From NCBI GenBank assembly GCA_900320795.1, contig ONTQ01000002.1:1-64000 (forward strand): a stretch of 64,000 nt of DNA, in the 5' to 3' direction. Under the pieces are notes generated by a model, which worked only from the letters and a program-made list of their open reading frames with translations, did not search any database and was not told the DNA's origin. Below, one piece after another: positions 1 to 64,000 of this stretch (position 1 is the stretch's first letter; every line of letters starts with the position of its first letter). The position numbers were made by a program, and so were the translations under genes. The DNA is from an uncultured Bacteroidales bacterium. Lineage in GTDB: Bacteria > Bacteroidota > Bacteroidia > Bacteroidales > UBA932.

Positions 1-1999
1 CGGCGCTGCCGAAGTTACCCCAGCGGTGACCTTCCGCGAAGCGGGAAGAGGAGTCGCGGCGGTACGATCCGGACAAGAAGTAAATGCCGTTGTAGTCGTA
101 CTGGATACGGCCCAGGAAGCCCTGGGTGACATAACGGTCGGTCCGAGAAGAGTTACTTACCATGGAACCGGTGCCGTCGGCGTTGCTCAGTTCACCCACA
201 AACGGGTTGTAGAGGTGATAGTTGCTGCCGCTCAAGCGCTGTTCCATGAGGCTGTATTTTTCAAAACCTGCCAGGAAGTCGAAGTGGTGGGCATCGACGA
301 TGTCGAACTTGTATTCGGCCAGGTACTGCTGGTTCACGGTGAACATGCGGTAATGTGACACGCCGACATAGCCATCAGTGCCGGAAGAGCCGGCGAACTG
401 GCTGCCCAGGGAACTGGAACGGGTGTTGTCGGAGGTGAAACCCACGTTGGCATTCAGGGAGAAGCCCTTGAACGGAGTGAGCAACACACCGAACTTGCCG
501 GTGAGAACATCAGCGTAGGACTGGTTTTTGTCGTATTCGTTGTCACGGACGGCGTTGCCCACGATGGAAGGACGCTTCTGGTTGGTATTGTTGGAGTCGT
601 AAAGCGTACGGCCGTTCTCGGTCACGATGTAAGGCTTGCCGTTTTCGTCCATCTTGCGCACATACAGCGGGTAGATGGGGCCGATGTTGTTGGTAATATA
701 AAACAGGTTGCCGGAAGATCCATAGGTGCTTTCGGTAAAACCGATGTTCTGGCTGTCGGAGTGGGAGAAGTTGAGGGAGGTGCTGAAGCGCATCCAGCTC
801 TTGGCCTGGTATTCGGCGTTCACACGGCCGGTGTAACGCTTGTAGTCAGAGTTGTTTACGATACCGCTGTTCTGCAGGAAACCTACGCTGGCGTAGTAGT
901 TGAAGCGGTTGGAGCCGCCGGAAGCGGAAACGTTGTATTCCTGACGGAAGGCATTGTGGAAAGCTTCCTTGTACCAGTCGTCCGGCGTGTAATAGTAAGT
1001 GCCGTCATAGTAGCCGAGTTTGGCGTTGGGGTTCAGCTTGAAGTTGGTACCCACCAGGTTCTGGCCTTCCGGAAGGGTGTACACCAGGTAACCCAGACCG
1101 CCGTTGGCCTCGTCCAGGAGGTACTTGTTGGCGTAGGCGTAACTCTCGGCCACGGAGTGACCGGAATAGTAGTACTGGTTGTAGAGTCTCTGGTAGAAGG
1201 TCTCGTAGTACTGGGCGGGATTGTCAATCACGTCGTACTGCGGGATGAGGCGGGAGTTCACACCCCAGCGGCCGTCAAACTTCACCTGGGCGTCACCGGT
1301 CTTGCCTTTCTTGGTGGTGATAATCACCACACCGTTGGCACCGCGGTGACCGTAGATGGCGCTGGCGGCAGCGTCCTTCAGCACGGACATGGACTCGACG
1401 TCCTGCGGGTTGATGTCGGAGATGGCGCCGTCATAAGGAACACCGTCCACCACATACAGAGGAGTGTTGGAGGCGCTGATGGAACCGATACCGCGGATAC
1501 GGATGGTAGGAGTGCCACCGGTAGGGTCACCACTGGAGGAAGTCACCTGCACACCAGGGGTGGTACCGGCCAGGGCGCTGGTAACGCTGGTGGCAATCTT
1601 CTTCTCGATGGATTCGGCATCCACCACGGCGGCCGATCCGGTGAAGGAACTCTTGGTGGCCGTACCATAAGCGACCACGATGGTCTCGTCCAGAACGGTG
1701 GTATCATCCTGCAGGATAATCTCCAGCGTGGTCTTTCCCTCGATGGGAACAACCTTGGTGCTGTAGCCTAAGCAGCTGACATCCAGACTTCCGTTCTTGG
1801 GAACAGAGAGCGTGAAAGCACCTGAGAAATCGGTCAGGGCATAAACGGTATTGGAACCCTGCAGGATCACATTGGCGCCTACGATGGGTTCACCGGCCTC
1901 GTCTTTCACCGTACCTTTCACAGTAATATTCTGTGCAAGGGCGGCCACAGAGAAGGCCAGCATTACCGCAGCTGTGAAAAAAAGCTTAATTTTTTTCAT
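1..1999 (-). CDS. SusC/RagA-family TonB-linked outer-membrane receptor, 3' end beyond window
   Basis: The window holds about 666 N-terminal residues; the rest lies left of position 1. It opens with a signal peptide (MKKIKLFFTAAVMLAFSVAA, then LAQ), followed by a carboxypeptidase-regulatory-like domain at about 23-100 (VKGTVKDEAGEPIVGANV). A TonB plug follows with VRIRGIGS-like text and the family hallmark IYGHRGANGVVIITTKKG, then the first barrel strands. There is no STN domain, so it is not a FecA-type transducer. SusC proteins import oligosaccharides or peptides with a SusD lipoprotein; the SusD gene would be expected just left of the window. Substrate cannot be read from the sequence. The start ATG at 1999 is fixed by the signal peptide. 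Confidence 0.93.
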   Translation of the reverse strand, partial: MKKIKLFFTAAVMLAFSVAALAQNITVKGTVKDEAGEPIVGANVILQGSNTVYALTDFSGAFTLSVPKNGSLDVSCLGYSTKVVPIEGKTTLEIILQDDTTVLDETIVVAYGTATKSSFTGSAAVVDAESIEKKIATSVTSALAGTTPGVQVTSSSGDPTGGTPTIRIRGIGSISASNTPLYVVDGVPYDGAISDINPQDVESMSVLKDAAASAIYGHRGANGVVIITTKKGKTGDAQVKFDGRWGVNSRLIPQYDVIDNPAQYYETFYQRLYNQYYYSGHSVAESYAYANKYLLDEANGGLGYLVYTLPEGQNLVGTNFKLNPNAKLGYYDGTYYYTPDDWYKEAFHNAFRQEYNVSASGGSNRFNYYASVGFLQNSGIVNNSDYKRYTGRVNAEYQAKSWMRFSTSLNFSHSDSQNIGFTESTYGSSGNLFYITNNIGPIYPLYVRKMDENGKPYIVTENGRTLYDSNNTNQKRPSIVGNAVRDNEYDKNQSYADVLTGKFGVLLTPFKGFSLNANVGFTSDNTRSSSLGSQFAGSSGTDGYVGVSHYRMFTVNQQYLAEYKFDIVDAHHFDFLAGFEKYSLMEQRLSGSNYHLYNPFVGELSNADGTGSMVSNSSRTDRYVTQGFLGRIQYDYNGIYFLSGSYRRDSSSRFAEGHRWGNFGSA

Positions 2000-2032
2000 A
2001 AGCGATAGATTAATTAAACATAAATATTGATA

Positions 2033-2040
2033 CAAATATT
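2033..2040 (-). promoter_or_regulatory. Possible -7 box for the SusC gene
   Basis: Read on the minus strand the box is AATATTTG, one mismatch from TAnnTTTG, with a TTG 22 bp upstream (2063-2065). It lies 33 nt before the SusC start. This is a weak match. Confidence 0.35.
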
Positions 2041-2093
2041 GATCTTCGTATCGAATACACTACAATTTATCCCCTAAAAAATGGATAATCGTC

Positions 2094-2125
2094 TGCAAAT
2101 ATTGCAAAACAAATTGATATTTGCA
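2094..2125. promoter_or_regulatory. Inverted repeat upstream of the SusC gene, possible operator
   Basis: TGCAAATAT (2094-2102) and ATATTTGCA (2117-2125) are perfect 9-bp inverted arms with a 14-bp spacer, about 100 bp upstream of the SusC start. Size and symmetry fit a dimeric regulator site. It is not followed by a U-tract, so a terminator is unlikely. The rest of the 333-bp gap 2000-2332 is AT-rich and shows no gene. Confidence 0.35.
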
Positions 2126-2216
2126 AGTTTGCCAATCAGGGCTGTAATGACCTAAATTTAAGTGTCTTTAGTTTTTTTAAAAATTTTTTACAATATTTTA
2201 TTGGCAAGTTCGTTAA

Positions 2217-2252
2217 AAAATGTGAGAAAAGAAAGCACTTTCCTCACATTTT
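2217..2252 (-). terminator. Rho-independent terminator after the MG2-like gene
   Basis: AAAATGTGAG (2217-2226) pairs with CTCACATTTT (2243-2252), and GAAAG pairs with CTTTC inside, leaving an AAAA bulge. Read on the minus strand the stem runs into TTTTTT. It lies about 80 nt past the stop codon at 2333. Confidence 0.7.
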
Positions 2253-2332
2253 ATAATTTAATTTTTTTTTAAAAATTCCGATAAACGGACTCAACCGGAC
2301 TCTAAATGGCTGTCTCTCAGTACGTGAACTAA

Positions 2333-3976
2333 TTATCTAATCTCAAAATCAAACACTTCATGAATGGGTTTTCCATCGACCGTAAGTCCTTCCGCCACCA
2401 TCCGGAAGTTTCCTGCCGTAGAAGGGGCCACCAGGGGAATCACCCGGCTCTCTCCCGCCTCCACTTTCAGCAGCGGATTCCAGTACAGCAGCGGCCGGTA
2501 GTCCGTTCCGCTCACGGGTTCTCCCAAATAGGCCACCGGATAACAGACGCCCTTGAAGTCCACCACGCGCACATTGGAAGGGAACTGCATGGCTTTCACA
2601 TAGTTCTTCTTAGTGGTAAAGTTCACGCAACCGTTGTAGGAAAGGCCGCCCATGGCGATATCCTCGTTATACAGTTCCACATTCTCCAGCAGCATGGCGT
2701 CCATGTTTTCCAGCAGGGAAAGGTCCGATATCACCACACCGTCCATCATCACCAGCAGGTTGTCTTTCACGATGCGCCGCGTTCCCACGGCATCGGGGAC
2801 AATCATCTGGAGGTGGTGCTTCCCGGAGGAGTTGCGGATTCTCAGTTCCCGGACAATCTCCACAATCACTTCCTGGAAAGAAGGGAAGCGCGTATAGTCG
2901 TCCAAATGATAGGTTTTCTTATGCACATTCTGCAGCAGGATATCCTGCCGGCGGAGCATGAACTGCACCAGCGTATCCACCTGCAGGGAGGTTCCCAGGG
3001 CCGCCTTCCGGTGCACCAGGTCTCCGAACTGGGACTGGGACAGTTCCAGCGGTTCCAACTCTCCCGCCGAAGGATAGCGAAAAGGATCCATCAGGGAGAT
3101 ATAGCCCGCGTTTCCAATCACTTCGCACACCAGTTCCCGGTCTCCGTAGATATTGTTGGTAAAAAACAGGAGCCTGCCTTTGTCCCCCACCTTTCCCACA
3201 TACACGTCGGACGGGGAACCGGCCGATGAAAGCGTAGCCACCGCCAGGCCGGAAATGGTTTCCAGCTGCCGGGTGCTGAGTCCTTCCACGGCCGCATACA
3301 CCACCTCCCCTTCGTATTCTCCAATCCTGGAAGAACGCTCCCCGCCGCCGGCAAAAGGAATCTCATCCAGGAAGTCGCCCATGCTGTTTTTTTTCGGCTC
3401 CTGGAGCCCGTCCACTTCATAGACGGAGAAGGAAAGCGTGGCGGCATCGGCATTGTTTTTAAGTGCAACGGAAAAGCTCTTTCCGACACGCGGAACTTCC
3501 CGGGTCGAAAGGGTCAAAAGCCCTTCAGAAGGCGTGGAAACGCTGTTATCGGCCTTATAATCACTCACAATCTTCACCCCGTCCGGGACACGGGCGGTAG
3601 AGGTGGTGTTGAACACCGATACGGTCTTGGCGCCCGGCACGAAGGCATCCGGATACCGGGCGGTATAGGCCAGCAGTCTGTAATTCCCCGTGGGGACGCT
3701 CACCGGGATGCGGAACTTACCGGCTCCGCGACCTTCCATGAGGGAAATCTTGGCCGTGGCAACGGTTCCTTCGGCCGATACCAATTCTACGTAAGCAACG
3801 GCGCTGTAGCCAGAAAGTTGGCGGGTGGTTCCGTCCAAACAGAAAAGGGAACACCAGATTTCATCGCCGGATATGTAAACGCTGCGGTCGGTGGAAACAT
3901 AGATTCTTTCCACCCCTTGGGCTCCGGCCACCATCGGCAAAAGAGCCAATAGCAATATTAACAGTCTTTTCATCAC
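2333..3976 (-). CDS. MG2-like/TonB-plug-like secreted protein
   Basis: 547 residues with a signal peptide (MMKRLLILLLALLPMVAGAQ). The N-terminal part (about 22-115) resembles a macroglobulin MG2 repeat (YVSTDRSVYISGDEIWCSLF). The C-terminal part (about 405-547) resembles the plug-like domain of this Bacteroidetes family (LLVMMDGVVISDLSLLENM, YNGCVNFTTKK, LYWNPLLKVEAGE). Such proteins are usually 800 residues or more, so this is a short form. Its start overlaps the stop of the DUF4249 gene by 4 nt (ATGA), so it is the third gene of a coupled set with a TonB-dependent receptor. I infer an outer-membrane or periplasmic accessory role; no substrate is visible. Confidence 0.75.
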   Translation of the reverse strand: MMKRLLILLLALLPMVAGAQGVERIYVSTDRSVYISGDEIWCSLFCLDGTTRQLSGYSAVAYVELVSAEGTVATAKISLMEGRGAGKFRIPVSVPTGNYRLLAYTARYPDAFVPGAKTVSVFNTTSTARVPDGVKIVSDYKADNSVSTPSEGLLTLSTREVPRVGKSFSVALKNNADAATLSFSVYEVDGLQEPKKNSMGDFLDEIPFAGGGERSSRIGEYEGEVVYAAVEGLSTRQLETISGLAVATLSSAGSPSDVYVGKVGDKGRLLFFTNNIYGDRELVCEVIGNAGYISLMDPFRYPSAGELEPLELSQSQFGDLVHRKAALGTSLQVDTLVQFMLRRQDILLQNVHKKTYHLDDYTRFPSFQEVIVEIVRELRIRNSSGKHHLQMIVPDAVGTRRIVKDNLLVMMDGVVISDLSLLENMDAMLLENVELYNEDIAMGGLSYNGCVNFTTKKNYVKAMQFPSNVRVVDFKGVCYPVAYLGEPVSGTDYRPLLYWNPLLKVEAGESRVIPLVAPSTAGNFRMVAEGLTVDGKPIHEVFDFEIR

Positions 3977-5082
3977 TCAAACGAAGGTTTTTCCAAAGTT
4001 CCACCTGCCAGAACGCAGTCGTAGCATCGGCCCAGGCCCCAGCCTACGACCATTCCGCCTTCCGCGGAAGGAATCTGCTCCACCGGGTTATACCCGTTAT
4101 TGTAGAAATCCAGATAATCTTCGGGGGCCACTTCGATGAGACTCTTCGGGGCGGTCCATAAATCATAGCGGCTGTTCAGTTTGGCATCCTTCATAGCCAC
4201 CCTGGAAACGTTTACATAACCGAAAACCTTTTCGTTCTCATCATCCTCGCAGTACACGTTGCCCCGTACTTCGCCGGGTTCCGGAGAGAAGAGGTCTCCG
4301 CCGATGGATTCGTTTTCCTCCAGTATCTTACGGAAGCGATACTGCTCCGGCGTCAGGTTCCATACCTTTACACGGATATTGTATTCCTGATGATTGCGGT
4401 CCGACGTCCGGAGAAAATGGAAAATGGAATAATCCTTCACAACGCCGTCCAGCGCGGAATAATCGATATTATAACTGTAACCCAATATATTTTTCCTCCA
4501 GCACCAGATATGGGATTCGTCGGGATACATGAGCATATGCACCGAATTGGTCTCCGGAATATAACCATACAGCCGGACATAATCCGTATGGAACTTCCAT
4601 ATTTCCTCGAAGGAGGCCGATGCATAACCGCTCCCCTGTCCGTGATCTTCCAGGGAAACCCGAACATAAACCTGCGTATTGTCGGCCGTAAAATTCACAT
4701 CCGTGATTTCCGGCGGAGCCGTGGGCTCAATCCAGTCGGAACGGTATGTTTTATTATCCGCAATGACCGTGAGCCGATACTGCACATTCTCTTTTACAGG
4801 GAAGGTGGGAATCCGGTATAAATCATAGTAAGTGACGGCCGGATACTTGTCACCCTCGCTGTCTTCCAGATAAATCTCCCCCTTCGCACGTCTATAAACT
4901 ATACTATGGGATAAATCCAACGGCTGTAAATAAGAAAGGGTGATTGTGGAAGTATTTCCCAGAAGGATATTGGCATCAATCACCAGTGAACTTTCTATCT
5001 GGCTGTCATCGATATCGGGAGTATAGGGGTACACGCAGGAACTAAGCGTGAACATCGCCAACAGATAAATAATCTTCTTCAT
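3973..5082 (-). CDS. DUF4249 family lipoprotein
   Basis: 369 residues. A lipoprotein signal (MKKIIYLLAMFTLSSCVYPY) decides the start at 5082; upstream in-frame codons would bury the signal peptide. The body matches DUF4249: an early SSLVIDANILLGN segment, repeated beta-strand text and a late YDLWTAPKSLIEVAPEDYLDFYN-type region. Members are typically encoded next to TonB-dependent receptors with an N-terminal carboxypeptidase-like domain, as here. The stop codon of the receptor lies 5 nt upstream of this start, and this gene overlaps the next by 4 nt. The role is probably as a surface partner of the receptor, by context only. Confidence 0.85.
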   Translation of the reverse strand: MKKIIYLLAMFTLSSCVYPYTPDIDDSQIESSLVIDANILLGNTSTITLSYLQPLDLSHSIVYRRAKGEIYLEDSEGDKYPAVTYYDLYRIPTFPVKENVQYRLTVIADNKTYRSDWIEPTAPPEITDVNFTADNTQVYVRVSLEDHGQGSGYASASFEEIWKFHTDYVRLYGYIPETNSVHMLMYPDESHIWCWRKNILGYSYNIDYSALDGVVKDYSIFHFLRTSDRNHQEYNIRVKVWNLTPEQYRFRKILEENESIGGDLFSPEPGEVRGNVYCEDDENEKVFGYVNVSRVAMKDAKLNSRYDLWTAPKSLIEVAPEDYLDFYNNGYNPVEQIPSAEGGMVVGWGLGRCYDCVLAGGTLEKPSFE

Positions 5083-5086
5083 ACGC

Positions 5087-8000
5087 TTAGAAAAGGAAAT
5101 TAATGTTAACATAAGGAACCTGCGTGCCGAACACAGTGAGCATGTAGCCTTGTACATAACCCGACGGATTGGCTTTGAAAAATACCGAATAAGGGTTCTT
5201 CCGGCCCGTCACGTTATATACGCCGATGGTGAAAGTAGTATGCACCCACGCCTTCTTGTAGTGGCCCGGATCAATATTGAAGGCCAGGTCCAGCCGGAAG
5301 TAATCCGGAATGCGGTAGGCATTTCTTTCAGAATATGCGAGCCGATAAGTACCCCCCAGATAATACTTTCCGACGGGAATCGTCACCGGCCGGCCTGTCG
5401 AATAATCCAGATTGGCCGACAGGCTGTAACGGTGGGTGATGGCCCAGTTGGCCACCAGTTTGAACTCGTGCGGCTTATCGTAGGGGGCATTGTACCAGTT
5501 TCCGTTGGAAAGGGTCTCGGTCCCGTGGTATTCCATCTCCCTGTAACGGGAACGGGAATAAGAGTAACTCATCCAGCCGGTGAGTTTGCCGGTGGTCTTC
5601 TTGATCATGGCTTCCACGCCATAGGCGCGGCCATAGACGGGCAGCAGGTCATCGGCCAGATGCGGATTCATGGACAGCGTGGCGCCCGGCTTGTAATCCA
5701 GGACATTTTTCATTTGTTTGTAGTATCCTTCTACAGAGAAGTCTATACCCGTGTCCAGATGCGTCCAATAGGCCCCGGCAGCCGCCTGCCAGCCTGTGGT
5801 AGGAGCAATGTTTCTGTCACTGAGTTTCCACGTGTCCATGGGAGAAACCGATGAAGTGTTGGAAATCAGGTGGATATACTGCGTCATGGTGTTAAAGCCC
5901 GCCTTGAAGGAAAGATTGTCCAGCGGGGTGTAACGTGCACTCAGCCTCACTTCCGGTCCCACATAGAACTTGGAAGGATTCGTAAAGAGGAAAGTGGAAA
6001 GACGCAGTCCTCCTTCCAGGGAGAGTTTGTCCATCACCTGCCAGGTGTCGGAAACATACACCGCCGGTTCTGCGGCATATTCCCGCTGGAGGCTGCGTTC
6101 CAGCACATGGGAATGTTCCCCGAAAGGCTTCATGATACCCGGATCCAAGGCATACCCCACGACATCCAGGCCGTAACCCAGAATATGATTTCCCAGCGGA
6201 TGGTTGAAATTGCTTCTCAGGAAAGCCTGCCGGATATACGTATCCAGGTCAAAGGCGCCTCCCTCCCATTCATGGATGCCCGTCCGGTTGGTATAATGGT
6301 CATAGCCGGCACTGATGGAAAAGTTCTTTCCATCGGCCCCCCGGTGACGGAACTGGGCCGATCCGTTGATATTCGTATAGCGGAAAGTGGTATCTCCGCT
6401 GAAAGAAAAACGGTCCGTTGCAAAATAACCGTTCACCGTCAGGCTGTTCTCTGGGTTGAAATGATGGGTGATACCCATGTTGGCATCGGCAAAACCGGCA
6501 CTGCCGCCGTTGTAGTGGCTGTTGCTGGGAAGCAGTTTCAGAATCCAGTCAGAATAAGTGATGCGCCCGCCCACGATGAAGGTGGTCTTCCTGCTCCGGC
6601 TCATGGGGCCTTCCAAATGCAGGCGGCTGGTCAGAAGACCAACGCCCAGAGAACCCTGTATCCTTTCCGCGCTGCCCTCTTTGCTCTTGACTGTAAGTAC
6701 GGAAGAAATACGGCCGCCATACTGGGCGGGAATCGAACTCTTGTACAGTTGCACATCCTCCACGATATCAGGGTTGAAGGCCGAGAAAATGCCAAACAGG
6801 TGCGTGGGATTGTAAATGGTGTTACCGTTGAACAGAATCAGGTTCTGGTCCTGCGCGCCGCCGCGCACATTGAATCCGCCGGAAGCCTCGCCCACCGTCT
6901 TCACGCCCGGCAGCGTAAGCACCGCCTTCAGGATATCTCCCTCGCCGAAGGCCGACGGAATCTTGCTCATAGTGCGGATATTCACCGTTTCCACGCCCAT
7001 GGTAGTGGTGCGGTGATTGGCCATGCTCTGGGCCGATACCACCGAAGCCTTCAGCAGTTCCACTTTTTCCGGCAGTTCCACATTCAGGGAACCGTCTCCT
7101 TTCAGGTTTACCCGGATGTCTATTTCCTCCTTCCCTTCAAAACTGAAATGCATCACATTCTCACCGGAAGGTAAAGAAATGGAATACAGGCCCTTGGCAT
7201 TGGAACGGGCATAGGTGGACGTATTGTCATCAAAAATAACCACACCCGCCAGAGGCTCCCCGGTTTCCAAATCCGTCACCTTTCCGCTCACCTTCACCGG
7301 ACCATTACCGTTTCCCGTACCTACAATATAAATCTTGTTGCGGTAACTCACATTCACCTGGGTTCCGGGACCGCCGCTTTCCTCTTTCCTTACATTCTCC
7401 AAAAAATAACCGTCAGGAAGGCCCACACCGGTCAATTTCACATCTTCCACCGCCACGGCCTCAGGAGCGTCCGTCCCTTTCCACCGGGGACCCTTGAAGA
7501 AACTATCTCCGGAAGCAGGCGTCTTCATGGCCTTCTTATAGGCCCTTCTTTTCATCTTCACCACCTTCCCGGCCTCAATGGTATAATAGTTTTCCTGCTT
7601 GGCAAAATAGTTGACCAAATCGTCATTGTAATTGGGATCGATATAGCCGATATCCGCCCCGTTATGATTGCCGGGCCGGCTGGTGAAAACCTTCATCACC
7701 TGCAAGAATACAGGTTTGTTTCCATCCTTTATCAATTCAAAATATCCATCCGGTGCCTCCGGATATCCCAGATAATTCAGGTTCAGGTAGAGGGACGGGC
7801 CGATGGTAAAATAACACACCCAGTCTTTGATGAGCACCACCGGGGCCGTACTCATATCCACCCGCACCTGAAGATCCTGCCGGGAAGCATCCACATTGAT
7901 AAGGACATCCTCATACAGTTTCCCGTTATAATAGACGGAACCGTTTCGGAACAACTTGCTCTCCCAATAATACGTTCCGTTTATCTGATACGGATATTGG

Positions 8001-8131
8001 GTGGGTAATGTTCCCCTGTACAAGGTGGACAAAACCCCGACCTCCTTCATATATTGTCTGTCTTCATTCTGTCCCGACAGATGAATGCAGAACAAATAAA
8101 ACACAAATACAGATACCAACCATTTTTTCAT
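5087..8131 (-). CDS. TonB-dependent receptor with carboxypeptidase-like domain
   Basis: 1014 residues. The signal peptide (MKKWLVSVFVFYLFCIHLSG) and a -7 box 5 nt upstream both favour the start at 8131. An N-terminal region of about 290 residues precedes a carboxypeptidase-regulatory-like repeat (KVSGKVTDLETGEPLAGVVI). A plug follows (GGFNVRGGAQDQNLILFNGN, QYGGRISSVLTVKSKEG), then a 22-strand-type barrel ending in YVNINFLF with a terminal Phe. The protein sits in the outer membrane and would be driven by TonB/ExbBD. It is the first gene of the set with the DUF4249 and MG2-like proteins. It belongs to the non-SusC class, and the ligand is unknown. Confidence 0.9.
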   Translation of the reverse strand: MKKWLVSVFVFYLFCIHLSGQNEDRQYMKEVGVLSTLYRGTLPTQYPYQINGTYYWESKLFRNGSVYYNGKLYEDVLINVDASRQDLQVRVDMSTAPVVLIKDWVCYFTIGPSLYLNLNYLGYPEAPDGYFELIKDGNKPVFLQVMKVFTSRPGNHNGADIGYIDPNYNDDLVNYFAKQENYYTIEAGKVVKMKRRAYKKAMKTPASGDSFFKGPRWKGTDAPEAVAVEDVKLTGVGLPDGYFLENVRKEESGGPGTQVNVSYRNKIYIVGTGNGNGPVKVSGKVTDLETGEPLAGVVIFDDNTSTYARSNAKGLYSISLPSGENVMHFSFEGKEEIDIRVNLKGDGSLNVELPEKVELLKASVVSAQSMANHRTTTMGVETVNIRTMSKIPSAFGEGDILKAVLTLPGVKTVGEASGGFNVRGGAQDQNLILFNGNTIYNPTHLFGIFSAFNPDIVEDVQLYKSSIPAQYGGRISSVLTVKSKEGSAERIQGSLGVGLLTSRLHLEGPMSRSRKTTFIVGGRITYSDWILKLLPSNSHYNGGSAGFADANMGITHHFNPENSLTVNGYFATDRFSFSGDTTFRYTNINGSAQFRHRGADGKNFSISAGYDHYTNRTGIHEWEGGAFDLDTYIRQAFLRSNFNHPLGNHILGYGLDVVGYALDPGIMKPFGEHSHVLERSLQREYAAEPAVYVSDTWQVMDKLSLEGGLRLSTFLFTNPSKFYVGPEVRLSARYTPLDNLSFKAGFNTMTQYIHLISNTSSVSPMDTWKLSDRNIAPTTGWQAAAGAYWTHLDTGIDFSVEGYYKQMKNVLDYKPGATLSMNPHLADDLLPVYGRAYGVEAMIKKTTGKLTGWMSYSYSRSRYREMEYHGTETLSNGNWYNAPYDKPHEFKLVANWAITHRYSLSANLDYSTGRPVTIPVGKYYLGGTYRLAYSERNAYRIPDYFRLDLAFNIDPGHYKKAWVHTTFTIGVYNVTGRKNPYSVFFKANPSGYVQGYMLTVFGTQVPYVNINFLF

Positions 8132-8136
8132 GGGAG

Positions 8137-8144
8137 CAAATTTA
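8137..8144 (-). promoter_or_regulatory. -7 box of the TonB receptor operon
   Basis: The minus strand reads TAAATTTG, a perfect TAnnTTTG, and ends 5 nt before the ATG at 8131. Transcription would therefore begin at or next to the start codon. Confidence 0.65.
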
Positions 8145-8189
8145 TGAAAAATATGCTTATTAAATCCTTCGTATTCACAAATCTTGCAC

Positions 8190-8227
8190 AAAAAAAGGAA
8201 GATGTATCAAACACCTTCCCTTTTTTT
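8190..8227 (-). terminator. Terminator after the iron-sulfur subunit gene
   Basis: A7-GGAAG pairs with CTTCC-C-T7 around a loop with an inner TGT/ACA pair. On the minus strand the stem is followed by a T-run. It lies 16 nt past the stop at 8243 and separates this gene from the receptor promoter. Confidence 0.7.
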
Positions 8228-8242
8228 CGTATTTAACCTTTA

Positions 8243-8986
8243 TTACTCGCTGAAGCGGGCTTTCAGGTATTCGCGGTTCAGACGGGCGATGTGGTCGATG
8301 GTCACATGCTTCGGGCACTCCATCTCGCAGGCACGGGTGTTGGTGCAGTTACCAAAGCCCAGTTCGTCCATCTTGGCCACCATGGCACGGGCGCGGCGGG
8401 CTGCTTCCGGCCTGCCCTGCGGCAGCAGGGCCAGGGAACTCACGCGGGCCGCCACAAACAGCATGGCAGAACCGTTCTTGCAAGTGGCCACACAGGCACC
8501 GCAACCTACGCAGGCGGCGGCATCCATGGACAGTTCGGCATCGTCATGCGGAATCAGGATGTTGTTGCCATCCTGGGCACTGCCGGTACGGACGGTGATA
8601 AAACCACCGGCCTGCATAATCTTATCGAAGGCAGTACGGTCCACCACCAGGTCCTTGATCACCGGGAAAGCGCCGCTGCGCCAAGGCTCCACGGTAATGG
8701 TAGCACCGGGTTTGAAATGACGCATGAACAACTGACAGGTGGTAACCTGGTCGTCCGGACCGTGGGCACGGCCGTCCACATACAGGGAACAGGCACCGCA
8801 GATACCTTCACGGCAGTCGTGGTCGAAAGCGATGGGCTCGATTCCCTTGCGGATAAGCTGATCGTTCAGAATATCAAGCATTTCGAGGAATGATGCATCT
8901 TCCTCCACATCCGTAACGTGGTAGGTCTCGAAATGGCCTTTTGCTTTGGCGTTTCGCTGACGCCATACTTTCACATTATATTCCAT
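8243..8986 (-). CDS. sdhB: Fumarate reductase/succinate dehydrogenase iron-sulfur subunit
   Basis: 247 residues. The plant-type [2Fe-2S] motif is [15 protein letters not shown] at about 59-73. The [4Fe-4S]/[3Fe-4S] region has [11 protein letters not shown] at about 151-161 and [14 protein letters not shown] at about 208-221. The protein passes electrons between the flavoprotein and a membrane quinone-binding subunit. It starts 8 nt after the flavoprotein stop, so the two are co-transcribed. In Bacteroidales this enzyme usually runs as quinol:fumarate reductase in anaerobic energy metabolism, so frdB is an equally good symbol. Confidence 0.95.
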
Positions 8987-8994
8987 AATCGGGA

Positions 8995-10944
8995 TTAGTC
9001 TTTGTAGTTACGGGTTGCAATCTTGATGTTTTCGTACTTGAGTTCTTCCTTGTGCAGTTCAGGTTCCTTGCCTTCGCCCTTGTATTCCCAGGCGGCTACA
9101 TACATGAAGTTCTCGTCATCACGCTTGGTCTCGCCTTCTTCGGTCTGCATTTCCTCGCGGAAGTGACCGCCGCAGGATTCCCGACGGTTCAGGGCGTCGT
9201 AAGCCATGAGTTCGCCGATATCGAAGAAATCCACCAGACGCAGGGCTTTCTCCAGTTCCTGGTTGAATTCCTCATTGGTTCCGGGAACGCGGACATTCTT
9301 CCAGAAATACTCGCGCAGGGCCTTGATTTCCTCAATACCCTTCTTGAGGCCGGCTTCGTTGCGTGCCATACCTACATATTCCCACATAATGTGACCCAGT
9401 TTCTTGTGGATGGCGTCCACCGGCTCGGTGCCCTTTACGGCAAAGAGCTTGGCAATGCGCTCCCTCACAGCCTTTTCGGCAATTGCGAACTCGGGAGCAT
9501 TGGTGTCCGTCTTGGGCTCTGCAAACTTATGGGAAAGATAATCGCCTATGGTATAAGGCAATACGAAGTAACCGTCGGCCAGACCCTGCATGAGGGCCGA
9601 TGCACCCAGGCGGTTTCCGCCGTGGTCGGAGAAGTTGGCCTCACCGATGGCATACAGGCCGGGGATGGTGGTCTGGAGGTCATAATCTACCCAGAGACCG
9701 CCCATGGTGTAGTGGATGGCCGGATAAATCATCATCGGCTCCTCCCAAGGGGAAGTGGAGGTAATCTTCTCGTACATGTCGAACAGATTGCCGTAACGCT
9801 CCTGCACTCTCTGATGTCCAAGACGCTTGATGGCATCGGCAAAGTCCAGATAAACGGCCAGACCCGTTTCGTTTACACCGTAGCCGGCGTCGCAACGCTC
9901 CTTGGCGGCTCGGGAAGCCACGTCACGGGGAACCAGGTTGCCGAAAGCCGGATAACGGCGCTCCAGATAATAATCGCGGTCTTCTTCAGGAATCTGGGAA
10001 GGCTTGATTTCGTGCTTGCGCAGTTTGAGCACATCTTCCATCTTCTTGGGAACCCAGATACGGCCGTCATTACGCAGGGACTCACTCATGAGGGTGAGTT
10101 TGCACTGCTGGTCTCCGTGCACCGGGATACAGGTGGGATGGATCTGGGCGAAGCAGGGATTGGCGAAGAAAGCGCCCTTGCGGTAAGCCTGCATGGCGGC
10201 CGATCCGTTGGAATTCATGGCATTGGTGGAAAGGAAATACGTGTTTCCATAACCACCGGTGGCCAGAACCACGGCGTGGGCGCCGAAGCGCTCGATTTCA
10301 CCGGTCACCAGGTTGCGGGCGATGATACCCTTGGCCTCGCCATTGATAATAACGAGGTCCAGCATCTCGTGACGGGGATAACTCTTCACCGTTCCGGCAG
10401 CGATTTCCTTGTTCAGGGAAGCGTAGGCACCCAGCAGCAGCTGCTGACCGGTTTGACCGCGGGCATAGAAAGTACGGCTCACCTGCACGCCGCCGAAGGA
10501 ACGGTTGGCGAGGTAACCGCCGTATTCACGGGCGAAAGGAACGCCCTGCGCCACACACTGATCGATGATAGAGGCGCTCACCTCGGCCAGACGATAGACG
10601 TTGGCTTCACGGGAACGGTAGTCACCACCCTTGATGGTGTCGTAGAACAGACGGTAGACGGAGTCGTTGTCGTTCTGGTAGTTCTTGGCAGCGTTGATAC
10701 CACCCTGGGCGGCAATGGAGTGCGCCCGGCGCGGTGAGTCGCTGATGCAGAAAATCTTGACGTTGTATCCCATTTCGCCCAGAGAAGCGGCTGCAGATGC
10801 ACCACCAAGACCGGTACCTACCACAATCACTTCCAGTTTCCGCTTGTTGTTCGGAGAGACAATCCGGATTTCAGCTTTGCGCTTGGACCATTTGTCTTTG
10901 AGCGGTCCGTCCGGAATCTTGGAAATAAGTTTAGAATCGGCCAT
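8995..10944 (-). CDS. sdhA: Fumarate reductase/succinate dehydrogenase flavoprotein subunit
   Basis: 649 residues. An FAD-binding dinucleotide fold is seen at about 40-60 ([20 protein letters not shown]). The covalent-flavin region is [16 protein letters not shown], and substrate-site text includes [14 protein letters not shown] and [17 protein letters not shown]. The C-terminal part has [13 protein letters not shown]. The length matches the long Bacteroidetes class. The protein interconverts fumarate and succinate at the cytoplasmic face of the membrane. It is followed 8 nt later by the iron-sulfur subunit. The cytochrome b gene that normally precedes it is absent: the upstream neighbour is ruvB. 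Confidence 0.95.
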
Positions 10945-10973
10945 ATAGATTAGTAATTGTAATTGCTAGTCCA

Positions 10974-10981
10974 CAAAAATA
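10974..10981 (-). promoter_or_regulatory. -7 box of sdhAB
   Basis: The minus strand reads TATTTTTG, a perfect TAnnTTTG, 29 nt before the flavoprotein ATG at 10944. It shows that sdhA heads its own transcript rather than following a cytochrome b gene. Confidence 0.6.
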
Positions 10982-11023
10982 AGCATTTTTCGTGAATAAA
11001 TTATGATTTTTTACTACTTATCA

Positions 11024-12064
11024 TTAAAAAAGGGACCCGCTTTCGTCCGGATTGTACTTTCGCTGATTCAAATAGGCCTCCATCCCCAGGTGAGCATAGG
11101 CCAGTTCCGTGGCCACGCGGCCGCGCTGCGTGCGGATGATGAATCCTTCCTTGATGAGGAACGGCTCATACACCTCCTCCAGCGTGCCGGCATCCTCGCT
11201 GATGGAGGTGGCCAGGGTTCCTACACCAACGGGCCCACCCTTGAAAGTGAGAATCATGGTACGGAGAATCTTGTTGTCGATGGAATCCAGTCCGCGCTTG
11301 TCAATCTTTAGTTTATTCAGGGCGAAACGTGTGATTTCCAAATTGATACGTCCGTCTCCAAGCACCTGCGCAAAGTCCCTCACGCGCTTCAGGAGAGCAT
11401 TGGCGATACGCGCCGTGCCGCGGCTTCGGAGGGCGATTTCCTGGGCGGCGGCCTCATCAATTTCCAGATTCAGGATTCCGGCACTGCGAATCACAATCTT
11501 CTTAAGGTCTTCTGTATCATAATATTCCAAGGCGCAATTGATGCCGAAACGGTCCCTGAGCGGCGCCGTCAGAAGGCCGCTCCGCGTCGTAGCCCCAACC
11601 AGCGTGAAAGGATTCAGGTTGATTCGCACCGACCGGGCCCCGGGCCCCTTGTCAATCATGATATCGATGACGTAATCCTCCATGGCCGAATACAGATACT
11701 CTTCCACCTCGGGAGACAGACGGTGGATTTCGTCTATGAACAGCACATCCCCCGTTTCCAGGGAAGTCAACAGACCGGCCAGATCTCCGGGCTTGTCCAG
11801 CACGGGACCGGACGTCACCTTCATGTTCACCCCCATCTCATTGGCGATGATATGTGCCAACGTAGTCTTTCCCAGACCGGGAGGACCATGGAAAAGTACA
11901 TGGTCCAGGGCTTCACCTCTGAGTTTGGCAGCCTTTATATAGATATCCAGGTTGGAGACGATTTCCTTCTGTCCGGTAAAATCACTGAGTTCCTGCGGGC
12001 GGATAATTCCGTCAAATTCACTATCTTTGCGGTCTGCTGGGTTATGGGGATCGAAATCTGTCAT
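11024..12064 (-). CDS. ruvB: Holliday junction branch migration helicase RuvB
   Basis: 346 residues, the usual length. The N-terminal motif [18 protein letters not shown] is followed by Walker [20 protein letters not shown] (about 59-77). Walker B is [23 protein letters not shown], then sensor text [18 protein letters not shown], and the C-terminal winged helix has [10 protein letters not shown]. RuvB hexamers drive branch migration with RuvA and RuvC, neither of which is in the window. The gene is monocistronic as far as can be seen and diverges from mfd, another DNA-repair gene. Confidence 0.97.
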
Positions 12065-12340
12065 GGATGGCGCTCTGCTTAATTCAGATACAAATATAGT
12101 TTTTATTTTTAAGAATTAATTGTTTTTATAAAGCTGTTGATATGTTGAAAAACATAGATAAGCATTTAAAAATCAATAATATATATTGAAAATAAATTGT
12201 TGAAAACCCTTTTAAATCCTGTTGATGGTCTGTGAATGGCCGCTGTAAGGTTTTTGTAAACTTCCGGAAGGAAGGTTATTAACAGGGTTATGAACAGGTT
12301 ATCAACAGGGAAAAAGAAGGGAATGTTGATAAGTCAAAAA
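12065..12340. other. AT-rich divergent ruvB-mfd gap with DnaA-box-like repeats
   Basis: The gap holds a run of AT-rich DNA (about 12100-12220) with TGTTGA motifs at 12135, 12143, 12198 and 12220. Three near-tandem TTATNAACA 9-mers follow at 12276, 12288 and 12299, and an inverted TGTTGATAA lies at 12324. Each differs by one or more bases from the DnaA consensus TTATNCACA. Every gene to the left in this window is minus and the next 13.5 kb is all plus. It could be a replication-origin-like region or simply a busy divergent promoter. Confidence 0.35.
12091..12098 (-). promoter_or_regulatory. -7 box of ruvB
   Basis: The minus strand reads TATATTTG, a perfect TAnnTTTG, 26 nt before the ruvB ATG. 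Confidence 0.6.
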
Positions 12341-15300
12341 GCGACTGCAAAGCTGCAAACAGTGCTCTCAAAATCGGGAGAAGTCTTTTGCAGCGGCCTT
12401 TTTTTGTCTGCACGCTGGGCCGTCGTTTCCCAGGCGGCCACCGAAGGAATCCATTTCATCGTCCTGCCCAACCGGGAGTCAGCAGAATATTGTTCGGCCG
12501 ATTTATATAATATGGTAGAGGGAGACTGTGTTTTCTTTCTTCCCGAGTCGGGAAAAAGCGTAGAGCGCAGCAATTACAAATCTTCCCTGGGTGTGCAGCG
12601 CACGGCTGCCATCGGCCAGTTGCTGAATGATAAAGGGAAAGATCCGCTCTTTATTGTCACTTATCCCGAGGCACTGGAGGAAAAGATACCTGCCCAGGAA
12701 AAACTAATCGGAGCCCTTTTCAGTATCCGAAAAGGGGAGGAAATTCCCTATGAAAGCATCCGTACCCGCCTGCTCGAAGAAGGTTTTGAAAAGGTCGATT
12801 TTGTATCGGCCCCCGGGCAGTTTTCCCTCCGCGGCGCCGTGATTGACATCTTTTCTTTCTCCTCCGAAAAACCCTTCCGTATCAGTTTCTTCGGCAACGA
12901 AGTGGAGAAAATCCATATCTTCGACTGTAACACCCAGCTTTCCGTCGAACAAAGGGATCAGGCCGACATTTACCCCGACATCGCCGCCCGGGAAGATAAT
13001 GAAGGCGAAAACCTCGTAAACATTCTTCCCGAAAAAACCGTCGTATGGCTGGATTCTTCTGATATGTACAGGGAAAGGGATTTCTTTGCCTCCCTGCTTT
13101 CTTTCAAGCATGTCTATCTGGATGTTCCCCTGAAGAAGGAAAAGGGCGATGTCGTCAGGTTCAATATTTCCCCGCAGCCGGTTTTCAATAAAAACTTCGA
13201 ATTGCTTATCTCGGACATCCGTTCCTGCCTGGAAAACAGTTATCAGGTATTGATTTTCGGCGAAAAAGAAAGCCAGCTGGAGCGGCTTCGTTCCATCATG
13301 CTCCAGGACCCGCACGCCCTCCTTCCGGAATTCGTGAAGGGGAAGAACATCCATGCCGGTTTCATCGACCATGATGACAAGGTTTGCTGGTACACGGACC
13401 ATGAAATATTCGACCGTTTTCATCGCGTACACATCCGCCGCACGGTGGAAAAATCCGAACAGCTCACTCTCAACGACCTCAGTGCCTTCAATCTGGGAGA
13501 CTATATCGTGCATATCGACCACGGAGTAGGTATTTTCGGTGGACTGGTCAAGATGAAAGACGACCACGGACGGGTACACGAGGTGGTAAAACTCCTGTAC
13601 AGCGGGGGAGATGTGGTTTTTGTATCGGTCCATTCCCTGCATAAGATATCCCGTTTCCGTTCCAAGGAAGGGGAGCCTCCGCGCATTAACAAACTGGGTT
13701 CCAAGACCTGGGGCAATCTGAAATCGGCCGCCAAATCCCGGGTGAAGGATATTGCGAAGGAACTGATTCAACTCTATGCCAAGCGCCGCGCCTCCACTGG
13801 TTTTGCCTATTCGCCGGATACCTATCTGCAGGAAGAACTGGAATCTTCCTTCATGTATGAAGATACGCCGGATCAGGAGCGTGCCACCAAAGCCGTGAAG
13901 GAAGACATGGAAGACAACTGCCCCATGGACCGCCTCATTTGCGGTGATGTAGGTTTTGGAAAAACGGAAATTGCCATCCGCGCGGCCTTCAAGGCGGCAA
14001 CGGACGGAAAGCAGGTGGCCGTTCTGGTACCTACCACCATCCTTTCCCTGCAGCATTATGAGAATTTCAAGGGCCGTCTGCAAAACTTTCCCTGTACGGT
14101 AGAGTATGTAAGCCGGCTCCGGACAGCCAAACAGATTACAGATATAAAAAAACGCCTCAAGGAAGGAAAGATAGATATTCTCATCGGCACGCATAAGATT
14201 CTGGGAAGTGGCTTTGAATTCAAGGACCTGGGCCTTCTCATCATCGATGAAGAACAGAAATTCGGGGTGACGGCCAAGGAAAAACTCCGCCAGATGAAAC
14301 ATTCGGTGGATACCCTCACCCTCACGGCAACGCCTATTCCGCGTACCTTGCAGTTTTCACTGCTGGGAGCTCGTGATCTGTCCATCATTCAGACTCCGCC
14401 CCCCAACCGCATTCCCATCCAGACGGAGATCATTCTCTTCAACGAGTCTGAAATCAAGAGCATCATCAATTATGAACTCAACCGGGGCGGACAGATTTTC
14501 TTCCTGCACAATAAAGTGGAGGAATTGCCGTCCATCGAGGATATCCTGCACCGGCTGGTACCGGACATGAAGATTTGCGTGGCCCACGGCCAGATGGAAG
14601 GCAAGGAACTGGAAGACAGGATGTTGTCTTTTATACGGGGAGACTACGACCTCCTTCTCTGCACCACCATCATCGAAAACGGCCTGGACATTCCCAATGC
14701 CAATACCATCATCGTGAACCAGGCGCAGAATATCGGCCTCAGTGATCTCCACCAACTTCGCGGAAGAGTGGGCCGATCCAACAAAAAGGCTTTCTGCTAC
14801 CTCATTGTACCGCCGCTGGTGAGCCTCACCGATGAGGCCCGGAGAAGGTTGCGGGCCATCGAAGAATTCTCCGACCTCGGAAGCGGCTTCAACATCGCCA
14901 TGCAGGATCTGGACATCCGCGGCGCGGGCAATCTCCTCGGGGCCGAGCAGAGTGGTTTCATCTCCGACATGGGCTATGAAACCTATCAGAAAATCCTTTC
15001 CGAGGCCATGGAGGAACTGGGCGTGGAAACCGGCATCACCCAGCGCAGCGGGACCGAGAAATTTGTGGACGACTGTACCATCGAAACCGATAAGCCCGCT
15101 TTCATCCCGGACGATTACATCGACATTACGGCCGAGAAAATCCGCATTTACAAGATGCTGGACGCCCAGACCGACGACCGCGAGATAGACCGACTGGCTT
15201 CGCAGGTGGCCGACCGCTTCGGCCCGCTTCCCGAAGAAGTGGAAAACCTGTTTATCGTGGTGAAAATCAGAAATTTGGGTACAACTACCGGTTTCGAGAA

Positions 15301-15514
15301 AATCATCATCAAGAACGGGATGCAAATCATGTTCTTCGTGGGAAATCCGTTGTCGGCCTATTACAGGTCGCGGAAGTTCGAGAAGGTGCTCCAGCAGGTG
15401 AACGAGAATCCTGCCCTGTACAAGTTCAACCAGGACGGAGGCAAACTCCGTACCGTTTCCCGAGGAGTGGATACGCTTCAGAAGGCCTTGGATATTTTGA
15501 AAAAACTGCAATAA
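12290..15514 (+). CDS. mfd: Transcription-repair coupling factor Mfd
   Basis: 1074 residues. The UvrB-homology region occupies the first 330 residues or so. The RNA polymerase-interacting domain (GDYIVHIDHGVGIFGGLV) and a RecG-like translocase follow, with Walker A CGDVGFGKTEIAIRAAF and DEEQ Walker B (LLIIDEEQKFGV). Further motifs are LTLTATPIPRTLQF and LHQLRGRVGRSN, with the TRCF domain at the C-terminus. Mfd removes stalled RNA polymerase and recruits UvrA. The first codons (MNRLSTGKKKG) lie in TTATNAACA repeats; a second ATG at 12323, directly after a purine-rich AGAAGGGA, may be the true start. Confidence 0.95.
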   Translation: MNRLSTGKKKGMLISQKATAKLQTVLSKSGEVFCSGLFLSARWAVVSQAATEGIHFIVLPNRESAEYCSADLYNMVEGDCVFFLPESGKSVERSNYKSSLGVQRTAAIGQLLNDKGKDPLFIVTYPEALEEKIPAQEKLIGALFSIRKGEEIPYESIRTRLLEEGFEKVDFVSAPGQFSLRGAVIDIFSFSSEKPFRISFFGNEVEKIHIFDCNTQLSVEQRDQADIYPDIAAREDNEGENLVNILPEKTVVWLDSSDMYRERDFFASLLSFKHVYLDVPLKKEKGDVVRFNISPQPVFNKNFELLISDIRSCLENSYQVLIFGEKESQLERLRSIMLQDPHALLPEFVKGKNIHAGFIDHDDKVCWYTDHEIFDRFHRVHIRRTVEKSEQLTLNDLSAFNLGDYIVHIDHGVGIFGGLVKMKDDHGRVHEVVKLLYSGGDVVFVSVHSLHKISRFRSKEGEPPRINKLGSKTWGNLKSAAKSRVKDIAKELIQLYAKRRASTGFAYSPDTYLQEELESSFMYEDTPDQERATKAVKEDMEDNCPMDRLICGDVGFGKTEIAIRAAFKAATDGKQVAVLVPTTILSLQHYENFKGRLQNFPCTVEYVSRLRTAKQITDIKKRLKEGKIDILIGTHKILGSGFEFKDLGLLIIDEEQKFGVTAKEKLRQMKHSVDTLTLTATPIPRTLQFSLLGARDLSIIQTPPPNRIPIQTEIILFNESEIKSIINYELNRGGQIFFLHNKVEELPSIEDILHRLVPDMKICVAHGQMEGKELEDRMLSFIRGDYDLLLCTTIIENGLDIPNANTIIVNQAQNIGLSDLHQLRGRVGRSNKKAFCYLIVPPLVSLTDEARRRLRAIEEFSDLGSGFNIAMQDLDIRGAGNLLGAEQSGFISDMGYETYQKILSEAMEELGVETGITQRSGTEKFVDDCTIETDKPAFIPDDYIDITAEKIRIYKMLDAQTDDREIDRLASQVADRFGPLPEEVENLFIVVKIRNLGTTTGFEKIIIKNGMQIMFFVGNPLSAYYRSRKFEKVLQQVNENPALYKFNQDGGKLRTVSRGVDTLQKALDILKKLQ

Positions 15515-15526
15515 TTCTTATTTTTG
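15496..15526 (+). promoter_or_regulatory. Promoter of coaX
   Basis: TTTG (15496-15499), a 19-bp spacer and TATTTTTG (15519-15526) give a full Bacteroidetes promoter inside the end of mfd. The -7 box ends 6 nt before the ATG at 15533. Confidence 0.65.
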
Positions 15527-15532
15527 CAAGTT

Positions 15533-16261
15533 ATGTCCAATTTGCTGGTAGAAATAGGAAACACAGCGCTCAAGGCGGCCTGGTCGGACCGGATGACCCT
15601 TGGAAAAACATTCCGGTACCAGGGAGAGAAATACATGGATTTCATCCTTTCCCTCACCCGTCGGGAAAAACCTGCCGTCATGGTGGTTTCCTCGGTTTAC
15701 CCTATTTCCGGGCAGGATGCCGCCACCCTCAGGGAAGCGTGCGGCAGCCTTCTGGTCCTGGACAGCAACAACAAAGAATGGCTGATTGCCAGCGGCTTGC
15801 CTTCCTACCTTTCGTATGACCGGGCCGCCGCCATCCTGGCTTGCCGATACCTTTTCAAAGGGCGGGGATGCACCGTTGTGGATTTCGGAACCATCCTTTC
15901 CATCGATTATACCGGCCCGGAAGGACAGTATATAGGGGGAAACGTATCGCTCGGATGCCGTACCCGGTTCAAGGCAGTAAACCGCTATTCCCGTTCCCTT
16001 CCGCTGGTTAACATGCCGGAAAACATACAGACTGTAGGCCTCTCCGAGACGGATTCCATTGCTGCCGGAGTGGTTTCAGGCATTATATTTGAAATGGAAG
16101 GCTACCTGGCGCTCCATCCGGAAAATATTGCCGTATTTACCGGCGGAGACGCGAATTATTTTGCAAAACGGATGAAAAGTTCCATCTTTGCAATTTGTAA
16201 CCTTGTGCTGATGGGCCTGGCCCTAATTGCTGACGAATATGCTCAGAAGACTGACAAATAG
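15533..16261 (+). CDS. coaX: Type III pantothenate kinase CoaX
   Basis: 242 residues, normal length. It phosphorylates pantothenate in the first step of CoA synthesis in the cytoplasm. The fold motifs are visible: a phosphate loop VEIGNTALK, a YDRAAAI segment, VVDFGTILSIDY, YIGGNVSLGCRTRF and a late FTGGDA. The phosphate loop has Glu where most CoaX proteins have Asp (DIGNT), and the GGxIxPG motif reads GGNVSLG, so this copy is somewhat divergent. The start at 15533 follows a -7 box by 6 nt. It overlaps the following barrel gene by 23 nt, a sign of coupling. Confidence 0.88.
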   Translation: MSNLLVEIGNTALKAAWSDRMTLGKTFRYQGEKYMDFILSLTRREKPAVMVVSSVYPISGQDAATLREACGSLLVLDSNNKEWLIASGLPSYLSYDRAAAILACRYLFKGRGCTVVDFGTILSIDYTGPEGQYIGGNVSLGCRTRFKAVNRYSRSLPLVNMPENIQTVGLSETDSIAAGVVSGIIFEMEGYLALHPENIAVFTGGDANYFAKRMKSSIFAICNLVLMGLALIADEYAQKTDK

Positions 16262-17543
16262 GTTTCTGGCGGTACTGGTACTGCTTCTGTCCGCATGGGC
16301 TGCGAAGGCCCAGACGGACGGCACATACAGCGGTTTTTCCCCGTATTCGGTGTTTGGTGTAGGACAGCTGCACCAACCTGGAACGGCCTGGAACCGCAGT
16401 ATGGGCGGTGTAGGCATTGCCGCCCGCAGCAACCGCTACATCAATATTCTCAATCCCGCTTCCGTAACCGCCCGCGATTCCCTGTCCTTCATGTCGGATT
16501 TCGGCCTGGACGGACGTATTTCCCTGTTTACGGAAGGGGATAAGAAAGCCCTCAACACCACCTTCAGCATAGACGATTTCGTGATTTCCTTCCCGCTGTG
16601 GAAGCACACTGCCATGATGGTGGGTGTCACGCCCGTCAGTGATGTGGGTTACAATATTTCCTATACGGAAATGGATGTGGATACGGGTTACCGTACCTTC
16701 ACAACCGCAGGGAACGGCGGTATCTATCAAGTGTTCGGCGCCTTTGCCGGCACGCTCTGGAACCGGCTTTCCCTCGGGGCGGAGGTAAACTACCGTTTCG
16801 GCAACATCAACAAGAAGGCATCCACTTCTTACGATGAAGCCTCCATGCGCGACATGGCCTCCGGAGATTCCCTGCAGGTGAACAATTTCACCGCCAAACT
16901 GGGCCTCCAGTATGAACAGCCCCTCACGCACTCGTCCTTCCTTACGCTGGGTGCCACCTATAAGTTCTCCACCAAAATCAACGGATATTCCATCCATTAC
17001 GAGGAAAGGGGAAGTTACGACCGCCGCCGTTCCTCCAAAAACCTCAGTGAAAGTGCGCTCAGTATGGGAGACGAACTGGGTGTCGGCCTCAGTTACCGGA
17101 ATGCCGACAAGTTCCTGGTGGAAGTGGATTACACCCGTACCGACTGGTCCCGTACCCGTCTGGACGAGGTAAAAGGCTTCTCCAATGTGGGAGACGTCAC
17201 CTTCTCCCAGTCGGTGGGACAGGCCATCCGTGCCGGTGTGGCCTTCACGCCCAACCGGAATGACGTCCGTACGGGCTTCGTGCATTTTCTGCGCCGCTGT
17301 ACCTTCCGGGGAGGTGCGTATTTCGACCAGTCCTACTATACGGTGGACGGCGCCCATGTCAATGCCATCGGTGTTACCCTGGGTATGACGATTCCCGTTT
17401 TCCGTGGATACAACGGTATCACCGTAGGCTTGGATTTCGGCCGCCGCGGCCTTGCCACTTCACAGGTAAAAGAGACCTATTTCGGGTTCAACCTGGGCTT
17501 CAATGTATTTGACATCTGGTTCCAGAAACGCCCGTACGAATAA
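16239..17543 (+). CDS. Outer-membrane beta-barrel protein (FadL/OMPP1-like)
   Basis: 434 residues with a signal peptide (MLRRLTNRFLAVLVLLLSAW, then AAKAQ). After it comes the family-like opening GFSPYSVFGVGQLHQPG and RSMGGVGIAAR. Long alternating beta-strand sequence typical of a 14-strand barrel follows to the C-terminus. The ATG at 16239 is inside coaX. Equivalent proteins lie between coaX and lptC in other Bacteroidales, so the order coaX, barrel, TPR, lptC, ppiD looks like a conserved envelope cluster. Specific cargo is unknown. Confidence 0.75.
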   Translation: MLRRLTNRFLAVLVLLLSAWAAKAQTDGTYSGFSPYSVFGVGQLHQPGTAWNRSMGGVGIAARSNRYINILNPASVTARDSLSFMSDFGLDGRISLFTEGDKKALNTTFSIDDFVISFPLWKHTAMMVGVTPVSDVGYNISYTEMDVDTGYRTFTTAGNGGIYQVFGAFAGTLWNRLSLGAEVNYRFGNINKKASTSYDEASMRDMASGDSLQVNNFTAKLGLQYEQPLTHSSFLTLGATYKFSTKINGYSIHYEERGSYDRRRSSKNLSESALSMGDELGVGLSYRNADKFLVEVDYTRTDWSRTRLDEVKGFSNVGDVTFSQSVGQAIRAGVAFTPNRNDVRTGFVHFLRRCTFRGGAYFDQSYYTVDGAHVNAIGVTLGMTIPVFRGYNGITVGLDFGRRGLATSQVKETYFGFNLGFNVFDIWFQKRPYE

Positions 17544-17588
17544 ACAACGGCACAATCCTTGAAAACAATAAATAAAAATACTGATATT

Positions 17589-18911
17589 ATGAAAAAGCTT
17601 ACACTCATTCTTTTCGCCGTCATGGCCGTGTTTGCCGGACAGAAAGTTGCGGCTCAGGATAAGTACGGTTCCGGCCCCAACAGGGAGGAATGCATCAAGT
17701 ACCTTTCCTATTATTCAGAGTATTACAAGCAGAAGAATTATGATTCTGCCCTGCCCAACTGGCGTCAGGCTTATTCCCTCTGCCCTGCTACCGCTTCGCA
17801 GAACATGTTCGTGCATGGTACCACCCTTATGACCCGTCTGTACAACCAGGTCAAGGATGAGGCCCACAAGAACGCCATTGTTGACACCATCCTCACCCTG
17901 CAGGACCAGCGCATGGCCGCTTATCCCAAGAACCGCGTGTCCATCCTCAACAACAAGGGCCAGTACATGATCAATTACCGCAACGCGGACGCTCCGTACA
18001 TCTACAAGAACCTCAATGAGATTGTAGATGAACTGGGTCCCCAGTCCAACGGCGGTCTCCTGGTGAACCTCCTGCAGGCCACCATCACCATGTACCGTGA
18101 GAACCAGCTCTCCGCCGACGATGTCATCGCCATGTATGACAAGGTGACCGCCAACGTGGAGGGTGCCACTGCCAAGAATGACGCCGAGGCAGAGGACAAC
18201 GCCAAGGCCAAGGCCGCCATCGAGAGCATCTTTGCCGACAGCAAGGTAGCCTCCTGCGAGAACCTCATCGCCATCTTCGGTCCCCGATATGACGCCGATC
18301 CCGAGAACCTCGCCCTGGTTTCCAATATCGTGAAGCTCATGAACACCGCCGAGGACTGCGCCTCCAACGATCTCTACCTCAAGGCTGTGACCTCCATGTA
18401 CAAGCTGGATCCTTCCTACAAGAGCGCTTTCGGCCTGTATCGTCTGAACGCCGCCCGCGGCAACGTGGCCGATGCCGCCAAGTACCTGGAAGAGGCCATC
18501 GCCTCCCCTGAGTCCGACGATGCCACCGATGCCCAGTACTACTATGAGATGGCCGCTTTCTGCTACAAGAACGGCATGCGCGGCAAGGCTTCCGAGGCCG
18601 CCCGCAAGGCTGTTGACATGGACTTCGGCTATGCCGGAAAGGCCTATCTGATCCTGGGTAACCTCTGGGCTTCCGCCACCTGCGGTGAGACTGTTGACAA
18701 ATGGGCCCGCTACTGGGCTGCCGCCGACTACTACCAGAAGGCCCGCAACGCAGATCCTACCGTCGCAGACGAGGCCGCCGCTTCCCTGGGCAGCGTAAGC
18801 CGCTACTATCCAGAGGCTTCCGAGGCCTTCATGTATGACCTCACCAAGGGCCAGTCTTATACCGTCTCCTGCGGCGGTATGACGGCCACCACCACCGTAC
18901 GCGTACAGTAA
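17589..18911 (+). CDS. Periplasmic tetratricopeptide-repeat protein
   Basis: 440 residues. The start ATG at 17589 is fixed by the signal peptide (MKKLTLILFAVMAVFAGQKV, then AAQ). Helical repeat text runs through the protein: YYKQKNYDSALPNWRQAYSL at the front, later AAKYLEEAIASPE and EAARKAVDMDFGYAGKAY. These match TPR units. The coding strand uses C-ending codons (GCC, AAG, CTC) more uniformly than its neighbours, which suggests high expression. It sits between the barrel gene and lptC, so I infer a scaffold role in envelope assembly; function is otherwise unknown. Confidence 0.7.
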   Translation: MKKLTLILFAVMAVFAGQKVAAQDKYGSGPNREECIKYLSYYSEYYKQKNYDSALPNWRQAYSLCPATASQNMFVHGTTLMTRLYNQVKDEAHKNAIVDTILTLQDQRMAAYPKNRVSILNNKGQYMINYRNADAPYIYKNLNEIVDELGPQSNGGLLVNLLQATITMYRENQLSADDVIAMYDKVTANVEGATAKNDAEAEDNAKAKAAIESIFADSKVASCENLIAIFGPRYDADPENLALVSNIVKLMNTAEDCASNDLYLKAVTSMYKLDPSYKSAFGLYRLNAARGNVADAAKYLEEAIASPESDDATDAQYYYEMAAFCYKNGMRGKASEAARKAVDMDFGYAGKAYLILGNLWASATCGETVDKWARYWAAADYYQKARNADPTVADEAAASLGSVSRYYPEASEAFMYDLTKGQSYTVSCGGMTATTTVRVQ

Positions 18912-19538
18912 GTGGTCAGTTGCAAAATATTTAAGATGATGGCAACCGCTGCGGCGGTTGCTTTCGTCGTTTTTTCCTGCAAGAGCAATCTCTCCGAGGC
19001 CGAAAAACTGGACCTTGATACCATTCCTGTCCAGGTGGTGGACAGCATGTTCTTTGTCCAGTCGGAAAACGGTCTCGTGAAAATGCGTGTCGAGGCCCCC
19101 AGAATGGAGGTTTACGAACACGATACCCTCTCATACGACCTGTTTCCCGGCGGCATCCATGTATTTGCCTACAGCGAGGAAGGCACCCTGGAAACCACCA
19201 TCGACGCAAAGCAAGCCCGTCACGACAAGTATTCCAACGGAAAGAAGGAGCAGTGGAGCGCCTTCGGCAACGTGGTCATCAAGAACGTCCTCAAACAGGA
19301 GACCATGGAGACGGATACGCTGTACTGGGACAATACCAAGCATGAAATCTGGACCCACTGCTACATCCGGATGTATTCTCCGGACGGTTCCATGCAGGGA
19401 TACGGCATGCGTTCGGACGAAATGGCCCGCAACGCCATCCTTAAACAACCTTTCGACAATGAGTTCCTTCTCGGGGCCGACAGTACCAAGGTTGTTGTGG
19501 ATTCTGTCAATTTTATCGGGCCGATGTTAAAAAAATAG
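18912..19538 (+). CDS. lptC: LPS export protein LptC (lipoprotein form)
   Basis: 208 residues from a GTG start directly abutting the previous stop. The GTG start keeps the positive KIFK before the hydrophobic stretch; an ATG at 18936 would remove it. A lipobox-like VVFSC precedes the mature part. The body has the LptC/OstA-type periplasmic fold: MRVEAPRMEVYEHDTLSYDLFPGG, AKQARHDKYSNGKKEQW, NVVIKN, TDTLYWDNTKHEIWT, GYGMRSDE. LptC hands lipopolysaccharide from LptB2FG to LptA across the periplasm. The usual LptC is bitopic; a lipid-anchored variant is common in Bacteroidetes. Confidence 0.85.
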   Translation: MVSCKIFKMMATAAAVAFVVFSCKSNLSEAEKLDLDTIPVQVVDSMFFVQSENGLVKMRVEAPRMEVYEHDTLSYDLFPGGIHVFAYSEEGTLETTIDAKQARHDKYSNGKKEQWSAFGNVVIKNVLKQETMETDTLYWDNTKHEIWTHCYIRMYSPDGSMQGYGMRSDEMARNAILKQPFDNEFLLGADSTKVVVDSVNFIGPMLKK

Positions 19539-19560
19539 TGATTGTTTGGAATAAAATTCG

Positions 19561-19568
19561 TATTTTTG
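19561..19568 (+). promoter_or_regulatory. -7 box upstream of the PpiD-like gene
   Basis: TATTTTTG is a perfect TAnnTTTG, with a TTG at 19542-19544 (16-bp spacer). It lies 48 nt before the ATG at 19617. Confidence 0.6.
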
Positions 19569-19616
19569 CAGCCCTTAAGCAAAAAAAATCGGAAATATTA
19601 AAAAATACATACGAAA

Positions 19617-21704
19617 ATGGCAGCTCTTGAGACCATCAGAACTAAATTCGGCATTGGTGCATCGCTCATCATTGCCTTCGGTCTTTTACTCTTCCTTGTA
19701 AACCCGTCCGACATCATCCAGACTGTCCAGTCTGCTTCTTCCAAATATGATGTCGGCAAAATCAATGGTAAATCCGTTTCCTATCAGGACTTCGAGCAGG
19801 AAGTGAAGACTCTTGCCGACGTGAGCGAAATGCTCACCGGCCAGTCCGCTTCCAGCGAGCAGGCTCAGCGCCAGACCCGTGAAATGGCCTGGAACAACCT
19901 CGTTGACCGCTATCTGGTGATTCCCACCATCGAGAAAGCCGGTATCAAGGTAGGTCAGCAGGAACAGATAGACCTTTTCATCGGCGACGAAGTTTCCCCG
20001 GTCCTTTCTTCCACCGGCCTTTTCCTGGACGAGAACCGCAACTTCTCCCCCGCCCTTGTGCGTGATTTCATGGAGAATGTCTCCTCCGATGAGTCTGGTC
20101 GTGGCATCATGCTCCGCAATTATCTGCAGAACGCCGTCCGCAGCAACCGCTACAACGAAAAGTACATCGGCCTGTTCAACGCCGCTTCCTATGTGAATTC
20201 CCTGGAAAGCCAGAATGCCGTAGCCGAGAACAACACCACCGCCAACGTGAGCTTCGTGGTGGCCCCCAACACGTATTATCCGCTGGACAGCACGGTCGTG
20301 ATTTCCTCTTCCGAAATCCAGAAATTCTACGATGACCATAAGGACAATTTCCGCCAGAAGGCCACCCGTGACATCGAATATGCCGTTTACGAGGTGACTC
20401 CTTCCGCCAAGGATATCGAGGCTCAGAATGCAGAATTCGTCACCCTGTACGACGAGTTCGCCACGGCCGATAACGTGCGTGCTTTCCTGCAGCGCAACAG
20501 CGACCGCCAGTGGTCCGACACCTGGTACAAGGGCGGAGACCTCCGCACCGTGAACCGTGACATCGACACCTTCGTGGCCGAAAACAACAGCGGTGTTTCC
20601 CCGGTCTATCAGTCCGGAGAAACCTTCTATGCCGCCCGCATCATGGAAACCGGCAACATTCCGGATTCCGTGTATGTACGTCATATCATGCTTCAGGGTA
20701 CGGATGCCCGCCACCTGGCCGACAGCCTCCTGGGCGTGCTCGGAAAGAACAGCTTCTCCACCCTGGCTACGCTCTATTCTCTGGATAAGGGCAATGCCGC
20801 CGACGGCGAACAGGGCAACCTCGGCTGGATGACCCAGAATGCCATGATTCCCGGTTTCGAGTCTGTTCTCTCCGCTCCCATCGGCAAGCCTTATATCATC
20901 AACACCGTTTACGGAACCCATATCGTAGAGGTCACCAAGGCTACCAAGCCCGTCGCCAAGAAGAAAGTGGCCGTATTCGAGAAGGCCACCCTTCCCAGCA
21001 AGGAAACCTACGCCGAGATTTACAACAAAGCCAACATCCTGGCTGTCCGTACCGCCGGCAAGTATGCCAATTACAAGGCGGCCTGCGACTCCACCGGTAT
21101 CTATTCCCGTTCCATTACCATCAACGAGGGCACGGATACCTATGGTTCCATCGGCCACGCCAAGGAAGTGACCCGCTGGGCCTTCGACAACAAGCCCGGC
21201 AAGGCTTCCGGCATCATCACCGTGGATAACAACTACTTCTTCGTGGTTGCCGTCAAGGAAGCCCATAAGGAAGGCTATGCCAAGGTGAGCGAGGTTTCCG
21301 ATAACATCCGGACCGAACTCTACCGTGAAAAGTATTCCGAGAAGCGCTGCAAGGAAGTCGCCGAGCAGATTGCCGGCCTTACCTCCCTGGAAGCCATCGC
21401 CGAGAAACTCGGTACCACCGTTTCCACCCTCTCCGATGTATCCTTCTCCACCTCCTCCGCTCCTACCACCGAGCCGTCCTTCATCGGCGCTGTGGCAGCC
21501 GCCAAGGAAGGTGCCATCACCGGTCCGGTCTCCGGTATCATGGGTACTTATGTGTTCCAGGTGAACGGTCGTGAGACTGGCGCCTTCTACACTGAGGACG
21601 ATGCCAAGGCCGCCCAGGCCCGCATGGACTCCTATCACGGGCAGATGCTCCTTCCCTTGATGATGGAAAAGACCGTGGACGACAACCGCGCCCGTTTCTA
21701 TTAG
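19617..21704 (+). CDS. PpiD/SurA-type peptidyl-prolyl isomerase, membrane-anchored
   Basis: 695 residues. One N-terminal transmembrane segment (IGASLIIAFGLLLFLVN, about 12-29) anchors it in the inner membrane with the rest in the periplasm. A SurA_N-like helical region begins at about 45 (GKINGKSVSYQDFEQEVKTL). A parvulin-type rotamase domain lies at about 340-445 (VYVRHIMLQG, FSTLATLYSLDKGNAADGEQ, GFESVLSAPIGKPYIINTVY), with a second, weaker rotamase-like region near the C-terminus. The protein would help fold outer-membrane proteins after translocation. It follows lptC and closes the envelope cluster before a tandem terminator. Confidence 0.88.
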   Translation: MAALETIRTKFGIGASLIIAFGLLLFLVNPSDIIQTVQSASSKYDVGKINGKSVSYQDFEQEVKTLADVSEMLTGQSASSEQAQRQTREMAWNNLVDRYLVIPTIEKAGIKVGQQEQIDLFIGDEVSPVLSSTGLFLDENRNFSPALVRDFMENVSSDESGRGIMLRNYLQNAVRSNRYNEKYIGLFNAASYVNSLESQNAVAENNTTANVSFVVAPNTYYPLDSTVVISSSEIQKFYDDHKDNFRQKATRDIEYAVYEVTPSAKDIEAQNAEFVTLYDEFATADNVRAFLQRNSDRQWSDTWYKGGDLRTVNRDIDTFVAENNSGVSPVYQSGETFYAARIMETGNIPDSVYVRHIMLQGTDARHLADSLLGVLGKNSFSTLATLYSLDKGNAADGEQGNLGWMTQNAMIPGFESVLSAPIGKPYIINTVYGTHIVEVTKATKPVAKKKVAVFEKATLPSKETYAEIYNKANILAVRTAGKYANYKAACDSTGIYSRSITINEGTDTYGSIGHAKEVTRWAFDNKPGKASGIITVDNNYFFVVAVKEAHKEGYAKVSEVSDNIRTELYREKYSEKRCKEVAEQIAGLTSLEAIAEKLGTTVSTLSDVSFSTSSAPTTEPSFIGAVAAAKEGAITGPVSGIMGTYVFQVNGRETGAFYTEDDAKAAQARMDSYHGQMLLPLMMEKTVDDNRARFY

Positions 21705-21711
21705 TAGATTT

Positions 21712-21773
21712 ACGCCCGGCCCCTGACCGGGCGTTTGTTCGTCATGCCCGGCCTTTGACCGGGCATCTTTTTT
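21712..21773 (+). terminator. Two tandem near-identical hairpin terminators
   Basis: ACGCCCGG pairs with CCGGGCGT (21712-21734). Then ATGCCCGG pairs with CCGGGCAT (21744-21766) followed by CTTTTTT. The two stems differ at a single pair that changes compensatorily (C-G to T-A). They follow the PpiD stop by 7 nt. Confidence 0.75.
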
Positions 21774-21778
21774 CCTCA

Positions 21779-21805
21779 TGTCATTCTGAACGAAGTGAAG
21801 AATCT
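21779..21805 (+). repeat. Dispersed 27-bp repeat, copy 1 (abuts ychF start)
   Basis: TGTCATTCTGAACGAAGTGA followed by AGAATCT. It ends on the base before the ychF ATG, so its purine-rich 3' half is the immediate upstream region of that start codon. Confidence 0.8.
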
Positions 21806-22909
21806 ATGTCTTTAAAATGTGGTATCGTCGGATTGCCCAACGTGGGCAAGTCTACTTTATTTAATTGCGTAAGCTCCGGAAAAGCCCAGAGTGCCAACTT
21901 CCCTTTCTGCACCATCGACCCCAACGTGGGCTCCACCAACGTGCCGGACAAACGCCTGGAAGTGCTGACGGAAATCTGTCAGCCCAAACGCACCATCCCC
22001 GCCACCGTGGAGATTGTGGACATCGCCGGCCTGGTGAAGGGGGCTTCCAAGGGAGAGGGCCTGGGAAACCAGTTCCTGGCCAACATCCGGGAAACCGACG
22101 CCATCCTGCACGTGCTCCGTTGCTTTGACGACGACAACATCGTCCATGTGGACGGGTCCGTAGATCCCGTCCGGGACAAGGAAGTCGTAGATGCCGAACT
22201 CCAGATCAAAGACCTGGAAACGGTGGAAAACCGTATCAAGAAGGTGGAGAAAATGGCCACCACCGGCGGAGACAAGGAGGCCAGGAAACTCCTTTCGCTG
22301 CTGCTTCGTTACCGTGAGGTGCTGCAGCAGGGCAAATCCTGCCGTACGGTCGTGCCCGAAAACGCCGAGGAAGAGCAGATGGCCAAAGACCTCTATCTCC
22401 TCACCAACAAGCCCGTGCTGTATGTCTGCAACGTGGATGAAGCATCGGCCGCCAAAGGAAATGCGTACGTGGAGGCCGTCCGTGCCGCCGTGGCTGACGA
22501 AAACGCCCAGATCCTCGTGATTGCCGCCCGTACCGAGGCCGAGATTGCGGAGATCGAGGACTACGACGACCGCCAGATGTTCCTGGAGGAGATGGGGCTG
22601 GAAGAAAGCGGCGTCGTGCGCCTTATCCAGAGTGCCTACCGCCTGCTGGGCCTCCGCACCTTTTTCACCGCCGGGGCCGACGAGTGCCGTGCCTGGACCA
22701 TCGTGGCAGGGGACAAAGCGCCCCGCGCCGCCGGCGTCATCCACACGGACTTTGAGCGCGGTTTTATCCGGGCCGAGGTCATCAAGTACGAAGACTTCGT
22801 CCAATACAAGACGGAAGCGGCCGTCCGCGCTGCCGGCAAGATGGGCATCGAAGGCAAAGACTATGTGGTCCAGGACGGCGATATCATGCACTTCCTCTTC
22901 AACGTGTAG
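21806..22909 (+). CDS. ychF: Redox-regulated ATPase YchF
   Basis: 367 residues, typical length. G1 is GLPNVGKSTLFN (about 8-19), the switch region has NFPFCTIDPNVG, and G3 is DIAGLVKGASKGEGLGNQFL. The specificity loop reads NKP-type text (LTNKPVLYVCNVDE) in place of NKxD, as expected for this ATP-preferring Obg-family member. The C-terminal TGS domain is present (FFTAGADECRAWTI, YKTEAAVRAAGK, YVVQDGDIMHFLFNV). YchF associates with ribosomes and affects stress responses. The start at 21806 is set by the conserved MSLKCGIVGLPN; the upstream in-frame codons are the CHSERSEES repeat. Confidence 0.95.
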   Translation: MSLKCGIVGLPNVGKSTLFNCVSSGKAQSANFPFCTIDPNVGSTNVPDKRLEVLTEICQPKRTIPATVEIVDIAGLVKGASKGEGLGNQFLANIRETDAILHVLRCFDDDNIVHVDGSVDPVRDKEVVDAELQIKDLETVENRIKKVEKMATTGGDKEARKLLSLLLRYREVLQQGKSCRTVVPENAEEEQMAKDLYLLTNKPVLYVCNVDEASAAKGNAYVEAVRAAVADENAQILVIAARTEAEIAEIEDYDDRQMFLEEMGLEESGVVRLIQSAYRLLGLRTFFTAGADECRAWTIVAGDKAPRAAGVIHTDFERGFIRAEVIKYEDFVQYKTEAAVRAAGKMGIEGKDYVVQDGDIMHFLFNV

Positions 22910-23000
22910 CGCGTGGCTGCTAACTAGTTGCCAATCAGTGTTTTATAGGATATTTCTCGTTCAAAAATCGAACGAGGAATATCTTATTATATATTGATTA
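22910..23000 (+). repeat. Dispersed post-stop palindrome, copy A (terminator-like)
   Basis: It begins at the base after the ychF stop with CGCGTGGC, continues AATCAGT and TTTATA, then a 14-bp stem GATATTTCTCGTTC (22949-22962) / GAACGAGGAATATC (22970-22983) with one G-T pair, followed by T-rich DNA. A homologous copy follows another stop codon at 62107. Confidence 0.7.
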
Positions 23001-23038
23001 TTAAACAGTTGTCAATCACGGGCTGTCGGGGGTTTTCG

Positions 23039-23046
23039 TATCTTCG
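23039..23046 (+). promoter_or_regulatory. Degenerate -7 box of the EEP-family gene
   Basis: TATCTTCG differs from TAnnTTTG at one base and ends 4 nt before the ATG at 23051. Confidence 0.4.
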
Positions 23047-23050
23047 AGGC

Positions 23051-24040
23051 ATGAAGAGACGGATTCTGTGCTATTTGCTGCTTGGAAGCCTGTTCTGGGC
23101 GGCTTTTCCGGAGATTTGCCGTGCCGGGGAAGGTGGGGCCGACACGCTCCGGGTGCTGTTCTGGAACCTGGAGAATTTCTTTGATAACCGGGCCGATTCC
23201 ACCAGCCTCTCCGAGGAAGAATTCTCCTCCTTCGGGGCGCGTCACTGGAGCCGGCGGAAGTTCCGGACCAAGTGCAACGCCGTGGCCAAAAGCATCCTCT
23301 GGTCGGCTTCCCGGCAGGGAGGAGGCCTACCCGATGTCATCGGCCTGGCCGAAGTGGAAAACGTAAAGGTGCTCAAGCGTTTACTGCAAGAAACAGCCCT
23401 TCGGAAACTGGACTATCGGATTGTGCATTTCGATTCCCCGGACCCTCGCGGCATCGATGTGGCCCTACTGTACCGTGCCTCCCGCCTGCAGAAGGCCGAT
23501 GCCAGGCCCTGCCACCTCTACAACCCGGATTCCACCATAATGGCCACGCGGGACATCCTGCTTTTTATCGGAAGGAAAGATGGGGAAGAAACGGCCTTCC
23601 TGGTCAATCACCATCCTTCCAAGTACGGCGGAAGTGCTGTCTCCGAACCCCGGCGCGAAGTAGCTGTGAGACGCCTTAAACAACTGGCCGATTCCCTGGC
23701 CGCCGCCGGAATCCCCCGCATTGTGGCCATGGGGGACTTTAACGACACACCGGGCAATCCCGTCTATCGGCAACTGGAACCGGCCCTTAAAAACCTCGCA
23801 GAGCCCCTTTATCGGCAAGGAGCGGGCACCATCAAATACGAGGGGGCCTGGGAGCTGATAGACATGTTCTTTGTGAGCGGGGCCTTTTCCTCAGCAGGGA
23901 TGGAAATCCTCCGGATTCCTTTCCTCCAGACTCCGGACGGAGCGCACGCCGGCACCAAACCGCTCCGCACCTATTCCGGGCCGCGTTACCTGGGAGGCGT
24001 ATCAGACCATTGTCCCATTTGGCTTACATTGTCATTCTGA
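23051..24040 (+). CDS. Secreted endonuclease/exonuclease/phosphatase-family protein
   Basis: 329 residues with a signal peptide (MKRRILCYLLLGSLFWAAF, then PEICRA). The EEP fold is shown by LRVLFWNLENFFDNRAD (metal-binding N and E), VIGLAEVEN, FLVNHHPSKYGG, VAMGDFNDTPGNPV and a late GGVSDHCPIWLTL with the DH pair. All catalytic elements are present. Bacteroidetes homologues are annotated as secreted nucleases or phosphodiesterases; the substrate here is undetermined. The last codons (LSF, then TGA) are supplied by the 27-bp dispersed repeat beginning at 24030. Confidence 0.88.
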   Translation: MKRRILCYLLLGSLFWAAFPEICRAGEGGADTLRVLFWNLENFFDNRADSTSLSEEEFSSFGARHWSRRKFRTKCNAVAKSILWSASRQGGGLPDVIGLAEVENVKVLKRLLQETALRKLDYRIVHFDSPDPRGIDVALLYRASRLQKADARPCHLYNPDSTIMATRDILLFIGRKDGEETAFLVNHHPSKYGGSAVSEPRREVAVRRLKQLADSLAAAGIPRIVAMGDFNDTPGNPVYRQLEPALKNLAEPLYRQGAGTIKYEGAWELIDMFFVSGAFSSAGMEILRIPFLQTPDGAHAGTKPLRTYSGPRYLGGVSDHCPIWLTLSF

Positions 24041-24056
24041 GCGTAGCGAAGAATCT
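24030..24056 (+). repeat. Dispersed 27-bp repeat, copy 2 (supplies a stop codon)
   Basis: TGTCATTCTGAGCGTAGCGA followed by AGAATCT. Its TGA at 24038-24040 is the stop of the EEP-family gene. Confidence 0.8.
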
Positions 24057-24066
24057 ATATTTTTAT

Positions 24067-24074
24067 TATCTTTG
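24067..24074 (+). promoter_or_regulatory. -7 box of galK
   Basis: TATCTTTG, a perfect TAnnTTTG, lies 38 nt before the galK ATG and just downstream of repeat copy 2. Confidence 0.6.
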
Positions 24075-24112
24075 TACGATAAGCACAGGACACTAAAACA
24101 ACAAACACTGAT

Positions 24113-25258
24113 ATGAAAGCCAAAATCCAAGAAAAATTCGAAGCCCTCTTCGGGGAAGAAGGAATCCTCTACGCATCGGCCGGCCGCATCAATCTGATCG
24201 GCGAGCACACAGACTACAACGGCGGTTATGTCTTCCCGGGCGCCATCAACTTCGGCATCATGGCCGCCATCAAGCCCAACGGAACCAATACCGTGAAGCT
24301 TTTCGCCCTGGACATGGACGAATACGTAGAGTTTGAAGTCGGGTCCGAAGAACTTCCAAGCAAGCACTGGCCCAAGTACATCTTCGGCGTCTGCCACGAG
24401 ATTCTTAAGCGCGGCGGCAAGGTGGAAGGCTTCAACGCCGTCTTCGCCGGAGACGTTCCCCATGGTGCCGGCCTCAGTTCATCGGCCGCCCTGGAGAGCA
24501 CCTTTGCCTACGCTCTCAACGACCTGTTCAACAACAATAGCATCGAGAAGTACGAGTTGGCCAAAATCGGCCAGAGCACGGAGCACAACTACTGCGGCGT
24601 GAAGTGCGGCATCATGGACCAGTTCGCCTCCCTCTTCGGCAAGGAAGGCTCCCTCATCCGCCTCAACTGCAAAACCGGCGAATACAAATACTTCCCCTTC
24701 CACCCCAAGGGCTACAAACTGGTTCTCATCGACACCTGCGTGAAGCATCTTCTGGCCGACAGCGCCTACAACAAACGCCGTGAATCCTGCGAAAGGGCCG
24801 CGGCCGCCATCCGGAAGAACCACCCCGAGGTGGATTTCCTCTCGGACGCCAAGCGCCTCTGGCTGGACGAGGTCCGCGGAGAAATCACGGAGGAAGACTT
24901 CATCCGGGCCGAATACGTCATCGGCGAGGTCCAGCGCGTGCTGGATGTCTGCGACGCCCTCGAACGTGACGACTACGAGACCGTTGGCGAGATGATGTAC
25001 CAGACCCACTTCGGCCTCAGCCACCTGTACGAGGTCTCCTGCGAAGAGTTGGACTTCCTGAACAAACTGGCCCGCAAGTGCGAGGTCACCGGTTCCCGCG
25101 TCATGGGCGGCGGCTTCGGCGGTTGCACCATCAACCTGGTGAAGGAAGACCTGTACGACCATTTTGTGGAAACCGCCGTGGAGAAATTCACGGAGAAGTT
25201 CGGCCACGCTCCCAAGATTTACGATGTCGTCATCAGCGATGGTGCCCGTAAACTGTAG
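24113..25258 (+). CDS. galK: Galactokinase
   Basis: 381 residues. It shows the galactokinase signature GRINLIGEHTDYNGGYVFPG (about 23-42), the GHMP ATP loop GDVPHGAGLSSSAALES (about 113-129), the catalytic Asp in CGIMDQFASLFG, and the C-terminal GSRVMGGGFGGCTINLV. It phosphorylates galactose at C1 in the Leloir pathway. An aldose 1-epimerase (galM) lies 20 kb away in the same window; galT and galE are not here. The CpXC gene begins inside its last codons. Confidence 0.97.
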   Translation: MKAKIQEKFEALFGEEGILYASAGRINLIGEHTDYNGGYVFPGAINFGIMAAIKPNGTNTVKLFALDMDEYVEFEVGSEELPSKHWPKYIFGVCHEILKRGGKVEGFNAVFAGDVPHGAGLSSSAALESTFAYALNDLFNNNSIEKYELAKIGQSTEHNYCGVKCGIMDQFASLFGKEGSLIRLNCKTGEYKYFPFHPKGYKLVLIDTCVKHLLADSAYNKRRESCERAAAAIRKNHPEVDFLSDAKRLWLDEVRGEITEEDFIRAEYVIGEVQRVLDVCDALERDDYETVGEMMYQTHFGLSHLYEVSCEELDFLNKLARKCEVTGSRVMGGGFGGCTINLVKEDLYDHFVETAVEKFTEKFGHAPKIYDVVISDGARKL

Positions 25259-25853
25259 TCATTGCCATCGGCAGACGGAAATCGAGGTCTGCCAAAGCAT
25301 CAACGTCGCCCTTGATCCGTCGCTCAAAGCCCGGGTCAAGGACGGCTCTTTATTCGTCTGGGAATGTCCCTACTGCGGTCATCGCAACCTGGCCCGCTAC
25401 CAGACCCTCTATCACGACCCGGACGCCCGCCTTATGGTCTGGCTTCTTCCAGGGGCCGATGAGCCGCCCAAGGCCGTAGAAGAGGCCGTCAGGGAACTGG
25501 ACGGATACACCCTCCGGCTGGTACGCGAAGTGGGAGACCTTATCGAAAAGGTGAACATCCACGATGCCGGCCTGGAAGATACCATCCTGGAAATGTGCAA
25601 GTGGGTGACCCGGCGGGAACTTGCGGCCAAAAACCCCGCTGCGGCCACAGCCGCCCTCAAGTTCCTCCGCACGGAAGGGGCCGACAACGAACTGGTATTC
25701 GCCTTCCCCCTGGAAGGCCAGATGCAGGTGGTGAACGTGGGGTTCAACGTCTATGAAGACGCCCGCGGCATCCTCTCCCGCAACCCCTCTGTGCGTCCTG
25801 CACAGGGTTTTGCGGAAGTGGATGCCGCGTGGATTGGAAGTTTCTTCGCTTAG
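25239..25853 (+). CDS. CpXC domain-containing protein
   Basis: 204 residues from the ATG at 25239, which overlaps galK by 20 nt. The N-terminus carries two zinc-ribbon-like pairs, CSHC (about 6-9) and CPYC (about 45-48), in the CpXC pattern. The remainder is mixed alpha/beta with no known catalytic motif (WVTRRELAAKNP, ELVFAFPLEGQMQVVNVGFNVY). Function is unknown. Its stop overlaps the stop of the convergent EF-G-like gene by 4 nt, so no terminator separates them. Confidence 0.8.
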   Translation: MVPVNCSHCHRQTEIEVCQSINVALDPSLKARVKDGSLFVWECPYCGHRNLARYQTLYHDPDARLMVWLLPGADEPPKAVEEAVRELDGYTLRLVREVGDLIEKVNIHDAGLEDTILEMCKWVTRRELAAKNPAAATAALKFLRTEGADNELVFAFPLEGQMQVVNVGFNVYEDARGILSRNPSVRPAQGFAEVDAAWIGSFFA

Positions 25854-27988
25854 TCCTCTTCCTGCTCCTGGGCGGCGTATTCCGCAAGGAGTTTGGTCTG
25901 GACTTCGGCAGGAACCTGTACGTACTCGGCGAACTTCATGGAGAAGGTTGCGCTGCCACCGGTGAGGGAGCTCAGAATGGTGGAGTAACGGTAGAGTTCT
26001 GCGAGCGGAACGCGGGCGTGAAGCACGGTGAAGCCCTTGTCCATGTCCTGGTTCATGATCATGCCGCGGCGGGTGTTGAGGTCGCTCATGCAAGGGCCTA
26101 CATACTCGTTCGGGGTGATGATGTCCACATTGTAGATGGGTTCCAGGATCTTGGGACCGGCGTTGCGGAAGGCCTCCTTGAAGGCGTTGCGGCCGGCGAT
26201 GATGAAGGCGATTTCCTTGGAATCCACCGGGTGCATCTTACCATCATAGACATAGACGCGGATGTCACGGGCATAGGAACCGGTGAGCGGGCCTTCTTCC
26301 ATCTTGCTCTTGATACCCTTCAGGATGGCGGGCATGAAACTCAGGTCGATGGAACCACCCACGACGCAGTTGTAGAATTCCAGCTTACCGCCCCATTCGA
26401 GGTCGGTGATGTCCTGGCTCTTGAAGTTGAATACCACGTCCTTGCCGTCGATCTTGAAGTTCTTGGGGGCTTCCTGGCCTTCCACGTAAGGGCATACGAG
26501 GAGATGGACCTCACCGAACTGGCCGGCACCGCCGGACTGCTTCTTGTGACGGTACTGGGCCGTTGCAATCTTGGTGATGGTTTCGCGGTAAGGCACCTTG
26601 GGAGCGTAGAGTTCGATGTTCTGCTTGAACTCGTTGTTCACTCTCCATTTCACATAGTTGATGTGCTGCTCGCCCATACCGGAAAGGATGGTCTGACGCA
26701 GTTCCTTGGAATATTCCACGCCGATGGTGGGATCCTGTGCGGCAATCTTATTGAGGGCGTCACCCACCTTGGCTTCGTCGTTCTTATCGACGGCCTTCAC
26801 GGCGCAGCGGTACTTGGCATCCGGGAACACCATGTGCTTGATGGCCTCTACGCCATTCTGGGCCAGGGTGACGTCCGTCTTGCCGGCCTTGAGTTTCATG
26901 ACGCAGCCGATGTCACCGGCGGCAATCTGGCTCACTTTCTCCTTCTTGGAGCCGGCCACGGCGTAGATGGCGCTGAGGCGCTCACCGTTTCCGGTTTCGG
27001 GGTTCACGAGGTCTGCACCCTCATTGAGGGTACCGCTCATCACCTTGAAGTAGGAAACCTCGCCGAGGTGCTGTTCCACGGAAGTCTTGAAGATGAACAG
27101 GGCCACGGGGCCGGCCGGGTCGCACTTCAGGGTGCCGCCGTCCACGGTGGGCTCTTCCTTTCCTTCCGGAGAGGGAACTACATTCACCACGAATTCCATG
27201 AGACGCTTGACGCCGATGTCTTCCTTGGCGGCTACGCAGAACACAGGGATGGTTTCACCCTTCTGCAGGCCCAGGCGCAGGCCTTCGCGGATCTCGTCGG
27301 TGCTCAGTTCCATGGTCTCGAAGAACTTCTCCATGAGTTCGTCGGAACCTTCGGCGGCCTTCTCCATGAGTTCGGCGCGGAGTTCCTCGGCCTCGTCGGC
27401 ATAAGCGGCGGGGATGTCCAGTTCCTCGTTCTTCTTGTTGTAATATTTCATGGTGATGACATCCACGAAGCCTTCCAGGCCCACGCCGGGGTTCACCGGG
27501 AACTGGCACAGGGCGGCTTTCTTGCCGAACTCCTCATGGATGGCGGCGCGGACACCGTCCCAGTTGGCCTTGTCGTGATCCAACTGGTTCACGGCGATGA
27601 CCATGGGAACGGAGTACTGGTCGGCATAGCGGGCGAACAGGGTTGTTCCCACCTCGATGCCGGCGGTGCCGTTCATCACCATGATGGCAGCATCCACTAC
27701 CTTGAAGGCAGACAGGGCGCCGCCGGAGAAATCGTCGGAACCGGGGGCGTCGATGAAGTTGATCTTGCAGCCGCCGAACTCTGCATACAGAGGGGTGGCG
27801 TTGATGGACTTCTGGTTGGTCTGTTCGAACTCGGTATTGTCGGAGACAGTGTTCTTGTCTTCTACCGTACCGCGACGGTCGATGACCTTGCCTTCGAAGA
27901 GCATAGCCTCGGAGAGGGTGGTTTTACCGCTGCGCGGAGCGCCGATGAGGACGACGTTGCGGATGTTTTTAGTAGTGTAAGTTTTCAT
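25850..27988 (-). CDS. Divergent elongation factor G paralog (EF-G2-like)
   Basis: 712 residues with the full EF-G domain order and strong similarity in domains III-V (SGGAGQFGEVHLLVCP, YAPKVPYRETI). The G domain is altered. G1 is intact (GAPRSGKT, 16-23). The switch-I RGITI motif reads KSINA (60-64). G3 reads DAPGS (80-84), so the catalytic His after PG is Ser. G4 NKxD reads NQLD (134-137). Loss of the catalytic His and the NKxD Lys suggests weak or absent GTP hydrolysis. Bacteroides thetaiotaomicron has an EF-G2 reported to lack GTPase activity, and this looks like the same type. The canonical fusA is not in the window. Confidence 0.85.
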   Translation of the reverse strand: MKTYTTKNIRNVVLIGAPRSGKTTLSEAMLFEGKVIDRRGTVEDKNTVSDNTEFEQTNQKSINATPLYAEFGGCKINFIDAPGSDDFSGGALSAFKVVDAAIMVMNGTAGIEVGTTLFARYADQYSVPMVIAVNQLDHDKANWDGVRAAIHEEFGKKAALCQFPVNPGVGLEGFVDVITMKYYNKKNEELDIPAAYADEAEELRAELMEKAAEGSDELMEKFFETMELSTDEIREGLRLGLQKGETIPVFCVAAKEDIGVKRLMEFVVNVVPSPEGKEEPTVDGGTLKCDPAGPVALFIFKTSVEQHLGEVSYFKVMSGTLNEGADLVNPETGNGERLSAIYAVAGSKKEKVSQIAAGDIGCVMKLKAGKTDVTLAQNGVEAIKHMVFPDAKYRCAVKAVDKNDEAKVGDALNKIAAQDPTIGVEYSKELRQTILSGMGEQHINYVKWRVNNEFKQNIELYAPKVPYRETITKIATAQYRHKKQSGGAGQFGEVHLLVCPYVEGQEAPKNFKIDGKDVVFNFKSQDITDLEWGGKLEFYNCVVGGSIDLSFMPAILKGIKSKMEEGPLTGSYARDIRVYVYDGKMHPVDSKEIAFIIAGRNAFKEAFRNAGPKILEPIYNVDIITPNEYVGPCMSDLNTRRGMIMNQDMDKGFTVLHARVPLAELYRYSTILSSLTGGSATFSMKFAEYVQVPAEVQTKLLAEYAAQEQEED

Positions 27989-28029
27989 CTGTGTTATTGA
28001 TTATTTTTGCTTATTTTCAACGCAGTCTG

Positions 28030-28037
28030 CAAATATA
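28030..28037 (-). promoter_or_regulatory. Promoter of the EF-G paralog
   Basis: The minus strand reads TATATTTG, with TTG 19 bp upstream (28057-28059). The leader to the ATG at 27988 is about 40 nt. Confidence 0.6.
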
Positions 28038-28062
28038 AGGATTTTTCGCTCAAAATCAATAT

Positions 28063-28866
28063 TTATCTACGGTAAATACGGTAAATGAACCAGGCCGATG
28101 CAAGCAGTCCCGCCCCGACGGCCACCACGGAAGCTTCGGCCCCGAAAGCACCGCCCGTGAGCCAGTCGGCCCCTTCGATCTGTGCCTGCAGAAGGCTTTC
28201 GCCCGCCTCCTGGCCGGACACCTTGAAACCGAAGAGGTTTCCCTGCGAGAAATTCCACGCCCAATGGATGCCGACGGGTACCCACAGCGTTCCGGACCAC
28301 TTGTAGGCCGCTCCCAGCAGCAGTCCAGCCTCGATGGCGATGGCAATGCTGCTCCACAGCGTTCCTCCCGGGTTGGTGATGTGGAGCAGGCCGAACAGCA
28401 GGGCCGATACACTGATGGCCACCCAGAAGCCCCATTTCTCGTCCAGCCAGCGGAAGAGCACGCCGCGGAACATGATTTCCTCTCCCGCCGCCACGATGGC
28501 GAAATAGCAGAACATGCTCACCAGTTCTACGGCCGAGGCTCCGACCCCCGTCACCTTATACGCTCCGGCAAGGGCCATGATGCCCGTTACCACGCAGAAA
28601 TACCCCAGGCCGATTCCAAGCCCCAGGCCCGTGTGAGCGGCCAGTTTCCCCAGCGGCACATCTTTCGCGGGATGCGACTCGAAGGCTTTGACAAAGAGGG
28701 CATAGAGAAAGACCATCATGGCAGCCGACGCCAGGCTGGCCACGCAATAGGCCCAGCCATGCGGTACCAAATCCACCAATCCGCCAAATCCATACATGAG
28801 CGTTGCCAGGAGGAACCCGGCCAGCAGCAGCCCCAGCCACTTCCAAAAAGACATATCCTTGATCAT
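28063..28866 (-). CDS. CPBP-family intramembrane metalloprotease
   Basis: 267 residues, with about seven hydrophobic segments. The CPBP/Abi motifs are present: EEIMFRGVLFRW with the Glu pair at 129-130, then FGLLHITNP with a conserved His, and a late IHWAWNF with the third ligand region. It is predicted to sit in the inner membrane; the substrate is unknown. The start at 28866 lies 4 nt from a perfect -7 box, so the first codon would be nearly leaderless; the internal ATG at 28854 (MSFWKW) is the alternative. Confidence 0.85.
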   Translation of the reverse strand: MIKDMSFWKWLGLLLAGFLLATLMYGFGGLVDLVPHGWAYCVASLASAAMMVFLYALFVKAFESHPAKDVPLGKLAAHTGLGLGIGLGYFCVVTGIMALAGAYKVTGVGASAVELVSMFCYFAIVAAGEEIMFRGVLFRWLDEKWGFWVAISVSALLFGLLHITNPGGTLWSSIAIAIEAGLLLGAAYKWSGTLWVPVGIHWAWNFSQGNLFGFKVSGQEAGESLLQAQIEGADWLTGGAFGAEASVVAVGAGLLASAWFIYRIYRR

Positions 28867-28870
28867 GTCG

Positions 28871-28878
28871 CAAATTTA
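28871..28878 (-). promoter_or_regulatory. -7 box of the CPBP gene
   Basis: The minus strand reads TAAATTTG, 4 nt before the ATG at 28866. The nearest TTTG (28903-28906 on the minus strand, spacer 24 bp) is inside the first unit of the adjoining repeat array. Confidence 0.55.
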
Positions 28879-28894
28879 GTAAAAAAACACTACC

Positions 28895-29130
28895 TCGTGC
28901 ACCAAACACCCTGTTTTCGTGCACGACATGCCCCAACCAGCCCTCTCGTGCACCAAACACCCCGTTTTCGTGCACGACATGCCTCAACCAGCCCTCTCGT
29001 GCACCAAACACCCTGTTTTCGTGCACGACATGTCCCAACCAGCCCTCTCGTGCACCAAACACCCTGTTTTCGTGCACGGCACTCCTCAACCAGCCCTCTC
29101 GTGCACCAAACACCCCGTTTTCGTGCACGG
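28895..29130. repeat. Hairpin array 1: five units, 51-bp period
   Basis: GTGCAC arms start at 28897, 28948, 28999, 29050 and 29101, exactly 51 bp apart. Each is matched by a second GTGCAC 22 bp further on. Within a unit TCGTGCAC pairs with GTGCACGA, and an inner AAACA pairs with TGTTT (or AAAC with GTTT) around CCC, giving a long stem-loop. The 19-bp linkers vary at a few bases. Because 51 is a multiple of 3, several reading frames stay open by chance; none shows coding signs. It fills the divergent gap between the CPBP gene and rnhB (28867-29179). Confidence 0.9.
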
Positions 29131-29166
29131 GGCAAGGGAGGCGGCGGCAGAATAGCGGGAATTTTG

Positions 29167-29174
29167 TATTTTTG
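29167..29174 (+). promoter_or_regulatory. -7 box of rnhB
   Basis: TATTTTTG, a perfect TAnnTTTG, ends 5 nt before the rnhB ATG. Confidence 0.6.
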
Positions 29175-29179
29175 TAGCG

Positions 29180-29809
29180 ATGAAACCCAAGCTGAAGGAA
29201 TATTGCGAGGCGGGAAGGCTGGAAGCCGGCTGTGATGAGGCCGGCCGGGGCCCGCTGGTCGGCCCGGTGTATGCCGCCGCGGTCATTCTTCCGCCGGATT
29301 TTCACCACCCCCTCCTGAACGACTCCAAGCAGATGAGCGAAAAGGCCCGCGAAGCACTTCGGCCCATCATCGAGGCCGAAGCCGTGGCCTTCGCGGTAGA
29401 GGCGGTCTCGGCCGAAGAAATTGACCGGCTCAACATCCTCTGGGCTTCGGTTACGGGAATGCAGCGGGCCGTGCTCCGGCTGCACCCCAGACCGGAATTT
29501 CTCCTGATTGACGGCAACAAGTTCCGCCCCTTCGGCCCGTACGGGTTCAAGGACTTCCGGACGGTGGTGCACGGGGACGCCACCTATGCCAGCATTGCGG
29601 CGGCCTCGGTCCTGGCCAAGACCTACCGGGACGAATTCATGCGCCGGCTCTCCGCCGAATACCCCCAGTACGGCTGGGACCGCAACATGGGCTACCCCAC
29701 GCCGGAACACATCGAGGCCATCCGGAAATACGGCTACACCCCCTGGCACCGCAAATCTTTCCATGTGAAAGAGTTGGAACCTTCCCTTTTCCAACCCCTG
29801 TCATTCTGA
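29180..29809 (+). CDS. rnhB: Ribonuclease HII
   Basis: 209 residues, normal length. The catalytic DE pair is in EAGCDEAGRGPLVGPVYAAA (Asp19, Glu20). Further conserved text is LNDSKQMSEKARE, LLIDGNKF, ASIAAASVLAKTYRDEFM and GYPTPEH. It cleaves the RNA strand of RNA-DNA hybrids and single ribonucleotides in DNA. The final codons LSF and the TGA stop come from the 27-bp dispersed repeat that starts at 29799. Confidence 0.96.
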   Translation: MKPKLKEYCEAGRLEAGCDEAGRGPLVGPVYAAAVILPPDFHHPLLNDSKQMSEKAREALRPIIEAEAVAFAVEAVSAEEIDRLNILWASVTGMQRAVLRLHPRPEFLLIDGNKFRPFGPYGFKDFRTVVHGDATYASIAAASVLAKTYRDEFMRRLSAEYPQYGWDRNMGYPTPEHIEAIRKYGYTPWHRKSFHVKELEPSLFQPLSF

Positions 29810-29825
29810 GCGTGGCGAAGAATCT
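29799..29825 (+). repeat. Dispersed 27-bp repeat, copy 3 (supplies a stop codon)
   Basis: TGTCATTCTGAGCGTGGCGA followed by AGAATCT. Its TGA (29807-29809) is the rnhB stop. Its last T begins the TTTG of the next gene's promoter. Confidence 0.8.
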
Positions 29826-29855
29826 TTGTGAATCATCGTTTTTTCATTACTTTTG
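29825..29855 (+). promoter_or_regulatory. Promoter of the S46 peptidase gene
   Basis: TTTG (29825-29828), a 19-bp spacer and TACTTTTG (29848-29855). The leader to the ATG at 29871 is about 15 nt. Confidence 0.7.
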
Positions 29856-29870
29856 TACAAATAACCATTT

Positions 29871-31970
29871 ATGTCCATGAAAAGACTTTTAGTTTTTCTG
29901 GCCGGCCTCGCCATCACGGTGAGTGCCATGGCCGATGAAGGAATGTGGCTCCTGCCGCTCCTGAAGCAACTCAACGGCAAAGATCTCAAAGCCGCCGGCT
30001 GCAAGTTGAGCCCGGACGAGATTTACAACATCAACAAAACCTCCCTCAAGGACGCCATCGTCCACTTCGGCGGGGGCTGCACCGGGGAGATGATATCGGC
30101 CCAGGGCCTGCTGGTGACCAACCACCACTGCGGCTACAGCAGCATCCAGGGCCTGTCCACCGACGAGCACAACTACCTCATGGACGGCTATTGGGCCAAG
30201 AATCTGGGAGAGGAAATTCCCTGCCCGGGCCTCACGGTAACCTTTCTGGTGTCCATGGAGGACGTGACCGACGCCATTGAGAACAAGGGCGCCAAGGCCG
30301 AAGATATCGAAAAGGCCGCCCAGCAGGCCAACCCCGGCTGCCGTGTCACCGTCACGGGCTTCTATAACGACAACATCCATTATCTCATCGTGTACCGCAC
30401 CTATACGGACGTGCGCTTCGTGGGAGCCCCGCCGGCATCCATGGGCAAGTTCGGCGGAGAGACCGACAACTGGATGTGGCCCCGCCACACCTGCGACTTC
30501 TCCATGTTCCGCGTCTATGCCGGAAGCGACAACCTGCCCGCTGAATACAGCGAGAGCAACGTTCCCTACAAACCCGCCCGCAGTCTCAAGATTGCCACGG
30601 GCGGCGTGAAGGAGAACGATTTTGCCATGGTCATGGGCTATCCCGGCCGCACCCAGCGTTACCAGACGGCCGCCCAACTCAATGACATGATAGAGACCAA
30701 CCGCATCCGCATCGACGCCCGCACCGTCCGCCAGGACATCATGTGGGAAGCCATGTGCGCAGACCCTTCCGTCCAACTTAAATATGCCGACAAGTACGCC
30801 GGCAGCGCCAACGGCTGGAAGAAGTGGCAGGGTGAGGAACTGGCCTTCCGGAACCTCAACATCATCGGCCGGGAAGAAGAGAAAGAGGCAGCCCTGAAGG
30901 CCTGGATTGACGCCACGCCGGAGCGCAAGTCCCTCTACGGAGACCCCGTGGCCGACATCGCCGCCTATGTCAAGGCCAATGAGGCCGACAACCGCGCCAC
31001 CACCCTTCTAACCGAAGCCCCGCTTCGCATCGAACTCCTGGGCCTTGCCGCAGGTACCTTCCGCATGTTCTCCAACGGCATCCCCGAAGGAGCCGACACC
31101 ACCGCCCTCCTCCTGCAGGCCGTGGACGTGATGAAGGACCAGTACCGCGACTACGTGGAGCCGCTGGACCGCAAGGAGGCCGTAGCCCTTCTGGACTTCT
31201 ACCGGAAGAATGCCAGGGAGGAAGACTACCTGCAAGGCCTCGGCGGCACGGACTTCGCCTCGCTGGACATCCCCGCCTATGTGCAGAACCTCTTCGACAA
31301 GAGCGTGTTCACTTCCTATGAAAAAGCCAAAGAGGCCGCTTCCAAGGGCCTTTCCGCCTTTGCCGATGACCCCGCCGTGGAACTCTACAACAGCGCCGTC
31401 ACCGTGCTGATGAAGTACTTCCAGAAACAGTTCTTCTCCAACAACGCCCAGTACGACACCGCCCGCAAGCACTTTGCCGCCGCCCTGATGGAGTGGCAGA
31501 AAGGCCAGGCCATGTACCCGGACGCCAATTCCACCATGCGCCTCACCTATGGAAAGGTGCTGCCTTACAGCCCCAAGGACGGCCTCAAGTACCTGCACTT
31601 CACCACCGCCAAGGGTCTTCTGGAGAAAGAAAACCCCGAAGACCCCGAGTTCATCCTCCCTGCCGGCATCAAGGACCTCCTCCTCGCCCGTGACTACGGC
31701 CGCTGGGCCGATGCAGACGGCACCCTGCACACCTGTTTTCTCACCAATAACGACATCACCGGCGGCAACTCCGGCTCGCCCGTGCTCAACGCCAGGGGAG
31801 ACCTCATCGGCCTGGCCTTTGACGGCAACTGGGAAAGCATGAGCTCCGATGTGATGTTCGAACCCGACCTCCAGCGCTGCATCTGCGTAGATATCCGTTA
31901 CGTCCTCTGGCTGGTGGAGAAATACGGTCACGCCCAAAACATCATCAACGAACTCACCTTCGTGAAATAA
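29871..31970 (+). CDS. S46-family dipeptidyl-peptidase (DPP7/DPP11 type)
   Basis: 699 residues with a signal peptide (MKRLLVFLAGLAITVSAMA after MS). The chymotrypsin-like catalytic His is in LLVTNHHCGYSSIQ (85-86) and the nucleophile Ser in GGNSGSPVLNARGDLIGLAF near residue 645. Conserved family text includes DEGMWLLPLL, GGETDNWMWPRHTCDFSMFR and FDGNWESMSSDV. These periplasmic enzymes remove dipeptides from peptides in asaccharolytic Bacteroidetes metabolism. I cannot assign DPP7 versus DPP11 specificity. The ATG at 29877 is an alternative start. Confidence 0.93.
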   Translation: MSMKRLLVFLAGLAITVSAMADEGMWLLPLLKQLNGKDLKAAGCKLSPDEIYNINKTSLKDAIVHFGGGCTGEMISAQGLLVTNHHCGYSSIQGLSTDEHNYLMDGYWAKNLGEEIPCPGLTVTFLVSMEDVTDAIENKGAKAEDIEKAAQQANPGCRVTVTGFYNDNIHYLIVYRTYTDVRFVGAPPASMGKFGGETDNWMWPRHTCDFSMFRVYAGSDNLPAEYSESNVPYKPARSLKIATGGVKENDFAMVMGYPGRTQRYQTAAQLNDMIETNRIRIDARTVRQDIMWEAMCADPSVQLKYADKYAGSANGWKKWQGEELAFRNLNIIGREEEKEAALKAWIDATPERKSLYGDPVADIAAYVKANEADNRATTLLTEAPLRIELLGLAAGTFRMFSNGIPEGADTTALLLQAVDVMKDQYRDYVEPLDRKEAVALLDFYRKNAREEDYLQGLGGTDFASLDIPAYVQNLFDKSVFTSYEKAKEAASKGLSAFADDPAVELYNSAVTVLMKYFQKQFFSNNAQYDTARKHFAAALMEWQKGQAMYPDANSTMRLTYGKVLPYSPKDGLKYLHFTTAKGLLEKENPEDPEFILPAGIKDLLLARDYGRWADADGTLHTCFLTNNDITGGNSGSPVLNARGDLIGLAFDGNWESMSSDVMFEPDLQRCICVDIRYVLWLVEKYGHAQNIINELTFVK

Positions 31971-32035
31971 GCGTGACAGTCAAGCGCTTGATAATCAACA
32001 GTTTGCACAGCATTCGCGAGGACAATAGCGACAAC

Positions 32036-33097
32036 ATGAATCAGAGCGAAGTATTGCAGTGGCTGCAGGAAGTGCAGCATCCCGCCCGGGAGGACCGGAG
32101 CGTCGTGGCGCTGGGAATGGTGGAAAAGATTGATATGGAGGAAGGAAAGGTGCACGTCACCCTTGCCTTCCCCAAGCGGCCGGATCCCCTGAAGAACTAC
32201 CTGGTGGGTGCCGTTCAGGCCTGCCTGTACCGGCACTTGCCCGGCGGAACGGCCATCGAAGTGGACACCATCGTCAAGGAGCCGGCCAAACCGGCCCCCA
32301 AAGGCATCGAGTTCAACTTGGATCAGCTGCGCAAAGTGAGCCATATCATCGGCATTGCATCCGGCAAGGGCGGCGTCGGGAAAAGCACCGTCACCGTAAA
32401 TCTGGCCGTAGCCCTGGCCCGTCTGGGTTATCGCGTGGGCGTGGCCGATGCCGACGTTTACGGCCCCTCCATCCCCACGATGACCGGCACCGAGGGCGTC
32501 ACCATCGAGATGGAAGGCGAGGACGAAAATACCAACCTCTTCATTCCCGTGGAGAAGTACGGCGTGAAATGGCTCTCCGTGGGCCACGTCTCCCAGGCCG
32601 GCCAGGCCCTTATCTGGCGCGGGCCGATGGCTTCCACCGCTCTCAAGCAAATCATCCTGCAAACCCTCTGGGGCCCGCTGGACTTCCTCCTCATCGACAT
32701 GCCTCCGGGAACCGGCGACATCCATATCTCCCTCATCGGTGATGTCCCCATGAGCGGCGCCGTCATTGTGACCACCCCGCAGACCGTAGCCCTCTCCGAT
32801 GTCCTCCGCGGCGCCAATATGTTCCGCAACCCGCAGGTGCAGAAGCCTATCTTCGGCCTGGTGGAAAACATGTCCTGGTTCACCCCGGCGGCCCATCCGG
32901 AAGAGAAATACTACCTTTTCGGCCAGGACGGCGGCGTACAGATGGCCCGCAACCTGGACATCCCGCTCCTGGGCCAGATTCCCCTGGTACAGGATATAAG
33001 AGAGGGTGCCGATGAAGGCACCCCCGTAGCGTTACTGGACCGCCCGGACTCCCAGGCCTTCCTGGATTTGGCCCGCCAGCTGGCCGCCTGCGTGTAG
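32036..33097 (+). CDS. mrp: Mrp/NBP35-family P-loop ATPase
   Basis: 353 residues from the ATG at 32036. A MIP18/DUF59 domain occupies the first 95 residues or so. The ATPase follows with deviant Walker A IGIASGKGGVGKSTVTVNLA (about 105-124) and DADVYGPSIPTMTG. Later motifs are DFLLIDMPPGTGDIHIS and GLVENMSWFTP. These proteins carry and transfer iron-sulfur clusters. The CxxC pair that normally follows VENM is replaced by TPAAHPEEKYYLFG, as in other Bacteroidetes Mrp proteins. It starts 65 nt after the S46 gene. Confidence 0.92.
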   Translation: MNQSEVLQWLQEVQHPAREDRSVVALGMVEKIDMEEGKVHVTLAFPKRPDPLKNYLVGAVQACLYRHLPGGTAIEVDTIVKEPAKPAPKGIEFNLDQLRKVSHIIGIASGKGGVGKSTVTVNLAVALARLGYRVGVADADVYGPSIPTMTGTEGVTIEMEGEDENTNLFIPVEKYGVKWLSVGHVSQAGQALIWRGPMASTALKQIILQTLWGPLDFLLIDMPPGTGDIHISLIGDVPMSGAVIVTTPQTVALSDVLRGANMFRNPQVQKPIFGLVENMSWFTPAAHPEEKYYLFGQDGGVQMARNLDIPLLGQIPLVQDIREGADEGTPVALLDRPDSQAFLDLARQLAACV

Positions 33098-33116
33098 AAG
33101 CAGCCACCCGCGCGTG

Positions 33117-35012
33117 TCAGTTTTCCACGAAGCGGGTGGTGTTGATGGTGGTGAAGCAGCAGTTGCCCCAGATATCGTTGGTGAGGAAAACAACCCGGTC
33201 GCCTTCCAGGAAGGTGATCAGTGCCTGCCCGGCCCCTACTCCCACTTCTTTGATGTACGTACCATATTGTACAGTGTTGGTGGAATGGTTATAAATGGTC
33301 ATCATCCCGCCAGCCCACAGAATGCTGTAAGTGCACAGGTCGCCCCCGAACACATCGCCATAGCAGAAATCGTTGACAGAGGTGCGGAACTCGAAATCCA
33401 CAAACGGGGTGGTGTAGGTATCGTTTGCATAATCCTGCACCACCATCGAGTAAGGGAAGCAGTGCAGCATGAGATCCTTCTCCCTGTGGACATTCTGGTC
33501 CAGGATGTATCCGCCGGCATATTCCACCCCAGGCGCATTGGCATCCCCGCGCACGGTAAAGGAGGACAGCGACTTGTCACGGCTGTCGATGACACGAAGC
33601 GTCGGATGATTGTACGTAATACGGCTGATGATTTTGGTCCGGCTGTAATCCAAAAAGGCATCTGAGAAGGTGTATTCGTAGAACGAATCACCCAGCTCCT
33701 CCTCCAGCGGCGTATGCTCCACCTTGTCGTCGACACGGCTGTCGATAAAAAACCACCGGTAGGTTCCTATTTCATTCGATGTGATGAAAATGCCGAAGCC
33801 ATTGTCGGCAAACAGCACGTTGGAGATGGTAATGCAAGGGAATTGCGGGTGGTCCAGACTGTCGGTCTCTTTGGAAATGACTTTGACAAGGGCGCCTGTT
33901 TCGGCATCCAACACCCGTAAAACGCCTTCTCCGGTCACATACAGGCGGTGATTGTAGCGGTTGAAACTGATTCTTTCCGGCAACCAGTCCAGCTCGAACT
34001 GCTTGAGCACGGCAAAGCTGCGGGCGTCCAGCTTGTACACGCGCTTGGGAGAGTCGGTGATAAGCCAGAGGGTGGATTCGTCTTCGCCGAAGGTCCAGTG
34101 CCGGAAAGTGCCTTCAAGGGTGACCTGGCCGTCGTGAAGCGGCGCAATCACAGTCTCGTCAAACGTGATGCAGTCGTCGAGGACCGATTCCACCGCCACG
34201 TGGTCCAGGACCCGGTCGGCACCCAGTTGAATCATCTTGTAGGGGATGTCCACGTCCACGGTATACGCATCCGCTGCGCGCATGTCCAGTTCAACGTAAG
34301 GCTCGGTAATCCAGGATTTGACCGGACGCACTTTTCGGGAAAAGCGAATGTGGACTACGGCCGGCGCCCTAAAGTGCACGGCCAGGTTGGGCACGGAAAC
34401 ATCTACGTGGGTGACCAGGATGGGCAGGTGGTACAGGATGGGGATGGTGACCGCGTCGGTCCGGGAAAGAATGGAGAACTCGGCCTTTGCAAGGTCTTCG
34501 TCCTCAGGCTCTTGCGGGAAATCCCAATGGACATGGACGACGCTGCTGCCTTTTCCCTCCGTGGGCGAAAACGACAGGGCCCCGGAAGCCGATTCCAGCC
34601 GCCATTCGGTATTGGAAGCGATCTGGAGCGTGGCGGTGCCGCTCCGGGCCTTCGTATCTATTTGCTCCGTATCCACAGACAGGTAGGGAGGGATATCCGA
34701 AAGCCGGACCGTGAGCGGCGCGGCGCCTTGCTCGGCCAGGCTCACCCATTGGGACTGCGGTTCATAAGAATCGGCCGATACTTCCAGCTTGACCCGCTGG
34801 GCCGTCAGGCCCGAAAAAACGCATTTCCCTTCCTGGTTGGTCAAATCCCGATCCTGGTCCACCCTTACCAGGGCTCCCGCTATGGGACGTTCCGACGAGT
34901 CCGTAACCAGCACCGTCAGTTCGTAGGTACGCGTTTCCGCCTCCTGTTCCCGGCAGGAGGGAAAAGTTAGGCCCAGCAGCGCCAGTAGGAAAAGGAGAGA
35001 GAGCCGTCGCAT
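33117..35012 (-). CDS. Lipoprotein with carboxypeptidase-like, BACON-like and propeller-like regions
   Basis: 631 residues. The lipobox is FPSC (MRRLSLLFLLALLGLTFPSC). At about 28-105 there is a carboxypeptidase-regulatory-like beta domain (LTVLVTDSSERPIAGALVRV). At about 108-200 there is a BACON-like Ig fold (LSVDTEQID, TLQIASNTEWRLESASG). The C-terminal 320 residues have repeated strand text such as STLWLITDSPKRVYKLDARS and RLYVTGEGVLRVLDAETGAL, like a beta-propeller. It begins 6 nt after the yfhO stop and is the last gene of the mutS operon. The role is unknown; surface binding is plausible. Confidence 0.7.
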   Translation of the reverse strand: MRRLSLLFLLALLGLTFPSCREQEAETRTYELTVLVTDSSERPIAGALVRVDQDRDLTNQEGKCVFSGLTAQRVKLEVSADSYEPQSQWVSLAEQGAAPLTVRLSDIPPYLSVDTEQIDTKARSGTATLQIASNTEWRLESASGALSFSPTEGKGSSVVHVHWDFPQEPEDEDLAKAEFSILSRTDAVTIPILYHLPILVTHVDVSVPNLAVHFRAPAVVHIRFSRKVRPVKSWITEPYVELDMRAADAYTVDVDIPYKMIQLGADRVLDHVAVESVLDDCITFDETVIAPLHDGQVTLEGTFRHWTFGEDESTLWLITDSPKRVYKLDARSFAVLKQFELDWLPERISFNRYNHRLYVTGEGVLRVLDAETGALVKVISKETDSLDHPQFPCITISNVLFADNGFGIFITSNEIGTYRWFFIDSRVDDKVEHTPLEEELGDSFYEYTFSDAFLDYSRTKIISRITYNHPTLRVIDSRDKSLSSFTVRGDANAPGVEYAGGYILDQNVHREKDLMLHCFPYSMVVQDYANDTYTTPFVDFEFRTSVNDFCYGDVFGGDLCTYSILWAGGMMTIYNHSTNTVQYGTYIKEVGVGAGQALITFLEGDRVVFLTNDIWGNCCFTTINTTRFVEN

Positions 35013-35018
35013 TTTCCC

Positions 35019-37532
35019 TTACTTTTTACGGAACGGCAGCCAGGGCAGGGCGAGGGCGGCGAGCAGGGCGAGGAGCAAAGCCAGAGAGGCGATGGTCGAA
35101 ACCAGGGCACCCAACCGATAGCTGTCCGGCAGGAAGGTCATCACCACTTCGTGGGAGCCCGCGGGCAGGACGGCGGCGCGGAGGGTCCAGTCGGCGCGCA
35201 GCAGGTCCAGGGGTTCTCCGTCCACGGTGGCGTGCCAGCCGTTGGGATAGAAGATTTCGCTGAACACGGCCAGGCGGTCGGAGGTCGATGTATACCGGTA
35301 ATGCAGCTCATTGGGAGCGTAGGAGGTCATTTCGATGAACGGGGATTCTTCGTCGCTGCGCTCCTCAGAATGACAAGAGAGACTGATATCCTCTGTTACT
35401 ACGGCCTGGTGGCGGAGGTCGATGGCACCCAGGAGGGCGATTTCTTCGTCCGGAGTGGAGGCCACGGCTACGGAATCCACAAACCACGCGGGGCCGAAGG
35501 CGGCGTCATTCACCAGCGGCGGATAGGTGCCGTCCAGCACCACGTAGCGGGTGTTGAGGGCGTTCAGGACCGGCGTGCCGGAAGCCATCCACTCCTCCAC
35601 CTCTTCCAGTTCGGCCACATTGTTCAACTGCTTGTACAGGCCGTTGATTTCGGCCGTCAGGTAATGCTCGATGAGGTCTTGGTAGCGCTGCAACTTGGCC
35701 GGGGAATAGCCGCCCACGTTCTTGTGGTGGTAGGACGGTACGGAAGAGTTGAAAACGTTCACCGTGAGGTCCAGGACGCGGTATTGCGGGTCCTTGTCGG
35801 CCTTGATAATCTGGTCCACTGGCCGCTCGGCGAAGGGTTTTCCGAAATCCTTGGGCGTGGTGAAATGGTCTGCGTTGAGGTAGCGCTTGTCGGTGACGAA
35901 GAGGTTGGCGGCGCTGAGGATGCAAATCACGACGGCAGCCACCCATTTGCGCCCGAATCCGGCGAACTCCTTCGCGTGCTCCGTCTGTCCCTTCGGCAGA
36001 TAGGCCCAAAGGAGCAGTAGGGCCGATGCGGTGATGAGGGTGAAGGACAGGAGGGCGTCGGCCCGGAAGAGGGCGATACGGTCCTGCACCAGGGCCTCCA
36101 CCAGCACATCCTGCATCTGGGCGTCAGCGGCCGATTCGAAGCTGCCGAAAAGTCCGGGTGCCAGCCAGGCCAGCAGGCAAAAGCCGCCGGTGAGGCCGAA
36201 AGCCCATCCCCAGGCCTTCCGGAAACGGTTTTTATCGTATGCGCCCCGCGCGATGCGGTCCAGCGTCACGAAGCCCAGCAGGGGCAGCGTCACCTGCAGC
36301 ACCACCAGGGCCATGGACACCGTCCTGAACTTGTTATATAGCGGTAAATACTTGAAGCAGAACTCGGTAAAGGCCATAAAATGGCTGCCGACCGCCATCA
36401 GGATGGCCAGGATGGTAGCCGCCAGCAGCCACCATTTCTCCCGTCCTTTATACAGGCCCAGGCCCAGAATAAAGAGGAAGACACAGATGGCGCCCATATA
36501 CATAGGACCGGCGGTAAACGGCTGCGGGCCCCAATAGAGCGGCAGGTTTTTGGCGGTTTCCTTCAGGTTTTTCTGTCCGGCCTGACGCAGCAGTTTGATG
36601 GTGGCCGATTTCTCCGGATCCACCGCCCCGGCCGACGATCCGCCATTGAAATTGGGAATCATGAGGTTGGGCAGTTCTTCCCAGCCGTAGCTCCAGGAAG
36701 TGGCATATTCCAGATCCAGGCCTTTGCTGCTTCCTTTGTCCTGGTCCTTAGATAGTTCCGAACCGCCGCGCATGGTGTTGGGGGTGTACTTGGCCAGGGG
36801 TAGCAGTTTGTTCACATTGGTGGCGATACCCGCCCCGCCCAGCACCAGCAGCAGAAGGGAGGCCGTGATGAACGGTTTCCAGGCCTTGGTCCGGATGGTG
36901 TGAATGAACTCCACCAGCGCGAAAAGCAACACTATAATAGCCAGGTAATAAGTGATTTGCTGATGGTTGGCCTTGATTTGGAAACTGAGCGCCAGGCCGA
37001 ATAAAACGGACCCTAGAAGGGGGCGCTGTTTACGATAGGTATACACCACCGCGGCGAGGACCCAGGGCATTAGGGCGATGGCTTGCATCTTGGTATTATG
37101 CCCTACCTGGATAATCTGGAAATTGTAGCTGCAGAAAGCCACGGCGATGGCGCCGCCTATGGCCACAGGGAGGCTTACCCCCATTGCCAGGAACATAAGG
37201 AACGCTCCCAGCAAGGTCACGAAAATCCAGGTGGCCGGCCGCTTACCCCAAAACAGCAGTTTATAGAGGGGTTCCGTATAGTCGCCGCCGTTCTGGGTGG
37301 AAATGGCTGTGGTGGGCATACCGCCGAACATGGAGTCCGTCCAGTAGGTGGGGTTGTCCGGGTGGGCCCTGTTCCACTCGGTCATTTCGTGCGACATGCC
37401 CACATAGCCGGATATGTCGCTCTGGTTCACGATTTTACCATCCAGAACCTGCGGCACAAAACCGTAACTCAGCGCCAGGAACAGGGCAATCACGCCCAGG
37501 CCGATGGCTATTTTCTTCCAATATTTCTTCAT
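35019..37532 (-). CDS. YfhO-family membrane protein
   Basis: 837 residues with about a dozen transmembrane segments, starting MKKYWKKIAIGLGVIALFLA. Family hallmarks include the extracytoplasmic MTEWNRAHPDNPTYWTDSMF and GGMPTT near the start, and the C-terminal FYPNGWHATVDGEPLDLLRA before the last membrane helix. YfhO proteins resemble glycosyltransferase-type membrane enzymes involved in glycosylating surface polymers. Residues 720-730 (CHSEERSDEES) are encoded by an inverted variant of the dispersed repeat, read in frame just before a conserved C-terminal beta domain. The start overlaps the glycosyltransferase stop by 4 nt. Confidence 0.88.
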   Translation of the reverse strand: MKKYWKKIAIGLGVIALFLALSYGFVPQVLDGKIVNQSDISGYVGMSHEMTEWNRAHPDNPTYWTDSMFGGMPTTAISTQNGGDYTEPLYKLLFWGKRPATWIFVTLLGAFLMFLAMGVSLPVAIGGAIAVAFCSYNFQIIQVGHNTKMQAIALMPWVLAAVVYTYRKQRPLLGSVLFGLALSFQIKANHQQITYYLAIIVLLFALVEFIHTIRTKAWKPFITASLLLLVLGGAGIATNVNKLLPLAKYTPNTMRGGSELSKDQDKGSSKGLDLEYATSWSYGWEELPNLMIPNFNGGSSAGAVDPEKSATIKLLRQAGQKNLKETAKNLPLYWGPQPFTAGPMYMGAICVFLFILGLGLYKGREKWWLLAATILAILMAVGSHFMAFTEFCFKYLPLYNKFRTVSMALVVLQVTLPLLGFVTLDRIARGAYDKNRFRKAWGWAFGLTGGFCLLAWLAPGLFGSFESAADAQMQDVLVEALVQDRIALFRADALLSFTLITASALLLLWAYLPKGQTEHAKEFAGFGRKWVAAVVICILSAANLFVTDKRYLNADHFTTPKDFGKPFAERPVDQIIKADKDPQYRVLDLTVNVFNSSVPSYHHKNVGGYSPAKLQRYQDLIEHYLTAEINGLYKQLNNVAELEEVEEWMASGTPVLNALNTRYVVLDGTYPPLVNDAAFGPAWFVDSVAVASTPDEEIALLGAIDLRHQAVVTEDISLSCHSEERSDEESPFIEMTSYAPNELHYRYTSTSDRLAVFSEIFYPNGWHATVDGEPLDLLRADWTLRAAVLPAGSHEVVMTFLPDSYRLGALVSTIASLALLLALLAALALPWLPFRKK
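35344..35375 (-). repeat. Dispersed repeat, copy 4, 32-bp variant inside yfhO
   Basis: On the minus strand it reads TGTCATTCTGAGGAGCGCAG then CGACGAAGAATC. It is in frame with the yfhO gene and contributes CHSEERSDEES. Confidence 0.8.
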
Positions 37533-38815
37533 TTTGTAATGTTTTCCAGTAATTCAGCCAGGGCATGGGCCGTGGCGCGGCGGGAATAGGGGCCGATATC
37601 CCCCGTTGTCGCCGGAATGCCCCCGGTAAGGTGCTGGTTCCAGGCCGCCTGAAGGAAGGTTCTGAGGCCCTTTTCGTCATCCCAGCCGATGGTGCGGCCG
37701 GCTTCCGCAGCCGTCAGCACACGGGCCATGGCACCGTCCGCCTGGCCGATGCCCAGCACCGGACGGCGGGCAGCCAGGTACTCGAACAGTTTCCCGGGCA
37801 GGATGGGCCTGTACTGCGGGTCGTTGCGAAGGGGCAGCAGCAGCACCGAGGCGCTCCGCTGCTCGCGCACGGCCGTGGCGTGGTCGCAGTATCCAAGCGA
37901 GATGACGTTGTCGATAAGCCGGTTGGCATTAATGGCTTCCAGCACCTCCCGGTCCACTTTTCCGGAGAGGCGGATACGCAGGGCGGTGCGAAACTGCGGG
38001 TCTTTGGCCGCCATTTCTCCGAGGACTTTCCAGAGCGTGAGGGGATTGCCGTCGGCCGCAAAAAGACCGGTGTGAACCAGGTTGAAATGCCCGTCCGGCT
38101 CCGGAGCGGGACCGGTGAAGTCCTCCTCGTCGTAACCATTGGTGATGCAGGCTACGGGCGTCCGGGTCAGGGCCTGGAAGTCCTCCTGCATGAGCGGCGT
38201 GCACGCAAGGACGAGGGAACTATCATCCAGGACGGCCTGTTCCATCGCACGGAGCCGCTTCCAGGTAAAGGCGCTCATGGGCAGATGCTTTAGGTAGTAC
38301 ATCTTGCTCCAGGGGTCCCGGAAATCCGGAATCCACGGAATGCCCAGGGCTTTGTGCAGCCGCTGGCCGATCAGATGCACCGAATGCGGCGGACCGGTCG
38401 TGACCATGATATCCACCGGATGCGCCTTCAAATAGGCCTTGAGCTGCTTGACGGAGGGACGCACCCAGCCAATCCGCGGGTCCGGGACAAACAGATTGGC
38501 CCGAATCCACAACGACAGGCGCTGTTTGAAAGTCTTGGGACCGGACGATATTTCCGTGACCTCCGTGCTTTTGGCGCCGGTGAGGCGGCGATAGGCGGCG
38601 TAGGGCTCCCAGATGGGACCGCGGAGCACCTCTACATCGGCCGGAACCTCCTTCTCGAAAGAAGGGTCCAGCGAAGGGTAATCGGCCTTTTCCGGAGCCC
38701 ACACGACGGGCTCCCAGCCCTCGGCGGGCAGGTATTTCACAAACTTCACCCAGCGCTGCACGCCCGATCCTCCGGACGGGGGCCAGTAATAGGCTATGAC
38801 CAGCACCCGTTTCAT
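37529..38815 (-). CDS. Glycosyltransferase, GT4-like
   Basis: 428 residues. The N-terminal Rossmann start is MKRVLVIAYYWPPSGGSGVQ, with the GG(S)G loop typical of GT4 enzymes. A FRDPWSKMYYLKHLP segment comes mid-protein. The nucleotide-sugar half has FNLVHTGLFAADGNPLTL, then LSGKVDREVLEA and LLPLRNDPQYRPILPGKLFEYLAARRPVLGI, with the acceptor-side Glu. It probably transfers a sugar during polysaccharide or glycan synthesis in the cytoplasm. The start overlaps the mutS stop by 4 nt, and its own stop overlaps the yfhO start by 4 nt. Confidence 0.87.
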   Translation of the reverse strand: MKRVLVIAYYWPPSGGSGVQRWVKFVKYLPAEGWEPVVWAPEKADYPSLDPSFEKEVPADVEVLRGPIWEPYAAYRRLTGAKSTEVTEISSGPKTFKQRLSLWIRANLFVPDPRIGWVRPSVKQLKAYLKAHPVDIMVTTGPPHSVHLIGQRLHKALGIPWIPDFRDPWSKMYYLKHLPMSAFTWKRLRAMEQAVLDDSSLVLACTPLMQEDFQALTRTPVACITNGYDEEDFTGPAPEPDGHFNLVHTGLFAADGNPLTLWKVLGEMAAKDPQFRTALRIRLSGKVDREVLEAINANRLIDNVISLGYCDHATAVREQRSASVLLLPLRNDPQYRPILPGKLFEYLAARRPVLGIGQADGAMARVLTAAEAGRTIGWDDEKGLRTFLQAAWNQHLTGGIPATTGDIGPYSRRATAHALAELLENITK

Positions 38816-41436
38816 AGCCCCAGTTCTTCTTTCATGGCCCGCAGGAGGTCGAAGGCCTGGAGCGGGGTCATATTGTTGAGGTCGGCCTGGCGGAGACGGT
38901 CCCTCAGGGATTCCAGCAGGGGGTCGTCCAATTGGAACATGGACAACTGGATGGAGCCGTCCTTCTCTACATGGCCCTCCTTCACGTTGTGCGGCTTCAC
39001 GGGCGTGAGCGCGCCGAGGGCGTCCAGTTTCTCACTGTTTTCCAGGGCCTTCAGCGTGCGCTCCGCGCTTTCCAGCACCGGCCCCGGCATCCCGGCCATG
39101 CGGGCCACGTGGATACCGAAACTGTGCGCCGTGCCGCCTTCCTTGATCTTCCGGAGGAAAATCACCTCCCGGCCCACTTCCTTCACCGTCACGTGGAAAT
39201 TCTTCACTCGCGGGAACAGGCCTTCCAGGTCGTTCAGCTCATGATAATGCGTGGCAAAGAGCGTCTTGGCGCCCTTTCCGTATTCGTGGATATATTCCAC
39301 GATGCCCCGGGCGATGGACATGCCGTCGTAGGTGGACGTTCCCCGGCCGATTTCGTCCAGGAGCACCAGCGAGCGGCCACTTAAATTATTGAGAATCATG
39401 GCCGTCTCCAGCATTTCCACCATGAAGGTAGACTCGCCGCGGGAGATATTGTCCGTGGCGCCCACGCGGGTGAAGAGTTTGTCGAACCAGCCGATGTGGG
39501 CTTCGGCCGCCGGGACGAAGGAGCCGCACTGGGCCATGAGCACGATGAGGGCCGTTTGCCGCAGGAGGGCGCTCTTACCGGCCATGTTGGGGCCGGTGAG
39601 AATGATAATCTGCTGCTTTTCGTCGTCCAGATAGACATCGTTGGGAACATATTCCTCTCCCGGAGGCATCAGGGTCTCGATGACCGGATGCCGTCCCTGG
39701 CGGATGTCCAGCACCTTGCCTCCGTTCATGTCCGGCCGGCAGTAGTGGCGCTCCATGGCCTGCTGGGCAAAGCCGGAGAGCACGTCCACTTTTGCCAGGA
39801 TGCGGCTGTTGCACTGGATGTCGGGAATCTGCTGCTGGATTTTTTGGATGAGTTCTCCGTAAAGACGGGTCTCGATGGCATAAATGCGGTCTTCGGCCGT
39901 GAGAATCTTCTCCTCATACTGCTTGAGTTCCTCGGTGATGTAGCGCTCTGCGTTCACCAGGGTCTGTTTCCGGATCCACTCCGGGGGCACCTGGTCCTTG
40001 TAGGTGTTGCGAACCTCGATATAATAGCCGAAGACATTGTTGTAAGCAATTTTAAGCGAGGCGATTCCGGTGCGCTCGGCCTCCCGCTGCTGCATCTGGA
40101 GCAGATAGTCCTTGCCGCCGGCGCTCATCCGGCGGAGTTCGTCCAGTTCGGCGTCCACGCCTTCCGCAATCACCGGCCCCTTGCCAATCTGCATGGCCGG
40201 TTCGGGGGCCATGACACGGATAATCTCCTGCAGCAGCCGGTCACAGTTTCGAAGGCCCTTCAGCAGTTTTGAAAGGGCTTCGGAGCCCTGCAGCCGCTCT
40301 TTGACGGGTCCGGAAATCGCCAGGCCGCGGGAAAGCTGCATCACCTCGCGCGGGAAAGCCTTGCCGGTGGCAATGCGGCCCAGGATGCGCTCCATGTCCC
40401 CGATTTTCCCAAGATCCATCTGCGTCTCCTGCAGAATCTCGGGCTGTTCGGTGAAATACTGGACGATATCGTACCGGGCGTTCAGCTCCTTGAGGTCCAG
40501 GATGGGCATGGCCAGCCAGCTGCGGAGCAGGCGGGCGCCCATGGGGCTGGAGCACTTGTCCAGCGTCTGCACCAGGGAGACGCCTCCCTCCCCGGCGGCG
40601 CTTTGGAAAACTTCCAGGTTGCGGAGGGTGAAACGGTCCATCCACACGAACTTGGCCTCGTCGATACGGCCGATACTGCAGATGTTCTTCAGGCCCACGT
40701 GCTGCGTCTGTTCCAGATATACCAGCAGGGCGCCGGCGCTGCAGATACCCAGCGGATAGGGGTCTATCGCAAAGCCCTTGAGGCTGTCCACCTGGAATTG
40801 CCGTTTCAGGCGCTCCACGGCGGCATCATACACGAAGGCCCACTCGTCGATGGAGGTGGTGTAATAGTCTCCGAAGCGTTCCTTCAGTCCCTTTTCATAT
40901 CCGCGCTGCACCACCAGTTCCTTGGGCTTGAGGGAGCCCAGCAGCGTGCCGATGTAATCCAGCGTTCCCTGCGCCACCTGGAACTGTCCGGTGGACACAT
41001 CCAGGAATGCGGCGCCGCAGTTGTCTTTTTCTACCGTGAGGCCGCAGAGGAAGTTGTTTTCCTTCTGCTCCAGCATGCCCTCGCCAAAGGAAATGCCGGG
41101 CGTAACAATCTCCGTTACACCGCGTTTGACCAGTTTCTTGGTGAGTTTAGGGTCTTCCAGCTGGTCGCATACGGCCACTTTGTAGCCGGCCCGGATAAGT
41201 TTGGTGAGATACCCTTCGATGGCATGGTGCGGGAAGCCGGCCATGGGAATGGGCCCCTTGTCTCCGTTGGATTTCTTGGTGAGCACCAGACCCAGCACCC
41301 GGGAGGCCGTCACGGCGTCGTCCGAGTAACTTTCATAAAAGTCTCCCACCCGGTAAAGCAGCAGGGCTTCCGGGTGTTGCGCCTTCACTTCGAAGAACTG
41401 TTTGATAAGGGGAGTATTTTCCGCCATCTTTGCCAT
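38812..41436 (-). CDS. mutS: DNA mismatch repair protein MutS
   Basis: 874 residues, standard length. The mismatch-binding Phe-x-Glu motif is in RVGDFYESYSDDA, followed by VLTKKSNGDKGPIPMAGFPH. The ATPase has Walker A TGPNMAGKSALLRQTALIVL, VGATDNISRGESTFMVEM and LVLLDEIGRGTSTYDGMSIA. MutS recognises base mismatches and recruits MutL. It heads an operon with a glycosyltransferase, yfhO and a lipoprotein, an odd pairing of repair with envelope genes held together by 4-nt overlaps. The ATG at 41427 is an alternative start. Confidence 0.97.
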   Translation of the reverse strand: MAKMAENTPLIKQFFEVKAQHPEALLLYRVGDFYESYSDDAVTASRVLGLVLTKKSNGDKGPIPMAGFPHHAIEGYLTKLIRAGYKVAVCDQLEDPKLTKKLVKRGVTEIVTPGISFGEGMLEQKENNFLCGLTVEKDNCGAAFLDVSTGQFQVAQGTLDYIGTLLGSLKPKELVVQRGYEKGLKERFGDYYTTSIDEWAFVYDAAVERLKRQFQVDSLKGFAIDPYPLGICSAGALLVYLEQTQHVGLKNICSIGRIDEAKFVWMDRFTLRNLEVFQSAAGEGGVSLVQTLDKCSSPMGARLLRSWLAMPILDLKELNARYDIVQYFTEQPEILQETQMDLGKIGDMERILGRIATGKAFPREVMQLSRGLAISGPVKERLQGSEALSKLLKGLRNCDRLLQEIIRVMAPEPAMQIGKGPVIAEGVDAELDELRRMSAGGKDYLLQMQQREAERTGIASLKIAYNNVFGYYIEVRNTYKDQVPPEWIRKQTLVNAERYITEELKQYEEKILTAEDRIYAIETRLYGELIQKIQQQIPDIQCNSRILAKVDVLSGFAQQAMERHYCRPDMNGGKVLDIRQGRHPVIETLMPPGEEYVPNDVYLDDEKQQIIILTGPNMAGKSALLRQTALIVLMAQCGSFVPAAEAHIGWFDKLFTRVGATDNISRGESTFMVEMLETAMILNNLSGRSLVLLDEIGRGTSTYDGMSIARGIVEYIHEYGKGAKTLFATHYHELNDLEGLFPRVKNFHVTVKEVGREVIFLRKIKEGGTAHSFGIHVARMAGMPGPVLESAERTLKALENSEKLDALGALTPVKPHNVKEGHVEKDGSIQLSMFQLDDPLLESLRDRLRQADLNNMTPLQAFDLLRAMKEELGL

Positions 41437-41458
41437 ATCCTGTCAATTGCTGGAAATA

Positions 41459-41466
41459 CAAAGATA
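41459..41466 (-). promoter_or_regulatory. -7 box of the mutS operon
   Basis: The minus strand reads TATCTTTG, a perfect TAnnTTTG, 22 nt before the ATG at 41436. Confidence 0.6.
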
Positions 41467-41595
41467 GCATTTTTTCCCGACAATAATCTCCCCTGCCGCC
41501 TCGACACAAAATCGGCCTCCTCCTGCTACCCTCTGGCTGTCGAGGCGGTACGGCCGGCACAGGCACGCCGTCATCCCGCTTCGCAGGACCCGGGC

Positions 41596-42927
41596 CTACA
41601 GGAAAAGGTTGGTGAGGAAAACGACCACAATGCCCACAGGGGCCAGGTAGCGCATCAGGAAATACAGCAGGGGGAAGAGGCGGCGGTTGCAGGTGCCTCC
41701 GCCCGTGAGTTCGTCCCGGACATCGGCCTTGGACATTTTCCAGCCCACGAAGAGGGTGAACAGAAGGCCGCCGAAAGGCATGAGCCAGTTGGTGCAGAGT
41801 TTGTCCAGGAAGTCAAAAATCCCGACCCCCAGCAGTTTGACGCCGGAAAGCGGGCCGAAGGACAGCGAGCACAACACCCCCAGCGCCCAGGTTCCGAAGG
41901 CCAGCACCAGGGTGCTGCGGCGCCGGCTCCAGCCTTTTTCTTCCACCAGGTAGGCCACGCCCACTTCCAGCAGGGAAATGGACGAAGTGAGGGCGGCGAT
42001 GAGGATGCTGAAGAAGAACAGGACGGACACTACCGTTCCAGCCCAGCCCATCTGGCTGAAGATGTACGGCAGGGTGTCAAATACCAGGCCGGGGCCTTCC
42101 TCCGGCTGGATGCCGGCGGCAAAGACGGCGGGCATCACGGCAAAACCGGCCAGCAGGGCGAACAGCAGGTCGAAAGCGGCCGTGCAGTTGCCGGCAGAGA
42201 CGATATTCTCTTCTTTCCGCATATAGGAGGCATAGGTGAGGATGGTTCCCACACCAAGCGACAGGGAGAAGAAAGCCTGTCCCATGGCGGTGGCGACAAC
42301 CTGAGCGTTGATTTTGGAGAAATCGGGCTTCACCATGTATTCCACGCCCTTCCAGGAGCCGGGCAGCGTGAGCCCGTAGATGACGATGCCCACAATGAGA
42401 ATAAACAGCATCGGCATAGTAATCTTGGTAAACTTTTCGATGCCTTTTGTGACGCCCAGAAGGATGATGCCGGCGGTGAGGGCCATGAAGACGGTGTGGG
42501 TGACCAGCGGCTCCCAGGTGGAGGAGATGAACCCGCCGAAGAGGCCGGAAGTGTCCCCTATGAAGCGGAAGGAACAGGCTTTCATGAAGTAATCCACCGC
42601 CCAGCCGCCTACCACGCTGTAGTAACTGAGTAGCAGCAGGGGAGCCACTACGGTGACCAGTCCCAGCCACTTCCAGCGGGTGCCGGGCGCCAGTTTTTTC
42701 ATGGCTCCGAAGGTGTTGCTGCCGCTTCGCCGGCCGATGACAGCCTCGGCCATGAAAATGGGCATGGCCAGCAGGGCGCAGGCCGCGATGTAAACCAGAA
42801 TGAAGGCAGCGCCGCCGTTCTGTCCCACCAGATACGGGAATCGCCAGATATTGCCAAGGCCGATGGCAGAACCCGCCATGGCCAGAATCACCGCCAGGCG
42901 GCCGCCGAAATTTTCTCGAGTCTGCAT
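41596..42927 (-). CDS. Neurotransmitter:sodium symporter-family transporter
   Basis: 443 residues with about 11-12 transmembrane helices. Helix 1 holds the sodium and substrate signature [20 protein letters not shown], preceded by [15 protein letters not shown]. Later text [20 protein letters not shown] and [14 protein letters not shown] is family-typical. It imports an amino acid or related solute with sodium. The start ATG at 42927 (MQTRENFGG) is preferred over an upstream GTG. It is not linked to mutS: about 130 nt of AT-rich and palindrome-poor DNA lies between. Confidence 0.92.
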
Positions 42928-42949
42928 AAAGTCCGAATACACTTGCCTG

Positions 42950-42981
42950 TTTGCAAAGATAGCGATTTCTTCTTATTTTTG
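42950..42981 (+). promoter_or_regulatory. Divergent promoter region: thyA (plus) and the symporter (minus)
   Basis: Plus strand: TTTG (42950-42953), a 20-bp spacer, TATTTTTG (42974-42981), ending 4 nt before the thyA ATG. Minus strand: TATCTTTG at 42961-42954. The two promoters overlap, so their use may be mutually exclusive. Confidence 0.65.
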
Positions 42982-42985
42982 TACT

Positions 42986-43780
42986 ATGCAACAGTACCTG
43001 GACCTTTTAAGACATATCCGGGAGCACGGCGTCATGAAGCAGGACCGCACCGGCACGGGCACGCAGAGCGTGTTCGGCTACCAGATGCGCTTCAACCTCT
43101 CTGACGGCTTTCCCCTCCTCACCACCAAGAAGGTGCACCTCAAGTCCATCATCTATGAACTCCTGTGGTTCATCGCGGGAGACACCAATGTAAAGTATCT
43201 CCAGGACCACGGCGTCACCATTTGGGACGAATGGGCCGATGAAAACGGCAACCTCGGCCCCGTATATGGTCATCAGTGGCGCTCCTGGCCCGCCCCCGAC
43301 GGGCGCAACATAGACCAGCTCTCGCAGGTGGTGGAAATGATCAGGAACAACCCCGACTCCCGCCGGATGCTGGTGACCGCCTGGAATCCCGGCGAGGTGG
43401 ACCGGATGGCCCTGCCGCCCTGCCACTGCCTGTTCCAGTTCTATGTGGCGGAAGGAAAACTCTCCTGCCAACTGTACCAGCGCAGTGCCGACGTGTTCCT
43501 GGGCGTTCCCTTCAACATTGCCTCCTATGCCCTCCTGACGCTTATGATTGCACAGGTGTGCGGCCTCCAGCCCGGGGAGTTCATCCACACAACAGGAGAC
43601 ACCCATATTTACAAGAACCATTTCGAGCAGGTAGCCCTGCAACTTTCCCGGGAACCCCGGAAACTCCCCGTGATGAAACTGAATCCGGACGTCAAGTCCC
43701 TCTTCGATTTCACCTACGAAGATTTTACCCTGGAAGGATACGACCCCTGGCCCGCCATCAAGGCTCCCGTGGCCGTGTAG
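42986..43780 (+). CDS. thyA: Thymidylate synthase
   Basis: 264 residues, the classic ThyA length. It starts [20 protein letters not shown] and includes [18 protein letters not shown] and YGHQWRSWP. The active-site Cys lies in [12 protein letters not shown] and the substrate Asn in [12 protein letters not shown]. It makes dTMP from dUMP using methylene-tetrahydrofolate. The dihydrofolate it produces is recycled by FolA, encoded 107 nt downstream. The start at 42986 is only 4 nt after the -7 box. Confidence 0.97.
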
Positions 43781-43781
43781 C

Positions 43782-43871
43782 CCCTTTTGTTATTCTGAAC
43801 CCTCTTGTCATTCTGAACCCTCTTGTCCTTCTGAACCCCCTTGTCCTTCTGAACCCTTTTGTCATTCTGAA
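43782..43871 (+). repeat. Five tandem 18-bp units derived from the dispersed repeat
   Basis: Units start at 43782, 43800, 43818, 43836 and 43854 and follow CCCTCTTGTCATTCTGAA with a few substitutions. The fifth unit runs straight into the complete 27-bp element, so the array is an amplification of its 5' half. It occupies most of the thyA-folA gap. Confidence 0.9.
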
Positions 43872-43886
43872 CGAAGTGAAGAATCT
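43860..43886 (+). repeat. Dispersed 27-bp repeat, copy 5 (abuts folA start)
   Basis: TGTCATTCTGAACGAAGTGA followed by AGAATCT, identical to copy 1. It ends one base before the folA ATG at 43888. Confidence 0.85.
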
Positions 43887-43887
43887 T

Positions 43888-44382
43888 ATGGAAAAATGTT
43901 TGATTGTCGCCGTGGCCGACAACTGGGGCATCGGCATCAAAAACCAACTTCCGTGGCACATCGCGGAAGACCTTAAATACTTCAAAAACACCACCAAAGG
44001 CTTCCCGGTCATCATGGGACGCACCACTTATTTCTCCCTGCCTTTCCGGCCCCTCAAAGGCCGGAAGAACATCGTGCTGAACCTGGGCGGAGACCCCATT
44101 CCGGATGTCACCTGCGTCTATTCCTTCGATGAGGCCTACAAAGAGGCCGAGAAGACCGGAGCGGAAAAGTGCTTCGTGATGGGCGGTGCTTCCGTGTACC
44201 GTGCCGCCATGCCGGACATGGACAAACTCTACATCACCCACGTACACACCGTGTTGGACCAGGCCGATGTCTTCTTCCCGGAGATAGACCCCGCCGTCTG
44301 GGAGCGCGAAAGCACCTCCGAAACCCACGTGGACCCGGAAACCGGCTTTTCCTATGAATTTGTCATCTACCGCAAGAAATAG
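43888..44382 (+). CDS. folA: Dihydrofolate reductase
   Basis: 164 residues. The start MEKCLIVAVADNWGIGIKNQ is followed by LPWHIAEDLKYFKNTTKG (substrate Asp/Glu region) and VIMGRTTYFSLPFRPLKGRK. FVMGGASVYRAAMPDMDKLY is the NADPH-binding turn, and the C-terminus has GFSYEFVIYRKK. It reduces dihydrofolate to tetrahydrofolate and completes the cycle with ThyA just upstream. The start is set by these motifs; the preceding DNA is the dispersed repeat. Confidence 0.96.
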   Translation: MEKCLIVAVADNWGIGIKNQLPWHIAEDLKYFKNTTKGFPVIMGRTTYFSLPFRPLKGRKNIVLNLGGDPIPDVTCVYSFDEAYKEAEKTGAEKCFVMGGASVYRAAMPDMDKLYITHVHTVLDQADVFFPEIDPAVWERESTSETHVDPETGFSYEFVIYRKK

Positions 44383-44489
44383 CGGGAGCCGCTTCGCTTA
44401 AACCGGTTCATTATCCGGGCAATCCGTTCAAAACAATCATCGAACAGTTTTCCCTCCTCTGTTTTAAACAGATAATCCGGCAGATTCAT
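44367..44489 (-). CDS. Possible 40-aa ORF, hypothetical
   Basis: On the minus strand an ATG at 44489 opens MNLPDYLFKTEEGKLFDDCF, followed by ERIARIMNRFKRSG and a stop at 44367. It overlaps the end of folA by 16 nt in convergent orientation. The composition looks protein-like and amphipathic, but I recognise no family and see no promoter. It may be a remnant of a longer gene. Confidence 0.25.
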   Translation of the reverse strand: MNLPDYLFKTEEGKLFDDCFERIARIMNRFKRSGSRYFLR

Positions 44490-45126
44490 CCTCTCCTCGG
44501 CAAGGACTTCGCATTTATGGGAAGTTTATTGCCAGAAACCGCGGGAGGAACAAATTTGCAAGGATCGTTGCGGCAATTTGCCCTAAGGCAGGAGACGCAA
44601 AATCAATCCCGAAAAAATCCAACGACCTTGCAAGTATCCGTGCCCGTTTCAAGGTTCCTGCTACGAAATAACCATCTGTACGAGAAAACCAAGCACGTGT
44701 TGCCCCACTTCTGTGTTGTTCTGGCAGCGCCGTGCACAAAAAGGGGCGGTTTGGTGCACGGGAGGCCGAAAAGCGAGGTGTCGTGTACGAAAAGGGCCGG
44801 TTTGGTGCACGAGAGGCCGAAAAGCGAGGTGCCGTGCACAAAAAGGTGGTGTTTGGTGCACGAGAGGGCTAAAAGCGAGGTGTCGTGCACAAAAAGGGGC
44901 GGTTTGGTGCACGAGGGGGCGAAAAGCGAGGTGCCGTGCACGAAAATGGTGTGTTTGGTGCACGGGGGGCCGAGAACCACAGCGTCGTGCACAAAAAGGG
45001 CCTTCCATAGCCGAGTGTTTCGGAACGCCGGAAGGAATTCCGAAAAAAATCAGAACGGAAAAAGGAATCAAAATAGGAAAAACAGGCCCCCGGAACGAAT
45101 CTCTTTTTTCTTGTTTAATTAAGTTG
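44383..45126. other. Long gene-poor gap between folA and galM
   Basis: Apart from the possible 40-aa ORF at its left end and hairpin array 2 (44732-44992), I see no supported gene. Long open frames cross the array only because its period is a multiple of three. The right end (45040-45120) is A-rich and leads into the galM promoter. Confidence 0.6.
44732..44992. repeat. Hairpin array 2: five full units plus one half, 51-bp period
   Basis: Left GTGCAC arms begin at 44732, 44783 (GTGTAC), 44834, 44885, 44936 and 44987. Right arms lie 22 bp later at 44754, 44805, 44856, 44907 and 44958. The last unit has no right arm. Unit 3 shares GGTGTTTGGTGCACGAGAGG with the reverse complement of array 1 units, plus the same arm offset and period, so the two arrays are homologous and inverted. 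The single changed arm (GTGTAC) still pairs through a G-T. Confidence 0.9.
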
Positions 45127-45134
45127 TACCTTTG
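45127..45134 (+). promoter_or_regulatory. -7 box of galM
   Basis: TACCTTTG, a perfect TAnnTTTG, 18 nt before the galM ATG. Confidence 0.6.
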
Positions 45135-45152
45135 TGAGAAAGACTCACTGAT

Positions 45153-46202
45153 ATGAACATTACCAAAGAACTCTGGGGCACTTCGCCCGACGGGAAGGAA
45201 ATCTTCCTCTATACCCTTAAGAATGCCTCCGGCGCTTATGTACAGCTTTGCAGCGTGGGAGCCGGCATCGTCTCCATCGTGGTCCCGGACCGGAACGGCA
45301 AACTCGAAGACGTAGTCATCGGCTACAGGAATACAAACGATTATTTTGCCGACGGCCCCTGCTCCGGCAAGGTCCCCGGGCGCTTTGCCAACCGCATTGC
45401 CAAGGGCAAGTTCACCCTGGACGGAGTGGAATATACGCTGCCTGTCAACAACGGCCCCAACCACCTCCACGGCGGCCCCAAGGGTTTCCAGAACCAGGTT
45501 TGGGAAAGCCGTATCGAAGGAGATTCGGTAGAATTTCTCTACTATTCGGCCGACGGCGAGGCCGGCTATCCCGGCAACCTGAAGGCCGTTGCGCACTATA
45601 CCTGGGGAGAAGACAATTCCCTGAAACTCATCCTCACGGCCCAGACGGACAAGCCCACCGTGGTGAACCTCACCAATCATGTCTATTTTAACCTGGACGG
45701 AGAGGCCTCCGGCAGCGTCCTGAACCACAAACTGGAACTCAACGCCTCGCAGTGGCTTCCCACCGACGAAACCCTCATCCCGCAGGGAGAGCCGCAGGAC
45801 GTGGCAGGCACCCCCATGGACTTTGTGGAGGCCAAGCCCATCGGCCGGGATATCCAGGCCGATTTCCCCGCCCTCAAATACGGCAAGGGCTATGACAACT
45901 GCTATCTGATTGACGGCGCCCTGCCCGGCCAGTTGAGCACGGCGGCAGAACTCTGGGGTGCCACCTCCGGCCGCCACCTGGAGGTCCTCACCACCCAGCC
46001 GGCGGTGCAAATTTATACCGGAAACTGGCTCAAGGGCTGCCCGGAAGGAAAATCCGGCCATGCTTACGAGGATTACGACGCCGTGGCCATCGAGTGCCAG
46101 CACTGCCCCGACTCCCCCAACCGGCCCGATTTCCCCACCACCGTCCTCCGTCCGGGAGAAGTGCTGGAAGAAGCCATCATCTGGGCCTTCGACGCACGTT
46201 AA
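45153..46202 (+). CDS. galM: Aldose 1-epimerase (mutarotase)
   Basis: 349 residues. Family motifs are PGRFANRIAKGKFTLDG, NNGPNHLHGGPKGFQNQVWE with the first catalytic His, VNLTNHVYFNLDGE with the second His, and a late AIECQHCPDSPNRPDFP with the Glu region. It interconverts alpha and beta anomers of galactose or glucose and feeds GalK. No signal peptide is visible, so it is cytoplasmic. The last codons overlap the convergent stop of the next gene by 4 nt. Confidence 0.95.
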   Translation: MNITKELWGTSPDGKEIFLYTLKNASGAYVQLCSVGAGIVSIVVPDRNGKLEDVVIGYRNTNDYFADGPCSGKVPGRFANRIAKGKFTLDGVEYTLPVNNGPNHLHGGPKGFQNQVWESRIEGDSVEFLYYSADGEAGYPGNLKAVAHYTWGEDNSLKLILTAQTDKPTVVNLTNHVYFNLDGEASGSVLNHKLELNASQWLPTDETLIPQGEPQDVAGTPMDFVEAKPIGRDIQADFPALKYGKGYDNCYLIDGALPGQLSTAAELWGATSGRHLEVLTTQPAVQIYTGNWLKGCPEGKSGHAYEDYDAVAIECQHCPDSPNRPDFPTTVLRPGEVLEEAIIWAFDAR

Positions 46203-49200
46203 AAGTCCATTCCCAGAATCAGTTCCACGGACCAGGGTTTTTCCTGGCCCGTGTTTTTGTACCAGGAGCCGCCCAGGTAGGACACCGATACGCCCAGCGA
46301 AGCGTCGAAGGGAAGGATGAGTTTCGAGAACTCGGCGGTGAAATCGGCCCCGGCGCTCCAGAGGTTACCGCCCGTGAAACCGGTGAAGTCCCCGTGTGGG
46401 GTAAGGATGAAGTTCCTGATGTACGCGATACCGGGGATGCTGATGTCTCCCAAATAGACGGGAAGGGCATAGTCGGCCGTGAGCTTCCACTGAAAGGGAT
46501 GGGCCTTGGCGACGGCCTGTCCGGCCTCGGGGTCGAATCCGCGCGGCAGGGTGTTCACGCTCAATTCCCCGAAATACGGCCCCTGGGGCCTTATTTGCTG
46601 CTGCACCATGCCTGTGAGGCGCAGGCCCTGGGTTTTCCAGAGGCCGGGAAGGTAACCGTACACATAGGCATACAAGTTGGGGGTGAACTCCCGGGTGAGG
46701 CCGGGCCGGAGGCTGGCACCCAGTTCGGCGCCGATTCCCAGCCGGGGATAAATCTGGCTTTCTCCCTTGGAAAGAATAGCATAGCCGCGGACCGAAGCCT
46801 TGAGGCGCTGCGTGAGCACCTGAGCGTCGGTCCCCACCTCGCCGGAAAGGCGCCAGCGGGTTTTCATGTTCTTGGGGTACGGAGACAGTTTCCAAACGAC
46901 CGGATCGGTGGCCAGACTGTTGTTGGAGAAGGTATAGCTGAGTTGGGGGACAAAGCCGTAATTAACCCCGAAACGCTTCATGCTTAACGGGATATAGGTC
47001 CGGAGGGAGGCCTCCACAAAGGGGGCTTCGCGCAGGAAGGAACCCAGGGTCTGGTTCACAACGGCCTTCTGGTCATATACGTTCAGGAAATACTGGCGGG
47101 CACGACGGTCTCCCACATCCACACTGGCCTCGAAAACGGGGAACAGGCCGGTATAGACCAGGCGGGCGTGGAAGGCGTTGCGCCAGTTCTGCGGATTGTC
47201 CGGACTTCGGTGCAGGCCATACCCCACCATGCCGGAAACCGTGCCCAGCGTGTTCTGGAAAAAGCCGCTGAGGCCCAGCGAGGCCGTCTCATAGGAGAAA
47301 TCCATGCTGCCTTCCTTCACGGCGTCGTAGTTCACATAGAGCGGCAGCCAGGAGTGCAGGCGCAGGGGGTGCCGGAACTTGTAGTAACGTTTTGGGGCGC
47401 TCATGGGGACGGCCGACGAAAGGTCCGGCAGGGGCCCCAGCGCCTGTTCCTGTTCGCGGAGATGATCGGCCAGGAAATAAGAGTGGACGTCGGAGAAGGA
47501 CACTTCCCGGGGCCGGAGACTGTCCAGCGGGGTGCGGTACAGCATCATTCCCTCCAGCGTCTGGGCCGTCGTATAGAGGTAGCGGTGGTCCAAGGCGGGG
47601 TCCGTGCAGCCATATCGGGTGGAAGTTATCTGCAGCAGGCGGTTGTCGGCCGGGTAATACTGGTAAAATTCGTTGACGCCCGTTCGGTCCGAAACCCATT
47701 CCACGCAGCCGTCTCCGCTGCCCATGTTCACCACTTTCTGAACGGACGGGGCCAGCACTTCTTCCCAGTCCCCTTCCGGCGTAATCCGGTAAATGCCATA
47801 TCCATCGGCCGATACGCCGGAAAGATAAACCGAGCCCTCCAGCCAGGCGAATTCCGTGGCCTGGATGCCGTCCGGGACGCGCGTGCGGCGAACGGCGCGG
47901 CCATCCTCCGTCGAAAGCAGCGTCACATAATTCTCTCCGGCCGGCAGGAATTCGGAAACGGCCAGGAGGCTTCCGTCCGGGGAAGGGTGGGGGCTGAAGT
48001 AATAGTGTCCCGTGACCAACTCGTGCGCTTTACCGGTAGCGATATCGTAATAACAGACGGCCGACATGCCGGCGAGCTTCCACCGGGCATCCCGCCTTTT
48101 TTCCGACCAGTAGAGGCGGTTTTTGGTTCTTTCGTAAAAGAGGGACATCTCCATGGAGGCGAAATCCATCAGGTGCTTCACTTTTCCATCCCGGATGGAA
48201 ACCAGTTCGGCGGGGTGCAGATACCCTTCCTGAAGCGCGTAAATGGTGCCGTCATCCGCCAGCTGGGGTGTGGCATAGTCCACCGGGAACGATTCCGTCT
48301 GGGTAATCTGTTCCATGGGCTGGAACGGGGCGCGGGCGGCGGCATCGGCCCTCCAGTGGGCGTTCACCGTGTCCAGGATTTCGCGGAAAGTGGCTCCAAA
48401 CGGCTGTCCGCCGGTGTTTTTCTTCACCGTACTGCGGAAGGCCGATGACAGGAGCCAGGGCCTCCGACGACCGTTTTCGGCCGTCTCCTTCATGAGGAAA
48501 GGGTTGCCGGTAAGATAGCGGGAGCCGGCCACGGCGAGATAGCCCACCGTGTAATAGTCCGGCGTATAGTGCTTGTACGAGCCGTAGCGCCAGCGGAACC
48601 AGTTGCGATAGTCTCCCTGGTCCAGCGCTACCTGGTAATAGTTCAGGAAATCGGCCGTACGGGCACGGGTGGCTTTCCACAGGCCGGCTTCGGCCGATAC
48701 GGCGTCTCCCTCTCCCAGGGACAGGCCCAGGAAGGTTTCATAAATGACCGGATTCCAGATTTCTCCCGAGAGGACGTTGAACAGTTTGAAGTATTTCCGG
48801 CTGCCTTGTTGGAATTGGGCCTGGTGACGCGGCTCGTGAGAGGCCAGCTGGATGGCCCAGGGTTCCGGATCCGCGGCGCCGGTTTCGGGCATGGTATAAA
48901 GATCCATGCGGGAAGGGGCCCAGCCTACGGATCCGTTGGAGTAGGGGTTGAAGGGGTGCAGCACCACGGGCATCTTGCGGCGCTGGCCTTGTCCCGGCGT
49001 GAGGCCGTAACTCCGGCCCAGGGGAACGCGGAACTGTTCCAGCAGACGGCCATACGTGCGGGCCAGCGAATCGGTCCCCACGGGATAAATGAGTTGATAA
49101 TGAGGTGTTTCTATGGTATTCCAGCGAAGGTGACCGGGGTCGTCACCGGCCAGATAGAATTGTGCCTTCATGGGCAGGATTGCCAAAACGAAAGCAAGCG

Positions 49201-49222
49201 CTGTCAGAAGCGTTCGTCTCAT
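46199..49222 (-). CDS. Predicted outer-membrane metallopeptidase-propeller-barrel protein
   Basis: 1007 residues. The start at 49222 is set by the signal peptide (MRRTLLTALAFVLAILPMKA) and a -7 box 6 nt away. Residues 129-133 read HEPRH, an HExxH zinc motif, followed by GLSLGEGDAVSAE, which fits a gluzincin third-ligand helix. A TolB-like propeller follows at about 300-600 (PHPSPDGSLLAVSEFLPAGE, CVEWVSDRTGVNEFYQYYP). The last 350 residues are barrel-like and end VELILGMDF with a terminal Phe. I infer an outer-membrane protein with a surface or periplasmic protease. Catalysis is unproven. Confidence 0.65.
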   Translation of the reverse strand: MRRTLLTALAFVLAILPMKAQFYLAGDDPGHLRWNTIETPHYQLIYPVGTDSLARTYGRLLEQFRVPLGRSYGLTPGQGQRRKMPVVLHPFNPYSNGSVGWAPSRMDLYTMPETGAADPEPWAIQLASHEPRHQAQFQQGSRKYFKLFNVLSGEIWNPVIYETFLGLSLGEGDAVSAEAGLWKATRARTADFLNYYQVALDQGDYRNWFRWRYGSYKHYTPDYYTVGYLAVAGSRYLTGNPFLMKETAENGRRRPWLLSSAFRSTVKKNTGGQPFGATFREILDTVNAHWRADAAARAPFQPMEQITQTESFPVDYATPQLADDGTIYALQEGYLHPAELVSIRDGKVKHLMDFASMEMSLFYERTKNRLYWSEKRRDARWKLAGMSAVCYYDIATGKAHELVTGHYYFSPHPSPDGSLLAVSEFLPAGENYVTLLSTEDGRAVRRTRVPDGIQATEFAWLEGSVYLSGVSADGYGIYRITPEGDWEEVLAPSVQKVVNMGSGDGCVEWVSDRTGVNEFYQYYPADNRLLQITSTRYGCTDPALDHRYLYTTAQTLEGMMLYRTPLDSLRPREVSFSDVHSYFLADHLREQEQALGPLPDLSSAVPMSAPKRYYKFRHPLRLHSWLPLYVNYDAVKEGSMDFSYETASLGLSGFFQNTLGTVSGMVGYGLHRSPDNPQNWRNAFHARLVYTGLFPVFEASVDVGDRRARQYFLNVYDQKAVVNQTLGSFLREAPFVEASLRTYIPLSMKRFGVNYGFVPQLSYTFSNNSLATDPVVWKLSPYPKNMKTRWRLSGEVGTDAQVLTQRLKASVRGYAILSKGESQIYPRLGIGAELGASLRPGLTREFTPNLYAYVYGYLPGLWKTQGLRLTGMVQQQIRPQGPYFGELSVNTLPRGFDPEAGQAVAKAHPFQWKLTADYALPVYLGDISIPGIAYIRNFILTPHGDFTGFTGGNLWSAGADFTAEFSKLILPFDASLGVSVSYLGGSWYKNTGQEKPWSVELILGMDF

Positions 49223-49228
49223 ACAGCG

Positions 49229-49257
49229 CAAAGTTACGGTTTTTTTCTGTACATTTG
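49229..49257. promoter_or_regulatory. Divergent -7 boxes for the genes at 49222 (minus) and 49266 (plus)
   Basis: Minus strand TAACTTTG at 49236-49229, 6 nt from the ATG at 49222. Plus strand TACATTTG at 49250-49257, 8 nt from the ATG at 49266. Only 43 bp separate the two start codons. Confidence 0.65.
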
Positions 49258-49265
49258 CGGATAGT

Positions 49266-50219
49266 ATGAAAGAAAGAATTGTCATCGGCCTGGCCTGCCT
49301 GTTCTGTTTGGCCGCCTGCGGCCCCAAGAAGATGAAGGAAACCAAGGTGGAAGCCCGCCCCTTTCCGTCCGCTGTCGTCCCCATCATGATCGAGGACCCC
49401 AACCAGCGCGTTACCTATCTGGTGCAGCATTATTGGGACCCGTTCACCGCTCCGGACAGCCTGTATTTCTCTGATTCCCTCCACATCAACGGTGTCATGG
49501 CCGATGAGGTGGAAAAACAGATGGGAACTTTTGCGACTCTGCTCCAGCAAGTGGCGCCGGAGGGTGGCATCAAGGCCATGGAAAGGCTGTTCGCGCGCAT
49601 GGACGGTTTCCAGGAGGCACACCCTTCCGCGAATCTTTTCGAGAAACTTAACAACTTGGTAGCCAAGTATTTCTACGATCCCAACTCCCCCGTCCGCAGT
49701 GAGCAGTTGTATCTGCCTTATGTACAACGGCTGGCCGGAAGCACCCGGATATCGGCCACAGAGAAGCAGCGGTATGAGTGGGAGGCCAGAACCTGTGCGC
49801 TGAACCTTCCCGGCACCCCCGCGGCCAATTTTTCCTTCATCGATACCGAAGGCCGCAAGCGCACCCTGTACAGCATAGAAGCCGACCTCACCCTGTTGAT
49901 TTTCGGCAATCCCGACTGCCGGGCCTGCCAGGAAATCCAACAGTCCATCGCGGCCATCGACGCTCTTTCCAAGGCCATCAAAAGCGGACAACTGAAGGTG
50001 GTGGACATTTACATCGACGAAGACATCACCATCTGGAAGGCCCGCATCCCGGACTACCCCAAAGACTGGATCAACGGCTACGACCCGGATTTCATCATCC
50101 GCACCGACCTCCTCTACAATGTGCGCGCCCTTCCTTCCCTGTACCTTCTGGACAAGGACAAAACCGTTCTCCTGAAAGACTGCACGCCCGAACAGTTCTT
50201 CCGTGCCCTGGGGCTATAA
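49266..50219 (+). CDS. Thioredoxin-like lipoprotein (DUF5106 type)
   Basis: 317 residues with a lipobox at LAAC (MKERIVIGLACLFCLAACG). The N-terminal half (about 40-185) is helical and fits DUF5106. The C-terminal half (about 190-317) is a thioredoxin fold with PGTPAANFSFIDTEGRKRTL, then active-site NPDCRACQEIQ (CRAC) and a late VRALPSLYLLDKDKTVLLKD with the cis-Pro. It is probably a periplasmic disulfide oxidoreductase tethered to a membrane. Substrate unknown. Confidence 0.85.
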   Translation: MKERIVIGLACLFCLAACGPKKMKETKVEARPFPSAVVPIMIEDPNQRVTYLVQHYWDPFTAPDSLYFSDSLHINGVMADEVEKQMGTFATLLQQVAPEGGIKAMERLFARMDGFQEAHPSANLFEKLNNLVAKYFYDPNSPVRSEQLYLPYVQRLAGSTRISATEKQRYEWEARTCALNLPGTPAANFSFIDTEGRKRTLYSIEADLTLLIFGNPDCRACQEIQQSIAAIDALSKAIKSGQLKVVDIYIDEDITIWKARIPDYPKDWINGYDPDFIIRTDLLYNVRALPSLYLLDKDKTVLLKDCTPEQFFRALGL

Positions 50220-50240
50220 GCCTTTCAAAAAAATTTTTTT

Positions 50241-50257
50241 CCTGTTTTCGTGCAAGA
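50241..50257 (+). repeat. Solitary half-unit related to hairpin array 1
   Basis: CCTGTTTTCGTGCAAGA matches array 1 text CCTGTTTTCGTGCACGA at 16 of 17 bases. It lies alone in the 69-bp gap between the thioredoxin-like and NigD-like genes. Confidence 0.55.
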
Positions 50258-50288
50258 TTCCGCCAGGTGCGGGATTTAAGGATTGGGT

Positions 50289-50966
50289 ATGAAAAAATTG
50301 CTATACATACTGCTGGCTTTGACGCTGCTGCCCGCTTGCTCCAAGCAAGCCTCGGAGGTCATGGAGAAATTGAATTGTACATTTTTTGACATGAGCGGCA
50401 ACATGACTCAGGCCATCGTTACCGTGAAGCAGGATGCCGAAGGGGTGGTTTTCTTTCAGTTGGACGAAAAAACCCAACTTTATCCGGTCAATTATGCGCA
50501 GCCCTACGAAGGCCTTAAGCGCATCATCTGCGGGCTTTCCCTGGATAAAGAAAAAAAACGCTGTTATATCCATTGGATGGATGAGATAGATCGGGGAGAC
50601 GCCGCCACGGAAACAGGGACCCTGATGGACCCCCAGTCGGCCGGGCTGGATGTCCTCGATGATTGGATGACCAGCGTGGAGGACGGTTTTCTCACCGTCC
50701 ATTATTCTGCCTGGTGGGGAGAGGGAAAAGTGCCACATACCCTTCGGCTGTACCGGAGCTCCGGAGAAGAAAACACCTTCGAACTCACCCTGCTGCACTT
50801 TAACAACGGCGACGAAGCCCTGGAAAAGGGTGATGCGCTGGTTTATTTCGATATCGACCCCCTGCTCGCTCCGACGCAGGGAGAATATAAGACGTTAACT
50901 ATAAAATGGACCACCCTTGAGGGAAAGGCTGCCTCAAAAGAATTCAAATATAGAAGCCGGCAGTGA
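50289..50966 (+). CDS. NigD-like lipoprotein
   Basis: 225 residues. A lipobox follows MKKLLYILLALTLLPAC. The two-part fold resembles NigD-like proteins: an N-terminal OB-like part (AIVTVKQDAEGVVFFQLDEK) and a C-terminal part with LDVLDDWMTSVEDGFLTVHY. NigD was first seen in a Bacteroides bacteriocin-type cluster, but homologues are widespread and of unknown role. The start is the ATG at 50289. The sigma-factor gene follows after 10 nt. Confidence 0.75.
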   Translation: MKKLLYILLALTLLPACSKQASEVMEKLNCTFFDMSGNMTQAIVTVKQDAEGVVFFQLDEKTQLYPVNYAQPYEGLKRIICGLSLDKEKKRCYIHWMDEIDRGDAATETGTLMDPQSAGLDVLDDWMTSVEDGFLTVHYSAWWGEGKVPHTLRLYRSSGEENTFELTLLHFNNGDEALEKGDALVYFDIDPLLAPTQGEYKTLTIKWTTLEGKAASKEFKYRSRQ

Positions 50967-50976
50967 GCAGGTGCTG

Positions 50977-51495
50977 ATGGAGAGGCTCCGTCGGAAGGAC
51001 CCCGAAGGGATGCGGCTTTTCTATGAGCGCTATGCCGGGTATCTGACGGCGGTGTGTACCCGTTATGTCCCGGACCGGGCATCGGCCCAGGACATTCTTC
51101 AGGATGCCCTTTTGCAGATTTTCAACGCTGCGGCGCGCTTTGAGTACCGGGGCGAGGGCAGTCTGAAGGCTTGGGCCGGGCGCATCACGGTGAACCGGGC
51201 GCTCAAATGGCTGAAGGCACAGGGGCGGCTCCGCTTTGTGGAAGACCTTCCGGATATGCCGGAAGAGGAGGTGGCCGATGTCCGGAAAGTGCCCCCGGCC
51301 GTGCTCCAGGACTTTATCAAGTCCTTGCCCGACGGCTATCGGACCGTGTTCAACCTGGTCGTTTTCGAACAGAAATCCCATAAGGAAATTGCCGCGCTGC
51401 TGGGTATCAAGGAGGACTCGTCGGCCTCCCAGTTCTTCCGGGCGCGGGCCGCACTGGCGCGGAAAATCAATCAATATCTGAAGGAACATGAGTAA
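50977..51495 (+). CDS. ECF-type RNA polymerase sigma factor
   Basis: 172 residues from the ATG at 50977. Region 2 is seen as MRLFYERYAGYLTAVCTRYV and ASAQDILQDALLQIF. A short linker leads to region 4, FIKSLPDGYRTVFNLVVFEQ then SHKEIAALLGIKEDSSASQF. Neither region 1 nor region 3 is present, as expected for ECF sigmas. The gene overlaps the next one by 8 nt, and that product looks like its anti-sigma. Target promoters are unknown. Upstream in-frame GTG or TTG codons cannot be excluded as starts. Confidence 0.88.
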   Translation: MERLRRKDPEGMRLFYERYAGYLTAVCTRYVPDRASAQDILQDALLQIFNAAARFEYRGEGSLKAWAGRITVNRALKWLKAQGRLRFVEDLPDMPEEEVADVRKVPPAVLQDFIKSLPDGYRTVFNLVVFEQKSHKEIAALLGIKEDSSASQFFRARAALARKINQYLKEHE

Positions 51496-52759
51496 GAAAT
51501 GGACAGATTCCCTTCCTTCCCTCCTGGAGGGTTATGAGGAAGCGGTGCCGGAAGGGCTGTGGGACGCAGTCCAGGCCGGTCTTGCCCCCAAAAAGCGCGT
51601 TGCTGCGGGGTGGTGGTATGCGGCCGGCGGCCTTCTGGCGGCCGCTGCGGTGACGCTTGCCGTGTTCCTTTGGAAGCCACGGGCAGAGGTTCCCGTCTCC
51701 GTCGTCCCCGGAGACGCCCTCGTCCAGGCCGATGGGACAACACCCCCGGCCGATGAGGCACCCCCCCCGGCCGATGACCCCGTCGCCCCCGTGCCGGACC
51801 TGGCGCCGGACCCAGCGCCGCGCATCCTGCCGGCCGCCCGCGGGCCGATATCCGTGGCGCCCAGGCCGGAGGTGCCCCGACATACGCAAAATGAGCCCGA
51901 AACGCAACCGTCGTGCAGCCAAGGTGCCCCGACAAACACAGAATCGGCCCAAAATGCGCCCGCCGCGCAACCTGCCGCGCAACCTACCGCAAACCCTACC
52001 GCAAACCCTACCGCAAACCCTGCCGCGAACCCCGCCGCCGAACAGTTCGGGACGGTGGTCCCCCTGAGCCGGAAAAAGAAAGCGGGCCGCGTGGAGGTGC
52101 AGTTTTCGTCCGGGGCTTATCTGGCGCAGGCACGCACATCCAGCAGCGGTTTTGGCATCTCCTCGAATCCCGGCATTCCACAGGGTTTGACCAAAGCCTC
52201 GTCCGATGTCAATGTCTATATGCTCAGCCGGAACAGGGCCAGCGAAACGGAGGCTACCCATCGGCAAAACATCCGGCTCAGCCTGGGTGTCAGTTACGAG
52301 TTTGTGCCCCGCTGGAGCGTGGGGACCGGCCTGACATACACCTCGCTCCGCTCCGACTACAACATCACCTCCGGGGAATCGTCCACCAATACTGTACGGC
52401 ACCTGTATTACCTGGGAGTCCCCATCACGCTGCAATGGCGGGCTTTTGAGTGGAACTCGCTCAGTATCAATGTGAACACAGGCCCGCTCTTCGAGTGGGC
52501 GGTGAGCACCCGGGTGAATACGCAGACCTATATCGGGAATCATCTTACGTCACAGCAGCAGGAGTCGCATGATGTGAAGGATCCGCGCTGGTCGCTCTTT
52601 GCCGGAGTGGGGGTCCAGTATCAACTGTTCCGCTATGGCGCCCTTTTCCTGCAACCGGGAGTGAGTTGGCACATTCCTACAGACAGCGGAGTGGAGTCTT
52701 TTTATTCGGCCCACCCGTTTTCTATAGATTTTACCTTCGGTTACCGTTTCACTTTTTAA
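51488..52759 (+). CDS. Dual-membrane-spanning anti-sigma-like protein with C-terminal barrel
   Basis: 423 residues. Residues 1-40 are a cytoplasmic anti-sigma-like segment (LPSLLEGYEEAVPEGLWDAV). One transmembrane helix follows at about 41-62 (GWWYAAGGLLAAAAVTLAVF). A Pro/Ala-rich disordered linker (about 70-200) includes TANP/AANP tandem repeats. The last 220 residues form an outer-membrane barrel ending FTFGYRFTF. The protein would thus cross both membranes. Such dual membrane-spanning anti-sigma factors (Dma) are described in Bacteroides thetaiotaomicron. Its gene overlaps the ECF sigma gene by 8 nt. Confidence 0.8.
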   Translation: MSKKWTDSLPSLLEGYEEAVPEGLWDAVQAGLAPKKRVAAGWWYAAGGLLAAAAVTLAVFLWKPRAEVPVSVVPGDALVQADGTTPPADEAPPPADDPVAPVPDLAPDPAPRILPAARGPISVAPRPEVPRHTQNEPETQPSCSQGAPTNTESAQNAPAAQPAAQPTANPTANPTANPAANPAAEQFGTVVPLSRKKKAGRVEVQFSSGAYLAQARTSSSGFGISSNPGIPQGLTKASSDVNVYMLSRNRASETEATHRQNIRLSLGVSYEFVPRWSVGTGLTYTSLRSDYNITSGESSTNTVRHLYYLGVPITLQWRAFEWNSLSINVNTGPLFEWAVSTRVNTQTYIGNHLTSQQQESHDVKDPRWSLFAGVGVQYQLFRYGALFLQPGVSWHIPTDSGVESFYSAHPFSIDFTFGYRFTF

Positions 52760-52769
52760 TTGGATTTTG

Positions 52770-52777
52770 TAACTTTG
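52770..52777 (+). promoter_or_regulatory. -7 box that fixes a GTG start
   Basis: TAACTTTG ends 6 nt before GTG 52784. An upstream in-frame TTG at 52760 would lie before the transcription start. Confidence 0.55.
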
Positions 52778-52783
52778 TCTCCT

Positions 52784-54598
52784 GTGAAGGGGGCTTTCCG
52801 TTATATCCTTTTGTTGCTGGCTCTTTTGTCCGGTTCCTCCCTGTATGCACAGTGGTCGGGCGGGATAGACGTGTCCGGCGGCATGGACTACATGCCGCAG
52901 CGGGACAAGGATTTGGACACTCCGCTCTACCGCTACATGGGGCAGGGAACGTTCCGTGTGGGGTACCGCAATCCCAAATTCTCCTGGACCAGCAACCTGC
53001 GAGTCAATTATGATCACAAAGAAACGGACACCTATCGTATAGCATTCTCCGGAAGCAACCTGGATTTCGAGAACTACGAACATGCGGAGAAAGGGGATCT
53101 CACCGCCAAGGGCGGAACAACGCAGGGCCTGGGTTTGGAGTTCAAGAACGACTTCCATTGGGCGCCATCGGCCCGTCAGACCTTTGATGCCTGGATCCGT
53201 TACCAGTTCAAGAGCAATGACGGAAACAACAACACCTTAAGGTTGCAGTCCAAAATAGGGGCGGCGGAGGATGACGAAAACTGGGGCAGTATCGGATTTT
53301 ACGTGGAGAATCCGGTTTCGTACGAACATGGGGTGCAGGCCGGGGTGCGTACCCGTCAGCAGTTGGACGGGAACCGGAAAGTGCTTCATGCGGAGGCTTC
53401 CTTGGATAACAAGTATCTGAGCCGATACAGCACCTGGCTGTTGTACGAGTCGGAGGGAAATCGGGAAAAGGCCAACCGCGTTTACCGGATTACGCCGTAC
53501 ACCGGAAATCAAGGATTGAATATCGCTGTCCATTTTATGGATTCCGTGCTCCGGTCCGGTCCCGTGCGCGTTACCATCGACCCGGGTCTCCGGCTGTCCC
53601 TGGATAATACCCAGGACCGCAACTCCGGCGCCACCCTGGTTGACGTCAATAAGGAAATCTGGCAGGACAGCACCCGCCTCCGTGAGAACTTCAACTATCT
53701 TACCCTCAAGGCGGAACCATATTTCGCGGCCGACCTTTCCTGGAGCAAGCTCCGCGCCCATGTCGATTATTCTCCCCAGTTGTATTTCCGCAGGCTTACA
53801 GATGAGGTCCATACCCAGAACCTCAATTTTGTCCGGCCTTATCCCGTGGGCTCCGGCTGGGTGAGCTGGACCTTCTCGCCCCGGCACAAAGTGACCTTCC
53901 GGAACAGCCTTACCGTGAGCCACCCTTCCTACATCCAGATTTGTTGGTACGAACGGCACGGCAATTACCTTACCCAGCTTTACCGGGGAAAGGAAGACCT
54001 CAAATCTACTTTTACCAGCACCTTCGGCCTGGAGTACGAGTTCAAGTACAAGCGCTTCCTTTCCACCACACGGATTTCTTCCTCCCGTCGCACGGACGAG
54101 GTGGACCAAACCTATTCCAACGTAGAGATTGAAGGCCGGAATTACCAGGTGTTCACCTGGGTAAACGCCGCAGACAGCCGTATTTACGGCATAACGGAAA
54201 TCCTGGGCTGGCGCGGGAAGGTCCTGTCGGCCAATCTGGGCGTGACATACAACGGTAATGTCCGGACGCACCGGGAAACCGGTCAGGAGAGGCGCAACAG
54301 CGACTGGCGTCTGTGGGCCGATGCCACCCTTACCCTGCCGAAAAACTGGAAAGTAAGCGCCGACATGAACTACCGCAGCAACGTGGCTACTTTCTTCACC
54401 ATCTTCAAGCAATACTGCGCCCTGAATGTCCGCGTAGAGAAAAAAATCGGCAAGGTTACACTGTCCCTCAGCGGCCGCGACCTTCTGGACGGGGAAACCG
54501 AAAAGAGTTACCTCGCGGCCGACCAGACCGAAATGTGGGTGGAAAACACCCGCCTCAACCGCCGCCTCATCCTGCTCGGCGTCAACTGGAGTTTTTGA
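52784..54598 (+). CDS. Large outer-membrane beta-barrel protein
   Basis: 604 residues from a GTG start. The signal peptide MKGAFRYILLLLALLSGSSL then YAQ follows it, and a -7 box 6 nt upstream supports the choice. The rest is alternating beta-strand sequence without a TonB plug, ending RRLILLGVNWSF with a terminal Phe. It resembles the OMP_b-brl_3 class (TonB-receptor-like barrel without plug). It follows the sigma/Dma pair and might be controlled by it, but it appears to have its own promoter. Function unknown. Confidence 0.75.
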   Translation: MKGAFRYILLLLALLSGSSLYAQWSGGIDVSGGMDYMPQRDKDLDTPLYRYMGQGTFRVGYRNPKFSWTSNLRVNYDHKETDTYRIAFSGSNLDFENYEHAEKGDLTAKGGTTQGLGLEFKNDFHWAPSARQTFDAWIRYQFKSNDGNNNTLRLQSKIGAAEDDENWGSIGFYVENPVSYEHGVQAGVRTRQQLDGNRKVLHAEASLDNKYLSRYSTWLLYESEGNREKANRVYRITPYTGNQGLNIAVHFMDSVLRSGPVRVTIDPGLRLSLDNTQDRNSGATLVDVNKEIWQDSTRLRENFNYLTLKAEPYFAADLSWSKLRAHVDYSPQLYFRRLTDEVHTQNLNFVRPYPVGSGWVSWTFSPRHKVTFRNSLTVSHPSYIQICWYERHGNYLTQLYRGKEDLKSTFTSTFGLEYEFKYKRFLSTTRISSSRRTDEVDQTYSNVEIEGRNYQVFTWVNAADSRIYGITEILGWRGKVLSANLGVTYNGNVRTHRETGQERRNSDWRLWADATLTLPKNWKVSADMNYRSNVATFFTIFKQYCALNVRVEKKIGKVTLSLSGRDLLDGETEKSYLAADQTEMWVENTRLNRRLILLGVNWSF

Positions 54599-54623
54599 CA
54601 TAACAATCAATTCTTGGTCAATC

Positions 54624-54734
54624 GTCCGACCCTGGTGCAAAACCGTCCAATGTCGGACGAAAAGCAGGGCCAATCGTCCGACCCTGGCGCAAAACCGTCC
54701 AACGTCGGACGAAAAGCAGGGCCAAGTGTCCGAC
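54624..54734. repeat. Hairpin array 3: 52-bp period
   Basis: GTCCGAC at 54624, 54676 and 54728 alternates with GTCGGAC at 54652 and 54704. Each GTCGGACGA pairs with the TCGTCCGAC (or TGTCCGAC) 24 bp further on. The loop between, AAAGCAGGGCCAA, recalls the AAAACAGGG of array 1. It lies between the barrel gene and the small-protein promoter. Confidence 0.85.
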
Positions 54735-54792
54735 CCTGGCGCAATTGTCAAAGGGTTGAAATACGAATAGATTCGTTTTGGCGCACGGGGCG

Positions 54793-54823
54793 TTTGACTT
54801 TTAAAAAAGGATGCTTATCTTTG
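54793..54823 (+). promoter_or_regulatory. Consensus promoter of the small-protein/M64/transglutaminase operon
   Basis: TTTG (54793-54796), a 19-bp spacer and TATCTTTG (54816-54823). The leader to the ATG at 54844 is about 17 nt. Confidence 0.75.
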
Positions 54824-54843
54824 TAAGAACTAGCCATCGACAT

Positions 54844-54984
54844 ATGAAAAAAAAGTATTTAACACCCGATGTCGTGCCGATATTGCTTTATCCGGCCGAT
54901 GGAGTCTTGAACAATGCCAGTAATGAAGGGTACACCACCGATCCTTTCGACCCTGGCTTCGCACCCATGCCTGATCTTTTTTAG
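54844..54984 (+). CDS. 46-aa small protein, uncharacterised
   Basis: It starts MKKKYLTPDVVPILLYPADG and ends with a Pro/Asp-rich tail (DPFDPGFAPMPDLF). There is no signal peptide. It resembles the short MKKxYxxP proteins often seen before secreted or lipoprotein genes in Bacteroidales, whose role is not established. A full consensus promoter lies directly upstream, and the M64 peptidase gene begins 13 nt after its stop, preceded by a Shine-Dalgarno sequence. It could be a translated leader, a regulator or a peptide substrate; nothing in the sequence decides. Confidence 0.6.
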   Translation: MKKKYLTPDVVPILLYPADGVLNNASNEGYTTDPFDPGFAPMPDLF

Positions 54985-54985
54985 T

Positions 54986-54991
54986 AGGAGG
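54986..54991 (+). promoter_or_regulatory. Perfect Shine-Dalgarno before the M64 gene
   Basis: AGGAGG, 6 nt before the ATG at 54998. This is unusual here, where almost no other gene has one, and it fixes the start. Confidence 0.75.
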
Positions 54992-54997
54992 ACGGAT

Positions 54998-57037
54998 ATG
55001 AAAAAGTACGCTTTGTTTACGCTTTGGGCAGTTGTTTCGCTGCTGGTTCTTTCTTGCGCAAAAGACCATATTACAGAATCCGCCGTTGAAGAGCCCGCCG
55101 TGGATATTTGGACCCCTGTCCCCCTGACGAAAGTGGCTGCTCTCCCGGGCAGCTCTACCGTTCAGGCCGGTTTTGACAATGCCACCAAATCTGTTCTGAA
55201 CGGCTCTGCGGTCGAGTGGTCGGCCGGAGATGCTTTCATTATGGCAGGATACAGCGGAGGCTATTATTCTACGGTCAGCTATACGACTTCTGCGGGAGGG
55301 GCCTTGGCCAGTTTTAACGGCGGGGGAACCATCTCATATACAGAAAATGGTTTGCATTGCCTCTATCCGTCGTCTTCTTTCGCAGGGCTTACGACGATTG
55401 GCGGGCTGATGCATATCTGTGCAGACATTCCTACCGTTCAAGATGCAACGCCCGGCAGCGTGGCTCCAGGGGCCAACCTTTCCTATGCGCAGGCTGCGAC
55501 ACAAAGCGATGACCTGCATTTCAAGAACATGCTGGCCCTGATCAAGTTCAAACTCTCCGGAGATATCGTAAACCAGGTGAAATCGGTTACTTTCCGGGGT
55601 ATTTCGAATGTAGCAGGCGCGTTTTTCCTGTCATTGAGCGACCCCATGCCGGCGTTTGAAACGGGTGTAATTTCCTCTACAGCCCAACGCACCGTAACGC
55701 TTACGGGAGATTTTGTGGCCGGAGAGGATTACTATATCGCTTTGGCGCCCAGTGTCCATGACGGTTTTTCCATGGTTTTCGAGAACAGTGACGGGTCCCA
55801 ATTTATCAAAAAAGTCTCTACCAAGACGCTTACGCTCACCCGTTCCCATATTACCGATTTCGGAACCATCAGCCTGGGGTCTGATTTCCCGACTCCGGAT
55901 CCGGTGCCCGCACCTTATATGAAAGCAACGGCCGGCGCCAAGAGCGTGACAATGGTGGTAATTCCGGACGGCTTTACCGAGGCCCAGCTGGACGACTATG
56001 AAACAAAGGCCAAATCCGGTATCGACGCCCTGTTCAACACGGAGCCGTACAAAGCGTACAAGAATTACTTCCAGGTCTGGATTCTGAAACAGGCGTCCAA
56101 TGAAAGCGGGGCCAATATTACGGATGGAAGCGGCAATATCACCACCCACAGGGATTGCTACTTTGGTTCCCAGTGGGGAGACGGGTCCTATTCTGACATG
56201 CGGGCCAACAGTGATAAAGTGTATGCTTTTGTGGAAGAGAATTGCCCGGATATCGCAGACGGTTCTCATTCTATTAACGAGGTGGCTGTCTTGATTCTTA
56301 TCAACGACGACCGTTATGGCGGAATCAGCCATAATACGTCCGTAGGCAGAACTTACTGCATGGTTCCTGTCGGATCCGATGCTCCCATAAGCTGGAGTTA
56401 TCCCGCTACGGAGGCGGCAAGTGTAACAGCCGTTCCTTGGGATACGCGGACGGTGACGGCTTCCGAAAAGAGCGAACTTGGAAGCAGCATCGGCTCCTGG
56501 CGCAACACCCTGGTCCATGAATTCGGCGGCCACAGTTTCGGAAAACTGGGAGATGAATATTGGTATAATTCGACGCTGAGCGGCCTTAGTCCCGTAAACG
56601 GCCATTCCTGGAACCCTGTCAAGTTCGGCCTCAATCTTTCTGCCACCGATGTACAGGCAAACACGCCTTGGGCAGAGTTGTACGAAGCCGCCAATGTGAC
56701 AGCCATGAACGGAAAGGATGCCGCGAAATATGGCCGAATCGGCGTTTTCCAGGGCGGAGACGTTTCCATGTTCTATCGTTGGCGCAGCGAGAAAATCAGC
56801 TGCATGATAGACAACCGTTTCTACTTCTCCACCTGGCAGCGCCGGCTTATCGTGAACCGCATCATGGGACTGGCCGGTCTTACTGAACCCACGTTCGCGG
56901 ATTTCCTTGCAAAGGACGTCCCGGACGACCCGATCCGTGACGGAGGCGGCTCTCCTGTCATGCTTCCGGAAGGCTTGGTGAACAATATCCCTCCTAAGCC
57001 CATGCCGATGCCGGCTCCTCCCGTTTTGGAAGACTAA
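54998..57037 (+). CDS. Lipoprotein with fimbrillin-like domain and M64 (IgA) peptidase
   Basis: 679 residues. The lipobox is VLSC (MKKYALFTLWAVVSLLVLSC). Residues of about 30-310 form a fimbrillin-like beta domain (GFDNATKSVLNGSAVEWSAGDAF, HFKNMLALIKFKLSGDIV). The M64 peptidase follows with VTMVVIPDGFTEAQLDDYE, VAVLILINDDRYGGI and the zinc motif HEFGGHSFGKLGDE (507-520). A Pro/Met-rich tail ends the protein. M64 enzymes can cut immunoglobulin A, but homologues in commensals are mostly uncharacterised. The transglutaminase-like gene starts 12 nt later. Confidence 0.9.
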   Translation: MKKYALFTLWAVVSLLVLSCAKDHITESAVEEPAVDIWTPVPLTKVAALPGSSTVQAGFDNATKSVLNGSAVEWSAGDAFIMAGYSGGYYSTVSYTTSAGGALASFNGGGTISYTENGLHCLYPSSSFAGLTTIGGLMHICADIPTVQDATPGSVAPGANLSYAQAATQSDDLHFKNMLALIKFKLSGDIVNQVKSVTFRGISNVAGAFFLSLSDPMPAFETGVISSTAQRTVTLTGDFVAGEDYYIALAPSVHDGFSMVFENSDGSQFIKKVSTKTLTLTRSHITDFGTISLGSDFPTPDPVPAPYMKATAGAKSVTMVVIPDGFTEAQLDDYETKAKSGIDALFNTEPYKAYKNYFQVWILKQASNESGANITDGSGNITTHRDCYFGSQWGDGSYSDMRANSDKVYAFVEENCPDIADGSHSINEVAVLILINDDRYGGISHNTSVGRTYCMVPVGSDAPISWSYPATEAASVTAVPWDTRTVTASEKSELGSSIGSWRNTLVHEFGGHSFGKLGDEYWYNSTLSGLSPVNGHSWNPVKFGLNLSATDVQANTPWAELYEAANVTAMNGKDAAKYGRIGVFQGGDVSMFYRWRSEKISCMIDNRFYFSTWQRRLIVNRIMGLAGLTEPTFADFLAKDVPDDPIRDGGGSPVMLPEGLVNNIPPKPMPMPAPPVLED

Positions 57038-57049
57038 TCCCCATATAGG

Positions 57050-59548
57050 ATGAAACGCATTCTTTACCCTGTTGTATTCCTGCTGCTGGTTTCCTGCAGC
57101 AGGAATCCCTTTCATGCCGACTATACCTCGCGCATGGCGGCGCATGATGGCGCCCTGAAACCGTTCATGACCCTGCCTGAGGGGGTTTCGGCCCGGGAAA
57201 AAGAGGCGCTGGAGTTTCTCTATGCATATATGCCGCTGGCCGATGTCACCGACTATCCGGCCGACTTCTACCTTCAGAACGTGCGTGCCAGCCTTAAAGC
57301 CCGCGTGGAAATGGGCTGGAAAGTCCCCGACCGGGAGTTCCGCCACTTCGTCCTGCCCCTTCGCGTGAACAACGAAGACCTGGACAGCGCCCGTGTGGTG
57401 TTCTACCGCATGCTCAAGCCCCGCGTGGAAGGCCTTTCGATGGAAGACGCCATCCTGGAAGTGAACCACTGGTGCCACGAAATGATGACCTACCAGCCCT
57501 CCGACGGCCGTACGCACGCTCCCTTGGCCTCCCTCAAGAATGCCCTGGGCCGATGCGGCGAGGAATCCACCTTCTGTGTGGCCGCCCTCCGCAGCGTGGG
57601 CATCCCGGCCCGCCAGGTGTACACCCCGCGCTGGGCCCACACTGAGAGCAACCATGCCTGGGTAGAAGCCTGGGCTGACGGCAAGTGGCGCTTCCTGGGC
57701 GCCTGCGAGCCCGAGCCGGTGCTGGATCTGGGCTGGTTCAACGCCCCGGCCTCCCGCGCCATGCTCACCCACACCAAGGTGTTCGGCAAGTATGACGGCC
57801 CCGAAGAAGTGGTCCTCCGCACCCCCGGTTACACGGAAATCAATCTCATCGGCAATTATGCCAAGAGCGCCAGGGCTGCCGTCAAGGTGGTGGACGCCGG
57901 CGGAAAGGCCGTGAAGGAAGCCCGTGTGGACTTCTGCATCTACAACTCCTCCCAGTTCTTCCCGGCCGTTTCCAAATACACGGACGGAAAGGGGGAGACC
58001 TCGCTGTCGGCCGGTCTGGGCGACATGCTGGCCTGGGCCTCCAAGGACGGGGCCTACGGCTTCGCCCGTGTCCGTTTCGGCAAGGACAAGACGGTCACCG
58101 TGACCCTCGACAGTCCTACGGGGGCCCCCGTCAGTTCGCGGCTGATGGACATTGTCCCGCCCGTGGAGCATGTCGTGCTTCCTGAAGTGACACCGGAACT
58201 CCGCGCGCTCAATGACCGCAAAATGGCCTACGAAGACTCTGTGCGCAAGGCCTATATGGCCACTTTCCCGAACCATGAGACCGCCCAGGGCTTCGTGGGC
58301 GAATTCGGCCTCCCTGCCGAAGCCGTTCGCCTGGTGGAAGGCTCTTCGGGCAACCATGCCGTCATCACCCGCTTCCTCATGGAGGCCGATGACAAGCCCC
58401 GCGCCGTGGCCCTCCTGCGCAGCCTCACCCGCAAGGACCTCACGGACGTCACCCCGGCCGTCCTCTGGGACAGCTACAGCGCTGCCGAGTCCGTCCTGCC
58501 CCCGCGCATCGAAAACGAATTCCTCACCCCGTACAAGGTCTGGTTCCTCCAGAACATCCCGGCCGAACTCCAGGATGCTTTCAGAGGCAACGCCGAAGCG
58601 ATCTTAAAGTGGGTGGACGAGAATATCTGCCTGGACGAAGACCCCCTGTTCTGGGACATTCCCATGTCACCCGTGGGTGTGTGGAAGAGCCGCTGGGCCA
58701 ATCCGCGCTCCCGCGACCTTCTCACCATCGCCCTCGCCCGCACCTTCGGCGTAGAAATGCGCAAGGACCGCAATACCGGATCGCTCCGCTACTCCGGAGA
58801 CAAGGCCGATGTCGCCACCGGCCATGTGGACCTCACTTATACTCCCGTGGAGGGCGTCGAGAAGCCCGAATATGGCCGTCATTATACGGTGAGCCGCATC
58901 GTGGACGGGCGCGCACAGATGGTCTTCCTGGGCTTCGGCGGGGAAGGCCGCCGCTTCGGCATGACCAATGATGTCCCGGAAGGGGACTACATGCTCACCT
59001 CCGGAAACCGCCTCTCTGACGGCTCTACGCCCGTTACCGTAACCCTGTTCCATGTATCGGCCGGGGAAACGGTGGAAGTGCCCGTTGTCATCGAGACCGT
59101 GCTGGAAGAAGTGACCGTAAAGGGACAGTTCGAGCCCGGAAAACTTCTCCAGGTGGCCGATGGCGGCTACTACGCAGCCGCCGTCCTGGATGTGGGCATG
59201 GAGCCTACCAACCACGTGCTGCATGACATCGCCGAGGAAAAGGCCGTTCTGGAAGCCTGGGGCCGTCCGATTTTCCTCGTGGCCACCAGCGAGGCCCAAC
59301 TCCAGCGTCTGCACAGCGAAATAGACGAAGGCCGCTACGGCACCCTTCCTTCCACCGCGGCCTTTGTGCTGGACAGTGAGGGAGACATCCTCCCGCGCCT
59401 CTGCAAAGACCTGAATCTCAGCGCAGAACGGCTGCCGCTTGTGATTCTGGGCAATGCCGCCACCAAGGAGGTCGTGTTCACTTCACAGGGATATACCATC
59501 GGCATGGGCGCCCAGCTGGCCGCCATCGCCCGTAAATTGGAAAAATAA
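57050..59548 (+). CDS. Transglutaminase-like lipoprotein, copy 1
   Basis: 832 residues. The lipobox is LVSC (MKRILYPVVFLLLVSC). A helical region precedes the transglutaminase core: Cys169 in GRCGEESTFC, His202 in NHAWVEAW, then GACEPEPVLDLGWFNAP. Several beta domains follow (VKVVDAGGKAVKEARVDF). The Cys-His-Asp fold can act as a peptidase, amidase or crosslinker; the reaction is not determined. The next gene is a paralog starting directly after its stop codon. Confidence 0.85.
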   Translation: MKRILYPVVFLLLVSCSRNPFHADYTSRMAAHDGALKPFMTLPEGVSAREKEALEFLYAYMPLADVTDYPADFYLQNVRASLKARVEMGWKVPDREFRHFVLPLRVNNEDLDSARVVFYRMLKPRVEGLSMEDAILEVNHWCHEMMTYQPSDGRTHAPLASLKNALGRCGEESTFCVAALRSVGIPARQVYTPRWAHTESNHAWVEAWADGKWRFLGACEPEPVLDLGWFNAPASRAMLTHTKVFGKYDGPEEVVLRTPGYTEINLIGNYAKSARAAVKVVDAGGKAVKEARVDFCIYNSSQFFPAVSKYTDGKGETSLSAGLGDMLAWASKDGAYGFARVRFGKDKTVTVTLDSPTGAPVSSRLMDIVPPVEHVVLPEVTPELRALNDRKMAYEDSVRKAYMATFPNHETAQGFVGEFGLPAEAVRLVEGSSGNHAVITRFLMEADDKPRAVALLRSLTRKDLTDVTPAVLWDSYSAAESVLPPRIENEFLTPYKVWFLQNIPAELQDAFRGNAEAILKWVDENICLDEDPLFWDIPMSPVGVWKSRWANPRSRDLLTIALARTFGVEMRKDRNTGSLRYSGDKADVATGHVDLTYTPVEGVEKPEYGRHYTVSRIVDGRAQMVFLGFGGEGRRFGMTNDVPEGDYMLTSGNRLSDGSTPVTVTLFHVSAGETVEVPVVIETVLEEVTVKGQFEPGKLLQVADGGYYAAAVLDVGMEPTNHVLHDIAEEKAVLEAWGRPIFLVATSEAQLQRLHSEIDEGRYGTLPSTAAFVLDSEGDILPRLCKDLNLSAERLPLVILGNAATKEVVFTSQGYTIGMGAQLAAIARKLEK

Positions 59549-62101
59549 ATGAGAAAATTCATGCTGGGCCTGAGCGCCCTCGTTCTGCTGGCTTCCTGCC
59601 AGAGCCATTTTATCAAGGATGCGGACTTCCGCGAAACGGTCTCCAGGGACTATAAAGCCCGTCTGGAGGCGCATGACCAGGCCCTGAAGCCTTTCATGAC
59701 CCTCCCTTCGGCGGCGACGCTTCAGGAAAAAGAGGCGCTGGAATTCCTCTATGCCTATATGCCCATGGCCGACGTAACCGATTACAGCACAGATTTTTAT
59801 CTGGAGAATGTGCGGGCCTCTCTGGCACTGAAAGACCGCTGGGGCGTTCCCGAGCGCGAATTCCGCCACTTCGTGCTGCCGCTGAGGGTGAACAACGAAA
59901 ACCTGGACAGCGCCCGCGTTGTGTTCGCCCGGGAACTCCTTCCCCGCATCGAGGGAATGTCCATGCAGGAGGCCATCCTGGAAGTGAACCACTGGTGCCA
60001 CGAGAAGGTCACCTACCAGCCTTCCGATGCCCGTACGTCTTCGCCCCTGGCCCTCGTCTGCAATGCCCTGGGCCGATGCGGCGAGCAGTCCACCTTCTGT
60101 GTCACGGCGCTCCGCAGCGTGGGTATCCCGGCCCGCCAGGTCTATACCCCGCGCTGGGCCCACACCGATGACAACCACGCCTGGGTGGAGGCCTGGGCCG
60201 ACGGCAAATGGTGGTTCCTGGGTGCCTGCGAGCCCGAACCCGTCCTGAATCTGGGCTGGTTCAACGCCCCCGCTTCCCGCGCCATGCTCATGCATACCAA
60301 AGTTTTCGGCAAGTACGACGGCCCCGAGGAAGTCGTACTGGAAAGCCCCAACTTCACCGAGGTGAACCTCATCGACAACTACGCCAAGACCGCCCGCATC
60401 GACTTTACGGTGGTGGATGCCGATGGCGCTCCCGTGGAGGGCGCCCGGGTGGATTTCTGCATCTACAATTATGCGGAATTCTACCCGGCCGTCACCAAAT
60501 ATACGGACGCCTCCGGCCACACCTTCAGCAGCGCCGGCCTGGGCGACATGCTCATCTGGGCCTCCAAGGACGGCGCCTACGGCTATGCCCGCGCCTCCTT
60601 CGGTAAGGACAAGGACGTGACGGTCGTTCTGGACAAGGGCCCTGTTGGAGACGACTGTCATTCTGAGCGCAGCGAAGAATCTTTCACCATCGTCCCTCCG
60701 CCGGAGAATGTGGTGCTTCCCGAGGTGAGCCGCGAGCAGCGCGCGCTCAATGACCGGCGTTTTGCCTATGAGGATTCCCTGCGGCATGCCTACGAGGCCA
60801 CTTTCCCCGCCGGGGAACCGGCCCGCGGCAACTGGAAACTGATTCAGGATTTCCGTACCTGGGAGAACCAGGTCCGCGTGAAGAACGTACTGGCTTCCCT
60901 CAGCGGAAAAGACCTGCATGACATCACCCTCGAGAACCTCAAGGACTACTACAGCACCGACAACTTCCTGGGCTCCCGCGTGGAGAATGAGTTCCTGACC
61001 CCCTTCTACGGCTATTTCTACGAGCACATGATGGAGGTGATTGAAACCCCTGAGCAAATGGTGAACTGGGTGCGGGACAACATCACGGTCCTGGATGACC
61101 CCAAGGCCTGGCGCATCCCCATGTCGCCCCGCGGCGTGTTCGAGAGCCGCCTGGCCGATCCCCGCTCCCGTGACATCTTCTTCGTATGCGCCGCACGGGC
61201 CAATGGCATCGAAGCGCAGAAAGACCCGGTGACCGGGAAGGTGCAGTACCGCTCTGGCGAAGACTGGCTGGACGTGCACTTTGACGGCGCTTCCGAGGCG
61301 GTGGTCTCCCCCAAGGGCGTTCTCAAACTCTCCTACAAGCCATCGGCCACCATTGCCAACCCTCAGTATTACACGCATTTCTCCCTCTCCAAGATTGAAA
61401 ACGGCCGTCCCAACTTGATGGCCTTCGATGAAGGCGAGGTGGATATGGGCGGCGGCGTTGACTGGGCCCATGTGTTCAAGGACGGGTTCAAGATGGATGC
61501 CGGGCAATACCTCCTGGTGTCCGGAAACCGCCTTTCCGACGGCTCTGTGCCCGTTTCCATGCTGTTTTTCACCGTAGAGGAAGGCAAGGTGACGGAGGTG
61601 CCGCTCCGCATTGACGAGGGCACCGGCGCCGTGCCGGTCATCGGCTCGCTGGATGCCGAAAAGATCTTCTCCCCCGATGGCAGCGAAATCGACCAGTCCC
61701 TGCTTTCCGCCGTCGGACGCGGATTCTATGTAGTTGCCATCCTGGAACCCGGCAAGGAGCCTACCAACCACGCCATCCGGGACCTTATCGCCGCCCGTGA
61801 GCGCCTGGCCGCCTGGGGCCGTCCCATCGTGCTTCTCTGCGAAAGCCAGGAGGCCCTTGACCGTCTCAAGAAAGAAGCCATGGAGGGCCGGTACGGTGCC
61901 ATTCCGAACAACATCCCCATCGTGCTGGGCCTGGACACCGCCGGCATCCGCGAAGCCATCGTGGCCGACCAGAAACTCAGTGGCAAGGGCCGTCTCCCGC
62001 TCGTAGTCGTGGCCGACAGTTTCAACCGCCTGTTCTTCTGCTCGGAAGGCTATACCATCGGCCTGGGCGACCAGATTGCCGGCACTGTCGCCCGCCTGTA
62101 G
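59549..62101 (+). CDS. Transglutaminase-like lipoprotein, copy 2
   Basis: 850 residues, the same architecture as copy 1. The lipobox is LASC (MRKFMLGLSALVLLASC), with Cys177 in GRCGEQSTFC and His210 in NHAWVEAW. Large stretches match copy 1 (ALKPFMTLP, FRHFVLPLRVNNE, VFGKYDGPEEVVL). Residues 370-378 (CHSERSEES) come from the dispersed repeat and lie where copy 1 has a shorter, different loop. No gap separates the previous TAA from this ATG. The gene ends the operon, just before palindrome copy B. Confidence 0.85.
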   Translation: MRKFMLGLSALVLLASCQSHFIKDADFRETVSRDYKARLEAHDQALKPFMTLPSAATLQEKEALEFLYAYMPMADVTDYSTDFYLENVRASLALKDRWGVPEREFRHFVLPLRVNNENLDSARVVFARELLPRIEGMSMQEAILEVNHWCHEKVTYQPSDARTSSPLALVCNALGRCGEQSTFCVTALRSVGIPARQVYTPRWAHTDDNHAWVEAWADGKWWFLGACEPEPVLNLGWFNAPASRAMLMHTKVFGKYDGPEEVVLESPNFTEVNLIDNYAKTARIDFTVVDADGAPVEGARVDFCIYNYAEFYPAVTKYTDASGHTFSSAGLGDMLIWASKDGAYGYARASFGKDKDVTVVLDKGPVGDDCHSERSEESFTIVPPPENVVLPEVSREQRALNDRRFAYEDSLRHAYEATFPAGEPARGNWKLIQDFRTWENQVRVKNVLASLSGKDLHDITLENLKDYYSTDNFLGSRVENEFLTPFYGYFYEHMMEVIETPEQMVNWVRDNITVLDDPKAWRIPMSPRGVFESRLADPRSRDIFFVCAARANGIEAQKDPVTGKVQYRSGEDWLDVHFDGASEAVVSPKGVLKLSYKPSATIANPQYYTHFSLSKIENGRPNLMAFDEGEVDMGGGVDWAHVFKDGFKMDAGQYLLVSGNRLSDGSVPVSMLFFTVEEGKVTEVPLRIDEGTGAVPVIGSLDAEKIFSPDGSEIDQSLLSAVGRGFYVVAILEPGKEPTNHAIRDLIAARERLAAWGRPIVLLCESQEALDRLKKEAMEGRYGAIPNNIPIVLGLDTAGIREAIVADQKLSGKGRLPLVVVADSFNRLFFCSEGYTIGLGDQIAGTVARL
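60656..60682 (+). repeat. Dispersed 27-bp repeat, copy 6, in frame inside a gene
   Basis: TGTCATTCTGAGCGCAGCGA followed by AGAATCT. It is in frame in the second transglutaminase gene and encodes CHSERSEES. Confidence 0.85.
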
Positions 62102-62106
62102 CCCGC

Positions 62107-62213
62107 CGCGTGGCAGTTAACGCTTTGTAAATCAGTAATTTATAACATATTCCTCGTTCAAAATTTGAACGAGGAATATGTTGTAATATGCTAGTAATCA
62201 TCAATTTAGTTGT
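62107..62213 (+). repeat. Dispersed post-stop palindrome, copy B (terminator-like)
   Basis: It starts 6 nt after the stop with CGCGTGGC, then AATCAGT, TTTATA and a perfect 19-bp inverted repeat (62144-62162 / 62164-62182) whose core is CCTCGTTC / GAACGAGG. It is homologous to 22910-23000. Confidence 0.75.
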
Positions 62214-62239
62214 CACGAAAAAATGGCAAAAAAATTAAA

Positions 62240-62255
62240 ATATCGCTTGCGATAT
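62240..62255. promoter_or_regulatory. Palindromic operator ATATCGC-TT-GCGATAT
   Basis: Perfect 7-bp arms around TT, overlapping the TTG -33 element (62247-62249) of the peroxidase promoter. A MarR/OhrR-type regulator is encoded two genes downstream, so this is probably its autoregulated site. Confidence 0.6.
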
Positions 62256-62276
62256 AAAATAATTTTCGTATCTTTG
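62247..62276 (+). promoter_or_regulatory. Promoter of the peroxidase-ohrR operon
   Basis: TTG (62247-62249), a 19-bp spacer and TATCTTTG (62269-62276). The -33 element lies in the centre of the palindrome. Confidence 0.7.
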
Positions 62277-62316
62277 CGTCGTGAACGATATAAATAATCA
62301 ATAATTATACAACATT

Positions 62317-62394
62317 ATGAACGCACAAGCATCTGTCCAAATCCTGCAGGCCTATGCTACCGGCCTCCAGAATTGGCTCACCAAGCAACTCTGA
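62317..62394 (+). CDS. Possible 25-aa leader ORF before the peroxidase gene
   Basis: The ORF begins MNAQASVQILQAYATGLQNW and ends 5 residues later with TGA at 62392-62394, 3 nt before the peroxidase ATG. It lies after the promoter and would be the first ORF on the transcript. The sequence looks amphipathic. No homologue is recognised; it may couple translation or be a real small protein. Confidence 0.4.
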   Translation: MNAQASVQILQAYATGLQNWLTKQL

Positions 62395-62397
62395 TAA

Positions 62398-63012
62398 ATG
62401 AAGAAAAGTTTATTTGCAGCCATTCTGGGCCTTCTGTGCCTGGGAGGCGCTGCACAAAACGAACAAGACATGGCAACGATTTACGATTTCAAAACCCTTA
62501 ACAACAAGGGTGTAGAGGTGAATTTCAAAGATTATGAAGGAAAAGTCCTTCTCATTGTGAACACTGCTTCCAAATGTGGTTTCACTCCTCAGTATGACGG
62601 CCTGGAGGCTCTCTATCAGCAGTATAAGGACAAAGGCCTGGTGGTCATCGGTTTCCCCTGCGACCAGTTTGCCGGACAGGAGCCCGGTTCCAACGAACAG
62701 ATCGAGGAATTCTGCCGCCTGAACCATGGCGTTACTTTCCCGCTGATGGCCAAGACCGATGTGAACGGCCCCAAGGCCGAACCCATCTTTGAATACTTAA
62801 AAGCCCAGGCTCCCGCCGAGGAGTACAGTGGCCTCAAGGCCAAGGCCACCCGCAAGTTGCTCAAAGGACTGAGCAAGAGCGTGGAAAAAGACAGCGACAT
62901 CCTGTGGAACTTTACCAAGTTCCTCGTGTCCCGTGACGGTTCCATCGTCAAGCGCTTCGCTCCGGTCGTCGAGCCCAAAGATTTCACCAAGGACATCGAA
63001 GAAATGCTTTAA
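62398..63012 (+). CDS. Glutathione peroxidase-family thiol peroxidase, exported
   Basis: 204 residues with a signal peptide (MKKSLFAAILGLLCLGGAAQ). The peroxidatic Cys60 is in NTASKCGFTPQYDGLEALY, with GFPCDQFAGQEPG (Cys88) and the Trp in WNFTKFLVSRDG. It is a Cys- rather than Sec-type enzyme and reduces hydroperoxides with thiol donors. The signal peptide puts it in the periplasm. It is co-transcribed with an OhrR-type regulator 5 nt downstream, behind a palindromic operator. Confidence 0.92.
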   Translation: MKKSLFAAILGLLCLGGAAQNEQDMATIYDFKTLNNKGVEVNFKDYEGKVLLIVNTASKCGFTPQYDGLEALYQQYKDKGLVVIGFPCDQFAGQEPGSNEQIEEFCRLNHGVTFPLMAKTDVNGPKAEPIFEYLKAQAPAEEYSGLKAKATRKLLKGLSKSVEKDSDILWNFTKFLVSRDGSIVKRFAPVVEPKDFTKDIEEML

Positions 63013-63017
63013 TTCCC

Positions 63018-63461
63018 ATGCAGGAGCAACTTAAATTGGATAATCAGCTCTGTTTCAGGCTGTACACGGCATCCCGGCTCATTACGCAGGCTTATCATCC
63101 GCTGCTCAGCGGCATCGGCCTCACTTATCCCCAATATCTGGTGATGATGGTACTTTGGGAGAAGGACGGGCAGCCCGTGAACGACATCGCCAAGAAACTG
63201 TATCTGGAGACCAACACAGTGACCCCGCTCCTCAAACGCATGGAGGCCGAAGGATTCGTGAAACGGGAAAAAGGCCGGGCCGACGGCCGCCAGGTCATCG
63301 TGCACCTCACCCCCGAGGGGCGCGCCCTGGAGGAAAAGGCCGGCTGCATCCCCTTTCAGGTGGGGAACGCCGTTGCCTGTCGCAGCATTACGCCCGAATC
63401 GGCCCCCGCCCTCTACGAAACCCTCGACGACCTCATCAGCACCCTGAGCGGTGACTGTTAA
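63018..63461 (+). CDS. ohrR: OhrR-type MarR-family peroxide-sensing regulator
   Basis: 147 residues. The N-terminus LDNQLCFRLYTASRLITQAY carries Cys12 at the place of the OhrR redox sensor. LSGIGLTYPQYLVMMVLWEK and the winged helix NTVTPLLKRMEAEGFVKREK then RADGRQVIVHLT follow. OhrR represses until a hydroperoxide oxidises this Cys. It probably binds the palindrome at 62240-62255 and represses its own operon. The usual target gene is ohr; here it is a GPx-type peroxidase. The stop overlaps the convergent stop by 4 nt. Confidence 0.88.
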   Translation: MQEQLKLDNQLCFRLYTASRLITQAYHPLLSGIGLTYPQYLVMMVLWEKDGQPVNDIAKKLYLETNTVTPLLKRMEAEGFVKREKGRADGRQVIVHLTPEGRALEEKAGCIPFQVGNAVACRSITPESAPALYETLDDLISTLSGDC

Positions 63462-64000
63462 TACAGCTTCAGGAACACTTCGATGGCCTGGTATTCGGCC
63501 ATGCCCAGCCGATCGTAAAGGCGGGCGGTGTTCTGGGTGCGTTCTTCGGCCCGCTGCCAGAATTCGCGCGGATCTTCGCCCGGGAAGGGAACGATGTCCT
63601 TCTGGGAAAGGTGGCGGAAGATGGCGTGACGCTTTTTCACCACTTCGTCCGGACTCAGCGGAACGGCCATGTCCACGCGACCCAGCTCCCATTCCATCCA
63701 GGCGCCGCGATACAGCCATACGTGGAGGTCTTTCATCCACTCGTTTCCTTCTTCGCGGAGCTGGTCCAGGGCGTCCATGGCGGCCTCGGTGCAAACCCGG
63801 TGCGTGCCGTGCGGATCGGCCAGGTCACCGGCCATGAAGATCATATGGGGTTTCAGTTTCCGGATCAGGTCTTTGATGATATCGACATCGGCCTGGGTCC
63901 GGGGATTCTTCTTGATGCCGCCGCTTTCGTAGAACGGCAGGTTCAGGAAGTGGGCGTTGGTGTCGTCATTGAGGCCGAAGGAGCGAACGGCGCCGCGGGC
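63458..64000 (-). CDS. NagB-like protein with C-terminal PIG-L/LmbE domain, 5' part outside window
   Basis: Only the last 180 residues are in the window; the reading frame continues through position 64000. The text SFGLNDDTNAHFLNLPFYES, KPHMIFMAGDLADPHGTHRV and WLYRGAWMEWELGRVDMAVP matches the C-terminal LmbE-like half of the long Bacteroidetes glucosamine-6-phosphate deaminase-type proteins. The N-terminal deaminase half is not visible, so nagB is the likely but unproven symbol. It is convergent with ohrR and overlaps it by 4 nt. Confidence 0.8.
   Translation of the reverse strand, partial: ARGAVRSFGLNDDTNAHFLNLPFYESGGIKKNPRTQADVDIIKDLIRKLKPHMIFMAGDLADPHGTHRVCTEAAMDALDQLREEGNEWMKDLHVWLYRGAWMEWELGRVDMAVPLSPDEVVKKRHAIFRHLSQKDIVPFPGEDPREFWQRAEERTQNTARLYDRLGMAEYQAIEVFLKLY

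Follow-up and report, generated by a model that had tools for sequence, protein, structure and literature searches.

The gap between a CPBP/Rce1-like protease gene and rnhB in an uncultured Bacteroidales bacterium is occupied by tandem REP-like hairpins (array 1), which are likely to be non-autonomous mobile elements that the RAYT-like HUH-tyrosine transposase whose gene they flank would recognise and move as single strands.

Array 1 is a run of five hairpins with an exact 51-bp period

Array 1 lies in the window, which is the whole 64-kb stretch of DNA that was analysed. It consists of five hairpin units (28895..28926, 28946..28977, 28997..29028, 29048..29079 and 29099..29130, identified from the sequence and from ssDNA folds, with no strand assigned) and fills 236 of the 313 bp between the starts of the divergent genes CPBP (28063..28866, minus strand; PF02517, E 3.3e-21), to the left, and rnhB (29180..29809, plus strand; RNase HII, PF01351, E 6.4e-37), to the right. 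Each unit reads TCGTGCAC-N16-GTGCACGA, with units 4 and 5 ending in GG. The 19-bp spacers (28927..28945, 28978-28996, 29029-29047 and 29080-29098) have an array-specific sequence and a fixed length, this length being a consequence of step and unit length. The five units, the exact 51-bp period and the offset of 22 from GTGCAC to GTGCAC within a unit, as given in the initial annotation, are borne out by the sequence and by TRF (period 51, 4.6 copies, 94% match, score 416). GTGCAC occurs 31 times in the window, 20 of these inside arrays 1 and 2.

Every unit folds singly as ssDNA, at -9.5 to -11.8 kcal/mol, into a stem in which a 1/2-nt internal loop separates 7-8 outer pairs from 4-5 inner pairs. 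In five of the six single-unit folds none of 200 shuffled sequences folded as well, and for unit 5 one of 200 did. The stem of the 13-bp class that had been proposed is found in units 1, 3 and 4, whereas one inner pair is missing from units 2 and 5.

Two further arrays are present in the window. Array 2 (44731..45002, no strand assigned) belongs to the GTGCAC family, has five units and a broken sixth, runs in the direction opposite to array 1 and is located 3' of a dihydrofolate-reductase-like gene. The names menA, lepA, LytTR and dihydrofolate reductase are presumptive assignments of ours to these sequences. Array 3 (54619..54744, no strand assigned) is of a second hairpin family with a 52-bp period. 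It is similar to the flanks of a further RAYT-like gene in this genome, on contig C160 (locus L120), with 38 of 52 positions matching; none of 60 shuffles matched at more than 27 positions, and none of the remaining 76 RAYT-like loci at more than 31. The window therefore holds two families of one kind. An 18-bp repeat of a type that occurs in many bacteria is also seen, as five tandem units ending in TCATTCTGAACGAAGTGAAGAATCT at 43782-43872 and as a single related form 3' of rnhB near 29800.

The GTGCAC family in the genome and its relatives

The initial annotation had proposed to search the genome and its relatives for the unit. In the own genome (G000; 2.8 Mb, 266 contigs, 85% complete) this yields 41 GTGCAC-family units at 12 places, one of which is a single unit, and all 29 steps between neighbouring units are 51 bp; the scan listed 46 places per strand, and five isolated two-mismatch matches were counted as chance. 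A GTGCAC pair with at most two mismatches is present in 5 of 398 genomes of the family, G000 included, and G000 is the sole match to the exact unit pattern when it is compared with 60 relatives. The arms are almost invariant, and the inner bases drift, with an inner-loop identity of 0.92 within arrays versus 0.73 between arrays. The spacers are 0.84 identical within arrays (38 pairs) versus 0.56 between arrays, and the centre of 65 spacers from G000 and other genomes, taken from units 51 bp apart, is A/T-rich. Array 1 shares palindromic repeats and a regular period with CRISPR arrays, but its spacers, like those of the other arrays of G000, are near-copies of one another and not unique, in agreement with the earlier statement that it is not a CRISPR.

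A pattern scan of GTDB genome contigs gave 31 stretches, several of them unrelated. The family is found in Bacteroidales MAGs titled goat reticulum, sheep omasum and red deer, and in UBA3623 and RUG genomes. Outside G000 the units most commonly occur as a pair with a 51-bp step, which the scan pattern itself required; steps in the multi-genome counts are also partly set by the array-joining procedure, such that the unbiased count is the one from G000. At one locus (L035) a step of 83 is seen, with a broken piece between. Excluded from the family counts were L031, L033, L040, L041, L043, L045, L054, L055, L059 and L060, the viral matches L062 and L063, L037 (RUG583; three units with steps of 51 and 50 and wider arms), and L051 and L052, which have no second unit within one mismatch. 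The matches of the scan in Actinobacteria, Eisenbacteria, Clostridiales and others are due to chance or are unrelated.

The hairpins flank the gene of a long RAYT-like protein

In G000 a 7-unit GTGCAC array adjoins an intact 310-aa open frame (C141:26453-27367). On the other side of this frame a 2-unit array is found, separated from it by one gene, which we take to be menA-like. A homolog of the 310-aa gene is present in UBA3623 (G440) in the same arrangement, and in both genomes the two arrays are mutually inverted, with another gene between. The initial annotation had counted a location inside known transposons against selection of the array for structure or binding, and what is observed comes close to such a location, the hairpins flanking a transposase-like gene.

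The protein has the motifs NHFH and YV[IVL]RN. Among 40 homologs N65, H68 and Y124 (the latter in the numbering of the UBA3623 protein) are invariant, and H66 is conserved in at least 90%. The HUH motif and the one tyrosine that define TnpA-Y1 proteins are thus both present in this long RAYT-like protein, and the tyrosine is the predicted catalytic residue. The predicted structure of the homolog has a pLDDT of 89.5, and its best structural match is 4er8, the E. coli REP-associated tyrosine transposase bound to a REP hairpin; the matches cover mainly residues 10-220 of the model, which has the Y1 fold as predicted. The UBA3623 protein stays below the curated cut-offs of NF047646 (17.6 of 80 bits) and PF01797 (13.8 of 23); at E values up to 0.1, 36 and 23 of the 40 homologs, respectively, match these models.

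Homologs occur in 268 of the 398 family genomes, often several per genome, and G000 has ten (weakest E 2.9e-5). The order was represented by 247 genomes, including four of the own family; matches that span most of the model are found in G000 and G082 only, and in the remaining genomes the match is limited to the Y1 part of mostly shorter proteins. Two of the five genomes with a GTGCAC pair match the RAYT-like protein poorly, G407 weakly (E 2.6e-21) and G446 not at all. In RGIG3283 the RAYT-like gene (L053:1249-2205, the locus ending within this gene) is on the same strand as the adjacent response-regulator-like gene, and in the own genome (L069) it is on the strand opposite to this neighbour; the difference would be accounted for if the segment that separates the two arrays had inverted.

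Hairpin pairs with a 50- to 52-bp step accompany the long RAYT-like genes

The flanks of the long RAYT-like genes of the GTDB family were searched (900 bp on each side) for two units with inverted arms at every period from 30 to 80, and pairs at 50-52 bp are found at 66 of 77 loci. A period of 51 bp is seen at 48 loci, 52 at 17, 50 at 8 and 53 at 2, and each of the other periods at 0 to 2. No 50-52-bp pairs were detected in the gene bodies or in the flanks shuffled once each with dinucleotides kept. The 77 loci, which are related to each other (L138 and L140 carry identical flank sequences), remain from 79 that were fetched, as L121 and L124 gave no tblastn match and were dropped; 40 had been hand-picked from the homolog list before the flanks were viewed. 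Around genes of shorter Y1 proteins (median 196 aa; 27 of 28 control loci used, 26 from other families and L245 from the own family), a pair is seen at 1 of 27 loci. Among the 11 loci without a pair is L086 of UBA3623, though its degenerate pairs appear in the two-mismatch scan.

The arms vary among the loci (CGTGCAC, CGAGCAC, CATCCTC, TCGTCCT, CGTGCGG and others), and their complementarity across families is partly selected for by the search, which demands inverted arms. The feature common to the hairpin families is the step of 50-52 bp, whereas the unit span differs among them, mostly between 21 and 33 nt, and for this reason the 22-bp offset is specific to the GTGCAC family. Pairs are present on both flanks at 27 loci and on one flank at 39; of the 27, 21 are in direct orientation, 2 are inverted and 4 are unclear. 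A GT[AG]G foot is found at 6 of 364 hairpin feet, the mean for shuffled sequences being 13.9 (sd 3.3). No description of the 51-bp rule was found in the accessible portions of PMC6006769, PMC3733652, PMC12306157, PMC2817692 and PMC8266576.

These observations also bear on the rather unlikely explanation that the arrays are ordinary minisatellites, generated locally when 51-bp units slip or recombine unequally, without any mobile element. Such an origin would be in agreement with units and spacers being more similar within than between arrays, and with copy numbers that differ at orthologous places (5 versus 8 units, 3 versus 2, 1 versus 2). It does not account for identical arms and the 51-bp step recurring at 12 places with different spacers, for two-unit pairs in other genomes that are exactly 51 bp apart with an inner-loop identity down to 0.44 (these loci being fetched by a 51-bp pattern), or for a step that is common to the hairpin families next to RAYT-like genes even though their sequences differ.

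The CPBP–rnhB gap in related genomes

The gap was compared in 32 sequences (the window, L035 and L165-L194, two of them from the own genome). The divergent CPBP-rnhB pair is present in the own genome and in 7 others, and in the remaining 23 no CPBP match adjoins rnhB. The gap of 313 bp with five units in the own genome corresponds to 514 bp with eight units in RGIG3283. In G448 the gap measures 191 bp and contains three CATCCT units with a 51-bp step, in G501 it measures 141 bp and contains one GGCCAC pair with a 52-bp step, and in G005, G369, G507 and G330 it is 37, 38, 64 and 69 bp long, with no array. The occurrence of three hairpin families in one gap that is empty in four genomes points to insertion and tolerance and not to a needed regulator; with respect to CPBP and rnhB, array 1 is most likely a tolerated insertion, which spares the -7-like box of rnhB.

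It is quite improbable, when considering the same gaps, that array 1 is a phased protein-binding array, such as an operator or a nucleoid-protein site, that regulates CPBP and rnhB. The regular phasing, the palindromic GTGCAC half-sites and the position between divergent starts would suit such a role, and in the usual promoter layout part of unit 1 is where the CPBP -33 element would be, a spacing that was judged by eye; however, four of the eight genomes with the divergent pair have a gap of 37-69 bp without an array, two have hairpins of another sequence, and sister arrays are found inside genes and after genes. The initial annotation had the array selected for structure or as phased binding sites, and structure and phasing are indeed kept, but a function tied to this gap does not agree with the empty and differently filled gaps. 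The TTTG of unit 1, which had been placed near the CPBP -7 box, is present on the minus strand but is 24 bp away from the box, and the usual Bacteroides -33/-7 spacing is shorter than this.

The -7 box consensus is TAnnTTTG, and similar boxes are seen at 28871-28878 (minus strand, TAAATTTG) for CPBP and at 29167-29174 (plus strand, TATTTTTG) for rnhB. Both end a few bases 5' of the start codons, which suggests, as judged from the sequence, leaderless transcripts or transcripts with a very short leader. Similar boxes are present 5' of rnhB in L168 and L169, where the gap is empty.

It is very unlikely that the hairpins are primarily transcribed RNA structures acting as bidirectional terminators or mRNA stabilisers. 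Unit 1 is stable on either strand when folded as DNA, and such roles are held for REPs of other bacteria in the part of PMC3733652 that is available; against this, no T run is present 3' of the stems, the 64-kb window has no Rfam match at gathering scores, five units would be redundant, and the in-frame copies in atpG would do harm as terminators. A role as RNA hairpins is possible as a side effect. The suggestion that open frames through array 1 encode a repeated peptide, for which stop-free frames of 323 aa (plus strand) and 412 aa (minus strand) across the array and a period of 17 codons could be adduced, is extremely unlikely, as these frames overlap CPBP and rnhB on the opposite strand or in another frame, the arms are constant while the inner bases differ between the own genome and RGIG3283, and other families have steps of 50 and 52 as well.

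The rnhB gene itself varies in length in about a dozen relatives; in-frame hairpins were considered as the cause and rejected, the variation being due to an ordinary variable loop. In G276, G281, G389, G237 and others (L195-L206) this RNase HII loop, around position 120, is longer by up to about 50 residues; it is present in part of the genus and is not hairpin DNA.

Hairpin copies inside reading frames

Array 1 is not maintained as coding DNA, as had been stated, but this does not extend to its sister elements, which are in frame in atpG and tilS (own genome and RGIG3283), in ribF (RUG11827) and in an FGE-sulfatase-like gene (RUG11827 and UBA3623). Of 31 atpG coding sequences, 5 have 51-bp pairs in the loop, and four types of arm are represented: GTGCAC (own genome and RGIG3283), TCGTCCTT (G369), CGTCC (G453) and CGTGCG (G347). 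Seven of the 31 coding sequences gave one or two weak matches at other periods, and for this reason only the 51-bp pairs seen in the sequence were counted. A second loop of the own atpG (L067:5428-5503) contains an unrelated in-frame palindrome of 76 bp with 18-bp arms, GGGAGAAGACTCCCTTTC/GAAAGGGAGTCTTCTCCC. Its predicted peptide is SGAFARTGSRSDAEERESSP, a similar peptide is found in atpG of G369 and G028, and the stretch matches several other places of G019.

Comparison with known systems

The system is probably of the REP/RAYT type with a RAYT-like enzyme and differs from a canonical REPtron. The assignment to this type is based on the hairpins, on their scattering and on the location of the Y1 enzyme gene next to hairpins of its own family. 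As in the REP/RAYT systems of Proteobacteria (REPtrons, BIMEs and REPINs), short palindromic hairpins are present at many places and in clusters, more than one family exists per genome, and the hairpins that flank the gene have copies elsewhere in the genome, these copies being counted for the GTGCAC family alone. It is not a canonical REPtron, as the GT[AG]G foot is absent, pairing is fixed at 50-52 bp and the protein, of about 310 aa, is longer than most RAYTs, when compared with the accessible descriptions in PMC2817692, PMC6006769 and PMC8266576. The orientation of the flanks is mixed, being mostly direct across the clade (21 of 27) and inverted in the GTGCAC family itself. Among the class 2 lengths given in the part of PMC6006769 that is available, only subclass 2.3 is as long (325 aa, 'no' REP).

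The nearest published group, compared by description only, is TnpA-Y1 subclass 2.6 (Bertels RAYT group 5). According to the accessible part of PMC6006769, this subclass is from Bacteroidetes and has 'atypical secondary structures', a length of 179 aa and the Y motif YIH[QN]NP. It resembles the present system in its host group, its NHxH motif and the atypical hairpins that flank the gene and have genomic copies, whereas the protein described here has about 310 aa and the motif YV[IVL]RN; no mention of a 51-bp phase or of a 310-aa protein was found for subclass 2.6 in the same part of that paper. Rickettsia palindromic elements and intragenic GTAG/CGTC REPs are also palindromes, often dimers, inside coding genes, but the CGTC families, which are taken to include RPE-4 and RPE-6, have no transposase association and variable dimer spacers (PMC3733652, available part), unlike the fixed step and the RAYT-like gene found here.

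Proposed mechanism and implications

It is possible to combine the REP-like hairpins and the RAYT-like enzyme into the following scheme. The enzyme would bind the hairpins on single-stranded DNA, and Y124 (of the UBA3623 protein) would cut beside them, by which a two-hairpin element may be copied or moved to a new place. The arrays would then grow locally in 51-bp units, as suggested by the units being more alike within an array than between arrays. The fixed step may reflect a protein that grips two hairpins at once, perhaps via its extra C-terminal part.

More tentatively, the system could represent, in one Bacteroidales family, a branch of its own within single-strand transposition. A long RAYT, extended by a C-terminal domain, would then handle two hairpins simultaneously at a fixed pitch of 51 nt and move them together as one unit, which in most members would have direct ends and would resemble an IS200/IS605 element reduced to about 83 bp. 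Landing in frame, in 17-codon units, such elements might give a new peptide to loops such as that of AtpG, which would have been entered by different hairpin families in different species.

The spread of REPs is described as still poorly understood in the accessible part of PMC8266576. With many RAYT-hairpin pairs in one family that have a common 50-52-bp pitch and differing arms, the recognition rule becomes testable. The hairpins in the frames of ATP synthase gamma, TilS and RibF are a natural experiment on the uptake of peptides by proteins. For annotators of gut Bacteroidales, the 51-bp rule offers a way to locate RAYT-like genes together with their elements.
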